64,000 nucleotides of DNA from an uncultured Pelagibacteraceae bacterium (GTDB lineage: Bacteria > Pseudomonadota > Alphaproteobacteria > Pelagibacterales > Pelagibacteraceae). Made by a program: the position numbers and the translations under genes. The stretch lies in NCBI GenBank assembly GCA_902604795.1, contig CACKZV010000001.1, positions 101,748 through 165,747 of the forward strand, in the 5' to 3' direction. Shown here piece after piece: positions 1 to 64,000 of this stretch. The notes below the pieces were generated by a model, which saw only the letters and a program-made list of their open reading frames with translations, had not been told where the DNA came from and did no database searches. The stretch's first letter is position 1. The number at the start of each line of letters is the position of its first letter.

Positions 1-198
1 TACTTTGATATTGTAATTTTTTCCTACTTGTAAATCGTCAATCTCTGTATCTTCAGCAGTTTCAATTCTTGATATAGGTAAATGCCATAATAGGTCAAAA
101 ATTGTAAAAATTTTTTTTTTGTTAAATGAACTTAATGTTTTTTTACCAACACCTTTAATTTTATTAATAGGTGACAATAAATATTCAAAATTACTCAT
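1..198 (-). CDS. recG: ATP-dependent DNA helicase RecG, N-terminal part (truncated by window edge)
   Basis: Reverse-strand translation MSNFEYLLSPINKIKGVGKKTLSSFNKKKIFTIFDLLWHLPISRIE... matches the RecG wedge-domain start; divergent to sdhE. Confidence 0.85.
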   Translation of the reverse strand, partial: MSNFEYLLSPINKIKGVGKKTLSSFNKKKIFTIFDLLWHLPISRIETAEDTEIDDLQVGKNYNIKV

Positions 199-224
199 TA
201 AATATATATATATGTTTATAAACA

Positions 225-470
225 ATGAATTCAAACAAACAAAATTTAATTAATAAGATTATTTATAGATCTCAATATCGAGGCACAAAAGAAATGGATA
301 TATTTGTCAGTGGTTTTGTTAAATCTATTATAGATTCATTATCATTTGATGATTTAGTGGATCTAGATAAATTAGTTAATATGAATGATGAAGACATTAT
401 TAAAATTTCAAAGAGAGAAATGATGTTTATAAATAATAAAATTTTAAAACTATTGATCGACTTTAAATGA
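225..470 (+). CDS. sdhE: FAD assembly factor SdhE (succinate dehydrogenase assembly factor 2 family)
   Basis: 81 aa with IIYRSQYRGTKEMDIFVSGFV, the characteristic RxxxRGxxExD motif. Confidence 0.9.
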   Translation: MNSNKQNLINKIIYRSQYRGTKEMDIFVSGFVKSIIDSLSFDDLVDLDKLVNMNDEDIIKISKREMMFINNKILKLLIDFK

Positions 471-471
471 G

Positions 472-562
472 TGGCGGAGAGACTGGGATTCGAACCCAGG
501 AAAGAGTTGCCCCTTTGTCGGTTTTCAAGACCGATGCTTTCAACCGCTCAGCCATCTCTCCG
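472..562 (-). tRNA. tRNA-Ser(TGA), CCA encoded
   Basis: Reverse complement cggagagatggctgagcggttgaaagcatcggtcttgaaaaccgac...gggttcgaatcccagtctctccgcca; long variable arm; anticodon loop cttgaaa. Confidence 0.95.
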
Positions 563-645
563 TGTGCAAGGTTTTATTATTATTAATATATATTTCAACA
601 ATAAAATGACTTAAGTATTAAGTCAAAATATTCAGATAATTAAAA

Positions 646-1527
646 ATGAACAATAGAAATTTTAATAAAGGAGTTTTACTTACATCCTTTGGTTCTTTTT
701 GGTGGGGTTTTTTTGGTGTTATATACTTCAAATATATTTCTTTTGCAGGTCATATTGAAGTATTAATCCATAGAAGTGTTTGGACAACCTTTGTATTAAT
801 AGTTACTACTATTTTATTTTCTAAATGGAGCATTTTAAAAAAAATTTTTAATGATAAAAAAAAATTATTTATTCTATTTATTTCTGGTTTTTTAATTTTT
901 ATAAATTGGGGTGTCTGGATTTATGCTGTTAGTGTAGATAAAATAATTGATGCAAGCTTTGGGTATTTTATCATGCCTATCATAAGTGTTTTTCTAGGTA
1001 ATTTTTTTTTTAAAGAACCTATTACAAAAAAAGGAAAAATTTCGATTTTTTTAGTTATCATTTCTGTTAGTTATTTATTGATAATAGATTTTAATTCAAT
1101 TCCATGGGTAGGTTTAATTGTAGCCTTAAGTTGGAGTTTTTATAATCTATTTAGAAAAAAAATTAATGTAGAAACTGATATTGGACTCCTTATAGAGAGT
1201 TTGTATATACTTCCTTTTGTATTAATTGCATTTTATTTTATAAGTATAAATAATTATAATGATTTCAGTTTATCAAATCCCTCTTTGATGCCATTATTAA
1301 TGTTGGCAGGACCAATGACGGTGATTCCTCTTTTTTTGTATGTAAGAGGTGTTGAATTAGCAGGACTAGGACCCGCCGGAATGATTTTTTATATTACTCC
1401 TACTTTGCAATTTATTCTTGGCTTTTTTATTTATAATGAGAAATTTAATATAAATCAGTTAGTTAGTTTTATTTTAATATGGATTGCTGTATTTATATAT
1501 TTGAAAGATATTTATGAAAAAAATTAA
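646..1527 (+). CDS. rarD: EamA/RarD-family transporter
   Basis: 293 aa, about 10 hydrophobic helices; KGVLLTSFGSFWWGFFGVIYFKYI... RarD-like. Confidence 0.85.
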   Translation: MNNRNFNKGVLLTSFGSFWWGFFGVIYFKYISFAGHIEVLIHRSVWTTFVLIVTTILFSKWSILKKIFNDKKKLFILFISGFLIFINWGVWIYAVSVDKIIDASFGYFIMPIISVFLGNFFFKEPITKKGKISIFLVIISVSYLLIIDFNSIPWVGLIVALSWSFYNLFRKKINVETDIGLLIESLYILPFVLIAFYFISINNYNDFSLSNPSLMPLLMLAGPMTVIPLFLYVRGVELAGLGPAGMIFYITPTLQFILGFFIYNEKFNINQLVSFILIWIAVFIYLKDIYEKN

Positions 1528-2512
1528 AATTTATGTTTTTTTTCTTATTATTTTAATAAACTTTGAAGTCTATGCAAACGATTCTGAATTTAATGAGTGG
1601 AAGAAAAATTTTAGATTAATTGCATTAGAAAAAGGCGTGAGTTTAAAAATAATCGAAAGTACTGTTGATAAATCTATTTTTTTAAAGAATGTTATAAAAT
1701 ATGATAGATATCAACCAGAATTCTATGAAGATACCAAAACATATATTTCTAAAAGAGCTAATAATAATAAAGTAAATTCTGGTTTAAAAATTTACAAAAT
1801 TAATAAAACAAAAATTGATAAAATCACTAAAGAATTTTCTGTTGATAAGGATTTACTTTTATCACTTATGGGTATCGAAACAAACTTTGGCAATTATTTA
1901 GGTAAAATGGATATAGTCTCATCATTAGCAACTTTAAGTTATGACAAAAGAAGAAGTGAATTCTTTACATCAGAACTACTTACACTTTTAATTTTATTCG
2001 ACAAAGGAATTATAAATCCAAACAATTATTTAGGGTCATGGGCAGGAGCTTTTGGTAATTTTCAATTTATGCCTTCCACAATTAAAAATTATGCAATTGA
2101 TTACAATGAAGATGAAATTATAAATTTGAAAAATATTGAAGATTCATTTGCTTCTGCTGCTAATTATTTAAATAAGATAGGGTGGGATAATAAAACACCA
2201 TGTTTTTACAAAGTTGAACTTGTAAACGAAACACCACATAAATATCTAAATACATCAGCAAAACAAATAAAACATAAAAACAAAATATCTTATTTAAAGA
2301 AATACATTAAAAATAGTGAAAAACTTAATGACCTTGATAATTTGAAAGCTGCAATTGTGACCCCTGATTATGATATTATACCTGACGCACAAAAATTAAC
2401 TCCGGCTTATTTAGTTTTTGATAATTATGAGTTAATTTTAAAATGGAACAGATCTTTAAGATTTGCATTAGCTGTATGCACACTAAAAAACAAATTCAAA
2501 AATGCAATTTAA
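1514..2512 (+). CDS. Lytic murein transglycosylase (MltB family)
   Basis: LSLMGIETNFGNYLG...GSWAGAFGNFQFMPSTIKNYAID; signal peptide. Confidence 0.9.
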   Translation: MKKIKIYVFFLIILINFEVYANDSEFNEWKKNFRLIALEKGVSLKIIESTVDKSIFLKNVIKYDRYQPEFYEDTKTYISKRANNNKVNSGLKIYKINKTKIDKITKEFSVDKDLLLSLMGIETNFGNYLGKMDIVSSLATLSYDKRRSEFFTSELLTLLILFDKGIINPNNYLGSWAGAFGNFQFMPSTIKNYAIDYNEDEIINLKNIEDSFASAANYLNKIGWDNKTPCFYKVELVNETPHKYLNTSAKQIKHKNKISYLKKYIKNSEKLNDLDNLKAAIVTPDYDIIPDAQKLTPAYLVFDNYELILKWNRSLRFALAVCTLKNKFKNAI

Positions 2513-3329
2513 ATATATTTTATATCTATTATTTTTAACTTTATTTGCCTGTGAGCATCATTCAAAAAATATAAATATTAAAAATAAACCTGAAGATATA
2601 AAAGGTGTTGTTCAAAAAGATAAAATTAAAGTATCATCAGACAAAAATGAAAAAAGGGAAATAATTAATATTGTTTATTCTAATAAAGGTTTCGCATTAA
2701 TATATGATGAGGATATAGAAAACTCTTTGGAAAATAATTTAGATAATACATCACTAAACATATTAAGTCCTAACCTACCTACTGGTACACCTGTTAGAAT
2801 AACAAATATAATTAATGGCAAATCTTTAATGACTATTGTTAAAAATAAAGCTGTTTTGCCTGCTTTTTATAATTCAGTAATATCAAAGAGGATTGTTAGT
2901 GAATTATCAATAAATCCTAATGAACCTTATGTGTATATTGAAACTATCAATTCTAACAATTTATATGTTGCAAATGATGTAAAAACATTTGATGAAGAAA
3001 AGGAAGTTGCTAATAAAGCTCCGGTTGATGATATTATGGTTCAGAGTATAAGTTTAGAGACTGAAATTAAAGAGTCTAAGACTAATAATTTAGTAACAAA
3101 TTTTAATTATATAATTAAATTTGCAGATTTTTATTTTGAGGATTCTGCCATTATGTTAAAAAATAGGTTATTTGAAGAGCATAATATTAAGAATATTCTT
3201 ATCAAAAAGTTGTCACAAAATAATTTTAGAGTTTACAAAGGTCCTTATAAAGATTTTGAAAAATTAAAGAAAGGATTTCTTAATATCGAAAATATTGATT
3301 TCGATAGTATTGAAATAATTAAACTATGA
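2502..3329 (+). CDS. RlpA-like lipoprotein with C-terminal SPOR domain
   Basis: Lipobox LFAC; LPTGTPVRITNIINGKSLMTIV (RlpA/DPBB-like); C-terminal YIIKFADFYFEDSAIMLKNRL...RVYKGPY SPOR-like. Confidence 0.7.
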   Translation: MQFKYILYLLFLTLFACEHHSKNINIKNKPEDIKGVVQKDKIKVSSDKNEKREIINIVYSNKGFALIYDEDIENSLENNLDNTSLNILSPNLPTGTPVRITNIINGKSLMTIVKNKAVLPAFYNSVISKRIVSELSINPNEPYVYIETINSNNLYVANDVKTFDEEKEVANKAPVDDIMVQSISLETEIKESKTNNLVTNFNYIIKFADFYFEDSAIMLKNRLFEEHNIKNILIKKLSQNNFRVYKGPYKDFEKLKKGFLNIENIDFDSIEIIKL

Positions 3330-4480
3330 AAATAAAAAATTTATCATTAATTTTTATATTTTTATTTTTTTTTATAAAACCAGTTTTTGCTAATTTCGAC
3401 GTAAATGCGAGAACTGCTATTGTACAAGATTATTTATCTGAAAAAATATTGTATGAAAAGGATGCTGACCGACAAATTTTTCCTGCGTCTATGACAAAAA
3501 TTATGACTTCAATCATAGCTTTTGATTTACTTAAAAGCGGTGAATTATCTTTAGATGATAAGTTTTTAGTATCTGAGAATGCGTGGAGATTATCACAAGC
3601 AGGATATTCTTCTATGTTTATTATGGTTGGAGATGAAATATCTGTAGAAAATTTATTAAGAGGTATTATTGTTTCATCAGGCAATGATGCTTGTATTGCT
3701 CTTGCCGAGGGCATTGCTGGTACAGAGGCAGAGTTTGCTATTATGATGACTGAAAAAGCAAAAGAAATAGGTATGGAAAATACCAACTTTTCAAATTCAT
3801 CAGGTATAAATGCCCCAGACAATTTATCAACAGTCAGAGACATATTAATCATGTCTAATTACTTGATAAAAAATTACCCAAATTATTATGAATATTACAA
3901 AGAAACTGAATTTACTTGGGATAGAACAGGCGGAGACCCGATTAAGCAAGGCAATAGAAACCCTTTGCTTTATAAAAATATAGGAGTGGATGGAATAAAG
4001 ACAGGATATCTTGCATATGAAAAATATTCACTTGCATCAACAATAAAAAGAAATGATAGAAGAATAATTGCAGTTGGAAGTGGTTTTGTTTCAAAAAATG
4101 CAAGATCAAAACAGTCACTTAAACTACTAACATACGGTTTAACAAATTTTGACACAATAAAAATTGCAAAGAAAGATGAAATATTTGATGAATTAGATGT
4201 TTGGCAAGGAACACAAAAAACAATTAAATCCTATATAAATGAGGATGTTTATAAAACAATTCCAAAAGCCAAAAAAAAATATCTAAAAGTATCAGTCAAT
4301 TATCAAGGGCCATTAAAAGCTCCGATATTAAAAAATGATATAATAGGTAAAGTTAAAATATCATATAAAGATGAACAAATAGGAGAATACGATTTATTAG
4401 CATTTGAAGGTGTAAAAAGACAAAATATTTTCTCAAGGTTTATTTCATCAATAAATTTCCTTATCTGGGGTGATGTCTAA
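3326..4480 (+). CDS. dacC: D-alanyl-D-alanine carboxypeptidase (PBP5/6 type)
   Basis: PASMTKIMT (SxxK), SGNDACIALAE (SxN), DGIKTGYL (KTG). Confidence 0.95.
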   Translation: MKIKNLSLIFIFLFFFIKPVFANFDVNARTAIVQDYLSEKILYEKDADRQIFPASMTKIMTSIIAFDLLKSGELSLDDKFLVSENAWRLSQAGYSSMFIMVGDEISVENLLRGIIVSSGNDACIALAEGIAGTEAEFAIMMTEKAKEIGMENTNFSNSSGINAPDNLSTVRDILIMSNYLIKNYPNYYEYYKETEFTWDRTGGDPIKQGNRNPLLYKNIGVDGIKTGYLAYEKYSLASTIKRNDRRIIAVGSGFVSKNARSKQSLKLLTYGLTNFDTIKIAKKDEIFDELDVWQGTQKTIKSYINEDVYKTIPKAKKKYLKVSVNYQGPLKAPILKNDIIGKVKISYKDEQIGEYDLLAFEGVKRQNIFSRFISSINFLIWGDV

Positions 4481-5093
4481 ATATCCTGTTATAGTTTTTG
4501 AAGGTATAGAGGCTTCTGGTAAATCCTCTAGTTTAAAAAAAATAATTAAATATTTAAAAATGAACAAAATTAAATATGTATCCTTTAGAGAACCGGGTGG
4601 TACAAATCTATCTGAGAAATTGAGATCTTTAATGCTAAATAAAAAATCATCATTAAGCAATAAAACAGATTTATTTTTACTAATGGCATCTAGATCAGAA
4701 AATATTGATAAAATTATAAAAAAAAATTATAAAAAAAAGGTTATATTAATTGACAGATTTGTAGACTCAACATTGGCTTATCAACATTATGGAATGAAAT
4801 TTGACAAAGATTTGATTTTAAAAATGAATAATTTTTTATTAGGCAATTTAAGACCAAACTTTACTTTCTTAAGCGTTGTTAATAAAAAAAATATGCTGAA
4901 TAGACTAAAGTTGAGAAAAAATAAAAATAAATACGATAATTTTGATTATAATTTTTATAATAAAGTTCAAAGGGGTTTTTTAAAAATTGCTAATAAAAAT
5001 AAATCTAAATATCTAATTTTAGATACAAATAAAGATAGTATAAAAATAATTGAAAATAAATTAATCGATAAAATTAAGAAAATTTTAAAGTAA
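4470..5093 (+). CDS. tmk: Thymidylate kinase
   Basis: FEGIEASGKSSSLKKI P-loop; FREPGGT; DRFVDSTLAYQ. Confidence 0.95.
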   Translation: MMSKYPVIVFEGIEASGKSSSLKKIIKYLKMNKIKYVSFREPGGTNLSEKLRSLMLNKKSSLSNKTDLFLLMASRSENIDKIIKKNYKKKVILIDRFVDSTLAYQHYGMKFDKDLILKMNNFLLGNLRPNFTFLSVVNKKNMLNRLKLRKNKNKYDNFDYNFYNKVQRGFLKIANKNKSKYLILDTNKDSIKIIENKLIDKIKKILK

Positions 5094-6014
5094 ATGAGTG
5101 AGATAAGTAAAATGATTGGTCATAAGTCTCTTTTTAATGACTTTATCTATCTTGATCAGATACAAAAATTTCCCAATAAAATTTTATTAAATGGTTCAAA
5201 AGGAATAGGAAAAAAACTATTTGTAAATCACTTTTTAAATTATTTTTATTTAAAAGATAATAAAGAATCTTATAATTTAAAAAATTATGAATATAATTTG
5301 AGTAATAATATATCTAAACTTATAACTTCTAACTCACATCCCAATGTTCTCAGGATTTATAAAAAAAATGATAAAAAAATAATTGATATAGATCAAATTA
5401 GAGATATGATTCAATTTACTAATCAAACTTCATTCAATAATGATAGAAGGTTTATAATTATTGAAAATGTTAATCTATTAGGAATTAATTCTGCTAATGC
5501 TTTATTAAAATCAATTGAAGAACCTAATAACAAAATATACTTTATTTTAATCAATAATTCAGAATTTAAAACTTTGGAAACTCTTAAATCAAGATGTCTA
5601 GAATTTAAATTAAATTTATTAAATTCAGAAGTAATAGAGATTGTGAATTACCACTTTAATAATGATATATATAAAGATATTAATTTAGATTTTGTAAACA
5701 ATTATAACTCTCCATCTTTTTTAATATCATTAGTAAACTTTTTAGAAAGTAATGATTTATCAATTAAAGATAACTCTATAGAGGATTTATTGTCTTATAT
5801 AATCAAAAATAAATCATACACATCAAATGATTTTATAAAGGAATATTTAAATTTATTTATTGAACTTTTTTTCTATAAAAATATAAACATATCTAAGAAA
5901 ATTTCATTCAAAATAAAAAAATATTTTTACCTAAAGCTTTCTTTTGTTAAAAAATATAACTTAGATTTTGAGTCTTTTTTTCTAGAATTTAATGATAAAT
6001 TATTAAGTGAATAA
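5094..6014 (+). CDS. holB: DNA polymerase III delta prime subunit
   Basis: IGHKSLFNDF...; NANALLKSIEEPNNKIYFILI; follows tmk. Confidence 0.9.
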   Translation: MSEISKMIGHKSLFNDFIYLDQIQKFPNKILLNGSKGIGKKLFVNHFLNYFYLKDNKESYNLKNYEYNLSNNISKLITSNSHPNVLRIYKKNDKKIIDIDQIRDMIQFTNQTSFNNDRRFIIIENVNLLGINSANALLKSIEEPNNKIYFILINNSEFKTLETLKSRCLEFKLNLLNSEVIEIVNYHFNNDIYKDINLDFVNNYNSPSFLISLVNFLESNDLSIKDNSIEDLLSYIIKNKSYTSNDFIKEYLNLFIELFFYKNINISKKISFKIKKYFYLKLSFVKKYNLDFESFFLEFNDKLLSE

Positions 6015-7545
6015 AAATTACTACATTACAACACCAATTTATTATCCATCTGCAAAACCGCATATGGGCCATGCTTATTCAAGTATTATTGCTGATTTTT
6101 TTGCAAGATTAAAAAGAATACAAGGTTTTAAAGTTTATTTTTTAACTGGCACAGATGAGCATGGACAAAAAATACAAAGAGCTGCAGAAAAAAAAAAAAT
6201 GGATCCTTTATTATTTTGTGATGAAATTAGCAAAACCTTTAGAGATTTATCTGCTACATTAAATTTATCTAATAATGATTTCATAAGGACAACTGAGAAA
6301 AGACATTCGAAATCTGTTGAGAATCTTTGGAATATTTTAGAAAAAAAAGGTGAAATCTACCTATCCAAGTACTCAGGTTGGTATTCTGTATCAGATGAAG
6401 CATTTTACACAGAAAGTGAAATTGAAGATTTAGACGGTACTAAAAAATCAATTAGCTCAGGTTCAAAAGTAGAGTGGGTAGAAGAAGAATCTTATTTTTT
6501 TAAATTATCAAATTGGCAAGATAAATTAATTGAGTTTTATAACAAAAATCCAGATTTTATACTACCTGAAACAAGAAAAAATGAAGTTATCAGTTTTGTT
6601 AAATCAGGATTAAAAGATTTATCTGTGAGTAGAAAATCCTTTAATTGGGGTATAAAAGTTCCATCTAATAAAGACCATGTTATTTATGTTTGGTTGGATG
6701 CTTTAACAAATTATCTAAGTGCTTTAAATTACCCAAATGAAAACGATGATTTGTACAAATCTTTTTGGCCTGCGGATCTACATCTAATTGGAAAAGACAT
6801 ATTAAGATTTCATGCTATTTACTGGCCAGCTTTCTTATTGGCCGCAGATATAGAACCCCCAAAAAGAGTATTTGGTCATGGATGGATACTTTCTGGTGAT
6901 GAAAAAATGTCTAAATCCAAAGGGAACATTTTAGACCCACTTGAGATTATAGAAAATTATGGCCTAGACCCTTTAAGATATTATTTAATCAAAGAAGTTT
7001 CATTTGGTAATGATGGAAATATCTCACAAGAAAAATTAGAATCTTGTATAAATAGTGATTTAGCTAATAATTATGGAAATTTGTGTCAAAGAGTTTTGGC
7101 ATTTTGTGATAAGAATGCTAACTTAGAAGTTCCTGATATAGATAATCTAACAGAGGATGATAAGATTATATTAGATCAATACTCTAAATATTATGATGAT
7201 TTAGTAAAGTATTCAGATAATCAAGATGTAAATTCATACATAAATTTTATTGTTGAGCAACTATTTTTAGCAAATAAGTATTTTAATGATCAAGAACCCT
7301 GGAAAAAAAAGAATGATAAATTAAGGATGAATACAATTATTTATGTTTCTTTGGAACTAATAAGAAAAGTAACCATATTACTTTATCCTATTATACCATC
7401 ATCATCTCTAAAAGTTTTAGGTATATTTGGTATAAACGAAGAAAAAATTAATTTTGTAACTATAAAAGAAAACAATTATCTTAAAAAAGGTCTCAAATTG
7501 AGTAAATTAGATATCTTATTTAAAAAGATTGAAAAAAATGATTGA
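6007..7545 (+). CDS. metG: Methionyl-tRNA synthetase
   Basis: TTPIYYPSAKPHMGHAYS (HIGH-like), GDEKMSKSKGN (KMSKS). Confidence 0.97.
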   Translation: MNKNYYITTPIYYPSAKPHMGHAYSSIIADFFARLKRIQGFKVYFLTGTDEHGQKIQRAAEKKKMDPLLFCDEISKTFRDLSATLNLSNNDFIRTTEKRHSKSVENLWNILEKKGEIYLSKYSGWYSVSDEAFYTESEIEDLDGTKKSISSGSKVEWVEEESYFFKLSNWQDKLIEFYNKNPDFILPETRKNEVISFVKSGLKDLSVSRKSFNWGIKVPSNKDHVIYVWLDALTNYLSALNYPNENDDLYKSFWPADLHLIGKDILRFHAIYWPAFLLAADIEPPKRVFGHGWILSGDEKMSKSKGNILDPLEIIENYGLDPLRYYLIKEVSFGNDGNISQEKLESCINSDLANNYGNLCQRVLAFCDKNANLEVPDIDNLTEDDKIILDQYSKYYDDLVKYSDNQDVNSYINFIVEQLFLANKYFNDQEPWKKKNDKLRMNTIIYVSLELIRKVTILLYPIIPSSSLKVLGIFGINEEKINFVTIKENNYLKKGLKLSKLDILFKKIEKND

Positions 7546-8299
7546 TTCACATTGCCACCTAGATCACGAACCTTTAGCTCAAAATATTCAAGATGTTTTA
7601 TCAAGATGCAAAAAGGAAGGAATTAATAAAGTATTAACAATTTCTACAACATTAAGTGGTTTCCCAAAAATTTTGGATATTGTTAATAAAAATGAAATGA
7701 TATTTGGAACTTTTGGGATACACCCTCATGAAACAAATACTGATCAAGTTTCTAAAGATGAAATAATAACTAAAATTAAATCCAATAGTAAATTAATTGG
7801 AGTGGGAGAGACAGGTTTAGACTTTTATTACAATAATAGCGACAAAGATAAACAAATAACAAGTTTTAAAAATCATATTAATGCTGCATTAGAATTAAAT
7901 TTTCCTTTAATTGTTCATTCAAGAAATGCTGAAGATGAAACTTATGAAATATTAAAAAATTCAGACAAGAATTTAAAAATTCTGATGCATTGTTTCACAG
8001 GCTCTCATTCATTTGCTTTAAAATTAATGGAGCTTAATAGTTATTTCTCAGCCAGTGGTATTATAACATTTAAAAATAGCAACGATCTTCAAAACACTTT
8101 TAAACAGTTACCTTTAGAAAGATTACTAATTGAGACAGACAGTCCTTTTTTAGCACCAGAGCCAATGAGAGGTAAGAAAAATGAACCATCTTTTGTGAGG
8201 TATACCCTAAAAAAACTTTCAGAATTAAAAAATATTACTTCACTAGAGCTTGATAAAATAACAACACAAAATTTTAATAGATTATTTTTTAACAAATGA
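7529..8299 (+). CDS. tatD: TatD family DNase
   Basis: MIDSHCHLDH; GVGETGLDFYY; LLIETDSPFLAP. Confidence 0.93.
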   Translation: MKKMIDSHCHLDHEPLAQNIQDVLSRCKKEGINKVLTISTTLSGFPKILDIVNKNEMIFGTFGIHPHETNTDQVSKDEIITKIKSNSKLIGVGETGLDFYYNNSDKDKQITSFKNHINAALELNFPLIVHSRNAEDETYEILKNSDKNLKILMHCFTGSHSFALKLMELNSYFSASGIITFKNSNDLQNTFKQLPLERLLIETDSPFLAPEPMRGKKNEPSFVRYTLKKLSELKNITSLELDKITTQNFNRLFFNK

Positions 8300-9069
8300 C
8301 ATTAAAATTTACCATTCTAGGATGTGGTAGTTCCCTAGGTATACCTAGAATTGATGGTTATTATGGAAACTGTGATCCAAATAATAAGAAAAATGTACGT
8401 ACAAGATGCTCAGCTTTAATAAGATCTAAAAATTTAAACATACTAATTGATACTTCTCCAGATCTAAAATCTCAATTGTTAGCAAATAAAGTTAAAAATA
8501 TTGATAAAGTTTTTTATACACACGCTCATGCAGATCAAACACATGGAATTAATGAATTAAGAGTGTTCTCATTAAAAAATAAAAAAAAAATACCTATTTA
8601 TGCTGACTTAATTACAAAAAGAAGTCTTATAAATACCTTTGGTTATTGTTTTGAAGATTACAAAAATTATCCGTCAATACTTGATGCAAAAACTTTAAAG
8701 AATAAACACATATTTAATGATACAAATAGTAAGATTGTTATTAAATCATTAAAGGTTCATCATGGATCAATAAAAAGTATTTGTTATATTATTAATAAAA
8801 AATGTGCTTATGCACCTGATGTTAACTATATAAATAGTAAAGATTTAAAATATTTAAAAAATTTAAAATATTTTATTATTGATTGTTTAAGATATAATTA
8901 TCATCCAACACATTTTAATTTAGATGATGTGCTAAAATTAATAAGAATAGTTAAACCTAAGAAAACAATTCTTACAAATCTAAGTAATGAAATTGATTAT
9001 AATGAAATAAAAAAAAAATTACCCAAAAATGTAATTCCCGCACATGATGGATTAACAGTATTAATCTAA
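8296..9069 (+). CDS. MBL-fold metallohydrolase (PhnP-like)
   Basis: TILGCGSSLGIPRIDG; THAHADQTHGINELR; follows tatD. Confidence 0.85.
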   Translation: MTLKFTILGCGSSLGIPRIDGYYGNCDPNNKKNVRTRCSALIRSKNLNILIDTSPDLKSQLLANKVKNIDKVFYTHAHADQTHGINELRVFSLKNKKKIPIYADLITKRSLINTFGYCFEDYKNYPSILDAKTLKNKHIFNDTNSKIVIKSLKVHHGSIKSICYIINKKCAYAPDVNYINSKDLKYLKNLKYFIIDCLRYNYHPTHFNLDDVLKLIRIVKPKKTILTNLSNEIDYNEIKKKLPKNVIPAHDGLTVLI

Positions 9070-9609
9070 TAAACTTTCAATTTTTTTTGTAATTTTTTTT
9101 GATGTTGGGTTAGTTAAAGATGCATAAGTATCTTCAATTATACCTTCTTTATTTATTAAAATTTTATAAAAATTCCATTTTGGTACAGCAGATTTACCGT
9201 AGTTTTCTTTGGCCCATTTATATATTTCATGTGCTTTATCACCTTTTACATCAGTTATTTCAGTAAGCGGAAAGTTAATGTTAAAGTTAATCTCACAAAA
9301 TTTTTTTACTTCACTATTTACTTTTTTTTCCTGATTAAAAGAATTTGATGGTATGCCAAGCACAATCAACCCTTTATCTTTATATCTTTCCCATAACTCT
9401 TGCATATCATCATATTGTTTTGTAAATCCACAATAACTAGCAGTATTCACTACTAAAACTGGTTTACCTTTAAAGTCATTTAAATCTATTATATCGCCTG
9501 AAATACTATTTATTTTGAAGTCATAAAAAATTTTTTCATAATCAGCATGAGATGAACTTTTAAAAAAAAACATAATTATAGTTACTCCAATTATTATAAG
9601 ATTTTTCAT
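9061..9609 (-). CDS. Glutathione peroxidase (Cys type)
   Basis: GKPVLVVNTASYCGFTKQYDDMQELWERYKDKGLIVLGIPSNSFNQE; KWNFYKILI. Confidence 0.93.
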   Translation of the reverse strand: MKNLIIIGVTIIMFFFKSSSHADYEKIFYDFKINSISGDIIDLNDFKGKPVLVVNTASYCGFTKQYDDMQELWERYKDKGLIVLGIPSNSFNQEKKVNSEVKKFCEINFNINFPLTEITDVKGDKAHEIYKWAKENYGKSAVPKWNFYKILINKEGIIEDTYASLTNPTSKKITKKIESLLD

Positions 9610-9617
9610 TATTTTAA

Positions 9618-10790
9618 TTATTTATTTGGTGTAAGTAGTATTAAAAAGTACCCAAATAAAGTGGATAATAATGACCCAGTTAGAACCCCGATTTTTACAC
9701 CATCCATGTATTGCATACTTTCGGCAAATGCTAAATTTCCAACAAATAAACTCATAGTGAAACCAATTCCAGTTAAAACACCGACACCATAAAAATTGTA
9801 CCAGCTGGTATTACTAGGCATTTGGGCAATTTTTAATTTAATCGAAATGTATGAAAAAACAAAAACTCCTAATTGTTTCCCAACAAATAACCCTAAAACA
9901 ATACCTAATGGAACTTTATCTAATAATGATGAAAAAGATAAACCCTCTAAAGACACACCAGCATTTGCAAATGCAAATATAGGCATAATACCAAATGCAA
10001 CATAAGGACTAATTGCATGCTCTACTTTAATTAAAAGTGAAAAATCTTTATCTTTTTTTCTGTGAGGAATTGTCATTGCAAGTAATACACCAGCTATAGT
10101 TGCGTGAATTCCTGAGTTATGAGTAAAATCCCAAAGGAAAATTCCAACTATCAAATAAGGAAGAAATTTTTTTATGTTAAATTTATTAATAACTAACAGA
10201 ACAATAAATGCTAACAGCATCAAAGATAAATATTTAATACTTAAATCACCAGAATAAAATAGAGCTATTATAACTATTGCTCCTAAATCATCTATGATTG
10301 CTAAGGCTGTTAGAAAAACTTTTAGTGAGAGAGGCACTCTCTTACCCAATAATGACAATACACCTAATGAGAAAGCTATATCTGTAGCTGAAGGTATTGC
10401 CCAACCTTTTAATGTTTCTCCATCACCCAGGTTTATAAATACATATATTAACGCTGGAACTACCATTCCACCAACTGCTGCTATTATAGGAAGCAATGCT
10501 TGTTTAATATTAGATAGCTCTCCTTGTAAAAACTCTCTTTTAATTTCAAGTGTTACAAAAAAGAAAAAGATTGCCATTAATGCATCATTTATCCAGTGCA
10601 GAACAGAAAGTTTAAGACCAAAATTATTTATTCCAATAAATAAATACCTTTCTAAAGTTGAAAAATATAGATTTGATAGTTCAGAATTACTTATAACCAA
10701 TGCTATTACAGCTGCAAAAAGAAGCACTATTCCACTTGCCGCCTCAAGTTTAAAAAATGATGTAAAACCTTTTGTAATTTTTTGAATCAT
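9618..10790 (-). CDS. nhaA: Na+/H+ antiporter NhaA
   Basis: IPSATDIAFSLGVLSLLGKRVPLSLKVFLTALAIIDDLGAIVIIALFYS; GIHATIAGVLLAMTIP. Confidence 0.97.
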   Translation of the reverse strand: MIQKITKGFTSFFKLEAASGIVLLFAAVIALVISNSELSNLYFSTLERYLFIGINNFGLKLSVLHWINDALMAIFFFFVTLEIKREFLQGELSNIKQALLPIIAAVGGMVVPALIYVFINLGDGETLKGWAIPSATDIAFSLGVLSLLGKRVPLSLKVFLTALAIIDDLGAIVIIALFYSGDLSIKYLSLMLLAFIVLLVINKFNIKKFLPYLIVGIFLWDFTHNSGIHATIAGVLLAMTIPHRKKDKDFSLLIKVEHAISPYVAFGIMPIFAFANAGVSLEGLSFSSLLDKVPLGIVLGLFVGKQLGVFVFSYISIKLKIAQMPSNTSWYNFYGVGVLTGIGFTMSLFVGNLAFAESMQYMDGVKIGVLTGSLLSTLFGYFLILLTPNK

Positions 10791-10792
10791 AT

Positions 10793-11287
10793 TTAGTTAG
10801 TTAGATCTTTTATAAAAAGTTTTAAATCTAAAACAGTTTGATAAAAACTATCAAAAAAAGGAGCTATACCTGGAAATAAATTCAATAAATATGACTTAAA
10901 TGTATCGAGTAAAAATATAAAACCCAACAGAGATATAAGAATTATAAATAAATAAATTAATACAATTTTTATTTTTCCGTCTTTTTCCTCATTTTCTTTT
11001 TCATTTTTTATATCTAATTTTCCATCCTCAGTGTTCTCTTCAGATAATACTTCTCGGTTTGTATCAGTAAAATTCTCATCATTTATTGCTTCATTAGAAG
11101 GAACTTCATTTTTATTAATATTTCCATTTATTTTAACATCTAAATCTTCATCATTTTTAGTTTCTAAAACAGGCGTATAATGCCAAATTTTACTGCAACT
11201 CCCACACTTTAATAATCTACCTTCTTTGGGTATTAGACTGCTATCAATATTAAATTTTTTTTTCCTACACTCACAATTAATGATCAT
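10793..11287 (-). CDS. Zinc-ribbon (MJ0042-type) membrane protein
   Basis: N-terminal CECRKKKFNIDSSLIPKEGRLLKCGSCSKIWHY; single C-terminal TM segment. Confidence 0.75.
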   Translation of the reverse strand: MIINCECRKKKFNIDSSLIPKEGRLLKCGSCSKIWHYTPVLETKNDEDLDVKINGNINKNEVPSNEAINDENFTDTNREVLSEENTEDGKLDIKNEKENEEKDGKIKIVLIYLFIILISLLGFIFLLDTFKSYLLNLFPGIAPFFDSFYQTVLDLKLFIKDLTN

Positions 11288-11381
11288 AAATCTTCTTATA
11301 TAGTATAAATGTTTAAAATTCTTTTTAAAACGTGTTTTTATACTTTGAATTTTTTTTTATCTACTGTATTAGTACTGCAAT

Positions 11382-11458
<77 letters not shown>

Positions 11459-11464
11459 CTAATT

Positions 11465-11746
11465 ATGAAAAAAGCTAAAATTTATAAACCCTCTAAAACT
11501 GCCATGCAATCTGGTCTTAAAAAGTTTGATAAATGGGTTTTAGAATTTATAACAGAAGATCCTGGCAAAAATCCTCTTATGGGATGGGAAAGTTCATATG
11601 ATACTTATTCAGAATTAAACTTAGAATTTAAATCAAAAGATTTAGCCATAGAGTATGCTAAAAAAAACAATATTCTTTTTGAAGTTATTGAACCTCAAAA
11701 AAGAAAGATAACTAAAAAATCGTACGCAGATAATTTTATAAAATAA
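11465..11746 (+). CDS. NDUFS4-like ETC complex I subunit
   Basis: TAMQSGL...KWVLEFITEDPGKNPLMGWESSYDTYSELNLEFKSKDLAIEYAKKN. Confidence 0.9.
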   Translation: MKKAKIYKPSKTAMQSGLKKFDKWVLEFITEDPGKNPLMGWESSYDTYSELNLEFKSKDLAIEYAKKNNILFEVIEPQKRKITKKSYADNFIK

Positions 11747-12747
11747 TGTTTAGATTTTTTACTATAAAAAAATGGCACTTATGGTCCTGGTTGGGATCAT
11801 TAATAATTTTATCATCTCTTTGGATACAAGTAAAAATCGATGTTAAAATAAATGAATGGTTTGGTGAATTCTATGACATGATCCAAAAAGCTCTTGGTGC
11901 ACCCAATGCAATAACAATTGAAGAGTATTGGGCAAGTCTCTTTTCTTTTATTACTCTTGCGGCTATGTATGTTGGAGTTGCTGTTTTAGTGAGTTATTTC
12001 ACATCTCACTATCTGTTTAGATGGAGAACAGCGATGGTTGAATATTATCATAGTGTATATGAGAAGGCCCGTAAAATTGAAGGAGCTTCACAAAGAGTTC
12101 AAGAAGATACAATTAAATTTTCAAGAATAATGGAATCTCTAGGGACTAGTCTAATAGAAGCAATAATGATATTGGTTGAGTTTATGCCAATTTTATTTGG
12201 TTTAAGCATTGGTATACCAATATTCTTTTTTGGAGATTGGGAATATGGTTTAATTGTAGGCGCCTTAATTTGGTCAATTGGTGGAACAATTTTTTTAATA
12301 ATTTTAGGATTAATATTAAGATTGGTTGGTGTTGAATATGATCTTCAAAAAAAAGAAGCAGCTTATAGAAAAATCTTAGTTATAGCTGAAGATGATGGAA
12401 CAGTAAGACCAAAATCAATAGAAGAGTTATTTGATGATGTTAGAAGTATTCATTTTTTAAGTTATATTAGATATCTTTATTTTAATATTGGTAGAATAGC
12501 TTATTTACAAGCAAATGTATTATCTGCTTATGTTTTTCTTGCACCTGCAATTGTTGCAGGAGCAGTTACATTAGGTGTTATGCAGCAAATTATAAGAGCT
12601 TTTGGACGTGTGGAAGGCTCAATGCAGTATATTTTAAAAGCATGGCCTACAATTATAGAACTTGCGAGTGTTTATAAAAGATTAAGAGAATTTGAATATA
12701 AGTTGAATGTTGAGGATGGCGGCAGTGAAAGTGAATATAAAGCTTAA
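11746..12747 (+). CDS. SbmA/BacA-family peptide transporter
   Basis: IQVKIDVKINEWFGEFYDMIQKAL; SHYLFRWRTAMVEYYH; EGASQRVQEDTIKFSRIMESLG. Confidence 0.88.
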   Translation: MFRFFTIKKWHLWSWLGSLIILSSLWIQVKIDVKINEWFGEFYDMIQKALGAPNAITIEEYWASLFSFITLAAMYVGVAVLVSYFTSHYLFRWRTAMVEYYHSVYEKARKIEGASQRVQEDTIKFSRIMESLGTSLIEAIMILVEFMPILFGLSIGIPIFFFGDWEYGLIVGALIWSIGGTIFLIILGLILRLVGVEYDLQKKEAAYRKILVIAEDDGTVRPKSIEELFDDVRSIHFLSYIRYLYFNIGRIAYLQANVLSAYVFLAPAIVAGAVTLGVMQQIIRAFGRVEGSMQYILKAWPTIIELASVYKRLREFEYKLNVEDGGSESEYKA

Positions 12748-12749
12748 TA

Positions 12750-13694
12750 ATGAAATTATCTCAAGAATTATTAAATAATCTTATAGAAATAACCTCTAAA
12801 TCTGCAATTGCTTGTTATCAATATATTGGAAAGAATGAAAAAATATTAGCAGACAAAGCCGCAACAGATGTGATGAGACATCAACTTAATAAATTAAACA
12901 TTAAGGGTGAAGTAGTCATAGGTGAAGGTGAACTTGATGAAGCTCCTATGCTGTATATTGGAGAAAAACTAGGTATGGGTAATGGACCAGAGATAGATAT
13001 TGCGGTAGATCCAGTTGAAGGTACAAATTTTGTTGCAAAAAATCTACCTGGTGCAATGTCAGTTTTAGCCGTTTCAGAAAAAGGGAACCTTATCAATGCA
13101 CCTGAAACTTATATGAATAAAATTGCTACAGGCAGTCATATTCCAAAAGGTGCAATAGATATTGATTTTACTGTTGAAAAAAATATTAATATTTACTCTG
13201 AGATAACTAAAAAAAAAAATTCTGAAATTACTGTATGTATTCTTAATAGGCCAAGACATAATAAGATTATAACTGAATTAAAAAGATTAAACGTTAATAT
13301 AAAATTAATAACCGATGGAGATGTTTCAGGAGCTTTACTTGTATCGGATAAAAAATTTAATGTAGATATTTTTATGGGTATCGGAGGAGGTCCTGAAGGA
13401 GTGATAGCAGCTACTGCTTTAGAATCTTTAAAATGTAACTTTCAAGGTAGATTTATATTTGAAACAGAGTATGAAAAAAAAAGAGCAGCAGAAATGGGTA
13501 TTAAAGATTTAAATAAAAAATATGAAATATATGAAATAGTGAAGGGTGACAGCATTTTCTGTGCTACAGGCATAACACCCGGTGATTTAATGAATGGTGT
13601 AGTTAAACAAGATGGTAATTACATAACTGAGACAATTATTACATATAATAAATCAGATTTAGAACTTGTAAAAAAAGTGACTTCACTTACTTGA
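12750..13694 (+). CDS. glpX: Class II fructose-1,6-bisphosphatase
   Basis: VVIGEGELDEAPMLYIGEKLG; DIAVDPVEGTN; GGGPEGVIAATAL. Confidence 0.96.
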   Translation: MKLSQELLNNLIEITSKSAIACYQYIGKNEKILADKAATDVMRHQLNKLNIKGEVVIGEGELDEAPMLYIGEKLGMGNGPEIDIAVDPVEGTNFVAKNLPGAMSVLAVSEKGNLINAPETYMNKIATGSHIPKGAIDIDFTVEKNINIYSEITKKKNSEITVCILNRPRHNKIITELKRLNVNIKLITDGDVSGALLVSDKKFNVDIFMGIGGGPEGVIAATALESLKCNFQGRFIFETEYEKKRAAEMGIKDLNKKYEIYEIVKGDSIFCATGITPGDLMNGVVKQDGNYITETIITYNKSDLELVKKVTSLT

Positions 13695-13729
13695 TTAATA
13701 GAAAAAATTACAATAAAAGATCCATCATT

Positions 13730-13804
13730 GGTCCCTTCGTCTATCGGTTAGGACACATGGTTTTCATCCATGAAAGAGGGGTTCGATTCCCCTAGGGACC
13801 GCCA
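13730..13804 (+). tRNA. tRNA-Glu(TTC), CCA encoded
   Basis: ggtcccttcgtctatcggttaggacacatggttttcatccatgaaagaggggttcgattcccctagggaccgcca. Confidence 0.96.
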
Positions 13805-13811
13805 TTTATTA

Positions 13812-14258
13812 TTATCTTTTAGTTGATGCGTTAATTTTCTCTCTTAAAGTTGTAAGAATATCATAAAGTACATTATCCTGATCATATTTTTTGTTAGTTA
13901 TTTTTTCAGCTTTCTTAATGTCATTCATGTTATTTAGATCAAGTAAATCCTTTTTAACAACCAAACCCATAGTATTAAACTCTAAAATTATAACGTTATT
14001 ACTTAATATTTTTTTTTTACCAAGTTTAAAAATTGATTGATTAGATTTTTTTCTTTCAATATAAATCCAATTTCCATTAAAAGTACTTATAGATGAAGGT
14101 GGTCCAATTAATTTCCTTACATCATTTTTATTTGTTTTATTTAATATGATTTTTTCGTATTTAGCATCAATGAATCTTGAACCGTGTGCATTAGTAACTT
14201 TATTAAATGAACAATTAAGTGTAAACAAAAATATAATTGATAATAATATATATTTCAT
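13812..14258 (-). CDS. bamE: BamE/SmpA-like outer membrane assembly lipoprotein
   Basis: Signal sequence/Cys LNCSF; KNDVRKLIGPPSSISTFNGNWIYIERKK. Confidence 0.8.
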   Translation of the reverse strand: MKYILLSIIFLFTLNCSFNKVTNAHGSRFIDAKYEKIILNKTNKNDVRKLIGPPSSISTFNGNWIYIERKKSNQSIFKLGKKKILSNNVIILEFNTMGLVVKKDLLDLNNMNDIKKAEKITNKKYDQDNVLYDILTTLREKINASTKR

Positions 14259-14732
14259 ATGAAAAACGAATACCTAAATATTTACAATAATTTAATAAAA
14301 TTAACTAGGAATAAAAACCTTTATTTTAATCTTAAAAATGATGATACGTTTTCTGATCGATTAATTATCCTTCTTCTCCATTTTGGTTTTTTTTTAAAAT
14401 TTTACAAGGTAGAACTATCTAAAAATAATGCGCAAGATTTGTTTGATTTTTTTATTAAACAAATAGAACTATCTATTAGAGAAATTGGATATGGAGATGT
14501 TTCTGTAAATAAAAAAATGAAAGACTATGTAAATCTATTTTTCTCTATATTAGATAAAATTGAAAAGTGGGATATTTATAATTTTAATGAAAAAAAGGAA
14601 ACAATTTCAAATTTAATGAATATTAAGGAAGATAATGATTTTTTTATTAATTATTTTGATAATTTCACTGTTTTTTTATCAAAAAACTCTTTTAAAATCT
14701 TTACAAAAGATATATTAGAACCTAAATTTTAA
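14259..14732 (+). CDS. Ubiquinol-cytochrome c chaperone family protein
   Basis: [17 protein letters not shown]...[31 protein letters not shown]; between bamE and rpmF. Confidence 0.8.
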
Positions 14733-14734
14733 TT

Positions 14735-14914
14735 ATGGCTGTACCAAAACGCAAAACAACTAAATCAAGAGCTGGAAAAAGACGTTCTCATCTGAAAGTT
14801 TCTTCTAAAAATATTATTGAAGATAAGAAATCAGGTGAATATCGTTTATCGCATCATTTAGATTTAAAAACTGGCTTCTACAAAGGTAGACAAGTTCTAG
14901 ATCCTAAAGAATAG
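14735..14914 (+). CDS. rpmF: 50S ribosomal protein L32 (59 aa; absent from the supplied ORF track)
   Basis: Translation [59 protein letters not shown]; directly upstream of plsX. Confidence 0.95.
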
Positions 14915-14919
14915 TTTTT

Positions 14920-15927
14920 ATGACTAACCAAATAATTATTGCCATCGATGCAATGGGTGGTGACAATTCACCTAATAAGGTGATTGAAGGTATCAGTATA
15001 CATTCGAAATCCTCAGAAGATATAATTTATAAAATATTTGGAAACGAAAAATTGATATCTCCTTTAATTAAAAAATATAATTTATCAAATGATAAGATAA
15101 AAATATTTCATACAGATAATATTGTAGAGAATGAGGACACAGCTTTGTCGGCAGCCAAAAAAGGTAAAGATACAAGTTTATGGCTTGCAGTTGAATCGCT
15201 TAAACACGATGCTGCAGATGCTATAGTTTCAGCGGGAAATACTGGTGCACTTTTCCTAATATCAAAACTAAATTTAAAAATGATTGAAAATATTGATAAG
15301 CCCGCTCTATCTGCATTGTGGCCAAGTAAAAAGGGGATGAATGTTGTTTTAGACCTAGGTGCAAATATTGATTGTAATTCTAAGAATTTAATTGATTTTT
15401 CCATAATGGGGTCTGCATTACTTAAAGCATTATATGAAGATGTTAAGGCAAACGTAGCATTGTTAAATATCGGATCTGAAGAGTTAAAAGGTAATGCAAT
15501 GATAAAAGATACATATCAATTATTAATAGAAAACAAAAATCCTTTGTTTGATTTTAATGGTTACATAGAAGGTAATCATATAATGGATGGTGATGTTAAT
15601 GTAATCGTTGCTGATGGATTTACTGGAAATATAGCTCTTAAAACTGCTGAAGGTACATCAAATTTTATAATAAGCGAACTTAAAAATGCTTTATCATCCT
15701 CAATAATTGGTAAATTTTCATCACTATTAAATTTCAATAATTTAAAAAAATTTAAAAATAAATTAGATCCAAGACTTTATAATGGCGCTATATTACTAGG
15801 ATTAGATAAGCCAGTGATTAAAAGTCATGGATCTACGGATGCTGTAGGTTTCGCAAATTCATTAAAAGTTTGTGAAAAAACTATAAGGGGTAAATTAATT
15901 GATCAAATTAAAAATAATATTAATTAA
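14920..15927 (+). CDS. plsX: Phosphate acyltransferase PlsX
   Basis: IAIDAMGGDNSPNKVIEG; VSAGNTGAL. Confidence 0.97.
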   Translation: MTNQIIIAIDAMGGDNSPNKVIEGISIHSKSSEDIIYKIFGNEKLISPLIKKYNLSNDKIKIFHTDNIVENEDTALSAAKKGKDTSLWLAVESLKHDAADAIVSAGNTGALFLISKLNLKMIENIDKPALSALWPSKKGMNVVLDLGANIDCNSKNLIDFSIMGSALLKALYEDVKANVALLNIGSEELKGNAMIKDTYQLLIENKNPLFDFNGYIEGNHIMDGDVNVIVADGFTGNIALKTAEGTSNFIISELKNALSSSIIGKFSSLLNFNNLKKFKNKLDPRLYNGAILLGLDKPVIKSHGSTDAVGFANSLKVCEKTIRGKLIDQIKNNIN

Positions 15928-16221
15928 ATGAGAACAAACTTAACAAAAAAAGAAATTATTAATTCTATATATATGCAGATTGGATTTTCAAAAAAAATTA
16001 GTGAAACTTTATTAGAAGATATATTTGAGATTTTGATTAAAAATATTTTAATATATAAAAAAGTTAAAATCTCACGATTTGGAACATTTTTTTTACGAAA
16101 GAAAAAACAACGAATAGGCAGGAATCCCAAAACTAAAGAAAAAAAAATTATTGCAGAAAGAAATGTAATTTTATTCAGAGCTTCAAAGGAATTTAAAGAA
16201 TTTATTAATAAAAATGAATAA
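15928..16221 (+). CDS. ihfA: IHF/HU family DNA-binding protein (IHF alpha-like)
   Basis: LTKKEIINSIYMQIGFSKKISETLLEDIFEIL...SRFGTFFLRKKKQRIGRNPKTKEKKII. Confidence 0.9.
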   Translation: MRTNLTKKEIINSIYMQIGFSKKISETLLEDIFEILIKNILIYKKVKISRFGTFFLRKKKQRIGRNPKTKEKKIIAERNVILFRASKEFKEFINKNE

Positions 16222-16585
16222 CTTAAAAGAACATAGTAAATACAAAACTATTGGTGAAGTTGCAAAAATTTTAGATTTAGTTAATAAAAAAAATGGTAAA
16301 CTATCAACACACACAATTCGTTTTTGGGAAAAAAAATTTCAACAAATTAAACCAAGACTTTTTAACGGAAACAGAAGATACTATGACGAAAATTCAATAA
16401 ATATTCTTAGAAAAATTAAATTCTTACTTAAAGATAAAGGTATGACGTTAAATGGTGTGAAAAAGGCTCTAAATTCTAATAATTCAGATATTGACGTATT
16501 ACACAATAACTCTATAAACAGAAAAAATATTATTAAATCCAAGTTAAAAAAAATAAAAAAATTAATTATAGATATAAAAAATTAA
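16214..16585 (+). CDS. MerR family transcriptional regulator
   Basis: TIGEVAKILD...THTIRFWEKKFQQIKPRLFNGNRRYYDENSINILRKIKFLLKDKGMTLNGVKKAL. Confidence 0.92.
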   Translation: MNNLKEHSKYKTIGEVAKILDLVNKKNGKLSTHTIRFWEKKFQQIKPRLFNGNRRYYDENSINILRKIKFLLKDKGMTLNGVKKALNSNNSDIDVLHNNSINRKNIIKSKLKKIKKLIIDIKN

Positions 16586-16777
16586 ATGGCAAAAAAAACT
16601 CATGTAAAAGTTAGGTTAGTTCCGGAGCAAAAACCGGATAGTCCTTTTTTTTACTATGTTAAAAAACCAGCTGGTGGTGAAAAAGCTAAAGTAAAATTAA
16701 AAGCAAAAAAATATAATCCTGCTACAAGAAAACATGAAATTTTTATAGAAAAAAAACTTCCACCTCATAGCAAGTAG
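16586..16777 (+). CDS. rpmG: 50S ribosomal protein L33
   Basis: MAKKTHVKVRLVP...FFYYVKKPA...KLKAKKYNPATRKHEIFIEKKL. Confidence 0.93.
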   Translation: MAKKTHVKVRLVPEQKPDSPFFYYVKKPAGGEKAKVKLKAKKYNPATRKHEIFIEKKLPPHSK

Positions 16778-16778
16778 T

Positions 16779-17072
16779 CTATTTTTTTTTATTAAAATTT
16801 CTACGTTCAAAATCAATATAAGCATAAATCATATTTTTCCAAATTTTATTAGTAATTTTAGGATCAATATTGTTTTTGATTGATTTATTTTTAATATTTT
16901 TAAGAATTATTTTAATTCTCTTCTGATCAACTATTTGGTTTTTTCTTTCTTTAAGTGCAAGAACCTTTTTGACAAGTTTAGTTCTTATTTTAATTATTTC
17001 TATTAACGAATCGTCTAGTTTATCCAATTGTTTTCTTATTTTACTGAGTTTTTCTTTTTTTAATGGCGACAT
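16779..17072 (-). CDS. Chorismate mutase (AroQ type)
   Basis: IRKQLDKLDDSLIEIIKIRTKLVKKVLALKERKNQIVDQKRIK...IWKNMIYAYIDFE. Confidence 0.88.
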   Translation of the reverse strand: MSPLKKEKLSKIRKQLDKLDDSLIEIIKIRTKLVKKVLALKERKNQIVDQKRIKIILKNIKNKSIKNNIDPKITNKIWKNMIYAYIDFERRNFNKKK

Positions 17073-17115
17073 TTATATATTTGGATAATTTAAAAATTAT
17101 TATATTTATCCATCC

Positions 17116-18147
17116 ATGTATAGTGAAAATCTAAAGGTCAATAATCAAATATCAATATGGCTTATCAGTATGTTTTGGATTATTTCTGCTATGATTGTTG
17201 TTGGTGGTTTAACAAGATTAACTGATTCTGGTTTATCAATCACTCAATGGCAATTATTCTCTGGTTTCTTCCCACCACATAATAATTCTCAATGGATTAT
17301 GTATTTTGATTTATATAAAGAGATACCCGAATTCAAATTACAAAATTACGATATGACTATGCAAGAATTTAAAGTTATTTTTTGGTGGGAATGGGCTCAT
17401 AGATTTATGGGAAGGTTAATAGGTTTAGCTTTTCTAATTCCACTAATATATTTTACATTTAAAATTAAATTTAAAAAATTATTGAACTTTTATTTCATCT
17501 TTACTTTAATATGTTTTCAAGGATTTATAGGTTGGTATATGGTAAGTAGCGGTTTAATTGATAGAGTTGATGTTAGTCATTTTAGATTATCTATACATTT
17601 ATTAGTAGCATTTCTTATTTTATCTTTAATTTTTTGGAGTTATTTAAAAATAAAAGTAAAAAACAACTTTCAAAATACAATAAATATAATATTCCCACTG
17701 AGTTTTCTTTTATTAGTCTTTTTACAAATTTCTATTGGTGCTTTAGTTTCGGGAATGGATGCGGGTAAAATTTATAATTCTTGGCCGTTAATGGGTAACT
17801 CAATTTTTCCAAATGATAATAATCTTGCAAACTTGTTTAAATTAAGCGCTTTTAGTGATCCTTCTTTGGTACAATTTATTCATAGAAAGTTAGCTTATTT
17901 AATAGGATTATTTTATCTGTATTTATTATTTTATATTTATATTAATAAAAAGACTGATTTATATAAATCCGTAAATATTTTAGGATTTTTTATAATTCTA
18001 CAGATTGTCTTAGGAATTTTTACTTTATTATATGGTGCACAGATATTCATTGCATCTATGCACCAAATAAGTTCTATTTTTTTAGTAGCTTCTTGTATCT
18101 ACTTTTTATTCATAAATACGAGATCTAACTTACAGCTTTCAAGCTAG
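17116..18147 (+). CDS. ctaA: Heme A synthase COX15/CtaA
   Basis: IVVGGLTRLTDSGLSITQWQLFSGFFPP; WWEWAHRFMGRLIGL; FIHRKLAYLIGL. Confidence 0.95.
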   Translation: MYSENLKVNNQISIWLISMFWIISAMIVVGGLTRLTDSGLSITQWQLFSGFFPPHNNSQWIMYFDLYKEIPEFKLQNYDMTMQEFKVIFWWEWAHRFMGRLIGLAFLIPLIYFTFKIKFKKLLNFYFIFTLICFQGFIGWYMVSSGLIDRVDVSHFRLSIHLLVAFLILSLIFWSYLKIKVKNNFQNTINIIFPLSFLLLVFLQISIGALVSGMDAGKIYNSWPLMGNSIFPNDNNLANLFKLSAFSDPSLVQFIHRKLAYLIGLFYLYLLFYIYINKKTDLYKSVNILGFFIILQIVLGIFTLLYGAQIFIASMHQISSIFLVASCIYFLFINTRSNLQLSS

Positions 18148-19450
18148 GTTTTCCTGAAGCTCCTAAAGCTTGATCTAGATCAGCTATAATATCATCCGGG
18201 TGTTCAATACCAATGGACAATCTTACATACCCTGGTGTTACACCTGCAGCTAGTAGTTCTTCCTCAGTTAATTGGCTGTGTGTAGTAGTTGCTGGATGTA
18301 TAGCTAAACTTCTTGCATCTCCTATATTTGCAACATGGTAAAACATTTTAAGAGACTCTATAAACTTTTTACCAGCCTGAACACCGCCTTTAACCTCAAT
18401 ACCAACTAGTGCTCCATTTCCACCTTTCATATATTTTTTAGATCTTTCACCAATCTCACCTTTATGAAGAGTAGGATAGATAACTCTTTCAACATTTTTA
18501 TGTTTTTGTAAAAAAGCAACAGCTTTTTCAGCATTTGAGCAATGTTGTTTCATTCTTAATGGAACAGTTTCTAGACCTTGAATTATACCCCAAGCGTTAT
18601 CGGGTGCTAAGGGTGCTCCTAAATCTCTTAACAAACACACTCTGGCTCTTACTGCGAATGAAACATTTGCGCCTGTTAATTGAGGTACAACCTCACCCCA
18701 TTTTGCACCACCATAACTTGCATCTGGCTCATTAAATAATGGTTGTCTTTTAGGATCTTTTGTCCAATCAAAATTACCACCATCAACAAGAGCTCCACCA
18801 ATTACAGTTCCGTGTCCTCCAATGAATTTTGTAAGTGAGTGAACTACAACCGCTGCGCCATGCTCTAAAGGCTTGCAAATAACGGGAGCTGCTGTGTTGT
18901 CCATAATAAGTGGAATATTATGTTTTCTTCCAATATCCGAAACTTCTTTTATTGGAAATACTCTCAAATATGGATTTGGTAAAGTTTCTGCATAAAAACA
19001 CCTTGTCTTATCGTCTATTAATTTTTCAAAATTACTTGGATCTGATGGATCTGCGTATCTACATTCGATACCTAATTTTTTAAGTGTGTGAGTGAATAGG
19101 TTAACTGTTCCACCATATAAATCAGTTGAACTAATAAAATTATCACCTGATTGACACACATTCATTATAGCAAATGTTGATGCTGCTTGTCCTGAACCAA
19201 CGGTTACAGCTGCAAGCCCACCCTCAAGAGCTGCAACTCTTTTTTCAAGTACATCATTTGTTGGATTCATTATTCTTGTGTATATGTTTCCAAATTCTTT
19301 TAGTGCAAATAAATTTGCAGCATGATCAGTATCATTAAATTGATATGATGTTGTTCTATATAGCGGTACTGCTACTGCTGTTGTAGCTGGATCGCTTCTG
19401 TAATCTCCGCCATGTAATGCAATTGTTTCTGGATGTTTATTTTTGGTCAT
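18125..19450 (-). CDS. O-acetylhomoserine sulfhydrylase-type PLP enzyme (copy 1)
   Basis: ETIALHGGDYRSDPATTAVAVPLYRTTSYQFNDTDHAANLFAL; VVHSLTKFIGGHGTVIGG PLP-Lys motif. Confidence 0.93.
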   Translation of the reverse strand: MTKNKHPETIALHGGDYRSDPATTAVAVPLYRTTSYQFNDTDHAANLFALKEFGNIYTRIMNPTNDVLEKRVAALEGGLAAVTVGSGQAASTFAIMNVCQSGDNFISSTDLYGGTVNLFTHTLKKLGIECRYADPSDPSNFEKLIDDKTRCFYAETLPNPYLRVFPIKEVSDIGRKHNIPLIMDNTAAPVICKPLEHGAAVVVHSLTKFIGGHGTVIGGALVDGGNFDWTKDPKRQPLFNEPDASYGGAKWGEVVPQLTGANVSFAVRARVCLLRDLGAPLAPDNAWGIIQGLETVPLRMKQHCSNAEKAVAFLQKHKNVERVIYPTLHKGEIGERSKKYMKGGNGALVGIEVKGGVQAGKKFIESLKMFYHVANIGDARSLAIHPATTTHSQLTEEELLAAGVTPGYVRLSIGIEHPDDIIADLDQALGASGKPSLKAVS

Positions 19451-19511
19451 ATTTTCCCTTCTGTTTAAAAATGTATTAAACTAAAATGAAAAAATACAAT
19501 CAAGCTTAAAT

Positions 19512-20330
19512 TTAACTTGATAATGGAGGATAATTTGTGGTTATAAATTTTTTAAGTACAGTTAATACTCTATCAGCTTCCTCTAATAACATCATGTGAC
19601 CACAGTTATCAATTATATCAACTTGACTACCATCTATTAATGAAGCTAATTTTTTTCCCTCTTTAACTGGGCACATTTTATCGTCAGTTGCTAAAATCGA
19701 TAGGGTAGGACATTTTATTTTTTTAGCTGCTTCAAATCCATTTTTATAATTATCACAAGCTCTAAAATCTACACCTAATGTATTCTGTATTGTTCTAGAT
19801 TTTGCAAGCATTGTTCCTGTGTTGATATGATAAAGGCCAGGTACTGGATGACCACCAAAATGACCTGCTGGACCATGAGCCCAATCCATCATTAAATCTA
19901 CTGCTTTTGGATCATTATTTTCTGCTAGTGAAAGCAGTTCTGGGTTCATTGGTATTGCGCCAGCTCCACCCATTAAACTAAGAGTTTTAATTTTATCTGG
20001 ATACCTTGATGTGCACTCTACTGTAACTAAACAACCTTGAGAATGACCTACTAAAGAAGCTTCTTTATGACCAACTGCATCAATTACATCATTCACCCAG
20101 TCTGCCATTTGCTCAATTGATTTAAGACTGTCTCCGCTTGACAAACCATGTCCTGGAAGATCTATTGCTAGAGCATTATATCCATGGAAAGCAAAGTATC
20201 TTGTTTGCAGTACCCAAGTCATATGGGTTAGTCCACTTCCATGAACGAAAATAATTAAAGGTTTTTTTTTATCAAACGGTCTTCCACCAGTTGACGCAAA
20301 AACTTCATGATTATTTACTTTAAACTTCAT
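19512..20330 (-). CDS. Alpha/beta hydrolase
   Basis: IFVHGSGLTHMTW; LVGHSQGCLVTVE nucleophile elbow; DNCGHMMLLEEADRV catalytic His. Confidence 0.9.
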   Translation of the reverse strand: MKFKVNNHEVFASTGGRPFDKKKPLIIFVHGSGLTHMTWVLQTRYFAFHGYNALAIDLPGHGLSSGDSLKSIEQMADWVNDVIDAVGHKEASLVGHSQGCLVTVECTSRYPDKIKTLSLMGGAGAIPMNPELLSLAENNDPKAVDLMMDWAHGPAGHFGGHPVPGLYHINTGTMLAKSRTIQNTLGVDFRACDNYKNGFEAAKKIKCPTLSILATDDKMCPVKEGKKLASLIDGSQVDIIDNCGHMMLLEEADRVLTVLKKFITTNYPPLSS

Positions 20331-21658
20331 TGATTTGATACAAGTCTTGGTTTTCTTGCAGCTCTGAAACCAATCTCGAAATCATTTTTTATATCATCAA
20401 TGTCTTCAATACCTACAGACAATCTAATCATGTCATGTGATAAACCTGCAAATTTCAAAGTAGCTTCATCCATTTGAGAATGAGTTCCAGATGCAGGATG
20501 TATAACTAGAGTTCTTGTATCACCAACATTTGCTAAATGTGATGCTAATTTAACATTATTTATAAATGCAACTCCAGCATCTTTTCCACCTTTAATACCA
20601 AATGCGATCATTGAACCTCTTCCATTAGGTAAAAGTTTTTTTGCTAATTCATGATCAGGATGATCTGGTACACTTGGATGAGATACCCATGCAACACTTT
20701 CGTGGTTAGATAAATATTTAACCATTTCTTCGGCATTTGAACAATGTTTCTTCATTCTTACAGATAAAGTTTCTATTCCTTGTAGAACATTCCAAGCATT
20801 TTGAGGACTTAAACAAGGACCAAAGTCTCTCATACCTTCAGCTCTAGCCTTCATAGTAAAAGCTGTTGGACCAAATTCTTCAGCAAAAGATAAACCATGA
20901 TATCCTTCATATGGTTTTGTCATAGTTGGAAATTTATCGTTTTGCATCCAATCAAATTTTCCACCTTCAACTAATATTCCTGCCATTGAAGATCCATGTC
21001 CAGCCATCCATTTTGTTAGTGAGTGAATTACTATATCAGCTCCATGCTCAAACGGTTTACATAAGTAAGGAGTTTGATAAGTTGCATCAACCATCAATGG
21101 AATACCAGCATCATGAGCAATTTTCGCAATTTCAGGCATGTTCATTATTTCGTTACCTGGATTTCCAACAAGTTCTCCAAAAATACCTTTTGTGTTCTTT
21201 TGAATTGCTTTTTTAAATCCTTCGGTATCTCTTGGTTTAACAAATGTACATTTAATTCCAAATTTAGGTAAGGTTAATCTAAATAAGTTTACAGTGCCTC
21301 CATAAAGTTGAGATGATACGACTAAATGATCACCTGCTTCACATAATGTCATTACTGTTAAAAATATTGCACTCATTCCCGATGATGTAGCTAATGCTGC
21401 TGTACCACCCTCAAGTGAAGCAACTCTTTCTTCTAATACTCCAACAGTTGGATTTGAAATCCTACTATAAATATGCCCACCTCTTTCTAAATTAAAAAGA
21501 GCAGCTGCATGATCGACATCATCAAAAAGGTATGATGTGGTTTGATATATTGGTACTTGTCTTGAGCCAGCATTTTTGTGCGGCTGATAACCCGCATGTA
21601 AACTAAGGGTATCAAATTTATAAGTATTTGGTTTCAATTCTTTTTTTTTATCAGTCAT
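20327..21658 (-). CDS. O-acetylhomoserine sulfhydrylase-type PLP enzyme (copy 2)
   Basis: DTLSLHAGYQPHKNAGSRQVPIYQTTSYLFDDVDHAAALFNLE; IHSLTKWMAGHGSSMAG. Confidence 0.93.
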   Translation of the reverse strand: MTDKKKELKPNTYKFDTLSLHAGYQPHKNAGSRQVPIYQTTSYLFDDVDHAAALFNLERGGHIYSRISNPTVGVLEERVASLEGGTAALATSSGMSAIFLTVMTLCEAGDHLVVSSQLYGGTVNLFRLTLPKFGIKCTFVKPRDTEGFKKAIQKNTKGIFGELVGNPGNEIMNMPEIAKIAHDAGIPLMVDATYQTPYLCKPFEHGADIVIHSLTKWMAGHGSSMAGILVEGGKFDWMQNDKFPTMTKPYEGYHGLSFAEEFGPTAFTMKARAEGMRDFGPCLSPQNAWNVLQGIETLSVRMKKHCSNAEEMVKYLSNHESVAWVSHPSVPDHPDHELAKKLLPNGRGSMIAFGIKGGKDAGVAFINNVKLASHLANVGDTRTLVIHPASGTHSQMDEATLKFAGLSHDMIRLSVGIEDIDDIKNDFEIGFRAARKPRLVSNQ

Positions 21659-21805
21659 TAGGCTCCTATAATTTATAATATTGTGAATACGTTTTTATCA
21701 ACGTTATTATTACTAATAAATGGTCATAATTCAATCAACCATTCAGTCCAACTAAAATATAATAATTTGACAATATATGTAATTATAAGTATTAATCCCG
21801 CATTC

Positions 21806-22264
21806 ATGACAAAGTTTGTTAAAAAAGACGAGATAAATAGCGAATGGTTTGAGATCGATGCTAAAGGAGCGGTTGTCGGTAGACTAGCAACGGTTGTATC
21901 AAAAATTATAAGGGGGAAGAATAAAACAACATATACACCACACATGGATCATGGAGATTTTGTTGTTATTAAAAATGTAGACCAAATTAAATTTACGGGA
22001 AATAAATTTCAAAATAAAAAATATTACAGACACACAGGATACCCTGGTGGAATTAAAGAAATAACACCTGAAAAATTGAGTGAAAAAAAACCAGGTGAAG
22101 TTTTAAAGTTAGCTGTTAAAAGAATGTTGCCTTCAGGTGCACTAGGAAAAAAACAATTAACTAAACTAAAAATTTATTCTGGAGAAGAACACCCTCACAC
22201 TGCTCAAAATCCAAAAATAATTGAAATCAGTAAGCTTAATCAAAAAAACGTTGTAAGAAATTAA
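21806..22264 (+). CDS. rplM: 50S ribosomal protein L13 (ATG at 21806 preferred over the ORF-track start at 21683)
   Basis: MTKFVKKDEINSEWFEIDAKGAVVGRLATVVSKIIRGK...HTGYPGGIKEITPEKL; upstream extension is non-homologous, AT-rich leader. Confidence 0.95.
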   Translation: MTKFVKKDEINSEWFEIDAKGAVVGRLATVVSKIIRGKNKTTYTPHMDHGDFVVIKNVDQIKFTGNKFQNKKYYRHTGYPGGIKEITPEKLSEKKPGEVLKLAVKRMLPSGALGKKQLTKLKIYSGEEHPHTAQNPKIIEISKLNQKNVVRN

Positions 22265-22265
22265 T

Positions 22266-22697
22266 ATGGAAACCTCCCAAACATCTACACCAAAAGTAAA
22301 ATTAGACTTTAAAGATAGTAAATACGCAACTGGAAGAAGAAAAAAATCTGTAGCTAAAGTCTGGTTAAAAAAAGGTTCAGGAAAATTTTATGTAAATGGT
22401 AAATCTTTAAACGACTATTTTCCAAGAGCTAATCACGTAATGCAAATTTTAAGACCTTTTGAAATTATAAACCAGTCAACAGATTACGATGTTAGATCTA
22501 AAGTTGTAGGTGGAGGACAAACTGGTCAAGCTGGTGCTTTAGTACACGGTATTTCAAGAGCTTTATTAAAATTTGATGAAACTTTAAAATCAACCTTACG
22601 TAAAGAAAAACTTACAACAAGAGATTCAAGATCTGTTGAGAGAAAAAAACCTGGTAGAGCAAAAGCTAGAAAAAGCTACCAATTTTCTAAAAGATAA
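22266..22697 (+). CDS. rpsI: 30S ribosomal protein S9
   Basis: KYATGRRKKSVAKVWLKKGSGKFYVNGKSL; C-terminal RAKARKSYQFSKR. Confidence 0.97.
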   Translation: METSQTSTPKVKLDFKDSKYATGRRKKSVAKVWLKKGSGKFYVNGKSLNDYFPRANHVMQILRPFEIINQSTDYDVRSKVVGGGQTGQAGALVHGISRALLKFDETLKSTLRKEKLTTRDSRSVERKKPGRAKARKSYQFSKR

Positions 22698-22730
22698 TTT
22701 CTTTTTAAATTTCAACTGTTATATTAAATT

Positions 22731-23756
22731 ATGAGCAAGAAAAATGTTCTTATTTGTGGAGCTACTGGATATATAGGATTACAACTAACTAAACTCCTAT
22801 GTACACATAAAAAAATAAATATTAAGTATTTGTGTGGAAGTACCTCTGTCGGAAAAAAAATAGATTCTTATGAACAAGAATTAAAAAAATATAAATTACC
22901 AAAAATATCAAAATTTAAAAAAGAATATTTATCAAATGTGGATATAATATTTACAGCATTGCCAAATGGTGAGGCACAATCTATTTCAAAATTTTTAAAT
23001 AAAAATAATTTATTAATAGATCTAGCGGCTGATTTTAGACTTAATAATAAGAAAGATTATGAAAAATGGTATAAAATTAAACACAAAGCATTAAATGAAA
23101 TCAAAAAAAGTATTTACTCTATACCTGAAATTAGTGGCAAATTAATTAAAAAATTTCCAATAATATCTTGTCCTGGATGCTACCCTACATCTGTATTAAT
23201 TCCATTAATCCCGTTAATAAAAAAAAACTTAATTAATAATCAAACAATTATTATTGACTCAAAATCTGGTTATTCGGGAGCAGGTAGAGGAGTGCATAAA
23301 AAATATAAAGATAAAAATTTATATGAGTCTTTGAGTGCTTATGGATTAGCAAATCATAGACATAATTCTGAAATTCAACAAGAGCTTGATCTTAAAACTG
23401 GCAAAAAAAATAAATTTCATTTTACACCTCATCTTACACCCATGTTTAGAGGAATTTTAAGTACTATTTATGTTGATTTAAAAAAGGGCATTAAAATAAA
23501 CAAAATAATTAATGTTCTAAATATGCAATATAAGAATCATAAATTTATAAAAATCTGTAAAATAAATACTTTCTTAAGTACTAATGATGTGATCAACACT
23601 AATAATTGCTTTATTTCTGTATGTAAAAGCAAATATAAAGATAAAATAATAATATTGTCTGCAATTGATAATTTGATTAAAGGTGGTGGAGGTCAAGCTG
23701 TACAAAATATGAATAATTATTATGGCTTTAATCAGAGCGAGGGACTAAATGTTTAA
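22731..23756 (+). CDS. argC: N-acetyl-gamma-glutamyl-phosphate reductase
   Basis: ICGATGYIGLQLTKLL; SCPGCYPTSVLIPLIPL; KGGGGQAVQNMN. Confidence 0.96.
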   Translation: MSKKNVLICGATGYIGLQLTKLLCTHKKINIKYLCGSTSVGKKIDSYEQELKKYKLPKISKFKKEYLSNVDIIFTALPNGEAQSISKFLNKNNLLIDLAADFRLNNKKDYEKWYKIKHKALNEIKKSIYSIPEISGKLIKKFPIISCPGCYPTSVLIPLIPLIKKNLINNQTIIIDSKSGYSGAGRGVHKKYKDKNLYESLSAYGLANHRHNSEIQQELDLKTGKKNKFHFTPHLTPMFRGILSTIYVDLKKGIKINKIINVLNMQYKNHKFIKICKINTFLSTNDVINTNNCFISVCKSKYKDKIIILSAIDNLIKGGGGQAVQNMNNYYGFNQSEGLNV

Positions 23757-23955
23757 ATATATTTTTATAATTTTATTAATATTTTCATTATCACATTGTT
23801 CACTAAATCATCCTGTTTCTATGTGGAATATTGAGGACGACAGTTCTGACAAAGATATTTCAAAATTAAACTTTGAAAACGAAACATCTTTTGAAGAATT
23901 TAAAAAAAATGTTATTCAATATGGTAAGATCAGCGACTTTCCTAAATTAGATTAA
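23749..23955 (+). CDS. Small putative lipoprotein
   Basis: 68 aa; signal sequence with LSHC lipobox; between argC and hom; no family recognised. Confidence 0.7.
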   Translation: MFKYIFIILLIFSLSHCSLNHPVSMWNIEDDSSDKDISKLNFENETSFEEFKKNVIQYGKISDFPKLD

Positions 23956-23959
23956 TTGA

Positions 23960-25249
23960 ATGAATAAAAGTATAAATATTGCTGTTATTGGACTTGGCCA
24001 AATTGGATCATATGTTCTAAATGAGTTAAATACAAAAAAGAAAGATATTGAAACTAAAACTGGAAAGAGAATTAAAGTTATAGCTATATCGGCTAAAAAT
24101 AAAAATAAGAAAAGAAAATTCAAAATTAATAAGAAAATTTTTTATTCAAATCCTCTAGATATTTTGAAGATTAAAAACTTAGATATAGTAATCGAAGCCA
24201 TAGGCTTATCAGATGGTATATCAAAAAAAATTATTGAAACAGCTCTAAAAAATAAAATTCATGTAATAACTCCAAATAAAGCATTAATTTCCAAACATGG
24301 TGATAAACTAAGTGAATTAGCTGAGAAAAATAAAGTTAATTTAGAATTTGAGGCATCTGTTGCAGGCGGAATTCCAATTATACGAACTATTAAAGAAGGT
24401 TTGGCTACAAATAAAATTACAAAAGTTTATGGTATTCTTAACGGTACTTGTAACTATATCATGTCAGAAATGGAAAGAACTAAAGATAGTTTCAAAAATG
24501 TTCTGAAGATGGCACAGAAACTAGGTTATGCTGAACCTGGAAATCCAAAATTAGATCTTAACGGTTATGATGCATTAGCTAAAATAAAAATTTTGACATC
24601 ATTAGCCTTCAATAGGAAGATTTCAAAATCCAGATGTTTAATGGAAGGTATTGAAAATATAGATTATACAGATATTAAAATTGCTGATCAGTTAGATTTT
24701 AGAATAAAATTATTAGGTATTACTGAGATTATAAATAATAGTATTTTTGAAAGAGTTCATCCATGTTTAGTTAAAAAAGATTCATACATAGGAAATGTAG
24801 ATGGTGTAATGAATGCTGTTATATTAAATGGTTCACCTATTGGAGAGTCTGTATTACAAGGGGAGGGTGCTGGACCAGGACCAACATCTTCTGCATTGAT
24901 GTCTGACCTATTATCTATATTAAGAGGAAATATAAAATATCCTTTTGGCATATCTAAAAATAAAAGATTAAAACCTAAAGTATTTAATAAAGACCATTCA
25001 TCAAATTCTCTTTATTTAAGATTAGAAGTTAAGGATAAACCTGGCGTTTTATCTTCTATAACAAAGATTCTGGCGAAGTATAAAATTTCTATTCAAAGAT
25101 TAATACAAATACCTGATCATAAAAGTAAGACGGCTTCGATTGTTATTATTACTCATGATGCAAGTGAACTAAGTTCTCAAAAATTTATTAAATCTTTTAA
25201 ATTAAATCGAAACATAATTAAAAATCCAGTATTAATAAGATTATTTTAA
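23960..25249 (+). CDS. hom: Homoserine dehydrogenase
   Basis: VIGLGQIGSYVLNEL; GILNGTCNYIMSEM; GAGPGPTSSALMSDL; C-terminal ACT-like domain. Confidence 0.96.
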   Translation: MNKSINIAVIGLGQIGSYVLNELNTKKKDIETKTGKRIKVIAISAKNKNKKRKFKINKKIFYSNPLDILKIKNLDIVIEAIGLSDGISKKIIETALKNKIHVITPNKALISKHGDKLSELAEKNKVNLEFEASVAGGIPIIRTIKEGLATNKITKVYGILNGTCNYIMSEMERTKDSFKNVLKMAQKLGYAEPGNPKLDLNGYDALAKIKILTSLAFNRKISKSRCLMEGIENIDYTDIKIADQLDFRIKLLGITEIINNSIFERVHPCLVKKDSYIGNVDGVMNAVILNGSPIGESVLQGEGAGPGPTSSALMSDLLSILRGNIKYPFGISKNKRLKPKVFNKDHSSNSLYLRLEVKDKPGVLSSITKILAKYKISIQRLIQIPDHKSKTASIVIITHDASELSSQKFIKSFKLNRNIIKNPVLIRLF

Positions 25250-26148
25250 TGGAACTTTACATCAAACTTTTTGAAGTTCTATTTCCAGTTTTTTTTATAG
25301 TAGGTATTGGTTACTTTCTTGGTAAAAAAAATCCTAACTTTGATACATCTTTTATAACAACTTATTCAGCTAATTTTGGTACACCATCGATTGTAATATT
25401 TTCTATATCAGCTAGTGGTGTAACTTTTGCAATGTTCTCTGAGTATTTTTTATACGCTCTTATTCTTTTGACTTCTTTTTTGATCGTTGGATTAATTTTC
25501 CTATTATTAATGAAAAAAGATTATCTTAGAGAATTACCAACATTTTTTTTACCTAATACTGGTAATATGGGTATCCCAATTTGTTTGTTTGCATATGGAA
25601 AACTTGGTATGGGAATAGCTGCAGCTATATCATCATTAGTTGTTTTACTGCATTTCACTCTGAATATCTTTCTGGCTAAAAGAGAATTTGATTTAAATGT
25701 AATAGTTAAAAGCCCTTCATTTTATGCAATAATTGCTACAATCCTATTTCTATATTACGAAATACCTTTACCAATGTTTGTTTTGAATACTGTTATGCTT
25801 TTAGCTTACGGAATGATTGTAATGATTTTAATGTCTTTAGGTGTTTCTCTAACACAAATGAAAGTTTTTTCATTTAAGGACGCTCTAATTACATCTACTG
25901 GGAGAGTTATTATAGGTCCTTTAATTGGCTTTGCTCTGATATCTTTTTTTAATTTATCTGGCTTTGCAGCAGGTGTTTTATTAATACAATCATCGATGCC
26001 TAGTGCCATTCTTTGTTATTTAGTTGCTTCCATGTATTCGCCAAAGGAAATTGTAGATAATATTTCTAGTACAATTGTTGTTTCAACTTTGATGTCTTTA
26101 ATAACAGTCCCAATAACTGTATTCTTTGCTTTAAAATACTTTAATTAA
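25249..26148 (+). CDS. AEC (auxin efflux carrier) family transporter
   Basis: 299 aa hydrophobic; FFVGIGYFLGKKNPNFD; LPNTGNMGIPICLFAYG. Confidence 0.88.
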   Translation: MELYIKLFEVLFPVFFIVGIGYFLGKKNPNFDTSFITTYSANFGTPSIVIFSISASGVTFAMFSEYFLYALILLTSFLIVGLIFLLLMKKDYLRELPTFFLPNTGNMGIPICLFAYGKLGMGIAAAISSLVVLLHFTLNIFLAKREFDLNVIVKSPSFYAIIATILFLYYEIPLPMFVLNTVMLLAYGMIVMILMSLGVSLTQMKVFSFKDALITSTGRVIIGPLIGFALISFFNLSGFAAGVLLIQSSMPSAILCYLVASMYSPKEIVDNISSTIVVSTLMSLITVPITVFFALKYFN

Positions 26149-26164
26149 GAGTTATGCTTCTTCC

Positions 26165-27025
26165 ATGAAGGCTGTAATACTCAATGCATCCGCTTGGATG
26201 ATTGTTCCTTTTATGGATGCTTTTGCAAAATATTTAAGCTCATCTATGGACGTTTTGCAAATTACTTGGGCCAGATATTTTTTTACTGTTGTTTTTGCTC
26301 TTTTTATAATGCTTATTTTTGATAGAAAATCTTTAGTTTGGAGTAAAAAACCTTTACTTCAATTGATAAGAGGGTTGATTTTTGTCTTTTCTACTTATTT
26401 ATTTTTTTATGCAATTTCTGAAATTTCATTACCAAAAGCACTTACATTAGCCTTTGTTGCTCCTATATGTGTAACTGCAATGTCACCTTTTTTTCTAAAT
26501 GAAAAAGTGGGTTTAAAAAGATGGACTGCTGTATCAATGGGTTTTATAGGTACCTTAATTGTAATCAGACCAGGATTTATAGAGATTAATTTAGCTACTT
26601 TAGCTGCCTTAGGTAATGGTATTTGCTATGGTTTTTACTTAATTATTACTCGAAAATTAAGCTCATCTGATAACTCTCTTTTGACTTTGTTATTTGCTGG
26701 AATAGTAGGGACTATAGTAATGTTTTTCTTTATGCCAGGTGTTTGGATACAACCATCTTATAGTCAGTGGATTATGATGGCTTTAATTGGCTTTATAGCT
26801 TCAATTGCACATCTTTTTATAATTCTATCATTAAAATTAGCAGATGCCTCTAAACTGGCTCCTCTTGGATATACTGAAATCATTACAAATATTTTGCTTA
26901 GTTATTATATATTTAATGAATTCCCAGATAATTGGACATATTTAGGTCTTTTTATAATAGTTCTTTGCGGTTTATATATATCTAGAAGAGAATATTATTT
27001 ATCTAAATTTTATATAGGTAAGTAA
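26165..27025 (+). CDS. DMT superfamily (EamA) transporter
   Basis: Two EamA repeats; LPKALTLAFVAPICVTAMSPFFLNEKVGLKRWTAVSMGFIGTLIVIRPG. Confidence 0.9.
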   Translation: MKAVILNASAWMIVPFMDAFAKYLSSSMDVLQITWARYFFTVVFALFIMLIFDRKSLVWSKKPLLQLIRGLIFVFSTYLFFYAISEISLPKALTLAFVAPICVTAMSPFFLNEKVGLKRWTAVSMGFIGTLIVIRPGFIEINLATLAALGNGICYGFYLIITRKLSSSDNSLLTLLFAGIVGTIVMFFFMPGVWIQPSYSQWIMMALIGFIASIAHLFIILSLKLADASKLAPLGYTEIITNILLSYYIFNEFPDNWTYLGLFIIVLCGLYISRREYYLSKFYIGK

Positions 27026-27550
27026 TATTTACTTATAAATTAAATTAATACTCTAATTATTAATTGTAAAATATTGTTATCATTATATTTTTTGCATTAT
27101 ATAAATTATATTTTTTATTTAATATATAAATTTGATTTTTATAAAAATGCTAGTAATTAATATTTATTAAATATCTACTTCATTATTATAGATTTCTACG
27201 AAGGTTTAAGAAAATAGGGTAGAGGGAATTTATCTAATTTATTAAATAAATTAATAATACCTTAAATTTAATAATTCAGATCCTTAAAAAGTAAGCAAAT
27301 ATGGTAATTTTGTTAATATCAAATAATTAAAGAATATTTCATCACTATTATCTAAAATATTAAAATCAGAATTTTTGATAAAATTATGAGTATTTTTAAT
27401 TAGCTCTGCAAAAATAGAATATAGCATTTAAAAGCCCAAAATACACTCTATTTTTAACATTCTTTGTTTTACGGTGCAACTTGTAGGTGATATTAAAAAA
27501 ATATAACTAAATATTGTATTATAGTCAAAAAACGTTTATTCATAACATTT

Positions 27551-27826
27551 CTAGAGTAAAATACCCTCTGATTTGAGTAATTTTCTCTTAGTTTTTATCC
27601 CACCTTTGCCTGAATAGCCACCCAAGGAGCCATCTGACCTTATCACTCGATGACAAGGTATTTTTGGTGCATATGGATTTTTTCCAATAGCATTAGCCAC
27701 AGCTCTTACTGATTTTGGCCTATTTATACCCTTTGCTACTTCAGAATAGGTTCTTAATTGGCCTTTTGGTATGGTTTTTAAATACTTCCACACCTTAATT
27801 TGAAATTTCGTGCCTTTGAAGATCAT
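27551..27826 (-). CDS. MGMT-family (methylated-DNA-protein cysteine methyltransferase) C-terminal-domain-only protein
   Basis: FQIKVWKYLKTIPKGQLRTYSEVAKGINRPKSVRAVANAIGKNPYAPKIPCHRVIRSDGSLGGYSGG-type; PCHRV active-site motif. Confidence 0.9.
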   Translation of the reverse strand: MIFKGTKFQIKVWKYLKTIPKGQLRTYSEVAKGINRPKSVRAVANAIGKNPYAPKIPCHRVIRSDGSLGGYSGKGGIKTKRKLLKSEGILL

Positions 27827-27832
27827 AAATAG

Positions 27833-27876
27833 AAAAAAACCCTGTTTCCTTGTACCTTTTCAGGCACAAAGAACAG
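27833..27876 (-). terminator. Intrinsic terminator-like hairpin and U-tract
   Basis: Minus strand CTGTTCTTTGTGCCT-GAAA-AGGTACAAGGAA(A)CAG then GGTTTTTTT: about 15 bp stem including G.U pairs and one bulged A. Confidence 0.75.
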
Positions 27877-28016
27877 TAGTTTTTGGCACGTCGTTGTATG
27901 CGCTACCGCCATGCCGTCCACCCTACAATTTTAGCGCTACTCTGTAGAGCTTTCTGCCCTCTAGGCTTGAACCTCTCGGTTTTTCCCTAGCTGGTCAGTT
28001 AAGAGTTGCCTCTTAA
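27833..28016 (-). ncRNA. Candidate structured RNA (class unknown; limits approximate)
   Basis: Non-coding gap between two minus-strand genes; 84/170 GC over 27841-28010; hairpins with GCAA, GAGA and GAAA loops on the minus strand; ends in terminator-like hairpin plus T7. Confidence 0.55.
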
Positions 28017-28123
28017 TTCATTTTGAACAATATCAGATGTAGTAGGTTGTATGTATCACTTTATCGTTGAAAATACTGAGTTTTTAACAGGGATGAATAG
28101 TGGGGATAACTTAATCTAAAGCT

Positions 28124-28597
28124 TTAAGTAAACCATCTAAAACCCTCATACATAGCAATTCCGTAAATTGAGTGTCTGATTAGGAACATAATTGATGTTT
28201 TAATAGGTATTCCAGTCTTATTTGCAAACACTCCCTGTCCTGTAAAAGGTAGAAATATTAGCAATGGTGCTAATGTTGTAAGAGCCCCAAATATAAAGCC
28301 TGAAAAATATGTCATTTTAAAACTTATGATAAAAAAACAAAAATAATAAATTACAGCCCAACAAATCGATACATAATAGTGAAAAATCCAGCCAAGTAAG
28401 ACCTCATACCTAAAATTCGGCATTTGTGCAATATTTGGGTTATAAAAAGTAGCATTTTTAAGCATATAATAAGTCCATCTTCCAACAATTCCCCAAGATG
28501 GTTCTGGGATACCCATCAGTTTCAGTAAATAACCTAGAACATCAAGAATAATGCACGAAAATATTCCAGCGACTAAAATACTAACTATATCTATCAA
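28124..28597 (-). CDS. DUF2938-like integral membrane protein
   Basis: 157 aa; IFSCIILDVLGYLLKLMGIPEPSWGIVGRW; four hydrophobic segments. Confidence 0.7.
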   Translation of the reverse strand: MIDIVSILVAGIFSCIILDVLGYLLKLMGIPEPSWGIVGRWTYYMLKNATFYNPNIAQMPNFRYEVLLGWIFHYYVSICWAVIYYFCFFIISFKMTYFSGFIFGALTTLAPLLIFLPFTGQGVFANKTGIPIKTSIMFLIRHSIYGIAMYEGFRWFT

Positions 28598-28603
28598 TTG
28601 ACC

Positions 28604-28768
28604 TCAAAACATTAATAAAAATAATAGAACAAATATGCTTATAAAAAATATACCAAAAATTAACATTAATATTCGATTTTTTGTTTGTTCTTTTAGTTTC
28701 GGCCAATAATTCATAATTAAGAATGTTCCAATAACAACAATTAGACCGATTAATACATATTTAGGCAT
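28604..28768 (-). CDS. Small membrane protein (54 aa; absent from ORF track)
   Basis: MPKYVLIGLIVVIGTFLIMNYWPKLKEQTKNRILMLIFGIFFISIFVLLFLLMF; two hydrophobic segments; 6 nt upstream of the DUF2938 gene. Confidence 0.5.
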   Translation of the reverse strand: MPKYVLIGLIVVIGTFLIMNYWPKLKEQTKNRILMLIFGIFFISIFVLLFLLMF

Positions 28769-28791
28769 CGTAATTCTTTTACATTAAATAC

Positions 28792-28820
28792 TTGACTTAT
28801 AAAATGTGATATATTATATT
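28792..28820 (+). promoter_or_regulatory. Sigma70-type promoter of the tyrosine recombinase gene
   Basis: TTGACT (28792-28797), 17 bp spacer, TATATT (28815-28820). Confidence 0.6.
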
Positions 28821-28845
28821 TCCGATAATTAATGGTTATCGGAAA
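28819..28845. repeat. Perfect inverted repeat TTTCCGATAA-ttaatgg-TTATCGGAAA next to the recombinase start codon
   Basis: 10-bp arms, 7-bp spacer, 2 nt upstream of ATG 28848. Confidence 0.9.
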
Positions 28846-28847
28846 AA

Positions 28848-29768
28848 ATGACAGAAGTTATCACAGATCTAAAAAAACTTGAATTAGAAACATTAAAAAA
28901 TTTAAAAAGTTCAAAATCAATTAATACAATAAAAGCTTACGAATCAGATTTCAAAGATTTTACAGTTTTTTGTTTGAAAAATGGTCTTCAACATTTGCCT
29001 ACAGAACCGAAAGTAGTCTCTATATATTTGACACAAATGTCTAAAACTTGCAAATTTAGTACACTTAAAAGAAGAATAGCTTCAATAAAAGTAATTCATA
29101 AAATTAAAGGACACTATCTAGATTCAAAACATCCTATAATTATGGAAAATTTATTAGGAATAAAAAGAATTAATGGATCTTATCAAACATCAAAAAAACC
29201 GTTATTAATCAATGATTTAAAAATACTAATTAAAGCAATAGATGATGATAGCATTAATTATAATAAAAAAATTAGAAATAAATCATTATTGTTATTGGGG
29301 TTTTCTGGTGGCTTTAGGAGATCTGAGCTTGTTAATCTTAATTATGATGATCTTGATTTTGTTAATGAAGGATTAAAAATATTCATTAAGAGATCAAAAA
29401 CTGATCAATCTGGAGAAGGGACAATTAAAGCTATACCCTATTTTGAAAATAAGCAATTTTGCCCTGTTACTAATTTAAAAAACTGGATTAAGCATGCAAA
29501 TATATCAAGGGGTAAAATTTACAATATCTCAGACAAATCTGTATCACTAATAATTAAGAAGTATGCATTAATTGCAAATTATGACCCCAAAAAATATGGA
29601 GGTCATAGCCTTAGATCAGGTTTTGCTACTTCAGCAGCAGAAGCGGGAGCAGAAGAACGACATATCATGGCAATGACAGGGCATAAAACCACACAAATGG
29701 TAAGAAGATATATAAATGAAGCTAACTTATTTAAGAATAACGCATTAAATAAAATAAAATCTAATTAA
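28848..29768 (+). CDS. Tyrosine-type site-specific recombinase/integrase
   Basis: N-terminal SAM-like domain (SINTIKAYESDFKDFTVFCLKNG); GGFRRSELVNLNYDDLDF; GGHSLRSGFATSAAEAGAEERHIMAMTGHKTTQMVRRYINEA with R...HxxR...H...Y. Confidence 0.95.
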   Translation: MTEVITDLKKLELETLKNLKSSKSINTIKAYESDFKDFTVFCLKNGLQHLPTEPKVVSIYLTQMSKTCKFSTLKRRIASIKVIHKIKGHYLDSKHPIIMENLLGIKRINGSYQTSKKPLLINDLKILIKAIDDDSINYNKKIRNKSLLLLGFSGGFRRSELVNLNYDDLDFVNEGLKIFIKRSKTDQSGEGTIKAIPYFENKQFCPVTNLKNWIKHANISRGKIYNISDKSVSLIIKKYALIANYDPKKYGGHSLRSGFATSAAEAGAEERHIMAMTGHKTTQMVRRYINEANLFKNNALNKIKSN

Positions 29769-30274
29769 TAATTTTTTATTATGTTTTTTACCTGTAAGTC
29801 TAACGATAAGTTATTTTTATAAAAGAATTTAACTTTACTTTTTTCAGATGCAATTTTATCCGTAGGTTTATCGCCAATAAAAAAACTTTTTTTAACGTTA
29901 ATTTTCCATTTGAGAATAGCTTTAGATAACATTCCATTATTAGGTTTTCTGTCAATTTTATTCATTCTATATTTAAGTTTTTTTGAAAATTGATAATATG
30001 GGCAATAAAAAATATCATCAATTTTTGCATTTTTTTTTCTTAACAAATCTTTTTTCATTTTATTATGAATTATGAGAAGATCATTTTCTGACATTAAATT
30101 TTTACCAATTGCTGCTTGATTGGTAATCAAAATAACAAGAAAATTATTATTATTTAAAACTTTAATAGCTTCGCAAGCACCATTCGTAAATATAAATTGT
30201 GAATAATCAGTGATGTAACCTTTTTCAACATTTATAACGCCGTCACGATCAAAAAAAAAGGTTTTTCTAAACAT
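29765..30274 (-). CDS. HAD-IIIA phosphatase, GmhB-like (heptose 1,7-bisphosphate phosphatase family)
   Basis: FFDRDGVINVEKGYITDYSQFIF; LITNQAAIGKNLMSENDL; DRKPNNGML; FIGDKPTDKIASEKSKVK. Confidence 0.85.
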   Translation of the reverse strand: MFRKTFFFDRDGVINVEKGYITDYSQFIFTNGACEAIKVLNNNNFLVILITNQAAIGKNLMSENDLLIIHNKMKKDLLRKKNAKIDDIFYCPYYQFSKKLKYRMNKIDRKPNNGMLSKAILKWKINVKKSFFIGDKPTDKIASEKSKVKFFYKNNLSLDLQVKNIIKNY

Positions 30275-30291
30275 AAATATTTAAGGTAAAT

Positions 30292-31317
30292 TTATATATT
30301 TCTGTTTATTTTATTCAAACTTTTTTTAAAGTCAGAATTTAAAAAGGAAAATTTAAGATTCATATTGCTATACCACTCAGAAAAACTAATTTTTTGATGA
30401 TGATAGTCATTTATATTTTCTATATCAAAATTAAATAAATTATATGAGGGAATATTACAAAAATCAGATAAGTGTGTTAAGATTCCATGAGAACCAATAT
30501 TTAGTTTGGATAGACTAATTATATGAAAAAAATTTACGGAGTCTAAATTTTTCAAATATATAATTTTTTTCTTTTTTATCTGATTAAATTGAAATTTTGA
30601 TACATCAATACAGGAAAATTCTTTTTCAAAAAAATCTACATAATTTTTGGTATTTTGATTGATTTCTTTGTCTGAGCAGAACAAAATAAATTCATATTTT
30701 CTCAAAATTAAGTCAAAAAAATCAACAATATTTGCCTTACTCCATCCTAATTTTGCAAAAAAATTATATTTAAATTGAAAAAAAACATAATTTTTGGGTA
30801 ATAACTTTTTAAATTGATTATTTATACTGGGTAATTTTATAGATGAATAATCAAATAAAAATTCAGTTTTTTTATCAATTAATTCTAATTGTAAATTGCA
30901 ATAATTATTTATATTAATTTTATTTCTATAAATTACTCTATATTTATAAAGAAATTTTCTAAGAAAGTTAGGTGGCCTTAATCTCTTTTTACCATCGTAA
31001 ACAATTGCGTAAAACTTTGTTTTTCTAAAAAAATAAGGCAGAAAAAAAAAGAAATTTTTTGGTGAAAGAATGTATACAGAATCATATTTATTTATTAAAA
31101 TATTTATGAAAATTGATATTTTGTTCATTATAGTTAGGTTAAAATTAGTTTTTTTTAACTTCACACCACTAAAAAGAAATGAAAAATCATAATTATATTC
31201 TGATAAATAAATGGTTACTTTACTTTTGCTATTTAATAAGTTCGCAATTAATTTGAATGAAGCAAATAAATCACCTGCTCTATCATTTTTAAGTATTAGA
31301 ATTCTGTTATAATTCAT
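30292..31317 (-). CDS. Glycosyltransferase family 9-like protein
   Basis: RILILKNDRAGDLFASFKLIANLL start; SLSKLNIGSHGILTHLSDFCNIPSYNLF. Confidence 0.65.
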   Translation of the reverse strand: MNYNRILILKNDRAGDLFASFKLIANLLNSKSKVTIYLSEYNYDFSFLFSGVKLKKTNFNLTIMNKISIFINILINKYDSVYILSPKNFFFFLPYFFRKTKFYAIVYDGKKRLRPPNFLRKFLYKYRVIYRNKININNYCNLQLELIDKKTEFLFDYSSIKLPSINNQFKKLLPKNYVFFQFKYNFFAKLGWSKANIVDFFDLILRKYEFILFCSDKEINQNTKNYVDFFEKEFSCIDVSKFQFNQIKKKKIIYLKNLDSVNFFHIISLSKLNIGSHGILTHLSDFCNIPSYNLFNFDIENINDYHHQKISFSEWYSNMNLKFSFLNSDFKKSLNKINRNI

Positions 31318-31320
31318 AAA

Positions 31321-32304
31321 TTATTTTTTTAAAATTTTCATTAGATTTTTTGATGCATTTAACCAAGTATTCTGTCCTCTTTTTTTCATTAAATTATTTC
31401 TAATTTCATTCCATAAAACTTTATTTTCATAAAGTTCAATTATATTTTTTGAAAAATCATATTTATTTTTTGATATTAATCCTGTTATTCCATGATCAAC
31501 TCTTTCAGAAAGAGAACCAATACCCATTGTTACAATTGGTAAATTTAATTCTGAAGCTTCCATGGCTGCAATACAAAAAAGTTCAGCTTTATGACCGGGT
31601 AGAATTACCATTCTAGATTTTTTAATTTCATTTATATATTTTTTTTTTTCTAATAATTTACGATTAAAAATGTTAAATTTTTTTAAATTTAACGATATTG
31701 GTGTAATAAATAATTTTGATTTATTTCTTATTTTAAAAACATTATTTTTCCAAATATCAATAAGTATATCTAAGTTTCTATCTTGTCTTGATGTAAAAAA
31801 AGCATGATCATTGTTAATTTTAAATTTTTTAAGTGGTTTGTTAAAAATATCATCTACTGCATAATTTAATGTTTGATAACCAAACAAAGAAAACAGTTTA
31901 GACATTTTTTTCTTATGATACTTTCCTAGAAAAATATATTTTGGTCTATTTTTAAAGTAAGAAAATAACTGTTTTTTTCTGAAAGCCTTTTCTAAAGATA
32001 ATATGCTATGCGATAAAACAAATTTTTTTTTGCTGTTGAATTTACTTAATATATGATTATCGTTATTTGATATAACTATATCAAAACTATTAGTATAATT
32101 CTTAATTCTATCTAAATTTAACCAGCTATATTTGTGTTTATTGATTTCATATTTTGAATTATTAAATACAACGACATCATTTCCAAATTCTGATATTTTT
32201 TGTGATAAATTGATTATAGAAGACTCACTCCCTCTTATTTTAAAGTTATTTAAATCTTTAAATGAATATTCTAATTTTGTCGTATCAACAAAACAAATTT
32301 TCAT
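31321..32304 (-). CDS. Glycosyltransferase (GT4-like)
   Basis: IRGSESSIINLSQKI; AELFCIAAMEASELNLPIVTMGIGSLSERVDHGITGLISK. Confidence 0.8.
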   Translation of the reverse strand: MKICFVDTTKLEYSFKDLNNFKIRGSESSIINLSQKISEFGNDVVVFNNSKYEINKHKYSWLNLDRIKNYTNSFDIVISNNDNHILSKFNSKKKFVLSHSILSLEKAFRKKQLFSYFKNRPKYIFLGKYHKKKMSKLFSLFGYQTLNYAVDDIFNKPLKKFKINNDHAFFTSRQDRNLDILIDIWKNNVFKIRNKSKLFITPISLNLKKFNIFNRKLLEKKKYINEIKKSRMVILPGHKAELFCIAAMEASELNLPIVTMGIGSLSERVDHGITGLISKNKYDFSKNIIELYENKVLWNEIRNNLMKKRGQNTWLNASKNLMKILKK

Positions 32305-32305
32305 T

Positions 32306-34414
32306 TTATGTTTTATCCCAAAAAAATTTTGAATTTAATCCATATGTTCTCTCTATTATAAATCTTGCTACTAAATTTGAATTAAAATATTTGTGATATT
32401 TAGAGTGTCCTTTTTTTGCTATTTTTCTCCATCTTTTATCATCTTTACTGTATTTTAATATTTTATTTGCAAGATCATTAATGTTTTCATAAAAAATCAT
32501 TTCATCATCATTAAAAAAATCACTAAATTTTGTATCTTTATGTATGAATGTTAAAAGACCATTACCCATTAACTGCGCGATTCTATCACTGCTATAATAC
32601 TTTAATGGTTTTCCTCTACTTAAATTCAATGCCATCTTTGAATTTGATAATTTTTCCAAAAATTCATTGCCCCAAACTGGTTGGATACCAAACATTCCAT
32701 AAATATCATATTTAATACCTGATGTTTTTTTTTTAAGTTTTGAAATAAGGAGCTCTCTTTCATCATTTTTACCTGGTCTTAAACTACCTCTGTGAACACC
32801 GTGACTTATGGCATAAAATAAATCATAATAATGATTTTTATTGAAATTTTCTAAATAATCCAAAGATTTGTCGCAAGGATTTGGCATATAAAAAGGATTC
32901 TTAATTTTAAAATCAAGTACATCGGGTGATGTTGTAATAAATGATGCATCACAACTTAAATTTTTATCTAGTAATCTATCTTTATTTTTTAAATAATCTG
33001 GACCATTTTTTGAAATAGGATCTAAAAACCATTGACATATTTTTAAATTAGAAAACTTTTCTTTTGCATCAAATAAAACTTCAGTTTTCACTCTATCCGC
33101 ATGTCCAAGAATGACCATATCAGGTACAAAATTTTCAATTGTGCTCTTTACTAATTTATTTAGATATTTGGTACCAGAGGGATCACTTATTGTTTTAGTG
33201 TAACTAATTAAATCCCTATCTGATAAGCTAAGTACATTGTGTCCCTCTCTTATAAAGCCGTTATTAATTCTTATGCCTGTGTTATATTGAAGTCTTCCAA
33301 AGTATCGGAAATTAAAATTTGTGATATGTAAAATTTTTAATTTAGTATTTTTCTTTATATTAAAGGTTGATTTATCTATTATTTTATCTCTGATCTTATC
33401 AATTATCTTTGATACATATTCATGTGAGAGATAAAAAGACTTATAGTTAAGTCTTTGAACTTTTTTTCTTAATTTGTCATTAATTATAAGTTTTTTAATT
33501 AATTTATATAATAAATTTGAATCTAGTAGTTTTAATATTATAGGATGTTGTGTAGTTTCTGTTAACCCACCTTTATTTGTAATAATGGTAGCACATCCTA
33601 AGCTACATGCCTCAAGACTGGTTCTACCGAAAGGTTCTTCCCATCTAGAGCATGCAACAGATATACTTGATTTTTTAAGTAGATTTAAAACAAAGTTATT
33701 ATCTTTAAAGCTAAATAATTTTAAATTCTTATGTTTAAAAATAATTTTTTCTCTTGGCTCGTCCCCTACTACAATTGATTTCCAGTTAGGAAATTCATCA
33801 AGTATTTTTATAATCGACTCACCAAATACATCATAACCTTTTGCAGAATTAAGTTTACCAATAAACGTAATAATATTCTTTTTTGAGTTTAAATTTACAT
33901 TAATTTTTTTAGTTGATTGAAAGCATATTCCGAATTTTGAATTAAAATTATTTTCATTTATTTTTGAGAAAAATTTGTTTTTTGTCCACTTACTATTGAA
34001 GAATATATATTCACATTTATTTAATAATTGCATACGCTCTTTAACGCTTTTAGAACCTGATATATTTAATGGGTTATTATGAAAGTACAGAATAATTTTA
34101 GAATTTATTTTTTCGCATATTTCATTTACATAGTTTGGCCTATTATGAATTTCAATAATGTCTGGTTCTTGATTTTTTTGTAAATTAATAAATTTTGATA
34201 AATATTTTTTATTATTACTTGATAAAAAACTTTTATCTATTGAAATATTTTTATAATTTTTTGATAAGAACTTTTTACTTTTTGTGTTACCCCAAATAGT
34301 GATATTATTCTTAAACTTTGAATATTTATATAATTTTGAAACATGTATAGAAACTGCACCAGAAAACCTAGGTGAATAATCTTCCTTATATGGTAGTAAT
34401 GTTGCAATTTTCAT
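32306..34414 (-). CDS. Two-domain glycosyltransferase: N-terminal GT4-like, C-terminal CgeB-like
   Basis: 702 aa; EEPFGRTSLEACSLGCATIITNKGGLTETT in the N half; GMFGIQPVWGNEFLEKLSNSKMALNLSRGKPLKYYSSDRIAQLMGNGLLTFI in the C half. Confidence 0.8.
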   Translation of the reverse strand: MKIATLLPYKEDYSPRFSGAVSIHVSKLYKYSKFKNNITIWGNTKSKKFLSKNYKNISIDKSFLSSNNKKYLSKFINLQKNQEPDIIEIHNRPNYVNEICEKINSKIILYFHNNPLNISGSKSVKERMQLLNKCEYIFFNSKWTKNKFFSKINENNFNSKFGICFQSTKKINVNLNSKKNIITFIGKLNSAKGYDVFGESIIKILDEFPNWKSIVVGDEPREKIIFKHKNLKLFSFKDNNFVLNLLKKSSISVACSRWEEPFGRTSLEACSLGCATIITNKGGLTETTQHPIILKLLDSNLLYKLIKKLIINDKLRKKVQRLNYKSFYLSHEYVSKIIDKIRDKIIDKSTFNIKKNTKLKILHITNFNFRYFGRLQYNTGIRINNGFIREGHNVLSLSDRDLISYTKTISDPSGTKYLNKLVKSTIENFVPDMVILGHADRVKTEVLFDAKEKFSNLKICQWFLDPISKNGPDYLKNKDRLLDKNLSCDASFITTSPDVLDFKIKNPFYMPNPCDKSLDYLENFNKNHYYDLFYAISHGVHRGSLRPGKNDERELLISKLKKKTSGIKYDIYGMFGIQPVWGNEFLEKLSNSKMALNLSRGKPLKYYSSDRIAQLMGNGLLTFIHKDTKFSDFFNDDEMIFYENINDLANKILKYSKDDKRWRKIAKKGHSKYHKYFNSNLVARFIIERTYGLNSKFFWDKT

Positions 34415-34670
34415 TTTTTTTTATGAATTTATTTTTCAGATATTTTCTTAATTTATAATTTTTTTTAAATTTATATTCCTCCTTCATTGCTAGGCTTTTT
34501 GTACAGTATTTTTTTTTAAATATTAATTTCCATTTGTTTCCTTTTGTGAATTTGGCACCTTTTGAAGCATTATGTAAATTCAATCTTTTTCTAATATTAT
34601 TAGTATATCCTACGTAAGTAATAAATCTATTTAATCGCTTAGTTATTATTAAATAAACATAAAATTTCAT
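34386..34670 (-). CDS. GIY-YIG domain protein
   Basis: YVYLIITKRLNRFITYVGYTNNIRKRLNLHNASKGAKFTKGNKWKLIFKK. Confidence 0.88.
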   Translation of the reverse strand: MKFYVYLIITKRLNRFITYVGYTNNIRKRLNLHNASKGAKFTKGNKWKLIFKKKYCTKSLAMKEEYKFKKNYKLRKYLKNKFIKKNENCNITTI

Positions 34671-34736
34671 GAAATTTTCTTCAAATCTATTGATAAATAA
34701 TTATAAGCTATTAAGCAATTTAATAATATTAAAAAT

Positions 34737-35723
34737 ATGTTTAATAGAAAATATAATAAGCAAAATAAATTTAAAAGATTTTTACTAAAGTTGTTAAATG
34801 TTTACGCTTATGAAAGAGAAACATTGAATATAGTTAATCCTGATTATAAAGGAAAAAATGGGAATATTGTTAAATTTAATGATAAGTCATTTAATTTTTC
34901 TTTAGGATATTTGGATTTATCGAGAAAAGTTAGAAAGCTAGATATATTCTTTAGATATGCTCCAAATTCGAGTTTATATAATTCTTCTGGCAATTGGAAA
35001 AGAATTGTTCCAGAAATTAACAAAGAGCAATTAATATATACTTGTATAGTTAGTCTTAAAGACTCAATTTTAAATTTTTTAAAAAATAATAAATTAGATA
35101 TTTCCTTACATTTAATTTCAGACAACTCATCCTCAAAAATTGATGATAATTTAAAAAAAATTTTGGAAAATCAAAAATTTAAAATTTTTTCATATAAGTC
35201 TAAAATTGAAGGAAATAGAGGTTCATATTTAGAATGCTGTGATCAAGCTGAAAATGCAGAAGATTTAATTTTTTTTATAGAAGATGACTATTTATTTGAA
35301 CCAAATTGTATTGAAGAGGTTCTTATAACATTTTCAAGACTATCCAGTATTTTAAAAGAAGATTTAATTATTTGTCCTACAGATTACAGTTTTTTTTATG
35401 ACTCGCTATATACAACAAAATTATTTATTGGAAAAAACTATAGATGGAGAATAGTTGCGGAGACTTTATTAACATTTATGTTTTCAAAAGAAGTATATAA
35501 AAAAAATAAAAAATTAATTAGACAAGTTGGAGAAGTTATCAATGAGCCTTTTGAAAAACCTTTACATAAATTATATAAAACAAACACATGTTTGGCTCCT
35601 GTAAATACTCTATCATATCATATCTCTAGAGGAGTACCTTCTATAAATGAAGACTGGATAACACTGTGGAATAGAAACTTTGACAAATATAAAAGTATTC
35701 TAACCAGCAATGACAGCCAATAA
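34737..35723 (+). CDS. Putative glycosyltransferase (GT-A-like)
   Basis: [57 protein letters not shown] DxD-type region. Confidence 0.65.
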
Positions 35724-37805
35724 CAATAATGCTACAATATTAGTTATTTTTATCATTGGGTTTACAGCTGGGCCTGCTGTATCTTTGTAAGGATCCCCTA
35801 CTGTATCACCAGTAACAGCAGCTTTATGCGCTTCTGAACCTTTACCTCCAAATTTTCCATCTTCAATATATTTTTTTGCGTTATCCCAAGCTCCACCACC
35901 TGCTGTCATAGAAACAGCAACAAACAAACCTGTAATGATAACTCCTAATAACATTGCACCTACAGCAGATAAAGCAGCAACTTGACCACCTATAAAGTAA
36001 ATTATTATGTAAAGAACTATAGGAGATAAAACTGGCAATAATGATGGAATTATCATTTCTTTTATTGCTGCTTTTGTCAATAAATCTACTAGTCTACCAT
36101 AATCTGGTTTAGCCTTGCGTTTCATAATACCTGGTATCTTTTTGAACTGTCTTCTTACCTCAATAACTACAGCACCTCCTGCTCTACCTACCGCTTGCAT
36201 GCCCATTGATCCAAATAAATATGGAAGCATTCCACCAATTAGCAATCCAACAACAACGAATGGATTTGATAAATCAAATGTAACTATAATTCCCTCTAAA
36301 TTAGAACCAGCAACTTTAGAAAAATGTTTAATATCCTCTGTGTAGGCTGCAAATAAAACTAAGGCTCCAAGTCCAGCTGACCCGATTGCATAACCTTTTG
36401 TCACTGCCTTTGTTGTATTTCCAACTGCATCTAATGCATCAGTAGTTTTTCTAACGTTTTTTGGAAGATTAGACATTTCTGCAATTCCACCTGCATTGTC
36501 AGTAACCGGACCATATGCATCTAAAGCTACAACCATACCAGCAAGTGCAAGCATTGTGGTAACTGCAATTGCAATACCATATAAACCTGCAATATGATTA
36601 GTTAATAAAATTCCACCAACTATAATTAATGCAGGAATAGCAGTTGCTTCCATTGAAACTGCCAATCCTTGAATGACATTCGTTCCATGGCCTGTAGTTG
36701 AAGATTGAGCTACACTTTTAACTGGTCTATAGTCTGTGCCTGTATAGTATTCTGTAATCCATATAATTAATCCTGTAATAACAAGTCCTATTATTCCACA
36801 GAAATATAAGCTTAATCCAGTAAATGATTTTTCGTTTACAATATACTCGGTCGTGAAACCAATTACATATTTAGTAATTGGATACAAGATAATTAGAGAA
36901 CTTATAGCAGTTATCACAAATCCTTTATACATTGCCTTCATTATATTCTTATCACTCCCAAGAGTTACAAAAAAAGTTCCTAAAATAGATGTAAGTATGC
37001 ATGCACCACCAATTGCTAACGGATAAATCATCATGCTGAAATCACCGATAAAAAAAATCGACGAAAGAACCATTGTAGCAACAATTGTTACAGCATAAGT
37101 TTCAAATAAATCAGCTGCCATACCAGCACAATCTCCTACATTGTCACCAACATTGTCAGCGATTACGGCCGGGTTTCTAGGATCATCTTCAGGAATACCT
37201 GCTTCTACTTTTCCTACTAAATCGGCGCCAACATCTGCACCTTTTGTAAAAATTCCACCACCTAATCTTGCAAAAATTGATATTAGAGACGCACCAAAAC
37301 CAAGTGCAACTAAAGCATTAACTATTTCTCTTTCATCTATACCAATCTTAACAAGAAAATAATAGTAAACAGCAATTGACAATAAAGCTAATCCAGCAAC
37401 TAACATGCCAGTTACAGCTCCTGATTTAAAAGCAATTGACAAGCCTTTTGCCAGACTTTTTCTTGAAGCTTCAGCAGTTCTTACATTGGCTTGAACTGAA
37501 ACAAGCATACCAACATAACCAGCAATTCCAGATAATGCAGCTCCAATTAAATAACCCAGACCCACTAAAGGACTAAACGCAACAGAAATAATAATCAAAA
37601 CAACAACCCCAACAATTGCAATAGTTTTATATTGTCTGTTTAAATATGCACGAGCACCTACTTGAATAGCTGAAGCTATTTCAATCATTTTAGCATTACC
37701 AGAGCTTGAGTTTAAAATATTTCGACCTGTAAAAAAACCGTAAATGATTGATATAATTCCAGCTGCTATAATGTACAATAATATTGTTTCTGTTGTTGAG
37801 TTCAT
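35700..37805 (-). CDS. hppA: Membrane-bound proton-translocating pyrophosphatase
   Basis: [100 protein letters not shown]. Confidence 0.98.
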
Positions 37806-37879
37806 TGGATCCTTTATTAAATATATTTATGGGGTCAATGTAATACAAAAAATACTATAAAACGCAATGTTTAACTTAA

Positions 37880-38842
37880 TCAGAAATTGTGGGAATATCC
37901 CTCATTATATCTGTGTTTTAAAAGCTTTTTGTTAGAGATAATTTGATTACTTTTGATTTCTTTGGTTAAATTTCCTATTAAAGTCACCTTTTGATTCATT
38001 TGTTTAAACAATGATTTAATATATCTTCTATTGAATTTTGAGGAAGTAAATAGAATTTGATAATCATCTCCTTTAGAAATAAAGTTTATTTTATCTTTTT
38101 TCGTCTTTGCAAGATAAGTACTAAGTTTTGATGAAATAGGTATCTTTTTGAGATCTAATCTAAAATATAGTTTACTTGTATTAATTAATTTAGCTAAATC
38201 ACCAAATAGACCGTCTGATATATCAATTGATGAATTGGCAAATTTCATTAGTTTTGAACTAATTTTTGTAGGTAAATCTGGCATATAATATTTTTGAATA
38301 AAATATTTTCTTTGTTTAATGTTTTTTATAAATATCTTTTTTTTCAAAAGTAATAAACCCAAATAACTATCGCCGAGGTTTCCAGTCACATAAATATCAT
38401 CATTATTTTTACATTTATTTCTTTGGATTATTTTTTTTGAATAACCTAATGATATAATTGTAAAGATTGTTTTTTTTGATTTTGTTGTATCACCACCAGA
38501 TAATTTTATACCATACTTTTGTTGCTCTTCTTTTAAGCTTTTAGAAATAAGAATAAGATTTTTTTTTGAGAATGAGATATTATTTCCACTAGCTCCTATA
38601 AAAAAAAACTTAGGAATTACACCCTTGCAATATAAATCGGATATTGAGGATCTTATTATTTTTTTTATTACTAAATCAGGATTTCTAAAATTAAGAAAAT
38701 GAACACCCTCAACATAAGTATCTATTGAAACAACAACATTATTTTTTTTGTCGAAAAAAACATCATCATTTAATTTTAACGCTGATGGGTTTTTATAAGT
38801 TAATTTTTTAAAATATTTTTGGATTATAGCAAATTCATTCAT
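37880..38842 (-). CDS. thiL: Thiamine-monophosphate kinase
   Basis: VVSIDTYVEGVHFLN; SISDLYCKGVIPKFFFIGAS; SSIDISDGLFGDLAKLI. Confidence 0.93.
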   Translation of the reverse strand: MNEFAIIQKYFKKLTYKNPSALKLNDDVFFDKKNNVVVSIDTYVEGVHFLNFRNPDLVIKKIIRSSISDLYCKGVIPKFFFIGASGNNISFSKKNLILISKSLKEEQQKYGIKLSGGDTTKSKKTIFTIISLGYSKKIIQRNKCKNNDDIYVTGNLGDSYLGLLLLKKKIFIKNIKQRKYFIQKYYMPDLPTKISSKLMKFANSSIDISDGLFGDLAKLINTSKLYFRLDLKKIPISSKLSTYLAKTKKDKINFISKGDDYQILFTSSKFNRRYIKSLFKQMNQKVTLIGNLTKEIKSNQIISNKKLLKHRYNEGYSHNF

Positions 38843-39239
38843 TGCTTATTCTAATTTTTTTTGAAATCTTATCCAATATAGCATTTAGATACTTAGTCTG
38901 CGAAACATCAATAAAAAAATTTGATGCCTTCAAATACTCATTGATAATAATTTTAATCGAAGTATTTGGTTTGTATAAGAATTCAAAAATTGCACTTTTT
39001 ATTATAATTTGAAAAACTTTGTCCATATTATTAATTTTTAAATCTTGTTCCAAATGGTTATTAATTTCTTTATTTATTACTTCTTCTCTCTCTATAGTTC
39101 CATTAACAATATCTTTAATAAATTTTTTAAATCTATGTTTAGGAAAAATTATATTTTCCTCATTATTAAAAAGTTTTCCATAGAGTTTTTGTATTATTAT
39201 AACTCTAGGATTTCTTTGTGGTGAAAATTGAACTTTCAT
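38835..39239 (-). CDS. nusB: Transcription antitermination factor NusB
   Basis: MDKVFQIIIKSAIFEFLYKPNTSIKIIINEYLKASNFF; between ribH and thiL. Confidence 0.88.
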   Translation of the reverse strand: MKVQFSPQRNPRVIIIQKLYGKLFNNEENIIFPKHRFKKFIKDIVNGTIEREEVINKEINNHLEQDLKINNMDKVFQIIIKSAIFEFLYKPNTSIKIIINEYLKASNFFIDVSQTKYLNAILDKISKKIRISNE

Positions 39240-39242
39240 AAT

Positions 39243-39629
39243 TTATTGAGATAAAACAGATAAAACTGCTTCAGCAGCCTCCAAACCTTTTCTGCCACGT
39301 GCAATAGCCTGTTTTTTGTTTAAACATGTAATAACACCATTTCCTACTGGTTTATTAGATGTTATTGATAATCTCATCAATGCATCAGTAGTTGCTTTAG
39401 ATATAAAATCAAAATGAGGTGTTTCACCTTTAATCACACATCCTAGTGCAATGAACCCATTAAATTTATTTAAATTTTTTGATATAGTTACTGGTATCTC
39501 AAATACACCAGGTACTTTAATAACCTTAATGCTGTATTTATTTTTTATTTTATGTCTCGCACTTTTTAATAATGATTTGGCAATATTTTCATAGTAACTT
39601 GCAACAACAATTAGAATTTTTTTTTTCAC
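39243..39629 (-). CDS. ribH: 6,7-dimethyl-8-ribityllumazine synthase
   Basis: VPGVFEIPVTISK; FIALGCVIKGETPHFDFISKATTDALM; PVGNGVITCLNKKQA. Confidence 0.96.
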   Translation of the reverse strand: MKKKILIVVASYYENIAKSLLKSARHKIKNKYSIKVIKVPGVFEIPVTISKNLNKFNGFIALGCVIKGETPHFDFISKATTDALMRLSITSNKPVGNGVITCLNKKQAIARGRKGLEAAEAVLSVLSQ

Positions 39630-40741
39630 TTTATAATTTCTTGCTTTTTTATTTTAATTCCATAACCATCTAAACCTATCACTTTTTTTTTTGATCTAGT
39701 CACAAGTATCATATTTTTAATATTTAAGGATTTAATAATTTGAGCCCCTATACCATAGTTTCTAATCAATTTGTCATGACCTTTTTTGTAAAAAATTTTA
39801 CTTTTATACTGCTTTAGAGTTTGGGTAACAGATTTTAAATTAGGATCTCGAATAAATACTAGAACACAATTACTATATTTTTTGAAATAAGTGATTGTTT
39901 TATCAAATGAATTAGGCAATTTTTGATTAATAAGATAATTTTGAACTACATTAGATGATATTACTCGTAATCTAGGGACAACTCCTTTTTTTAAATTTCC
40001 CTTTATTAATGCGAAATTTTCAGAGCCATCAAGAACATTTTCAAATACTTTAATTTTAAATTTTTGTTTTTGTACAATTATTGAAGAAGTTTTCTTTAAT
40101 TTGATTAATTTTTCTCTTTTTAACCTATAAGCAATTAAATCCTCAATCTTACCTATTTTAAGTTTGTGTTTTTTGGCAAAATTGAACAATGTTTTGCCTG
40201 TTGCCATTTTTCCATCATCTGCCATAATTTCACAAATAACAGCTGAATTATTTTTTTTAGCTAGTTTTGATATATCCACAGAAGCTTCGGTGTGCCCTGC
40301 TCTAACAAGAACTCCTCCATCTCTAGCTATAACTGGAAAAATATGCCCTGGTGATACAATATCATTTTTTTTTGCATTTTTATTTGATGCAGCCTTAATT
40401 GTTCTAGCACGGTCATAAGCTGATATGCCTGTTGTAACACCTTTTTTAGCTTCAATAGAATATGTAAACGCTGTTTTACTTCTTGATTGATTAATTGGTG
40501 AGGCTAAAGTTAGTCCAATTTTTTTTGACTGTGCGTTGTCCATTGCTAAACAAATTAATCCTCTTGCATGTTTAGCCATAAAATTAATATGTTTAGGATT
40601 AACTGCTGATGTAGAAATTACTAAATCACCCTCATTTTCCATTTCTTCATGTTTACTTTCATCATCAACAAGAATATACATCCCATTTTTTTTTACAGTT
40701 TTAATAATACTTTCTATTGAACTAAAATTACTTTTTTTCAT
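39626..40741 (-). CDS. ribB: 3,4-dihydroxy-2-butanone 4-phosphate synthase fused to a divergent GTP cyclohydrolase II-like domain
   Basis: VDDESKHEEMENEGDLVISTSAVNPKHINFMAKHARGLICLAM; GHIFPVIARDGGVLVRAGHTEASVD; C-terminal half lacks the canonical Cys motif. Confidence 0.93.
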   Translation of the reverse strand: MKKSNFSSIESIIKTVKKNGMYILVDDESKHEEMENEGDLVISTSAVNPKHINFMAKHARGLICLAMDNAQSKKIGLTLASPINQSRSKTAFTYSIEAKKGVTTGISAYDRARTIKAASNKNAKKNDIVSPGHIFPVIARDGGVLVRAGHTEASVDISKLAKKNNSAVICEIMADDGKMATGKTLFNFAKKHKLKIGKIEDLIAYRLKREKLIKLKKTSSIIVQKQKFKIKVFENVLDGSENFALIKGNLKKGVVPRLRVISSNVVQNYLINQKLPNSFDKTITYFKKYSNCVLVFIRDPNLKSVTQTLKQYKSKIFYKKGHDKLIRNYGIGAQIIKSLNIKNMILVTRSKKKVIGLDGYGIKIKKQEIIK

Positions 40742-41321
40742 TTATAAATTTTTTTACATATTTGGACATAATATCAATCTCGACATTAACTAAATCATTT
40801 TTCTTTAATTTGATTAAATTAGTTAATTTTAATGTGTGAGGTATAACCCATATTTCAAAAGAATTATTTTTTATTTTAGATATTGTAAGTGAAACTCCAT
40901 TTATAAGTATGGAAGCTTTTTCCACTAGTTGTTTCTTAAGAGATTTTGTTATTTTAAACTCAAAGATATTTGATTTATCTACTTTTTTAATATTTTTTAT
41001 AGAACATACTGTATCGACATGACCTTGGCAGATATGTCCAGAAATATTATCACCAAATTTTAATGGTTTTTCTAAATTTATTTCATCTCCAATTTTAATA
41101 TTTCTAAATTTTGATTTAGCTAACGTTTCATTTGATAGATAAAATTCTAATGTCTTATTTTTATAAGAAATTAAAGTAAGACAAACTCCATCACATGAAA
41201 TAGAAATCCCAAGATTTTTTTTCGAAACTATCAATGAAGATTTTATAAATAAATTAACTCCCTTCGCTCTTTTTTTGATTCCGTTAATTGTGCCTTTATT
41301 AAATATAATTCCATTAAACAT
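40728..41321 (-). CDS. ribE: Riboflavin synthase alpha subunit
   Basis: MFNGIIFNKGTINGIKK; SCDGVCLTLIS; ISGHICQGHVDTV; LINGVSLTI. Confidence 0.95.
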   Translation of the reverse strand: MFNGIIFNKGTINGIKKRAKGVNLFIKSSLIVSKKNLGISISCDGVCLTLISYKNKTLEFYLSNETLAKSKFRNIKIGDEINLEKPLKFGDNISGHICQGHVDTVCSIKNIKKVDKSNIFEFKITKSLKKQLVEKASILINGVSLTISKIKNNSFEIWVIPHTLKLTNLIKLKKNDLVNVEIDIMSKYVKKFINEKK

Positions 41322-41322
41322 T

Positions 41323-42420
41323 TTAGTAATAGTGAATAAGTGTATCTTTGTCTAAATATGTATTTATTTTTTTTTTATTTTTATAGTTTTTATTAATCAT
41401 TTTTACTAATGAAGATATATTAATTTTATCTCTATTAGAGATTATTTTGTCGCTTTTAAAAAAGTAGAATTCATTTAACAAATTTTCATTAAGAAAATTA
41501 GTCATTAAATCTCTGCCTGTCTCAACTAATAACCTATGTAGTCCTAATATATAAAGTTTTTGACTAATTTTTCTAAGATTGAAATTCTGGCTGTTATTCA
41601 CATTTTGATAAATCAGCTTAACACCTTTATTTTTTAATAATCTAATTTTTGAAATATTATTTGAACAATGAAATATAATTAATTTACTTTTTCTTGAATT
41701 TTTAATTACATAAGAATTAATTTTTATTTTTAAATTTTTATCTATTACAACTACAGTAGGTGAAAATTTCTCTAATCCGTTTAATCTACAATTAAGTTTA
41801 GGGTTGTCTGTATTAATTGTTTTGTACGAAGTTAATATTGCATGATTTTGGAATCTTAAAATATGTGAAACTTTTCTTGAATGTTCATTTGTTATTGGAG
41901 AATTATTTCTTAAAATATTTAAATTTGATGAACTTGCAATTTTGCCAATTATATAAGGAGCTTTGTTAGATCTTATGTAATTATATTCATTATAAAGATT
42001 CTTAACTTTTTGTTTTTGAAGTCCTGAGATTGCAACTATTTTTTTAGAATTTAAAATTTTTTTAGTTTTACTAAAAGTTCGTAAATCTTTATCCTCAATT
42101 GAATAATAAACTCTCTTAACTTTATTTTTAATTATTGCTTGAGTGCAAGGAGGTGTTACTCCGTGATGAGAACAGGGTTCAAGGGTCGAGTAAAGCGATG
42201 TTCCTTTATTATGTCTATTTTTATTTAAGGCAATACTTTCAGCATGAGGTCTACCGCCGTGGTTTGTGGTTGCGAAAGATAAAATTTTATTATTTTTTAC
42301 AACTACACAGCCAACTGATGGATTTGTTCCAGTTAAATACTTATTATTCTTTGCTAAGTTTATAGCAAAGTTCATAATTTTTTTATCTGATGATTTATAA
42401 TTATCTTTTTTTAAAGACAT
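41323..42420 (-). CDS. ribD: Bifunctional riboflavin deaminase/reductase RibD (internal ATG at 42420 preferred over ORF start 42492)
   Basis: [44 protein letters not shown]; start chosen to reduce overlap with nrdR. Confidence 0.93.
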
Positions 42421-42859
42421 CAATTCTATCCACAAATTGAACAAAGTCTTTTTCTTCTCTGAAGTTTCTATAGACAGATGCAAATCGGACATATGCTACA
42501 GGATCAAGCTCTTTTAAACCCTCCATAACCATTGTGCCAATCGTATTAGATGAAATTTCACTCTGACCTAATTCCTCTAATGATCTACTAATTTTAGAGA
42601 TAAATTTTTCTGCTGTCTCAGTATCAATAGGTCTTTTCTTTAAGGCGACATAAATTGATTTTGAGAGTTTTTCTCTATCAAAAGACGATTTCCTTCCGTT
42701 TTTTTTAACTACCGTAAGTTCTCTAAATTGAACTCTTTCAAATGTTGTAAATCTTTCACCACAGCTACAGAGCCGTCTTCTTCTAATTGCAGTTCCATCT
42801 TCTGTGGGTCTTGAATCAACTACTGAGGTGTCACCCTTTTTGCTGCATGGACAAATCAT
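42401..42859 (-). CDS. nrdR: Transcriptional repressor NrdR
   Basis: [44 protein letters not shown]. Confidence 0.97.
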
Positions 42860-42866
42860 AAATTAA

Positions 42867-44177
42867 TTAGCCTAAGTGTTTATAGATAGGAAAATTAGAA
42901 CAAAGACTTACAACTTCTTTTCTTACTTCATCTTCAGTTTTTGAGTTATCTTCAGGGTTTTCAGCTAAACCTTTTATAGTCTTTGTTATTAAATCACCTA
43001 CTATTTGAAATTCTTTTAATCCAAATCCTCTTGTTGTGGCAGCCTGTGATCCAAGTCTTATGCCAGAGGTTATCATCGGGCTTTCACTATCAAATGGAAT
43101 ACCATTTTTATTACATGTTATGTTAGCTCTAGAAAGGCTTTCTGCAGCAACATTACCTTTTACATTAAAAGGTCTTAAGTCAACTAACATCAGATGTGTA
43201 TCTGTACCACCTGAATAAATTTTAAAACCATTATTTTTTAAAGTTTCAGCTAAAATTTTTGCATTTGCTAAAACAGTTTTAATATAGTCTTTAAACTCAG
43301 GTTTTAATGCTTCTTTAAATCCAACTGCTTTAGCAGCTATTATATGCATTAGTGGTCCTCCTTGATATCCAGGGAAAACAGCTGTATTAAATTTTTTTGC
43401 TAAATCTTCGTGATTAGTTAAAATAATTCCACCTCTCGCACTTCTAAAAACTTTGTGAGTTGTGGATGTTACTACATGTGCATAATCACATGGATTGGGA
43501 TAACCTTTACCGGCAACCAAACCAGAAAAATGAGCCATATCAACCATTAGGTATGCTCCAACTTTATCAGCAATTTCTCTAAATCTTTTAAAATCAATTA
43601 CTCTTGAATAAGCACTGCCACCAGCAATTATAAGTTTTGGTTTATGTTCAAGCGCAAGTTTTTCAACATTATCATAATCAATAAGTTCAGATTCTTTATC
43701 AACCTCATAACCAATTGCATTAAACCATTTTCCTGACATAGAAATTTTTAAACCATGAGTAATATGACCTCCTGAGTTCAAACTCATTCCCATAAAAGTA
43801 TCACCAGGTTTTAACAAAGCCAAAAACACAGCACCATTTGCCTGTGCTCCTGAGTGAGGTTGAGCGTTAGCAAATTTACAATTAAATAATTCTTTAAGTC
43901 TATCTATAGCTAATTGCTCAGCCACATCCACATGTTCACAACCATTATAGTATCTTTTGCCTGGATAGCCTTCGGCATACTTATTTGTTAATACTGAACC
44001 TTGAGCTTCAAGGACTGCTTGAGATACAATATTTTCAGATGCAATTAATTCAATATGATTTTGTTGTCGAACCAACTCATCATTAATTGCTTTATATATT
44101 TCTGGATCACTATCTAATAAACTTTTTTCAAAAAAGTCTTTGTACTCACTATTTAAATATTTTGTTTCACTTGACAT
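42867..44177 (-). CDS. glyA: Serine hydroxymethyltransferase
   Basis: [59 protein letters not shown]. Confidence 0.98.
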
Positions 44178-44181
44178 AATT

Positions 44182-44601
44182 TTATATTTTCTTAATTCTT
44201 TTTAAATGTCTTCCACCCTCAAACTTAGTATTTAAGAATGCATTTATACATTTAAAGGCTAAATTTTTACTAATTAACCTTTCTCCTAATGTAATAACAT
44301 TTGCATCATTATGCAATCTAGATAATTTAACGTTTTTTACCGAATAACATAATGCCGCTCTTATATTTTTGTGCTTATTAGCAGTCATAGCCATGCCCAT
44401 ACCTGAACCACATACTAAAATGCCGACATTCTCTTTTTTTATCTTTTTTGATAATTTGTGGGCATAATCTGGATAGTTTACTGATTTTTTCGAATGCATC
44501 GGACCTAAATCTAAAACCTCAAATTTTGAGGAAAATTTTTTCTTAATACTTTCTTTTAGATTAAATCCAGCGTGATCAGATGCGATATAGATTTTTTTCA
44601 A
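44182..44601 (-). CDS. rpiB: Ribose-5-phosphate isomerase B
   Basis: [44 protein letters not shown]. Confidence 0.96.
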
Positions 44602-44602
44602 A

Positions 44603-45244
44603 TTAATTAAATTTATAATCTAAAACACATGCAACTAGGTGTATTCTATTTTCCTCGCCACCATTAAATGCATTATGATATTTTGTATTGTTAGTAACCC
44701 AAACTGATCCATCAGCAGGCATATGCTTTGCTACATTGTCAATAACCATCAAGCATCCTGGATTTGTTATAATTGGTATATGCAATCTAGGCTCTGGATC
44801 TCTATGCCAGCTTAATGTTGATCTAGGTTCCTTTAATAAAATTCTTACTCTGCCTAATTTATATTTTGATGAAAGAACATCATAAACTTCTTTAAAATAA
44901 GTATTTTCGTAATCTCTTATGAATTCACTATATTTAGACTCATCTATATCCACATCCCTTGAAACTTCTTTCCCAGATTTATCTGGTTTTGTCCAATAAA
45001 CACCTCGAGCTTTACTACCTTTTATTGAGTCTGGGTCTCCTGGTATTTGTGTTAATGAAATTGCACCAAAATTTGTTACTCCACCTCCATCATCGAATTT
45101 TTTGATTTTAGTAATTTGATTATAAGCATCTTGAAGCTTATTAATATCAAATTGTATAGTCTGTTTTTGAAAATCACTAAAGTTTAAAACTCTATCAGCT
45201 TGGCTATGTAAATTTAGATTTACGATTTTATCTTTATTGATCAT
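44603..45244 (-). CDS. Aspartyl/asparaginyl beta-hydroxylase-like 2OG-Fe(II) oxygenase
   Basis: RILLKEPRSTLSWHRDPEPRLHIPIITNPGCLMVID...WVTNNTKYHNAFNGGEENRIHLVACV. Confidence 0.8.
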   Translation of the reverse strand: MINKDKIVNLNLHSQADRVLNFSDFQKQTIQFDINKLQDAYNQITKIKKFDDGGGVTNFGAISLTQIPGDPDSIKGSKARGVYWTKPDKSGKEVSRDVDIDESKYSEFIRDYENTYFKEVYDVLSSKYKLGRVRILLKEPRSTLSWHRDPEPRLHIPIITNPGCLMVIDNVAKHMPADGSVWVTNNTKYHNAFNGGEENRIHLVACVLDYKFN

Positions 45245-45315
45245 TCTGGTGATTGTTTTCTACTCATTTATATATATATTTGTATAATAGATTTTGTCGC
45301 ATAATAAAATACAAT

Positions 45316-46296
45316 ATGATTACAGGTAAATACCCAAATTTAAGGCTCAGAAGATCAAGAAAATATGCTTGGTCTAGAAAATTAGTTCAAGAAAGTTCAC
45401 TATCTTATAGTGATTTAGTCCTACCAATTTTCTTGATTGAAGGAAAAAATAAAAAAGAATCAATAAAATCTATGCCAAATGTATTTAGGTATAGTGTAGA
45501 CAAACTAAATACAGTTGTAGGTAAAGCAATAAAAAAAGGAATACCTATGGTTGCCTTATTTCCATATACAAAACCAACAAAAAAAGATGAAAAAGGTTCT
45601 GAGGCTTTAAATCCAGACAATTTAGTTTGCAGAGGAATAAAGTTCATTAAAAAGAAATTTAAGAATAGAATTGGTATCATGTGTGATGTAGCCCTAGATC
45701 CATACACTTCTCATGGCCATGATGGATTATTAAAGAAAAGTAATATTCTAAATGATAAAACTGTAGAAATACTTACGAAACAAGCAGTACTACAAGCAAA
45801 AATTGGATGTGATGTTATCGCGCCTTCAGATATGATGGATGGAAGAATTGGTAAAATTCGATCAGCTTTAGATAAAAATAATTTAAATGACGTACAAATA
45901 TTATCGTATGCAGTTAAATTTTCATCTAGCTTTTATGGACCATTTAGGGACGCTGTTGGGTCAAAAAAGTTATTAAAAGGTGATAAAAAAACATATCAAA
46001 TGGATTTTAGAAATTCAGATGAGTCTTTGAGAGAAGTTTCATTAGATATAAAAGAAGGTGCTGATATGGTTATGGTTAAACCTGGTATGCCTTATCTTGA
46101 TATAATAAAAAAAGTAAAAGATAATTTCAAAATACCAGTATTTGCATATCAAGTTTCTGGTGAATACAGCTTAATAATGAATGGAATTAATAAAAAATTA
46201 ATAGACAAAGCCTCAATAAAAGAATCTCTTATATCGTTTAAAAGGGCTGGAGCAAATAGTATAGTAACTTATTTTGCTGATCAGATTGATCTTTAA
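45316..46296 (+). CDS. hemB: Delta-aminolevulinic acid dehydratase (internal ATG at 45316 preferred over 45253)
   Basis: YPNLRLRRSRKYAWSRKLVQE; DVALDPYTSHGHDG; DMMDGRIGKIRSALD; MVKPGMPYLDII. Confidence 0.96.
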   Translation: MITGKYPNLRLRRSRKYAWSRKLVQESSLSYSDLVLPIFLIEGKNKKESIKSMPNVFRYSVDKLNTVVGKAIKKGIPMVALFPYTKPTKKDEKGSEALNPDNLVCRGIKFIKKKFKNRIGIMCDVALDPYTSHGHDGLLKKSNILNDKTVEILTKQAVLQAKIGCDVIAPSDMMDGRIGKIRSALDKNNLNDVQILSYAVKFSSSFYGPFRDAVGSKKLLKGDKKTYQMDFRNSDESLREVSLDIKEGADMVMVKPGMPYLDIIKKVKDNFKIPVFAYQVSGEYSLIMNGINKKLIDKASIKESLISFKRAGANSIVTYFADQIDL

Positions 46297-46971
46297 TTAT
46301 TTCAACAAATTAACAAAATTATTTCTTGAAGAAGGATAACTTTTGTTATTAGGTTTTATTATTGTTTTGTCCAAAAAATCTCCAACTATGGAAAATCCAA
46401 TATAAATATCTTTTAAATTCTCAGGACTGATATTTTTATCTATTAAAAAATTAGGTATAATTTTTTGACTAGAGTTTACAATATATTTAGTTTGACCATT
46501 AATTTTTTTATCAACCACGTAATCTTTAAAGTTAATATCATATCCAATTGACTTTAGTATTTTTAGCTCTAAATATAAAAATTCAATAAGCCAATTATCA
46601 AGTTCAATTATTCTGAATAATTTTTCTAAAAGATTATATATTTCAATATTATTCTCATTTTCAGCAGTAAGAATTTTAATCAAATTCATACAATATATAA
46701 TACAAAATAATTTTTTTTTATTTTCTAAATAAATAGGTGTTTTAATTTCATCTATTTCAACTTTTAGATAACTAGGTCTGCCATCTTCTCTAATTTTCGA
46801 GTTTATGTGAAATTTATTACCTATTAATAAATAGCTCTTAATCTTTTTTGAAGTTGAGCCAAAAATTACACCAACTATTCTTCCATTATTTTCAGTGTAG
46901 AATTCGGCTATTGAAGAATTTTCATTATATTTATTCAAAGACAACAAATATCCTTTATCTTGCCAATTCAT
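46297..46971 (-). CDS. recO: DNA repair protein RecO
   Basis: NWQDKGYLLSLNKYNENSSIAEFYTENNGRIVGVIFGS; downstream of rnc. Confidence 0.88.
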   Translation of the reverse strand: MNWQDKGYLLSLNKYNENSSIAEFYTENNGRIVGVIFGSTSKKIKSYLLIGNKFHINSKIREDGRPSYLKVEIDEIKTPIYLENKKKLFCIIYCMNLIKILTAENENNIEIYNLLEKLFRIIELDNWLIEFLYLELKILKSIGYDINFKDYVVDKKINGQTKYIVNSSQKIIPNFLIDKNISPENLKDIYIGFSIVGDFLDKTIIKPNNKSYPSSRNNFVNLLK

Positions 46972-47633
46972 TTTTGCCTAATTTTTTTAAGAAGTTCTGA
47001 GGCTGCAGATTGTTCTGCATTTTTCTTTGAAGATCCTATTGCATAAATATAAGAGCTATTTTTAAGTTTTACTCCGACTTTAAAATTTGGTTTATGTCTA
47101 GGCCCCGTGTTAGAAACTAATTTATAGATAGGCAATACTTTAAAATTTTTTAAAGAGTATTCCTGCAATTTTGTTTTGGAGTCTACAAAAGTAGTTTCTG
47201 CATCGTTTATTAAATTTTTCCATTGTCTAAGAATAAAACTTTTAGAAACTTCAAATCCTTTATCTAAATAAATTGCTCCAATTATTGACTCACAGCAATC
47301 AGATATAATTTTATTTTCAACGATGTTTTTGCTTGATTTAGAATTACCTGTAATTACATATTCTTTAAGGTTTAATAAATTACCCACGTCTAGACATTTA
47401 TTTTTATTGACTAAAGAGGCTAATTTTTTATCTAAAGACCCTACTTTTTCATTTGGATAAAGTTCATACAATTTTTTTGAAACAACAAGTCCAAGTACTC
47501 TATCACCCAAAAATTCAAGGTTTTCATAATTATTATTTGGATCAAAACTTTTATGCGTAATGGCTTGTAAAAGGATTTTTTCATTTTTAAAATCTATTTT
47601 AATTTTTTTTTGTAGTCTTCTAAGAGCATTCAT
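46968..47633 (-). CDS. rnc: Ribonuclease III
   Basis: AITHKSFDPNNNYENLEFLGDRVLGLVVSKKL; dsRBD at the C terminus. Confidence 0.96.
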   Translation of the reverse strand: MNALRRLQKKIKIDFKNEKILLQAITHKSFDPNNNYENLEFLGDRVLGLVVSKKLYELYPNEKVGSLDKKLASLVNKNKCLDVGNLLNLKEYVITGNSKSSKNIVENKIISDCCESIIGAIYLDKGFEVSKSFILRQWKNLINDAETTFVDSKTKLQEYSLKNFKVLPIYKLVSNTGPRHKPNFKVGVKLKNSSYIYAIGSSKKNAEQSAASELLKKIRQK

Positions 47634-47635
47634 AA

Positions 47636-48364
47636 TTAATAAATAAATTTAAAAAATCTATTTAACCTTAATATATCATTCCAATCCCAAAATTTTACAA
47701 TACTTCCTACAAATGGGTCCGATGAAAAAAATAGGATTTGAGCTTTACCTACAAGATTATTTTTATGGACATATCCAACTTCAGATAAAAATCTACTATC
47801 TTTTGAGCAATCCCTATTATCCCCTAAGAAAAATAAATGGTCTTTTGGAACTAAATATTTATCTGAATTAGCAAAAGTAATATCTGTTCTATATGATGCC
47901 AAATAAATTTTACCATTTGGAAGTTTTTCTTCAAAAGTGTTTACTTTTATTTTTGATTTGCCACAATAATTAGTGATATTTTTTGATTTGATTGTTTTTA
48001 ATATTTGATTGCCATTAAGATAAAGATCACCATTAATAAACTGAATTGTATCACCTGGTAGACCAATAACGCGCTTTATATAATCAGTTCTATTATCAGC
48101 AGGGGTTTTGAATACAGCAACATCACCTCTTTCAGGATTGTCAGCAAAAATACGATTTTCAAAAATAGGTGGACTAAAAGGGAGGGAATGCTTGCTATAA
48201 CCATAAGAGAATTTAGTTACAAAGAGTCTATCCCCAACTAGTAAATTTGGTTCCATTGACGATGATGGAATATAAAAAGGTTGCAACAAAATAGATCTGA
48301 TTAAAACTGCAATGATTAGTGCATAAACTATAGTTTTGAGATTTTCAATTATTATTTTTTTCAT
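47636..48364 (-). CDS. lepB: Signal peptidase I
   Basis: YIPSSSMEPNLLVGDRLFVTKFSYG; DYIKRVIGLPGD; FFLGDNRDCSKDSR. Confidence 0.97.
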   Translation of the reverse strand: MKKIIIENLKTIVYALIIAVLIRSILLQPFYIPSSSMEPNLLVGDRLFVTKFSYGYSKHSLPFSPPIFENRIFADNPERGDVAVFKTPADNRTDYIKRVIGLPGDTIQFINGDLYLNGNQILKTIKSKNITNYCGKSKIKVNTFEEKLPNGKIYLASYRTDITFANSDKYLVPKDHLFFLGDNRDCSKDSRFLSEVGYVHKNNLVGKAQILFFSSDPFVGSIVKFWDWNDILRLNRFFKFIY

Positions 48365-48750
48365 ATTTTTTTATCTATTACAACAAAAGCTATTGAATAA
48401 TCTTTTTCATCAGAAAGCGATAAAAAGACTTTATATTTTTGTATTTTAAATTTTTTTTTAAGAAAATTATTTAATTTTTTTGATAATGAAATATAAGGCT
48501 TTCCATTCTTGCTATTTTTAATTTCTATATCTATAAAATTTATATTTGATCTAAAGCCGGTCCCAATTGCTTTAACAAATGCCTCTTTTGCAGCAAATCT
48601 TTTTGCAAAAAAATTAATTTTATTTTTAAATTTTTTTCCCTGCTGAATTTCTTTTTTAGTAAAAATTCTATTTAAAAAACCTTTAATTTTTAAGGAATTA
48701 TTAATTCTACTGTTTTTAATAATATCAACACCATTCCCTATTATTTGCAT
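48361..48750 (-). CDS. acpS: Holo-ACP synthase
   Basis: IIGNGVDIIKNSRI; FAKRFAAKEAFVKAIGTGF. Confidence 0.94.
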   Translation of the reverse strand: MQIIGNGVDIIKNSRINNSLKIKGFLNRIFTKKEIQQGKKFKNKINFFAKRFAAKEAFVKAIGTGFRSNINFIDIEIKNSKNGKPYISLSKKLNNFLKKKFKIQKYKVFLSLSDEKDYSIAFVVIDKKI

Positions 48751-49469
48751 TATCTTAAAATATTAATAAATTGTTTGATTACTTTTGAAATACTGTGCGA
48801 AACAGATTCTCCTATTATAAAATGACCTATATTGAATTCCTCAATTTGTTTAATCTTATTTAGTATTCTAGTAGTCTTATAGTCCATACCATGACCAGCA
48901 TGAACTTCTAAACCTATTTTATTTGCATAAAAGGCACATTTTTTAATTTTATTAAGCTCTTTAGTATAATTTTTTTTTTGTTTTATTTGGTTAGAAATTT
49001 TACCTGTGTGTATTTCTATACATTTGCTTCCTAAGATTTTTGATAATTTAATATCTTGAAGCGATGGATTTATAAATAAGCTAGTTCTAATGTTATGCGT
49101 ATTAAAGATTTGTAATATTTTTTTGATTTTATTTTTATTTTTTTTTAAATTTAATCCACCTTCAGTAGTAACTTCGTTTCTTTTTTCAGGAACAAGACAA
49201 ATAAAAGAGGGTTTATTTTTTAAAGCTATATTAACCATTTTTAAATCTGAAGCTATTTCCAGATTAATAGGGATTGATTTATCTGATGCAAGAATTTTTA
49301 AATCCATATCATTAATGTGTCGCCTATCCTCTCTTAAATGAACTGTAATAGAGTCTGCACCAGCTTTTAAAACATCTAAAGCTACAGTATAGGGATCAGG
49401 ATGTTTTTCACCTCTAGCATTTCTCAACGTTGCAACATGGTCTATGTTAACCCCTAGTCTCTTTTTCAT
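48750..49469 (-). CDS. pdxJ: Pyridoxine 5'-phosphate synthase
   Basis: LGVNIDHVATLRNARGEKHPDPYTVA; ITVHLREDRRHI. Confidence 0.97.
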   Translation of the reverse strand: MKKRLGVNIDHVATLRNARGEKHPDPYTVALDVLKAGADSITVHLREDRRHINDMDLKILASDKSIPINLEIASDLKMVNIALKNKPSFICLVPEKRNEVTTEGGLNLKKNKNKIKKILQIFNTHNIRTSLFINPSLQDIKLSKILGSKCIEIHTGKISNQIKQKKNYTKELNKIKKCAFYANKIGLEVHAGHGMDYKTTRILNKIKQIEEFNIGHFIIGESVSHSISKVIKQFINILR

Positions 49470-50056
49470 TTTAAAAATCTACTTCCAGGTTTGGTAATTG
49501 GAATTTTTTTTAGACTTTCTGGAATATTTTTTTTTTTAAAAGTTGGAATTTTTAATTTTACTTGTGAAATTATATTTTTACTTTTTATTTTTAAAGTTTG
49601 CTTATTAGATCTGTCAATTAAACATGCAAATCCTAATAAAATTGCGCCAGATTTTTTTATTAATTTAGCACACTCTAAACTTGATTTTCCTGTAGTTATA
49701 ACATCTTCAATAATTAAAACTCTTGATTTTTTTTTAATATAAAAACCTCTTCTTAACTTAAAATTTCCCTCAACACGTTCACAAAAAATTGTTTCTTTTT
49801 TTAAAATTCGACCGATTTCATAACCAATTACAATTCCACCCATCGCTGGTGAAAGAATTAAATCAATATTTTTAAATGTTTTCTTTATTTTACTTGCTAA
49901 AGATTTTGTAAATTTTTCAGATTTGTTTGGAAAGCTTAATAATTTTGCACATTGCACATAAGAAGGTGAATGTAGTCCAGATGACAATACAAAATGTCCA
50001 TCTAACAAAGCATTAGTTTTTCTTAAAACTGCTAAAGAGTTTTTTAAAGAAAGCAT
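49466..50056 (-). CDS. pyrE: Orotate phosphoribosyltransferase
   Basis: GHFVLSSGLHSPSYVQCAKLL; PAMGGIVIGYEIGR; VLIIEDVITTGKSSLE. Confidence 0.96.
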   Translation of the reverse strand: MLSLKNSLAVLRKTNALLDGHFVLSSGLHSPSYVQCAKLLSFPNKSEKFTKSLASKIKKTFKNIDLILSPAMGGIVIGYEIGRILKKETIFCERVEGNFKLRRGFYIKKKSRVLIIEDVITTGKSSLECAKLIKKSGAILLGFACLIDRSNKQTLKIKSKNIISQVKLKIPTFKKKNIPESLKKIPITKPGSRFLK

Positions 50057-51755
50057 ATTTTTTATTTTTATGTCTAATAATTTTAAATTTATATTCTTTT
50101 TGTTTTAGTTCACTTATCAATTTTGTAAAGTTCTTAAGATCATGTATGATTAAATTAAATTTAAAGTTAATCCTTCCATTGAGTTTTTCTACCATTTCTA
50201 CGCTTGAAATATTAACAAAGTTTTCACCGATCATAGTTGTAACATCACCCATTTTTCCAGGTTCGTCTGGGAGAGAAATCCAAAGTGTCGTATTATATCT
50301 TTTTTCCTTAACTGGTTTGCTATTTTCACGGTACTGCCAATAACGTCTAATTGAAGCACGAGCTTTACCTGTTTTGGTACTGGTTAACCAATGTAATGAA
50401 GGGGAAGCTTTTTTTGATGTAATAATCTTAACCACATCTCCATTTCTTAATATTGATTGCAAAGCACTTTCATTTCCATTTATTTCGCAACCAACAGCCG
50501 CATCTCCAATTTGAGTATGGACCGCATAAGCAAAATCTATTGGTGTAGCATTTTTAGGTAATTTTATAATTGATCCCTTTGGTGTGAAACAAAAGGCGTT
50601 TTCTTGGAACATTTGGAGTTTTGTATATTCATAAGAGTCATCAGGATTCTCATTTTTATCAATAATTTCAACTAAATCCGCTAACCAATCATACTCCTTC
50701 CAAGTCAAAGAATTAAATTTTTCCGATGATTTATATTTCCAGTGAGATGCAATACCTCTTTCTGCGAACTCATGCATTTGGTTTGTTCTTAATTGAATTT
50801 CAATTGGTCTTTTATTTGGTCCAATAATAGCTGTGTGCAATGATTGATAATTATTAATTTTAGGTGATGAAATATAATCTTTGAATTTACCTGGTATACA
50901 ATTCCATTTACTGTGAAAAATTCCTAAAGCTTTATAGCAATCATCAATATTATCTAAAATAATTCTAAAGCCAATTATGTCTGTTATTTGTTCAAGAGAA
51001 GTTCTTTTTTTTTGGATTTTTCTCCAAATTGAAAAAGGAGTTTTTTCTCTTCCAACAATTTTTGGCTCTATATTTTTGATTTTAAGTATTTGAAAAAACT
51101 CATCAGAAATATTATTAAAATTAATAAGATTATTTTCTTTAATTTTATCTAATCTATTTTTTATCAATTTTCTTGCATCTTCATTTAGAACTTCAAATGA
51201 AAGGTCTTCTAATTCATCTCTTATACGATGCATCCCCATTCTATCAGCAAGCGGAGCATAAATTTCCATAGTCTCTTTTGCTTTTCTTATTTGCTTTTCT
51301 TTATCAACAACTTTGATTGTGCGCATATTATGAAGTCTATCAGCAAGTTTAACTAGCAAAACACGGATGTCTTTTGATGTCGCTAGTATTAATTTTCGAA
51401 AATTTTCTGCTTTAGAGTTTGATATGGCCTGATTTTCAAACTCAGAAATTTTTGTAACACCATCAACTAAATCAGCAACCTCTTTTCCAAATTCTGCTTC
51501 TATTGTATTATAAGTTGCATGAGTATCCTCTATTGTGTCATGCAGTAAACCAGTAGCTATAGTTGCACTGTCTAGCTTTAACTCAGTTAGAATATTTGCT
51601 ACTGCTATCGGGTGAATAATATAAGGTGAGCCCTCATCTCTTTTTTGTTTTTCATGCGCTTTTAAAGCAAAATCATAGGCTTTTGATAAAGTTTCTGGAT
51701 TAAGAAACTTATTATAAATTTTTACCTTATTAATTAGTTCTTCAGATTTGAGCAT
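50013..51755 (-). CDS. RelA/SpoT bifunctional (p)ppGpp synthetase/hydrolase (probably shortened C-terminus)
   Basis: HD motif GLLHDTIEDT; synthetase region RTSLEQITDIIGFRII; TGS and ACT-like domains; 580 aa. Confidence 0.95.
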   Translation of the reverse strand: MLKSEELINKVKIYNKFLNPETLSKAYDFALKAHEKQKRDEGSPYIIHPIAVANILTELKLDSATIATGLLHDTIEDTHATYNTIEAEFGKEVADLVDGVTKISEFENQAISNSKAENFRKLILATSKDIRVLLVKLADRLHNMRTIKVVDKEKQIRKAKETMEIYAPLADRMGMHRIRDELEDLSFEVLNEDARKLIKNRLDKIKENNLINFNNISDEFFQILKIKNIEPKIVGREKTPFSIWRKIQKKRTSLEQITDIIGFRIILDNIDDCYKALGIFHSKWNCIPGKFKDYISSPKINNYQSLHTAIIGPNKRPIEIQLRTNQMHEFAERGIASHWKYKSSEKFNSLTWKEYDWLADLVEIIDKNENPDDSYEYTKLQMFQENAFCFTPKGSIIKLPKNATPIDFAYAVHTQIGDAAVGCEINGNESALQSILRNGDVVKIITSKKASPSLHWLTSTKTGKARASIRRYWQYRENSKPVKEKRYNTTLWISLPDEPGKMGDVTTMIGENFVNISSVEMVEKLNGRINFKFNLIIHDLKNFTKLISELKQKEYKFKIIRHKNKKYAFFKKLFSSFKKN

Positions 51756-51771
51756 TACTATTTATATCATT

Positions 51772-52302
51772 TTATTGAGTAATTTTAATACCCAATAACT
51801 GATCTGAGGTTAAATTTGACATTAAAATGACTATATTTTTATTAAGTTTAGGGTGAACCCAATTTTTATCTAATTCATATAAAGGAAACAGAACAAAATT
51901 TCTATTATGCATTCTTTTATGGGGTGTATTGAGTTTATGATTTCCAAGTTTTCTATGGATTATTTCACCATTATAATCAATTATATCAATATCACATATT
52001 CTTGGATGATTTCTTTTTGACTTTATTCTTCCTAATTTTTTTTCAATTTTTTTAATTTTTAAAAATAATTTGGTTATATTTAATTTTGTCTCAATCAGTA
52101 TGATAGAATTAATAAAATTTGGAAAATTTTCATTTGGCCAAGATTTTGTGCTATAAAATTTTGATCTTTTCTTTATAAAAATTCCCTCTTTTTGGATTAA
52201 ATCTATACTTTTATTTAGATTATTTTTCTTGTCTCCCAGATTAGATCCTAATGCCAGGTATACAAAATTAACTTGATTTTCTAATATATCTTGCTTTTTC
52301 AC
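51772..52302 (-). CDS. folK: HPPK (2-amino-4-hydroxy-6-hydroxymethyldihydropteridine diphosphokinase); start uncertain, GTG 52302 suggested versus ORF ATG 52341
   Basis: [48 protein letters not shown]. Confidence 0.9.
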
Positions 52303-52738
52303 GGTTCCAGTCTCTTGTTTTCCTTGTCTGTCTTTTATCAAATTGTTTTTTACCTTTGGCTACTGCAATCTCTAATTTTGCCTTGCCTTTTTTGAAATAC
52401 ATTTTTGTTGGTACAATAGTCAAACCATCTTCATGAATTCTACCTATAATTTTATTAATTTCTTTTTTATTTAATAAAAGTTTTCTTTCAGAGTAAGGGT
52501 TATGATTTGAATAACTAGCTTGTTTATAAATAGGTATATGTGAATTAATCAAAAAAATTTCTCCATCTTTATCGACAGCATAAGAATCTGCTATATTAAT
52601 TTTACCTGATCTTACTGATTTTATTTCAGAGCCCTTTAAAACTATACCTGCTTCAAATATCTCTTTAAAAAAATAATTAAAAGATGCTTTTCTATTGATT
52701 GTAATAATTTTTAAACCAGGGATGGTTTTTTTATTCAT
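52268..52738 (-). CDS. smpB: SsrA-binding protein SmpB
   Basis: [66 protein letters not shown]. Confidence 0.97.
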
Positions 52739-53618
52739 TAATTAATTCGGCAGATATAAGAGCTTTTTTTACCTCAGCTTTTGTTTCATCTAAAACTGTT
52801 ACCAAAGGTAATCTCACATTATCATCACATAGACCTATCAATTTTGCTGCGTATTTAACTGGTGATGGATTGCTCTCAATAAACAATGATTTATGAACAG
52901 GTTGAAGTTTTTTATCTATCGCTTCAGCCTTTTTTTGCTCATCGTTATTCTGTGATTTTGAAAATTTTTGCATGTCAGAACACATTTTAGGAGCTATGTT
53001 GGCTGTAACAGAAATACACCCTACGCCACCTCTTTTGTTATACTCATAAGCAAGACCGTCCTCACCTGTTAGTTGGATAAATTCATTACCAATTTTTTTG
53101 AAAGTCTCATCTACTCTATTCAAATCGCCAGTTGCATCTTTCACTCCAACTATGTTCTTGAGTTCAAATAACCTGGCCATAGTATCAACTGTCATATCAA
53201 TAACTGATCTACCAGGAATATTATAAATTATGATTGGTATGCCACATTTATCATTTATAGCCTTGTAATGCTGGTATAGGCCCTCCTGTGTGGGTTTGTT
53301 ATAATAAGGTGTTACTATCAGGGCACCATCTGCTCCAGCCTTTTCAGCGTGCTCTGTGAGTGATATAGCTTCTGTAGTAGAATTTGATCCAGTGCCTGCA
53401 ATTACAGGAATTTTTCCTTTAGCCTCTTGTATGCATAACTCTATAACTTTTTCGTGTTCTCTATGTGAAAGAGTTGGGGACTCGCCTGTTGTGCCTGCTG
53501 GCACGAGTCCATTTGTTCCATTTTCTAAATGAAAATTGATAATTTTTATATAAGTATCCTCATCAAGACTATTGCCTTTAAATGGTGTTACTAAAGCTAC
53601 ATTTGAACCTTTAAACAT
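52731..53618 (-). CDS. dapA: 4-hydroxy-tetrahydrodipicolinate synthase
   Basis: [46 protein letters not shown]. Confidence 0.97.
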
Positions 53619-53645
53619 AAATATTTATATCATAAGTTATTAAAA

Positions 53646-55832
53646 ATGATTTTTAGAAAATCTAAATTACTATTAACAATTATATTTTTTTTAAGCTTTT
53701 TTCAATCATCATATTCGAATGAAATAATAATACCTAAGAAAAAACCTGCGATTAAAAGTCAGATAGTAGTACCTCCTCTTAAACCTGGAACATTTAATGA
53801 AAAACAAAGTTTAAAAGATGACAAAGATTTACCTAAGGAGATCTTTGGAATTCTGTTACCCCCAAAAAAACCTCTTATTATTAAAAAACAAACATTAAGA
53901 ACTGTTAAAAAAACAAGATATTACAGTGAAAGAGATTTTGAATTTGCAAAACAAGCAATTAGATTTATGGAAAAATCTAATTGGAAAGATGCTAAAAATA
54001 CTGCAAAAAAAGCAAGGGCTCAATCAATATATGATTTCATAGAGTGGAGACATCTTCTTACATCAGGAAACAATGTAACCTTTTCCGAATATAAAAAGTT
54101 TATAGAAAGAGTTAAAGATTATCCAAGATTTGACAGAATTAAATATCTTGCTGAACACAAAATAAACTTACAAAACCATTCTCCTACAGAAATAATTAAT
54201 TGGTTTCAAAGTAATAAGCCATTAAGTGGATATGGTAAAATGATGTTAGGAGAAAGTTTAATTAAGTCTGGTAAGTCTGGTGATGGGATAAGATTAATTA
54301 AAGAAGGATTTATAAATGCAGATCTAAATACAAAAAATTTAAAATATTTCAAAAAAAAATTTAAAAATATTCTAGATACCTCTGATTACATAAATAGAGC
54401 AGATTATTATGCTTGGGAAGGCAAACATTGGGATCTTAAAAGGGTTATTAGATACCTACCTAGTGAGTACCAATTACTTTATACAGCAAGACAAATATTA
54501 ATAAGCAGAGGATATGGGGTTGATGAAGCGATTAAAAAAGTACCAAAAAATTTGAAGAATGATGCGGGTTTAAATTATGATCGATTAAAATGGAGAAGGA
54601 AAAAAGGACGTGTAGACAGCTCTCTAGAAATTCTTAATAAAGTAAAAAATTCTGAAGAATATTTAGTAAGACCAGAAAAATGGTGGAAAGAAAGGTCAAT
54701 AATTGGAAGATCTTTAATTTATAAAAAAAAATATAAAACCGCTTACAGAATCGTCTCAAATCACGCAATGACAGAAGGTGCAGATTATGCTGAAGCAGAA
54801 TGGATGAGTGGATGGATAGCGCTTAGTTTTTTAAAAGATGCACAAAAAGCAGAAAATCATTTTTTAAATTTTTATAGAAATGTTAGCTATCCAATCAGCT
54901 TATCTAGAGGTTCATATTGGTTGGGAAAAACATATGAAAAAATTGGGGATACAGAAAGTTCAAATAAATGGTTCTTAGAAGGGTCAAAATATTTAACAAC
55001 CTACTATGGTCAACTCTCACATATGAAAGTAAAACCTCAAGAAAAATTTGAACTAGATAAGTTAATGTTTGTAGAAGATGATTATGAAGAAGATTTTTAC
55101 TCAAAAAAACTTGTAGCAATTGTAGATTTGCTTGATTATTTAAATAAAGATAAATACACAAAACATATATTAAGATTTCTTGCAAACGATAATGTAGAAA
55201 AAGGAAGCGAGGCTTTAGCTGCTAAATTAGCTTCTGATATATCACGGTTTGATTTTGCTATACAAGTTTCTAAAATTGCATCATATCAAAAAAGATTTCA
55301 CAACCAATTTAATTATCCAATAATGAGTGTACCAAAATTTGTTGGTGGAAGAAAAATTCCTGATCCAGCATTAATATTATCTATTATCAGACAAGAAAGC
55401 GAGTTTGATACCTCTGCTAGGAGTAGAGTTGGTGCTCAAGGATTAATGCAACTGATGCCTTATACGGCTAAGACTGTATCAAAACAAGCCAAGTTAGTCT
55501 ACTCGAAGTCTAAATTAACAGCTGACCCCGAATATAATATTAATTTAGGATCTCATTATATTGCTGGTTTAATCAATCAGTATAAAGGATCCTACCCTTT
55601 TGCTACAGCCGCTTACAATGCTGGTCCTAAGAGAGTAAAGTATTGGAAGAAAATTAATAAAGATCCTCAAAAAAAACAAATTGACTACGTTGATTGGATT
55701 GAGCTTATTAAATTTAAAGAAACAAGAAATTATGTACAAAGAGTTTTAGAAAATTACAATGTATACAGGTACATTTTGTCTCAAAAGCCAATTTATCTTA
55801 AAGATTTCTTCAAAAATCAGAACCTGTATTAA
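53646..55832 (+). CDS. slt: Soluble lytic murein transglycosylase
   Basis: SIIRQESEFDTSARSRVGAQGLMQLMPYTAKTVSKQ; ATAAYNAGPKRVKYW. Confidence 0.94.
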   Translation: MIFRKSKLLLTIIFFLSFFQSSYSNEIIIPKKKPAIKSQIVVPPLKPGTFNEKQSLKDDKDLPKEIFGILLPPKKPLIIKKQTLRTVKKTRYYSERDFEFAKQAIRFMEKSNWKDAKNTAKKARAQSIYDFIEWRHLLTSGNNVTFSEYKKFIERVKDYPRFDRIKYLAEHKINLQNHSPTEIINWFQSNKPLSGYGKMMLGESLIKSGKSGDGIRLIKEGFINADLNTKNLKYFKKKFKNILDTSDYINRADYYAWEGKHWDLKRVIRYLPSEYQLLYTARQILISRGYGVDEAIKKVPKNLKNDAGLNYDRLKWRRKKGRVDSSLEILNKVKNSEEYLVRPEKWWKERSIIGRSLIYKKKYKTAYRIVSNHAMTEGADYAEAEWMSGWIALSFLKDAQKAENHFLNFYRNVSYPISLSRGSYWLGKTYEKIGDTESSNKWFLEGSKYLTTYYGQLSHMKVKPQEKFELDKLMFVEDDYEEDFYSKKLVAIVDLLDYLNKDKYTKHILRFLANDNVEKGSEALAAKLASDISRFDFAIQVSKIASYQKRFHNQFNYPIMSVPKFVGGRKIPDPALILSIIRQESEFDTSARSRVGAQGLMQLMPYTAKTVSKQAKLVYSKSKLTADPEYNINLGSHYIAGLINQYKGSYPFATAAYNAGPKRVKYWKKINKDPQKKQIDYVDWIELIKFKETRNYVQRVLENYNVYRYILSQKPIYLKDFFKNQNLY

Positions 55833-55833
55833 A

Positions 55834-55925
55834 TGGCGGAAGAGAAGGGATTCGAACCCTTGGAAGGATTGCTCCTTCGGCAATTTAGCAAACTGCTGGT
55901 TTAAGCCAACTCACCCACTCTTCCG
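55834..55925 (-). tRNA. tRNA-Ser(GCT), CCA encoded
   Basis: Reverse complement cggaagagtgggtgagttggcttaaaccagcagtttgctaaattgccg...gggttcgaatcccttctcttccgcca; long variable arm. Confidence 0.95.
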
Positions 55926-55988
55926 TTGTTACATGTGTAACTTGAAATCATTGAATATTCAATATTAATCAAGTAATTTCTTGCAAAT

Positions 55989-57242
55989 ATGAAAAACAAA
56001 TACTCTATTTTTTCACTTATAAAAAATGCTTTTTCACAGCATGAAAACTGGAAACAAGCTTGGGGGAATCCTGAGCCTAAAAAAGAATATGAAGCAGTAA
56101 TTGTCGGAGGTGGTGGGCATGGATTAGCAACAGCATACTATCTCGCAAAAAAGCATAATATGAAAAATATTGCTGTTTTAGAAAAAGGTTGGATTGGTGG
56201 TGGTAATACTGGTAGAAATACAACAATCATAAGATCAAATTATTTATGGGATGCAAGCGCTGGATTGTATGACCATGCTTTAAAAATTTGGGAAAATTTA
56301 TCTCAAGAATTAAATTATAATATAATGTTTAGTCAACGTGGAGTTATAAATTTAGCACATAACCTTCAAGACGTTAGAGATTTAAAAAGAAGAACTCATG
56401 CAAACAGGTTAAATGGAATTGATGCTGTTTGGTTAGACACAAAACAAGTTAAGGAATTTTGTCCAATAATAAATACTTCTCCAGATATAAGATATCCTGT
56501 CCTTGGTGGAACTTTACAAAGAAGAGCTGGAACTGCAAGACATGATGCTGTTGCATGGGGTTATGCAAGAGGTGCCGATGCTATGGGTGTAGATATAATT
56601 CAAAATTGTGAAGTTAAAGGAATAAAAAGAAATGGAGATCAAGTTGAAGGTCTTGAAACTACAAAAGGATTTATCAAAACAAAAAAAATTGGTGTTGTAG
56701 CAGCAGGTCACTCAAGTGTAATTGCAAATATGGCTGGCTTAAAATTACCACTTGAAAGTAAACCATTACAAGCTTTAGTATCAGAACCGGTTAAGCCAAT
56801 AATAGACACAGTTGTAATGTCTAATGCTGTGCATGCTTATGTTAGTCAATCTGATAAAGGTGAATTAGTAATTGGAGCTGGAACAGATGCTTACATATCT
56901 TATACACAAAGAGGAAGTCATGATGTAGTAGAAGGTACATTAAAAGCTATATTAGAGCTGTACCCTATTTTTAGTAGAATGAAGATGTTAAGACAATGGG
57001 GTGGTATTGTTGATATTTGCCCGGATGCAAGTCCGATCATTAGCAAAACAAATATCAAAGGTCTTTATTTTAATTGTGGATGGGGAACAGGAGGTTTTAA
57101 AGCAACACCTGGATCTGGTGATTTATTTGCTCACACAATTGCTAATGATGAGCCACATAAATTAAATGCAGCATTTAATCTTAACAGATTTGTAAGTGGA
57201 GATCTTGTTGATGAACATGGTGCAGCTGCTGTAGCACACTAA
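55989..57242 (+). CDS. soxB: Sarcosine oxidase subunit beta
   Basis: [55 protein letters not shown]. Confidence 0.97.
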
Positions 57243-57517
57243 TGTTTGTAATAAATTGCCCGTATTGTGGAGAAAGAGACCAAAGTGAGTTTTCATGTGG
57301 TGGTGAAGCACACATTGTAAGACCAAAACAACCTACAGAGCTAAGTGATGATGAATGGGCAGAATATTTATTTATGAGAAAGAATATTAAAGGTGTTCAG
57401 TTTGAAAGGTGGAACCATGCTCATGGATGTAGAAAATGGTTTAATATGGTTAGGGATACATCAAATGACAAAATACATGCAGTTTACAAAATGGGTGAAA
57501 AACCTCCTGTAATTTAA
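57242..57517 (+). CDS. soxD: Sarcosine oxidase subunit delta
   Basis: INCPYCGERDQSEFSCGGEAHIVRP; WNHAHGCRKWFN. Confidence 0.97.
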   Translation: MFVINCPYCGERDQSEFSCGGEAHIVRPKQPTELSDDEWAEYLFMRKNIKGVQFERWNHAHGCRKWFNMVRDTSNDKIHAVYKMGEKPPVI

Positions 57518-60500
57518 ATGACCAAATATAGAATTAATAAAACAAGATTTGTTGATCAAACAAAAACTGTTTCATTTACTTTTGACGGTAAAAAATATCA
57601 TGGTTTTGAGGGTGATACTTTAGCCTCAGCACTTCTTTCAAATGGCATTCATTTAGTTGGTAGAAGTTTTAAGTATCATCGTCCAAGAGGTATAATGTCA
57701 TGTGGATCTGAAGAGCCAAACGCAATATGCCAAATAAATGATAATACTGATTTAACAGAGCCTAATGTAAGAGCTACAGAAATAGAACTTTATGAAGGGT
57801 TGAAAGCATCTAGTCAAAATTGTTGGCCAAGTCTTAACTTTGATATAGGTGGTATTAATAATTTAATATCTCCATTTATACCAGCAGGTTTTTATTATAA
57901 GACTTTTATGTGGCCTAAAAGTTTTTGGAAAAAAATTTATGAACCATTAATAAGATTGTCTGCAGGCCTAGGCAAATCACCAACACAACCAGATCCAGAC
58001 ATTTATGACCATAAACATGAACATTGTGATGTATTAGTTATTGGAGGTGGGATTTCAGGAATTATATCTGCTAAAATAGCAGCAAAAAATAATTTAAAGA
58101 CAATATTAATCGAAGATAAAAATATACTTGGTGGATCCACAATTTATCAAAATAATAAAAATTTTATAATAGATAATAAAAAATCAAATGAATGGTTAAT
58201 GAATGAAATATCAGAATTAGAAAAATTAGATAATTTAATAATAAAAACTAGAACAAGTTTGGCAGCTTTTCATAGTTATAACTACCTTTTGGCCAAAGAA
58301 AATATATCAGATCATTTACCATTAGATAAAAAAAATGGCAGTATAAGACAGAGATTATGGAAAATAAGAGCAGATAAAGTAATTGTTGCTGCAGGTGCAA
58401 TAGAAAGACCTCTTATATTCAACAATAATGATAGACCAGGAATTATACTTGCTAACTCTGTAAAAAAATATTTAGATTTTTATGGTGTATCCACTGGATT
58501 AAATAATATTATTTTTACTAACAACGATAGTGCTTATGAAACTGCAGTGTCGTTATTTGAAAAGGGAATTTCAGTAAAGATTGTTGATATTAGAAAAAAA
58601 TCTTCATCAAATATTGTTAAATATGCTGATGAACTAGGAATTAAAATATATTGGAACTCTACAGTGGTTAATACTTTTGGCTACAAAAAGATAAAATCAA
58701 TAGAAATTATGAATTTATCAGAAGATGGATCGAATGTTACTGGAAATAAACATAAAATTCAGTGTGATTGTTTAGCAATAAGTGGGGGTTGGACACCTAT
58801 GGTACATATGCATACCCAATCAGGGGGAAAATTAGATTTTAGAGAAATAGATCAAGTATTTGTTCCAAGTGAAAAAAGTGAAAATCATATAAATGTTGGA
58901 TCATGTAACGGTGATTTTGAACTAGAAGAAATAGTTAAAAATACAAATAATAAAGTTAAAAAATTTTTAAATATTAATGAAGGCGGTTTTGATAAAATTT
59001 CAGTTTTATGTTCAAAAGAATTAGAGAAGAAAAACATATGGCTGTTACCAAATACTATTTCAGAGAGTAAGACTAAATCTTTTATAGATTTTCAAAATGA
59101 TTCAACTGCGAAAGATATAAAGTTAGCACTTAGAGAAGGTTTTAAATCGATAGAACATGTAAAGAGATATACAACAACTGGAATGGCTACAGATCAAGGT
59201 AAATTATCGAATATGCATGCTTTGGGAATTATTGCTGATACAGCTGGAGTAAAAATGGGTTCTTTAGGTACAACTACTTTTAGACCACCATTTACACCAT
59301 TAACTTTTGGGGCAATTGTAGGAAGAAGTGTTGGAAAATTTTTTGATATTGTTAGAAAAACCTCAATTCATGAATGGCACGTTCAAAATAATGCAAAATT
59401 TGAAAATGTTGGGCAATGGAAAAGACCATGGTACTACCCTATTAATAATGAAAATCTTCATGAAGCAGTTCAAAGAGAAAGTAAAGCTGCAAGAGATAGT
59501 GCTGGAATTTTGGATGCCTCTACATTAGGAAAAATAGATATACAGGGATCTGATGCTTCTGAATTTTTAAACAGAGTTTATACAAATTCTTGGTCAAAAT
59601 TAGGAATTGGGAAATGCCGATATGGTTTAATGTTAAATGAAGATGGTATGGTTTATGATGATGGTGTAACCACAAGATTGGGTGAAAATCATTATTTAAT
59701 GACCACAACAACTGGTGGCGCAGCAAATGTGCTTTCTAAACTTGAAGACTATTTACAAACAGAATGGCCAGAATTAGATGTTTACTTAACCTCTGTTACT
59801 GATCACTATTCTACAGCAAGTATTTGTGGTCCAAATTCAAAAAAAATATTAAAAAAATTATTTCCTAATAAAGATTTTAGTGATGAAGCGTTTCCTCATA
59901 TGTCTTACCAAGATGCAATAATTGACGAAATTGAATGTAGAATAATGAGAATAAGTTTCACAGGAGAGCTTAGTTATGAAATTAATGTAGAGTCAAAATA
60001 TGGTAAATCATTATGGGAAAACTGCATTGCTGCTGGAGAAGAATACAAAATTACTCCTTATGGAACAGAAACAATGCATTTATTAAGAGCTGAAAAGGGA
60101 TTTATTATTGTGGGCCAGGATACAGATGGAACTATGACACCTATTGATCTTCAGATGGATTGGATAGTTAGTAAAAAAAAATATGATTTTATAGGTAAAA
60201 GATCACTTTATAGAAGTGATACAATGAGAGAAGACAGAAAACAGCTTGTTGGATTGCTTACGGATGACCCTAATGAAATATTAGAAGAAGGTGCTCAGAT
60301 AGTCTCTGAATTAGATAAGAAACCTGTTGAAATGATTGGACATGTAACATCAAGCTATTTTAGCCCTAATTTAAATAAATCGATTGCACTAGCAGTTGTT
60401 AAAGGTGGAAAAAAGATGAATGGTCAAAAACTTTTTGTACCTATGGAAAATAAAAATATCAATGTAACAGTTTCAGATTTTATTTTTTTAGATAAAGACA

Positions 60501-60520
60501 ACAAGAGGATCAATGCTTAA
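57518..60520 (+). CDS. soxA: Sarcosine oxidase subunit alpha
   Basis: 1000 aa; GDTLASALLSNG; GRSFKYHRPRGIMSCGSEEPNA; FAD-binding VIGGGISG; C-terminal GCV_T-like domain. Confidence 0.97.
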   Translation: MTKYRINKTRFVDQTKTVSFTFDGKKYHGFEGDTLASALLSNGIHLVGRSFKYHRPRGIMSCGSEEPNAICQINDNTDLTEPNVRATEIELYEGLKASSQNCWPSLNFDIGGINNLISPFIPAGFYYKTFMWPKSFWKKIYEPLIRLSAGLGKSPTQPDPDIYDHKHEHCDVLVIGGGISGIISAKIAAKNNLKTILIEDKNILGGSTIYQNNKNFIIDNKKSNEWLMNEISELEKLDNLIIKTRTSLAAFHSYNYLLAKENISDHLPLDKKNGSIRQRLWKIRADKVIVAAGAIERPLIFNNNDRPGIILANSVKKYLDFYGVSTGLNNIIFTNNDSAYETAVSLFEKGISVKIVDIRKKSSSNIVKYADELGIKIYWNSTVVNTFGYKKIKSIEIMNLSEDGSNVTGNKHKIQCDCLAISGGWTPMVHMHTQSGGKLDFREIDQVFVPSEKSENHINVGSCNGDFELEEIVKNTNNKVKKFLNINEGGFDKISVLCSKELEKKNIWLLPNTISESKTKSFIDFQNDSTAKDIKLALREGFKSIEHVKRYTTTGMATDQGKLSNMHALGIIADTAGVKMGSLGTTTFRPPFTPLTFGAIVGRSVGKFFDIVRKTSIHEWHVQNNAKFENVGQWKRPWYYPINNENLHEAVQRESKAARDSAGILDASTLGKIDIQGSDASEFLNRVYTNSWSKLGIGKCRYGLMLNEDGMVYDDGVTTRLGENHYLMTTTTGGAANVLSKLEDYLQTEWPELDVYLTSVTDHYSTASICGPNSKKILKKLFPNKDFSDEAFPHMSYQDAIIDEIECRIMRISFTGELSYEINVESKYGKSLWENCIAAGEEYKITPYGTETMHLLRAEKGFIIVGQDTDGTMTPIDLQMDWIVSKKKYDFIGKRSLYRSDTMREDRKQLVGLLTDDPNEILEEGAQIVSELDKKPVEMIGHVTSSYFSPNLNKSIALAVVKGGKKMNGQKLFVPMENKNINVTVSDFIFLDKDNKRINA

Positions 60521-61058
60521 TTTAGAATATCCTAACTTTGAAAAAAAATCATTAGATGGACTAGAATTAAAGTTATCTGAACCAATTAAAAAAATAAATA
60601 TTCGAGGGAAAAAAAAGGAATTTTTTACAAAAGCAGGAAAGGTTTTATCAATCATCTTACCAATTGAACCAAATACGGGTTCCTCAAATCAACAATTTAA
60701 TGCTTTATGGCTAAGTCCAGATGAGTGGTTGGTATATTTTAATGAAGATAACAATAATGTTTATAATGATCTTTATAACGAAATTTCTAAATTAAATTTT
60801 GGCTCAATAGTTGATGTTTCTAATCAATGGATATGTATTAATATAAAGGGTAAAAAGACTTTTGATCTACTTTCATCGGGATCTCCTTTTAACTTCAATA
60901 ATTTTAAAAATACTAAAAATTCTGTAACGCAAACATTGCTCAATCATACAGATGTAATTATTCATCATACTGAAATAAACGAAATAAATCTTTTTGTGAG
61001 AAGATCATTCTCAGAAGATTTATGGTTGTGGATTAAGGATAGCGCTAGGTTTATCTAA
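60513..61058 (+). CDS. soxG: Sarcosine oxidase subunit gamma
   Basis: Follows soxA; NALWLSPDEWLVYF; GSIVDVSNQWICINIKG. Confidence 0.92.
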   Translation: MLNLEYPNFEKKSLDGLELKLSEPIKKINIRGKKKEFFTKAGKVLSIILPIEPNTGSSNQQFNALWLSPDEWLVYFNEDNNNVYNDLYNEISKLNFGSIVDVSNQWICINIKGKKTFDLLSSGSPFNFNNFKNTKNSVTQTLLNHTDVIIHHTEINEINLFVRRSFSEDLWLWIKDSARFI

Positions 61059-62381
61059 TTTTTTTTTTATATAATAACTCACATAACTAAATAATAGTAT
61101 CGAAAGTGACCATTGAAAAATAAACCACAACCAGAAAAAACTATCAAAATCTGCAGATAGATATTTGGCTAAGTAAAAAACACATATAGGAACAAGAACA
61201 TTTCGCAACATATTATTTATCATTGCATAATTAGATTTTTTTAAACCCATAAAAAAACCGTTTGATAAAAAGAAAATTGGATATGCAGGTAAAATAAATG
61301 ATGCAATTTTTAAGTATCTACGTCCATATTCTAAAACAGTTTCATCATTAGAGAAAAGTCTTGGTATTATATCTGCTGTGAAATAAACAAATATTCCAGA
61401 GAAAAACATTAATAAAAAGCCATATTTGACAGATATAAAATAAGTCTCTTTCACTCTATCAAAATGATTTGCGCCATAATTTTGAGCTATAATTGAGATA
61501 ATTGCAGTATTTATTCCTAATATAGGAAGTAAAACAACTTGCTCAATTCTCGTAGCTGCACCATAACCGGCTACAGCCAATTCACTAGTTTGACCAACAT
61601 AAGTAAATATAAATGTAGCAGCAACTGCATATCCACATATAGCAATTGATATTGGCATTGATTGAAAAAAAATATTTTTTAAAAATGTTAATTTAATTTT
61701 AAAAAATTCCTTGGTAATTTTTTTTACCCTTGGATTTTGTAAGACCTTATATAAAATAATCGCAAAAGCTATAAATTGAGCTATAATTGTTGATAGACCT
61801 ATACCCATCATACCTAAAGCAGGTATGAATAGAAAACCAAATATTAGAATAGGATTTAAAATTATATTTAGTAGAAAACTTAAAACCAAAACATTTCTAT
61901 ATGTTTTTGTATCACCTTCTGCATGTAATAAAGAGTTAAGTGATACAACAAGAAAAAAAAGAAATGATCCATAAAACATAATATTTGTATATTGAAGTCC
62001 TAAATTTGTAATTTGTTCAGTTGAACCCATTATATTAAAAACTTTTTCAGCAAAATATAAACCTATGCATGTAATAAAAACTGATATGATGAGTCCATAG
62101 ATAATAATATGGGTAAAATAATAAGAGACATTTTTTTCATTTTTTTCTCCAATACTATTCCCTATCAAGGAAGTTCCTGCAACTGTTACACCAATTGAGG
62201 TTGCTACAATAATAAAATATATTGGAAATGATTTACTGAGCGCAGAAAGTGCTTCAGGTGAGATTAGTCCTGAATAAAAAGTATCAACAATATTGTATAA
62301 GGTTTGAAAAAGTGTGCCTACACTTGCTGGTATTGCAAGTTTTCTAACAAGTAAAGGTATATTTTCTTTAAGCAAATCCAT
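61020..62381 (-). CDS. MATE family efflux transporter
   Basis: RKLAIPASVGTLFQTLYNIVDTFYSG; about 12 TM segments; GYGAATRIEQVVLLPILGINTAII. Confidence 0.95.
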   Translation of the reverse strand: MDLLKENIPLLVRKLAIPASVGTLFQTLYNIVDTFYSGLISPEALSALSKSFPIYFIIVATSIGVTVAGTSLIGNSIGEKNEKNVSYYFTHIIIYGLIISVFITCIGLYFAEKVFNIMGSTEQITNLGLQYTNIMFYGSFLFFLVVSLNSLLHAEGDTKTYRNVLVLSFLLNIILNPILIFGFLFIPALGMMGIGLSTIIAQFIAFAIILYKVLQNPRVKKITKEFFKIKLTFLKNIFFQSMPISIAICGYAVAATFIFTYVGQTSELAVAGYGAATRIEQVVLLPILGINTAIISIIAQNYGANHFDRVKETYFISVKYGFLLMFFSGIFVYFTADIIPRLFSNDETVLEYGRRYLKIASFILPAYPIFFLSNGFFMGLKKSNYAMINNMLRNVLVPICVFYLAKYLSADFDSFFWLWFIFQWSLSILLFSYVSYYIKKKLDKPSAILNPQP

Positions 62382-62397
62382 AAAAATTATAATTTAA

Positions 62398-63300
62398 TTA
62401 ATATTCTTTTTTAAAGATATGTCTCTTGCCAGTTTTTTTTGCAAGTATTATTTGCTTTTGTCTCATTGCAAATCTTGATTTTTGATCATCTGTTAAATAA
62501 TCGTGACATTTTGGACAATGAATGCCTTCTAAATATTTAGAAGATTTTTTTTCTTTGATAGAAAGAGGTTTTCTGCAACCACTACAAATTGAATAACTGC
62601 CCTGCTTCAAGCCATGTTTTATTGAAACTCTATTATCAAAAACAAAACATTCACCGTTCCATTGACTATTTTTTTTATCAATATTATTCAGATAATTAAT
62701 AATTCCACCTTTTAAAACATATACATTTTTAAATCCTTTTTTTTTCAAATAAATATTTGCTTTTTCACATCTAATGCCACCTGTACAAAACATTGCTATA
62801 TTTTCACTATTTTTAAATTGATTTAAATATTTAGGAAATTGACGAAAGTTTTCTATATTTGGATTTAAAGATTTTTTAAATGTACCCACATCATACTCAA
62901 AAGATTTCCGTGCATCTATCAAAACTGTATCCTTTTTTTTAATTATTTTATTCCATTGCCTTGGATTGAGGTTGTTGCTGGGATAGTTGTAGTTTCTAAC
63001 TTTAAAACCCATTGGAACAACTTCTTTTTTAATTTTTACTTTAGGTTTATGAAAAGGATTAAATTTACTATTTGAATTATTTTCTGAATTAAATTTTTTT
63101 ATAGATAATATTTTTTTTAAAAGTTTGTTAAATTTTAAAAGATTATCTTTTTTAGCTGAAATCGTTCCATTAACACCCTCCGATGAAATTATTATTGTTC
63201 CACAAATTTCATATTCTTTGAGATTATTCTCTAAAGTTTTTTTTAATTTTTTTAAATTACTAAGTTTTTTAAATTTATAAAAACCAAAAATATTAAACAT
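62398..63300 (-). CDS. trhO: Rhodanese-domain protein, TrhO/YceA family
   Basis: NIFGFYKFKKL; IAMFCTGGIRCEKANIYLKKKGFKNVYVLKGGI; C-terminal CSGCRKPLS...CPKCHD. Confidence 0.92.
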   Translation of the reverse strand: MFNIFGFYKFKKLSNLKKLKKTLENNLKEYEICGTIIISSEGVNGTISAKKDNLLKFNKLLKKILSIKKFNSENNSNSKFNPFHKPKVKIKKEVVPMGFKVRNYNYPSNNLNPRQWNKIIKKKDTVLIDARKSFEYDVGTFKKSLNPNIENFRQFPKYLNQFKNSENIAMFCTGGIRCEKANIYLKKKGFKNVYVLKGGIINYLNNIDKKNSQWNGECFVFDNRVSIKHGLKQGSYSICSGCRKPLSIKEKKSSKYLEGIHCPKCHDYLTDDQKSRFAMRQKQIILAKKTGKRHIFKKEY

Positions 63301-63950
63301 TACAAAACTCTACAAACAGTCATTCCATCTCCTAATGGGATAATTATTTGTTCTACCCTTTCATCACGTGAAATATGCTCGTTTAATTCTCTTATATTTA
63401 ATGTAAATTTATCCATTTTATCTTCATCTACTACTTCACCATGCCATAAAACATTATCAATGATGATTAAACCACCTTTATTAATCATCTTAATTGATTT
63501 TTCATAATATTCTTTATAATTGAGTTTATCTGCATCAATAAAAACCATATCATATTTTTGGTTTTTTAATTCATCTAAACTATCTAGTGCAGGTTTTACA
63601 ATCATTTGAATTTTTTTATCTTGTTTAGCTTTCTTAAAAAAACTTACTGCAATCTTGCTTGTCTCTTTGTCTTTATCAAGTACAGTAAGTTTTCCATCCT
63701 CTGGAAGTGCAAGAGCAATAGAAAGTGCACTCAAACCAGTAAAAGTTCCAATCTCAAGCACATTTTTTATATTAGATATTTTTATTATTAAATGGAGAAA
63801 ATGACATTGAGATAACGCTACTTGCATTCTCTTTTCATTTCCAAGTGTATTATTATAATCTATGATTTCTTTTTGAACTGGGCTTAGTTTAAAACTAAAA
63901 TTATTAATATATTTTTCAATTTTTTCAGAAATTTCAATGTTCTTACCCAT
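63300..63950 (-). CDS. Class I SAM-dependent O-methyltransferase (family 3)
   Basis: NVLEIGTFTGLSALSIALALPEDGKLTVLD; YDMVFIDADKLNYKEYYEKSI; IIIDNVLWHGEV. Confidence 0.93.
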   Translation of the reverse strand: MGKNIEISEKIEKYINNFSFKLSPVQKEIIDYNNTLGNEKRMQVALSQCHFLHLIIKISNIKNVLEIGTFTGLSALSIALALPEDGKLTVLDKDKETSKIAVSFFKKAKQDKKIQMIVKPALDSLDELKNQKYDMVFIDADKLNYKEYYEKSIKMINKGGLIIIDNVLWHGEVVDEDKMDKFTLNIRELNEHISRDERVEQIIIPLGDGMTVCRVL

Positions 63951-64000
63951 ATATTTTAACTATATAATGACTATAGGTTTCGTTAAAATTAAAGTTTCTT

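Follow-up and report, generated by a model that had tools for sequence, protein, structure and literature searches.

SAR11 are among the ocean's most abundant bacteria. They have also been cited as a case in which genome streamlining removed the dif/Xer system, after a search for XerC/D/H/S-like proteins and dif-like motifs led Carnoy and Roten to describe Pelagibacter ubique as lacking it (PMC2731167). In the 64-kb stretch of Pelagibacteraceae DNA analyzed here (the window), a perfect inverted repeat directly precedes the gene of a tyrosine recombinase, and the question it raises is whether this dyad is a site on which the recombinase acts, an operator of its gene, or the trace of a mobile element. 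The first-pass annotation of the window favored a core site for the recombinase and allowed for an autoregulatory operator.

The dyad and its conservation

The dyad, TTTCCGATAA-TTAATGG-TTATCGGAAA, ends 2 nt before the recombinase ATG (Table 1), and its sequence and coordinates, with the arms, the spacer and the position of the ATG, were re-found in the window exactly as annotated. The annotated promoter is likewise present, with 17 bp between its -35 and -10 elements and the last two bases of the latter shared with the left arm.

Table 1. Elements of the dyad, its promoter and the adjacent gene, in window positions
Feature	Position	Strand	Basis
-35 element TTGACT	28792..28797	+	sequence; TTGAC kept in orthologues
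-10 element TATATT, sharing 2 bp with the left arm	28815..28820	+	sequence; similar in orthologues
Left recombinase arm TTTCCGATAA, type A	28819..28828	+	sequence and orthologue comparison
Asymmetric 7-bp spacer TTAATGG; strand exchange presumed here, setting site polarity	28829..28835	+	orthologue identity
Right recombinase arm TTATCGGAAA	28836..28845	+	sequence and orthologue comparison
Single Cre-like tyrosine recombinase, 306 aa	28848..29768	+	Pfam PF00589, E 1.6e-18; predicted fold (moderate confidence) matching Cre first

A perfect 10-bp dyad is not rare at 29% G+C (about 1-2 per 64 kb, by a hand estimate for spacers of 5-9 bp), and the dyad is judged real because of its conservation across orthologous loci, not because of the perfect repeat itself. 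That conservation, on which the annotation had made its proposal turn, is complete: GATAA-N7-TTATC precedes the recombinase in 106 of 106 orthologous loci, mostly within ~10 bp of the ATG. Two types of site can be distinguished. Type A, TTCCGATAA-TTAATGG-TTATCGGAA, occurs at 81 loci, all of which have the left TTCCGATAA and 79 of which have the spacer TTAATGG, and type B, TTACTAAYGATAA-TTAATKG-TTATCAATAGTAA, occurs at 25 loci, with TTAATTG or TTAATGG as the spacer in 23. The bases that flank the arms vary freely; given conserved arms and variable surroundings, the whole element, asymmetric spacer included, is therefore taken to be under selection, with a length of 25 bp (type A) or ~33 bp (type B). 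The position of the promoter is also conserved, with TTGAC 31-34 bp ahead of GATAA in 103 of 105 orthologous loci.

The 17-bp core was found in 264 of 399 genomes of the window's genus, none with more than one copy among the matches listed, and in its exact form in 49 of the 57 near-complete genomes of that genus; the site is also present in another genus. The remaining eight near-complete genomes, some of which are without the recombinase gene too, may reflect either assembly gaps or true loss. Within the window there is no second copy of the dyad at three or fewer mismatches (0.01 expected), as the annotation had observed. Across the whole genome the TTATCGGAAA arm is paired in inverted orientation at one place only, and a genome-wide search for a second copy of the site returned near matches at chance level. 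The inversion or excision between two sites that the annotation implied is thus unsupported, the core being single-copy and at the replication terminus. A second copy is not to be expected, because a dif site needs one copy per chromosome, and the annotation's refuting condition of no second site in any related genome would have been misleading.

Position at the replication terminus

With the terminus defined as the maximum of the cumulative GC skew, the site lies 0.6-2.1 kb from it in all four of the genomes that were complete enough to be considered (1.2-1.5 Mb, two genera), although related genomes with orthologous sites do not test the terminus position independently. In the 1.343-Mb genome G011 the skew peaks at 615,773 (616,050 when detrended) and the site is centered at 617,618, a gap of 1.6-1.8 kb. 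The corresponding positions of site and peak are 674,671 and 675,249 in G321 (peak within 400 kb; gap 0.6 kb), 919,971 and 918,460 in G412 (1.5 kb), and 773,634 and 771,546 in G531, a member of a second genus of the family (2.1 kb). In none of the four genomes is the site more than ~2 kb from the skew switch, and such a placement is the signature of dif. The skew curve of the window itself is flat-topped from ~16 to 32 kb and then falls, in agreement with a terminus but less sharply.

Two further features adjoin the terminus. An IMES-2 structured RNA (Rfam RF02035, 160.9 bits), an RNA of unknown function, lies at 27883-28023 on the minus strand, ~0.8 kb upstream of the site; of the 11 type-A loci scanned, 9 also have it, 0.3-1 kb upstream (L033 and L036 do not), and the type-B locus L181 lacks it. 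To the right of the recombinase, glycosyltransferase and heptose-phosphatase genes (29765-34414), also found in G011, form a surface-polysaccharide region.

A single recombinase and no XerC/XerD pair in Pelagibacteraceae

The catalytic residues of the recombinase (R157, K184, H253, R256, H279 and Y288) are invariant in 27 orthologues, and its best orthologues are all Pelagibacteraceae or Pelagibacterales records. Its predicted fold (mean pLDDT 75) matches Cre chains at ranks 1-32, followed by XerA and XerH, with a TM-score of ~0.55; identity to Cre is at most ~20% in alignments based on this moderate-confidence fold. The nearest relatives found outside SAR11 are plasmid 'site-specific integrases' from several phyla (34-41% identity over ~90% of the length). 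Several of the related plasmids carry long dyads with a GATAA-N6/7-TTATC heart, such as TGATGTCCGATAA-GTGATTG-TTATCGGACATCA. A lox-like site is clear near the relatives on pAACI01, pPNK, Ac37b plasmid 2 and pSporoP37 and at four alphaproteobacterial loci, these last with TTCCGATAA-N7-TTATCGG-like dyads directly upstream, and was not found by several others.

In the recombinase tree, type-A and type-B sites map to two clades without exception (branch support is moderate), and both genera are present in both clades; the script did not assign the window or G531 to a group, and both have a type-A sequence and lie in clade A. Arms and protein change together, which provides the best sequence evidence that the adjacent recombinase would bind the site. 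Combined with the invariant core and the similar sites beside related recombinases, this tracking of clade by arms strongly supports the tyrosine-recombinase core site that the annotation read, rightly, from the geometry.

The protein falls far short of the XerD (70.2 bits against a cut-off of 329.6) and XerC (65.4 against 335.15) models and is not XerS (58.8 against 267); its PDB profile match to XerH is also too weak (E 1.2e-6) to place it in that family. Most genomes of the window's family have one Phage_integrase gene, the window-type recombinase, which is the sole such match in the complete genome G011; a few have one extra accessory integrase. Sister-family genomes usually carry two, scoring near the XerD and XerC cut-offs. 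Judged from these profiles, Pelagibacteraceae lack the XerC/XerD pair, whereas the sister family keeps it. Seven sister-family genomes (G037, G040, G043, G044, G046, G047 and G048) share a conserved TATAATTACATTTATGTTAA that resembles canonical dif; a search for canonical dif in G011 gave only scattered weak matches. SAR11 FtsK retains its alpha and motor domains and its gamma domain (PF09397, E 3.4e-27 in G011).

These observations point to the dyad as the dif-type chromosome-dimer-resolution site of Pelagibacteraceae, probably served by the adjacent single recombinase, a reading to which we assign a probability of about 0.83. It contradicts the published absence of dif/Xer in Pelagibacter ubique (PMC2731167); the SAR11 recombinase and its site closely resemble none of the XerC/D/H/S proteins or dif motifs. 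We infer that two recombinase molecules would bind the inverted arms and that the directly repeated sites of a dimeric chromosome would pair at the terminus, probably joined or activated by FtsK, whose involvement is proposed because the gamma domain is retained. Strand exchange across the 7-bp spacer would then yield two monomers. A Cre/lox-type module, plasmid-like in its apparent origin, seems to have replaced XerC/XerD-dif. The site overlaps both the -10 element and the start of transcription, so recombinase bound there would probably repress the recombinase gene as well, and such autoregulation is plausible and compatible with dimer resolution. Against a dif-type site stand the 7 bp between GATAA and TTATC, compared to the 6 bp of dif, the exact core missing from 8 of 57 near-complete genomes, and the lack in G011 of a strongly polar FtsK-orienting octamer (no KOPS-like octamer exceeded 85% strand bias).

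Dif systems with a single recombinase are known for XerS, XerH and XerA. In XerS/difSL of streptococci and lactococci and XerH/difH of epsilonproteobacteria, one recombinase acts on a site that is linked to its gene, at the terminus, intergenic, palindromic and AT-rich (PMC2731167). SAR11 shares with both the single recombinase in place of XerC/XerD and all of these site features, but its protein lies outside both families and its site differs in its arms and in having a spacer of 7 bp. Similarly, the single copy, the terminus position and the FtsK gamma domain are held in common with XerC/XerD-dif, while the one recombinase, the nearly perfect palindromic arms and the scores far below the Xer cut-offs are not. 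Cre/loxP, Vika/vox, VCre/VloxP and SCre/SloxP also combine a single recombinase with inverted arms, and the best matches of the predicted fold are to Cre; unlike these systems, the SAR11 module is chromosomal, at the terminus and family-wide, and its site overlaps a promoter. The arms of SloxP also read CCGATAA...TTATCGG.

As far as the searched literature shows, a Cre-like recombinase of plasmid kinship with a lox-like terminus site is new for this major family, reported to be without such a system. The function of dimer resolution would thereby have been kept in SAR11 through a different enzyme, a natural instance of chromosome work carried out by a lox-type module. The site would also pin down where replication ends in a dominant marine bacterium, and the module would offer a candidate self-contained recombination tool.

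Copies of the site in pelagiphages and alternative readings

The exact core occurs in 19 IMG/VR contigs, and as many as 42 have B and A sites in tandem, a few of which look like chance (e.g., L303, L308, L315 and L321); a reversed-pattern control in viral contigs gave 0 matches against 16. Most site-bearing contigs resemble fragments of HTVC010P-type pelagiphages, in which the site lies a short distance upstream of terL, and a second phage lineage with another terminase and portal (L298, L301 and L316) also bears it. Among isolates, HTVC106P, HTVC100P and HTVC035P have recognizable, partly degenerate site pairs, and HTVC010P and others have weaker versions or none. Four complete pelagiphage genomes and 12 contigs contained no match to PF00589, the tyrosine recombinase profile, and the IMG/VR contigs yielded no host-type recombinase. 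HTVC010P-type TerL was detected in 1 of 300 host genomes, with no copy integrated at the site; earlier reports of lysogeny, or of the site as an att sequence, are possible in the literature. In that host genome (G201) a single contig, C20, carries HTVC010P-type terL twice in opposite orientation, which was rejected as a prophage and is probably a single-cell amplification artefact or chimera.

The phage copies bear on what else the dyad could be. Were it an operator only, through which the recombinase or another regulator represses the promoter while recombination occurs elsewhere or not at all, that would account for the way it reaches into the -10 element and start of a conserved promoter at nearly every orthologous locus. 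This reading is improbable. Such an operator would have no need of an asymmetric spacer identical in 79 of 81 loci and no reason to sit at the skew maximum in genome after genome; nor is there reason to expect it between the terS and terL genes of phages without the recombinase. Slightly less credible still is an attB of a phage, genomic island or invertible segment, with the recombinase as the integrase of a mobile element: the kinship to plasmid integrases, the glycosyltransferase-rich variable region to the right and the matching phage sites agree with it, but the gene and its site have orthologues throughout the family and are single-copy, with no second boundary copy, and a tyrosine recombinase is missing from the phages examined, so that the enzyme is not their integrase. 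That another protein recombines a dif-like terminus element and the adjacent gene is coincidental is very improbable, since the extra accessory integrase of a few genomes is set against G011, with no further Phage_integrase match, and against arms that change along with the adjacent protein.

For the dimer-resolution site, the phage copies suggest that integrase-less pelagiphages of at least two lineages may exploit the host recombinase, either to integrate or to resolve multimers. The likeness is to IMEX phages (CTXphi, VGJphi and the dif-integrating microviruses), which, like these pelagiphages, have no integrase and carry copies of the host's terminus site; the pelagiphages differ in being tailed podoviruses and in having both site types, arranged in tandem, near terL. 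The joint proposal, that SAR11 swapped XerC/XerD-dif for a plasmid-type Cre-like recombinase with a lox-like terminus site and that the host enzyme is used by abundant pelagiphages without an integrase, those of HTVC010P type and of at least one further lineage, through a dual-specificity tandem B and A site by terL, is tentative, and we consider its chance somewhat below even. If true, integration at the terminus of either host type, or resolution of genome multimers, would be open to phages that are classed as lytic. Whether very abundant integrase-less pelagiphages engage the host chromosome through the terminus site becomes a testable question.

The spacers of phage and host sites differ. 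All 16 exact phage type-A cores (L223-L238) have TTAATTG, but 79 of the 81 type-A hosts in the window's genus have TTAATGG, and this may reflect either different hosts or a selected mismatch. The host spacer of G531, from another genus, is TTAATTG, like that of the phage type-A cores.
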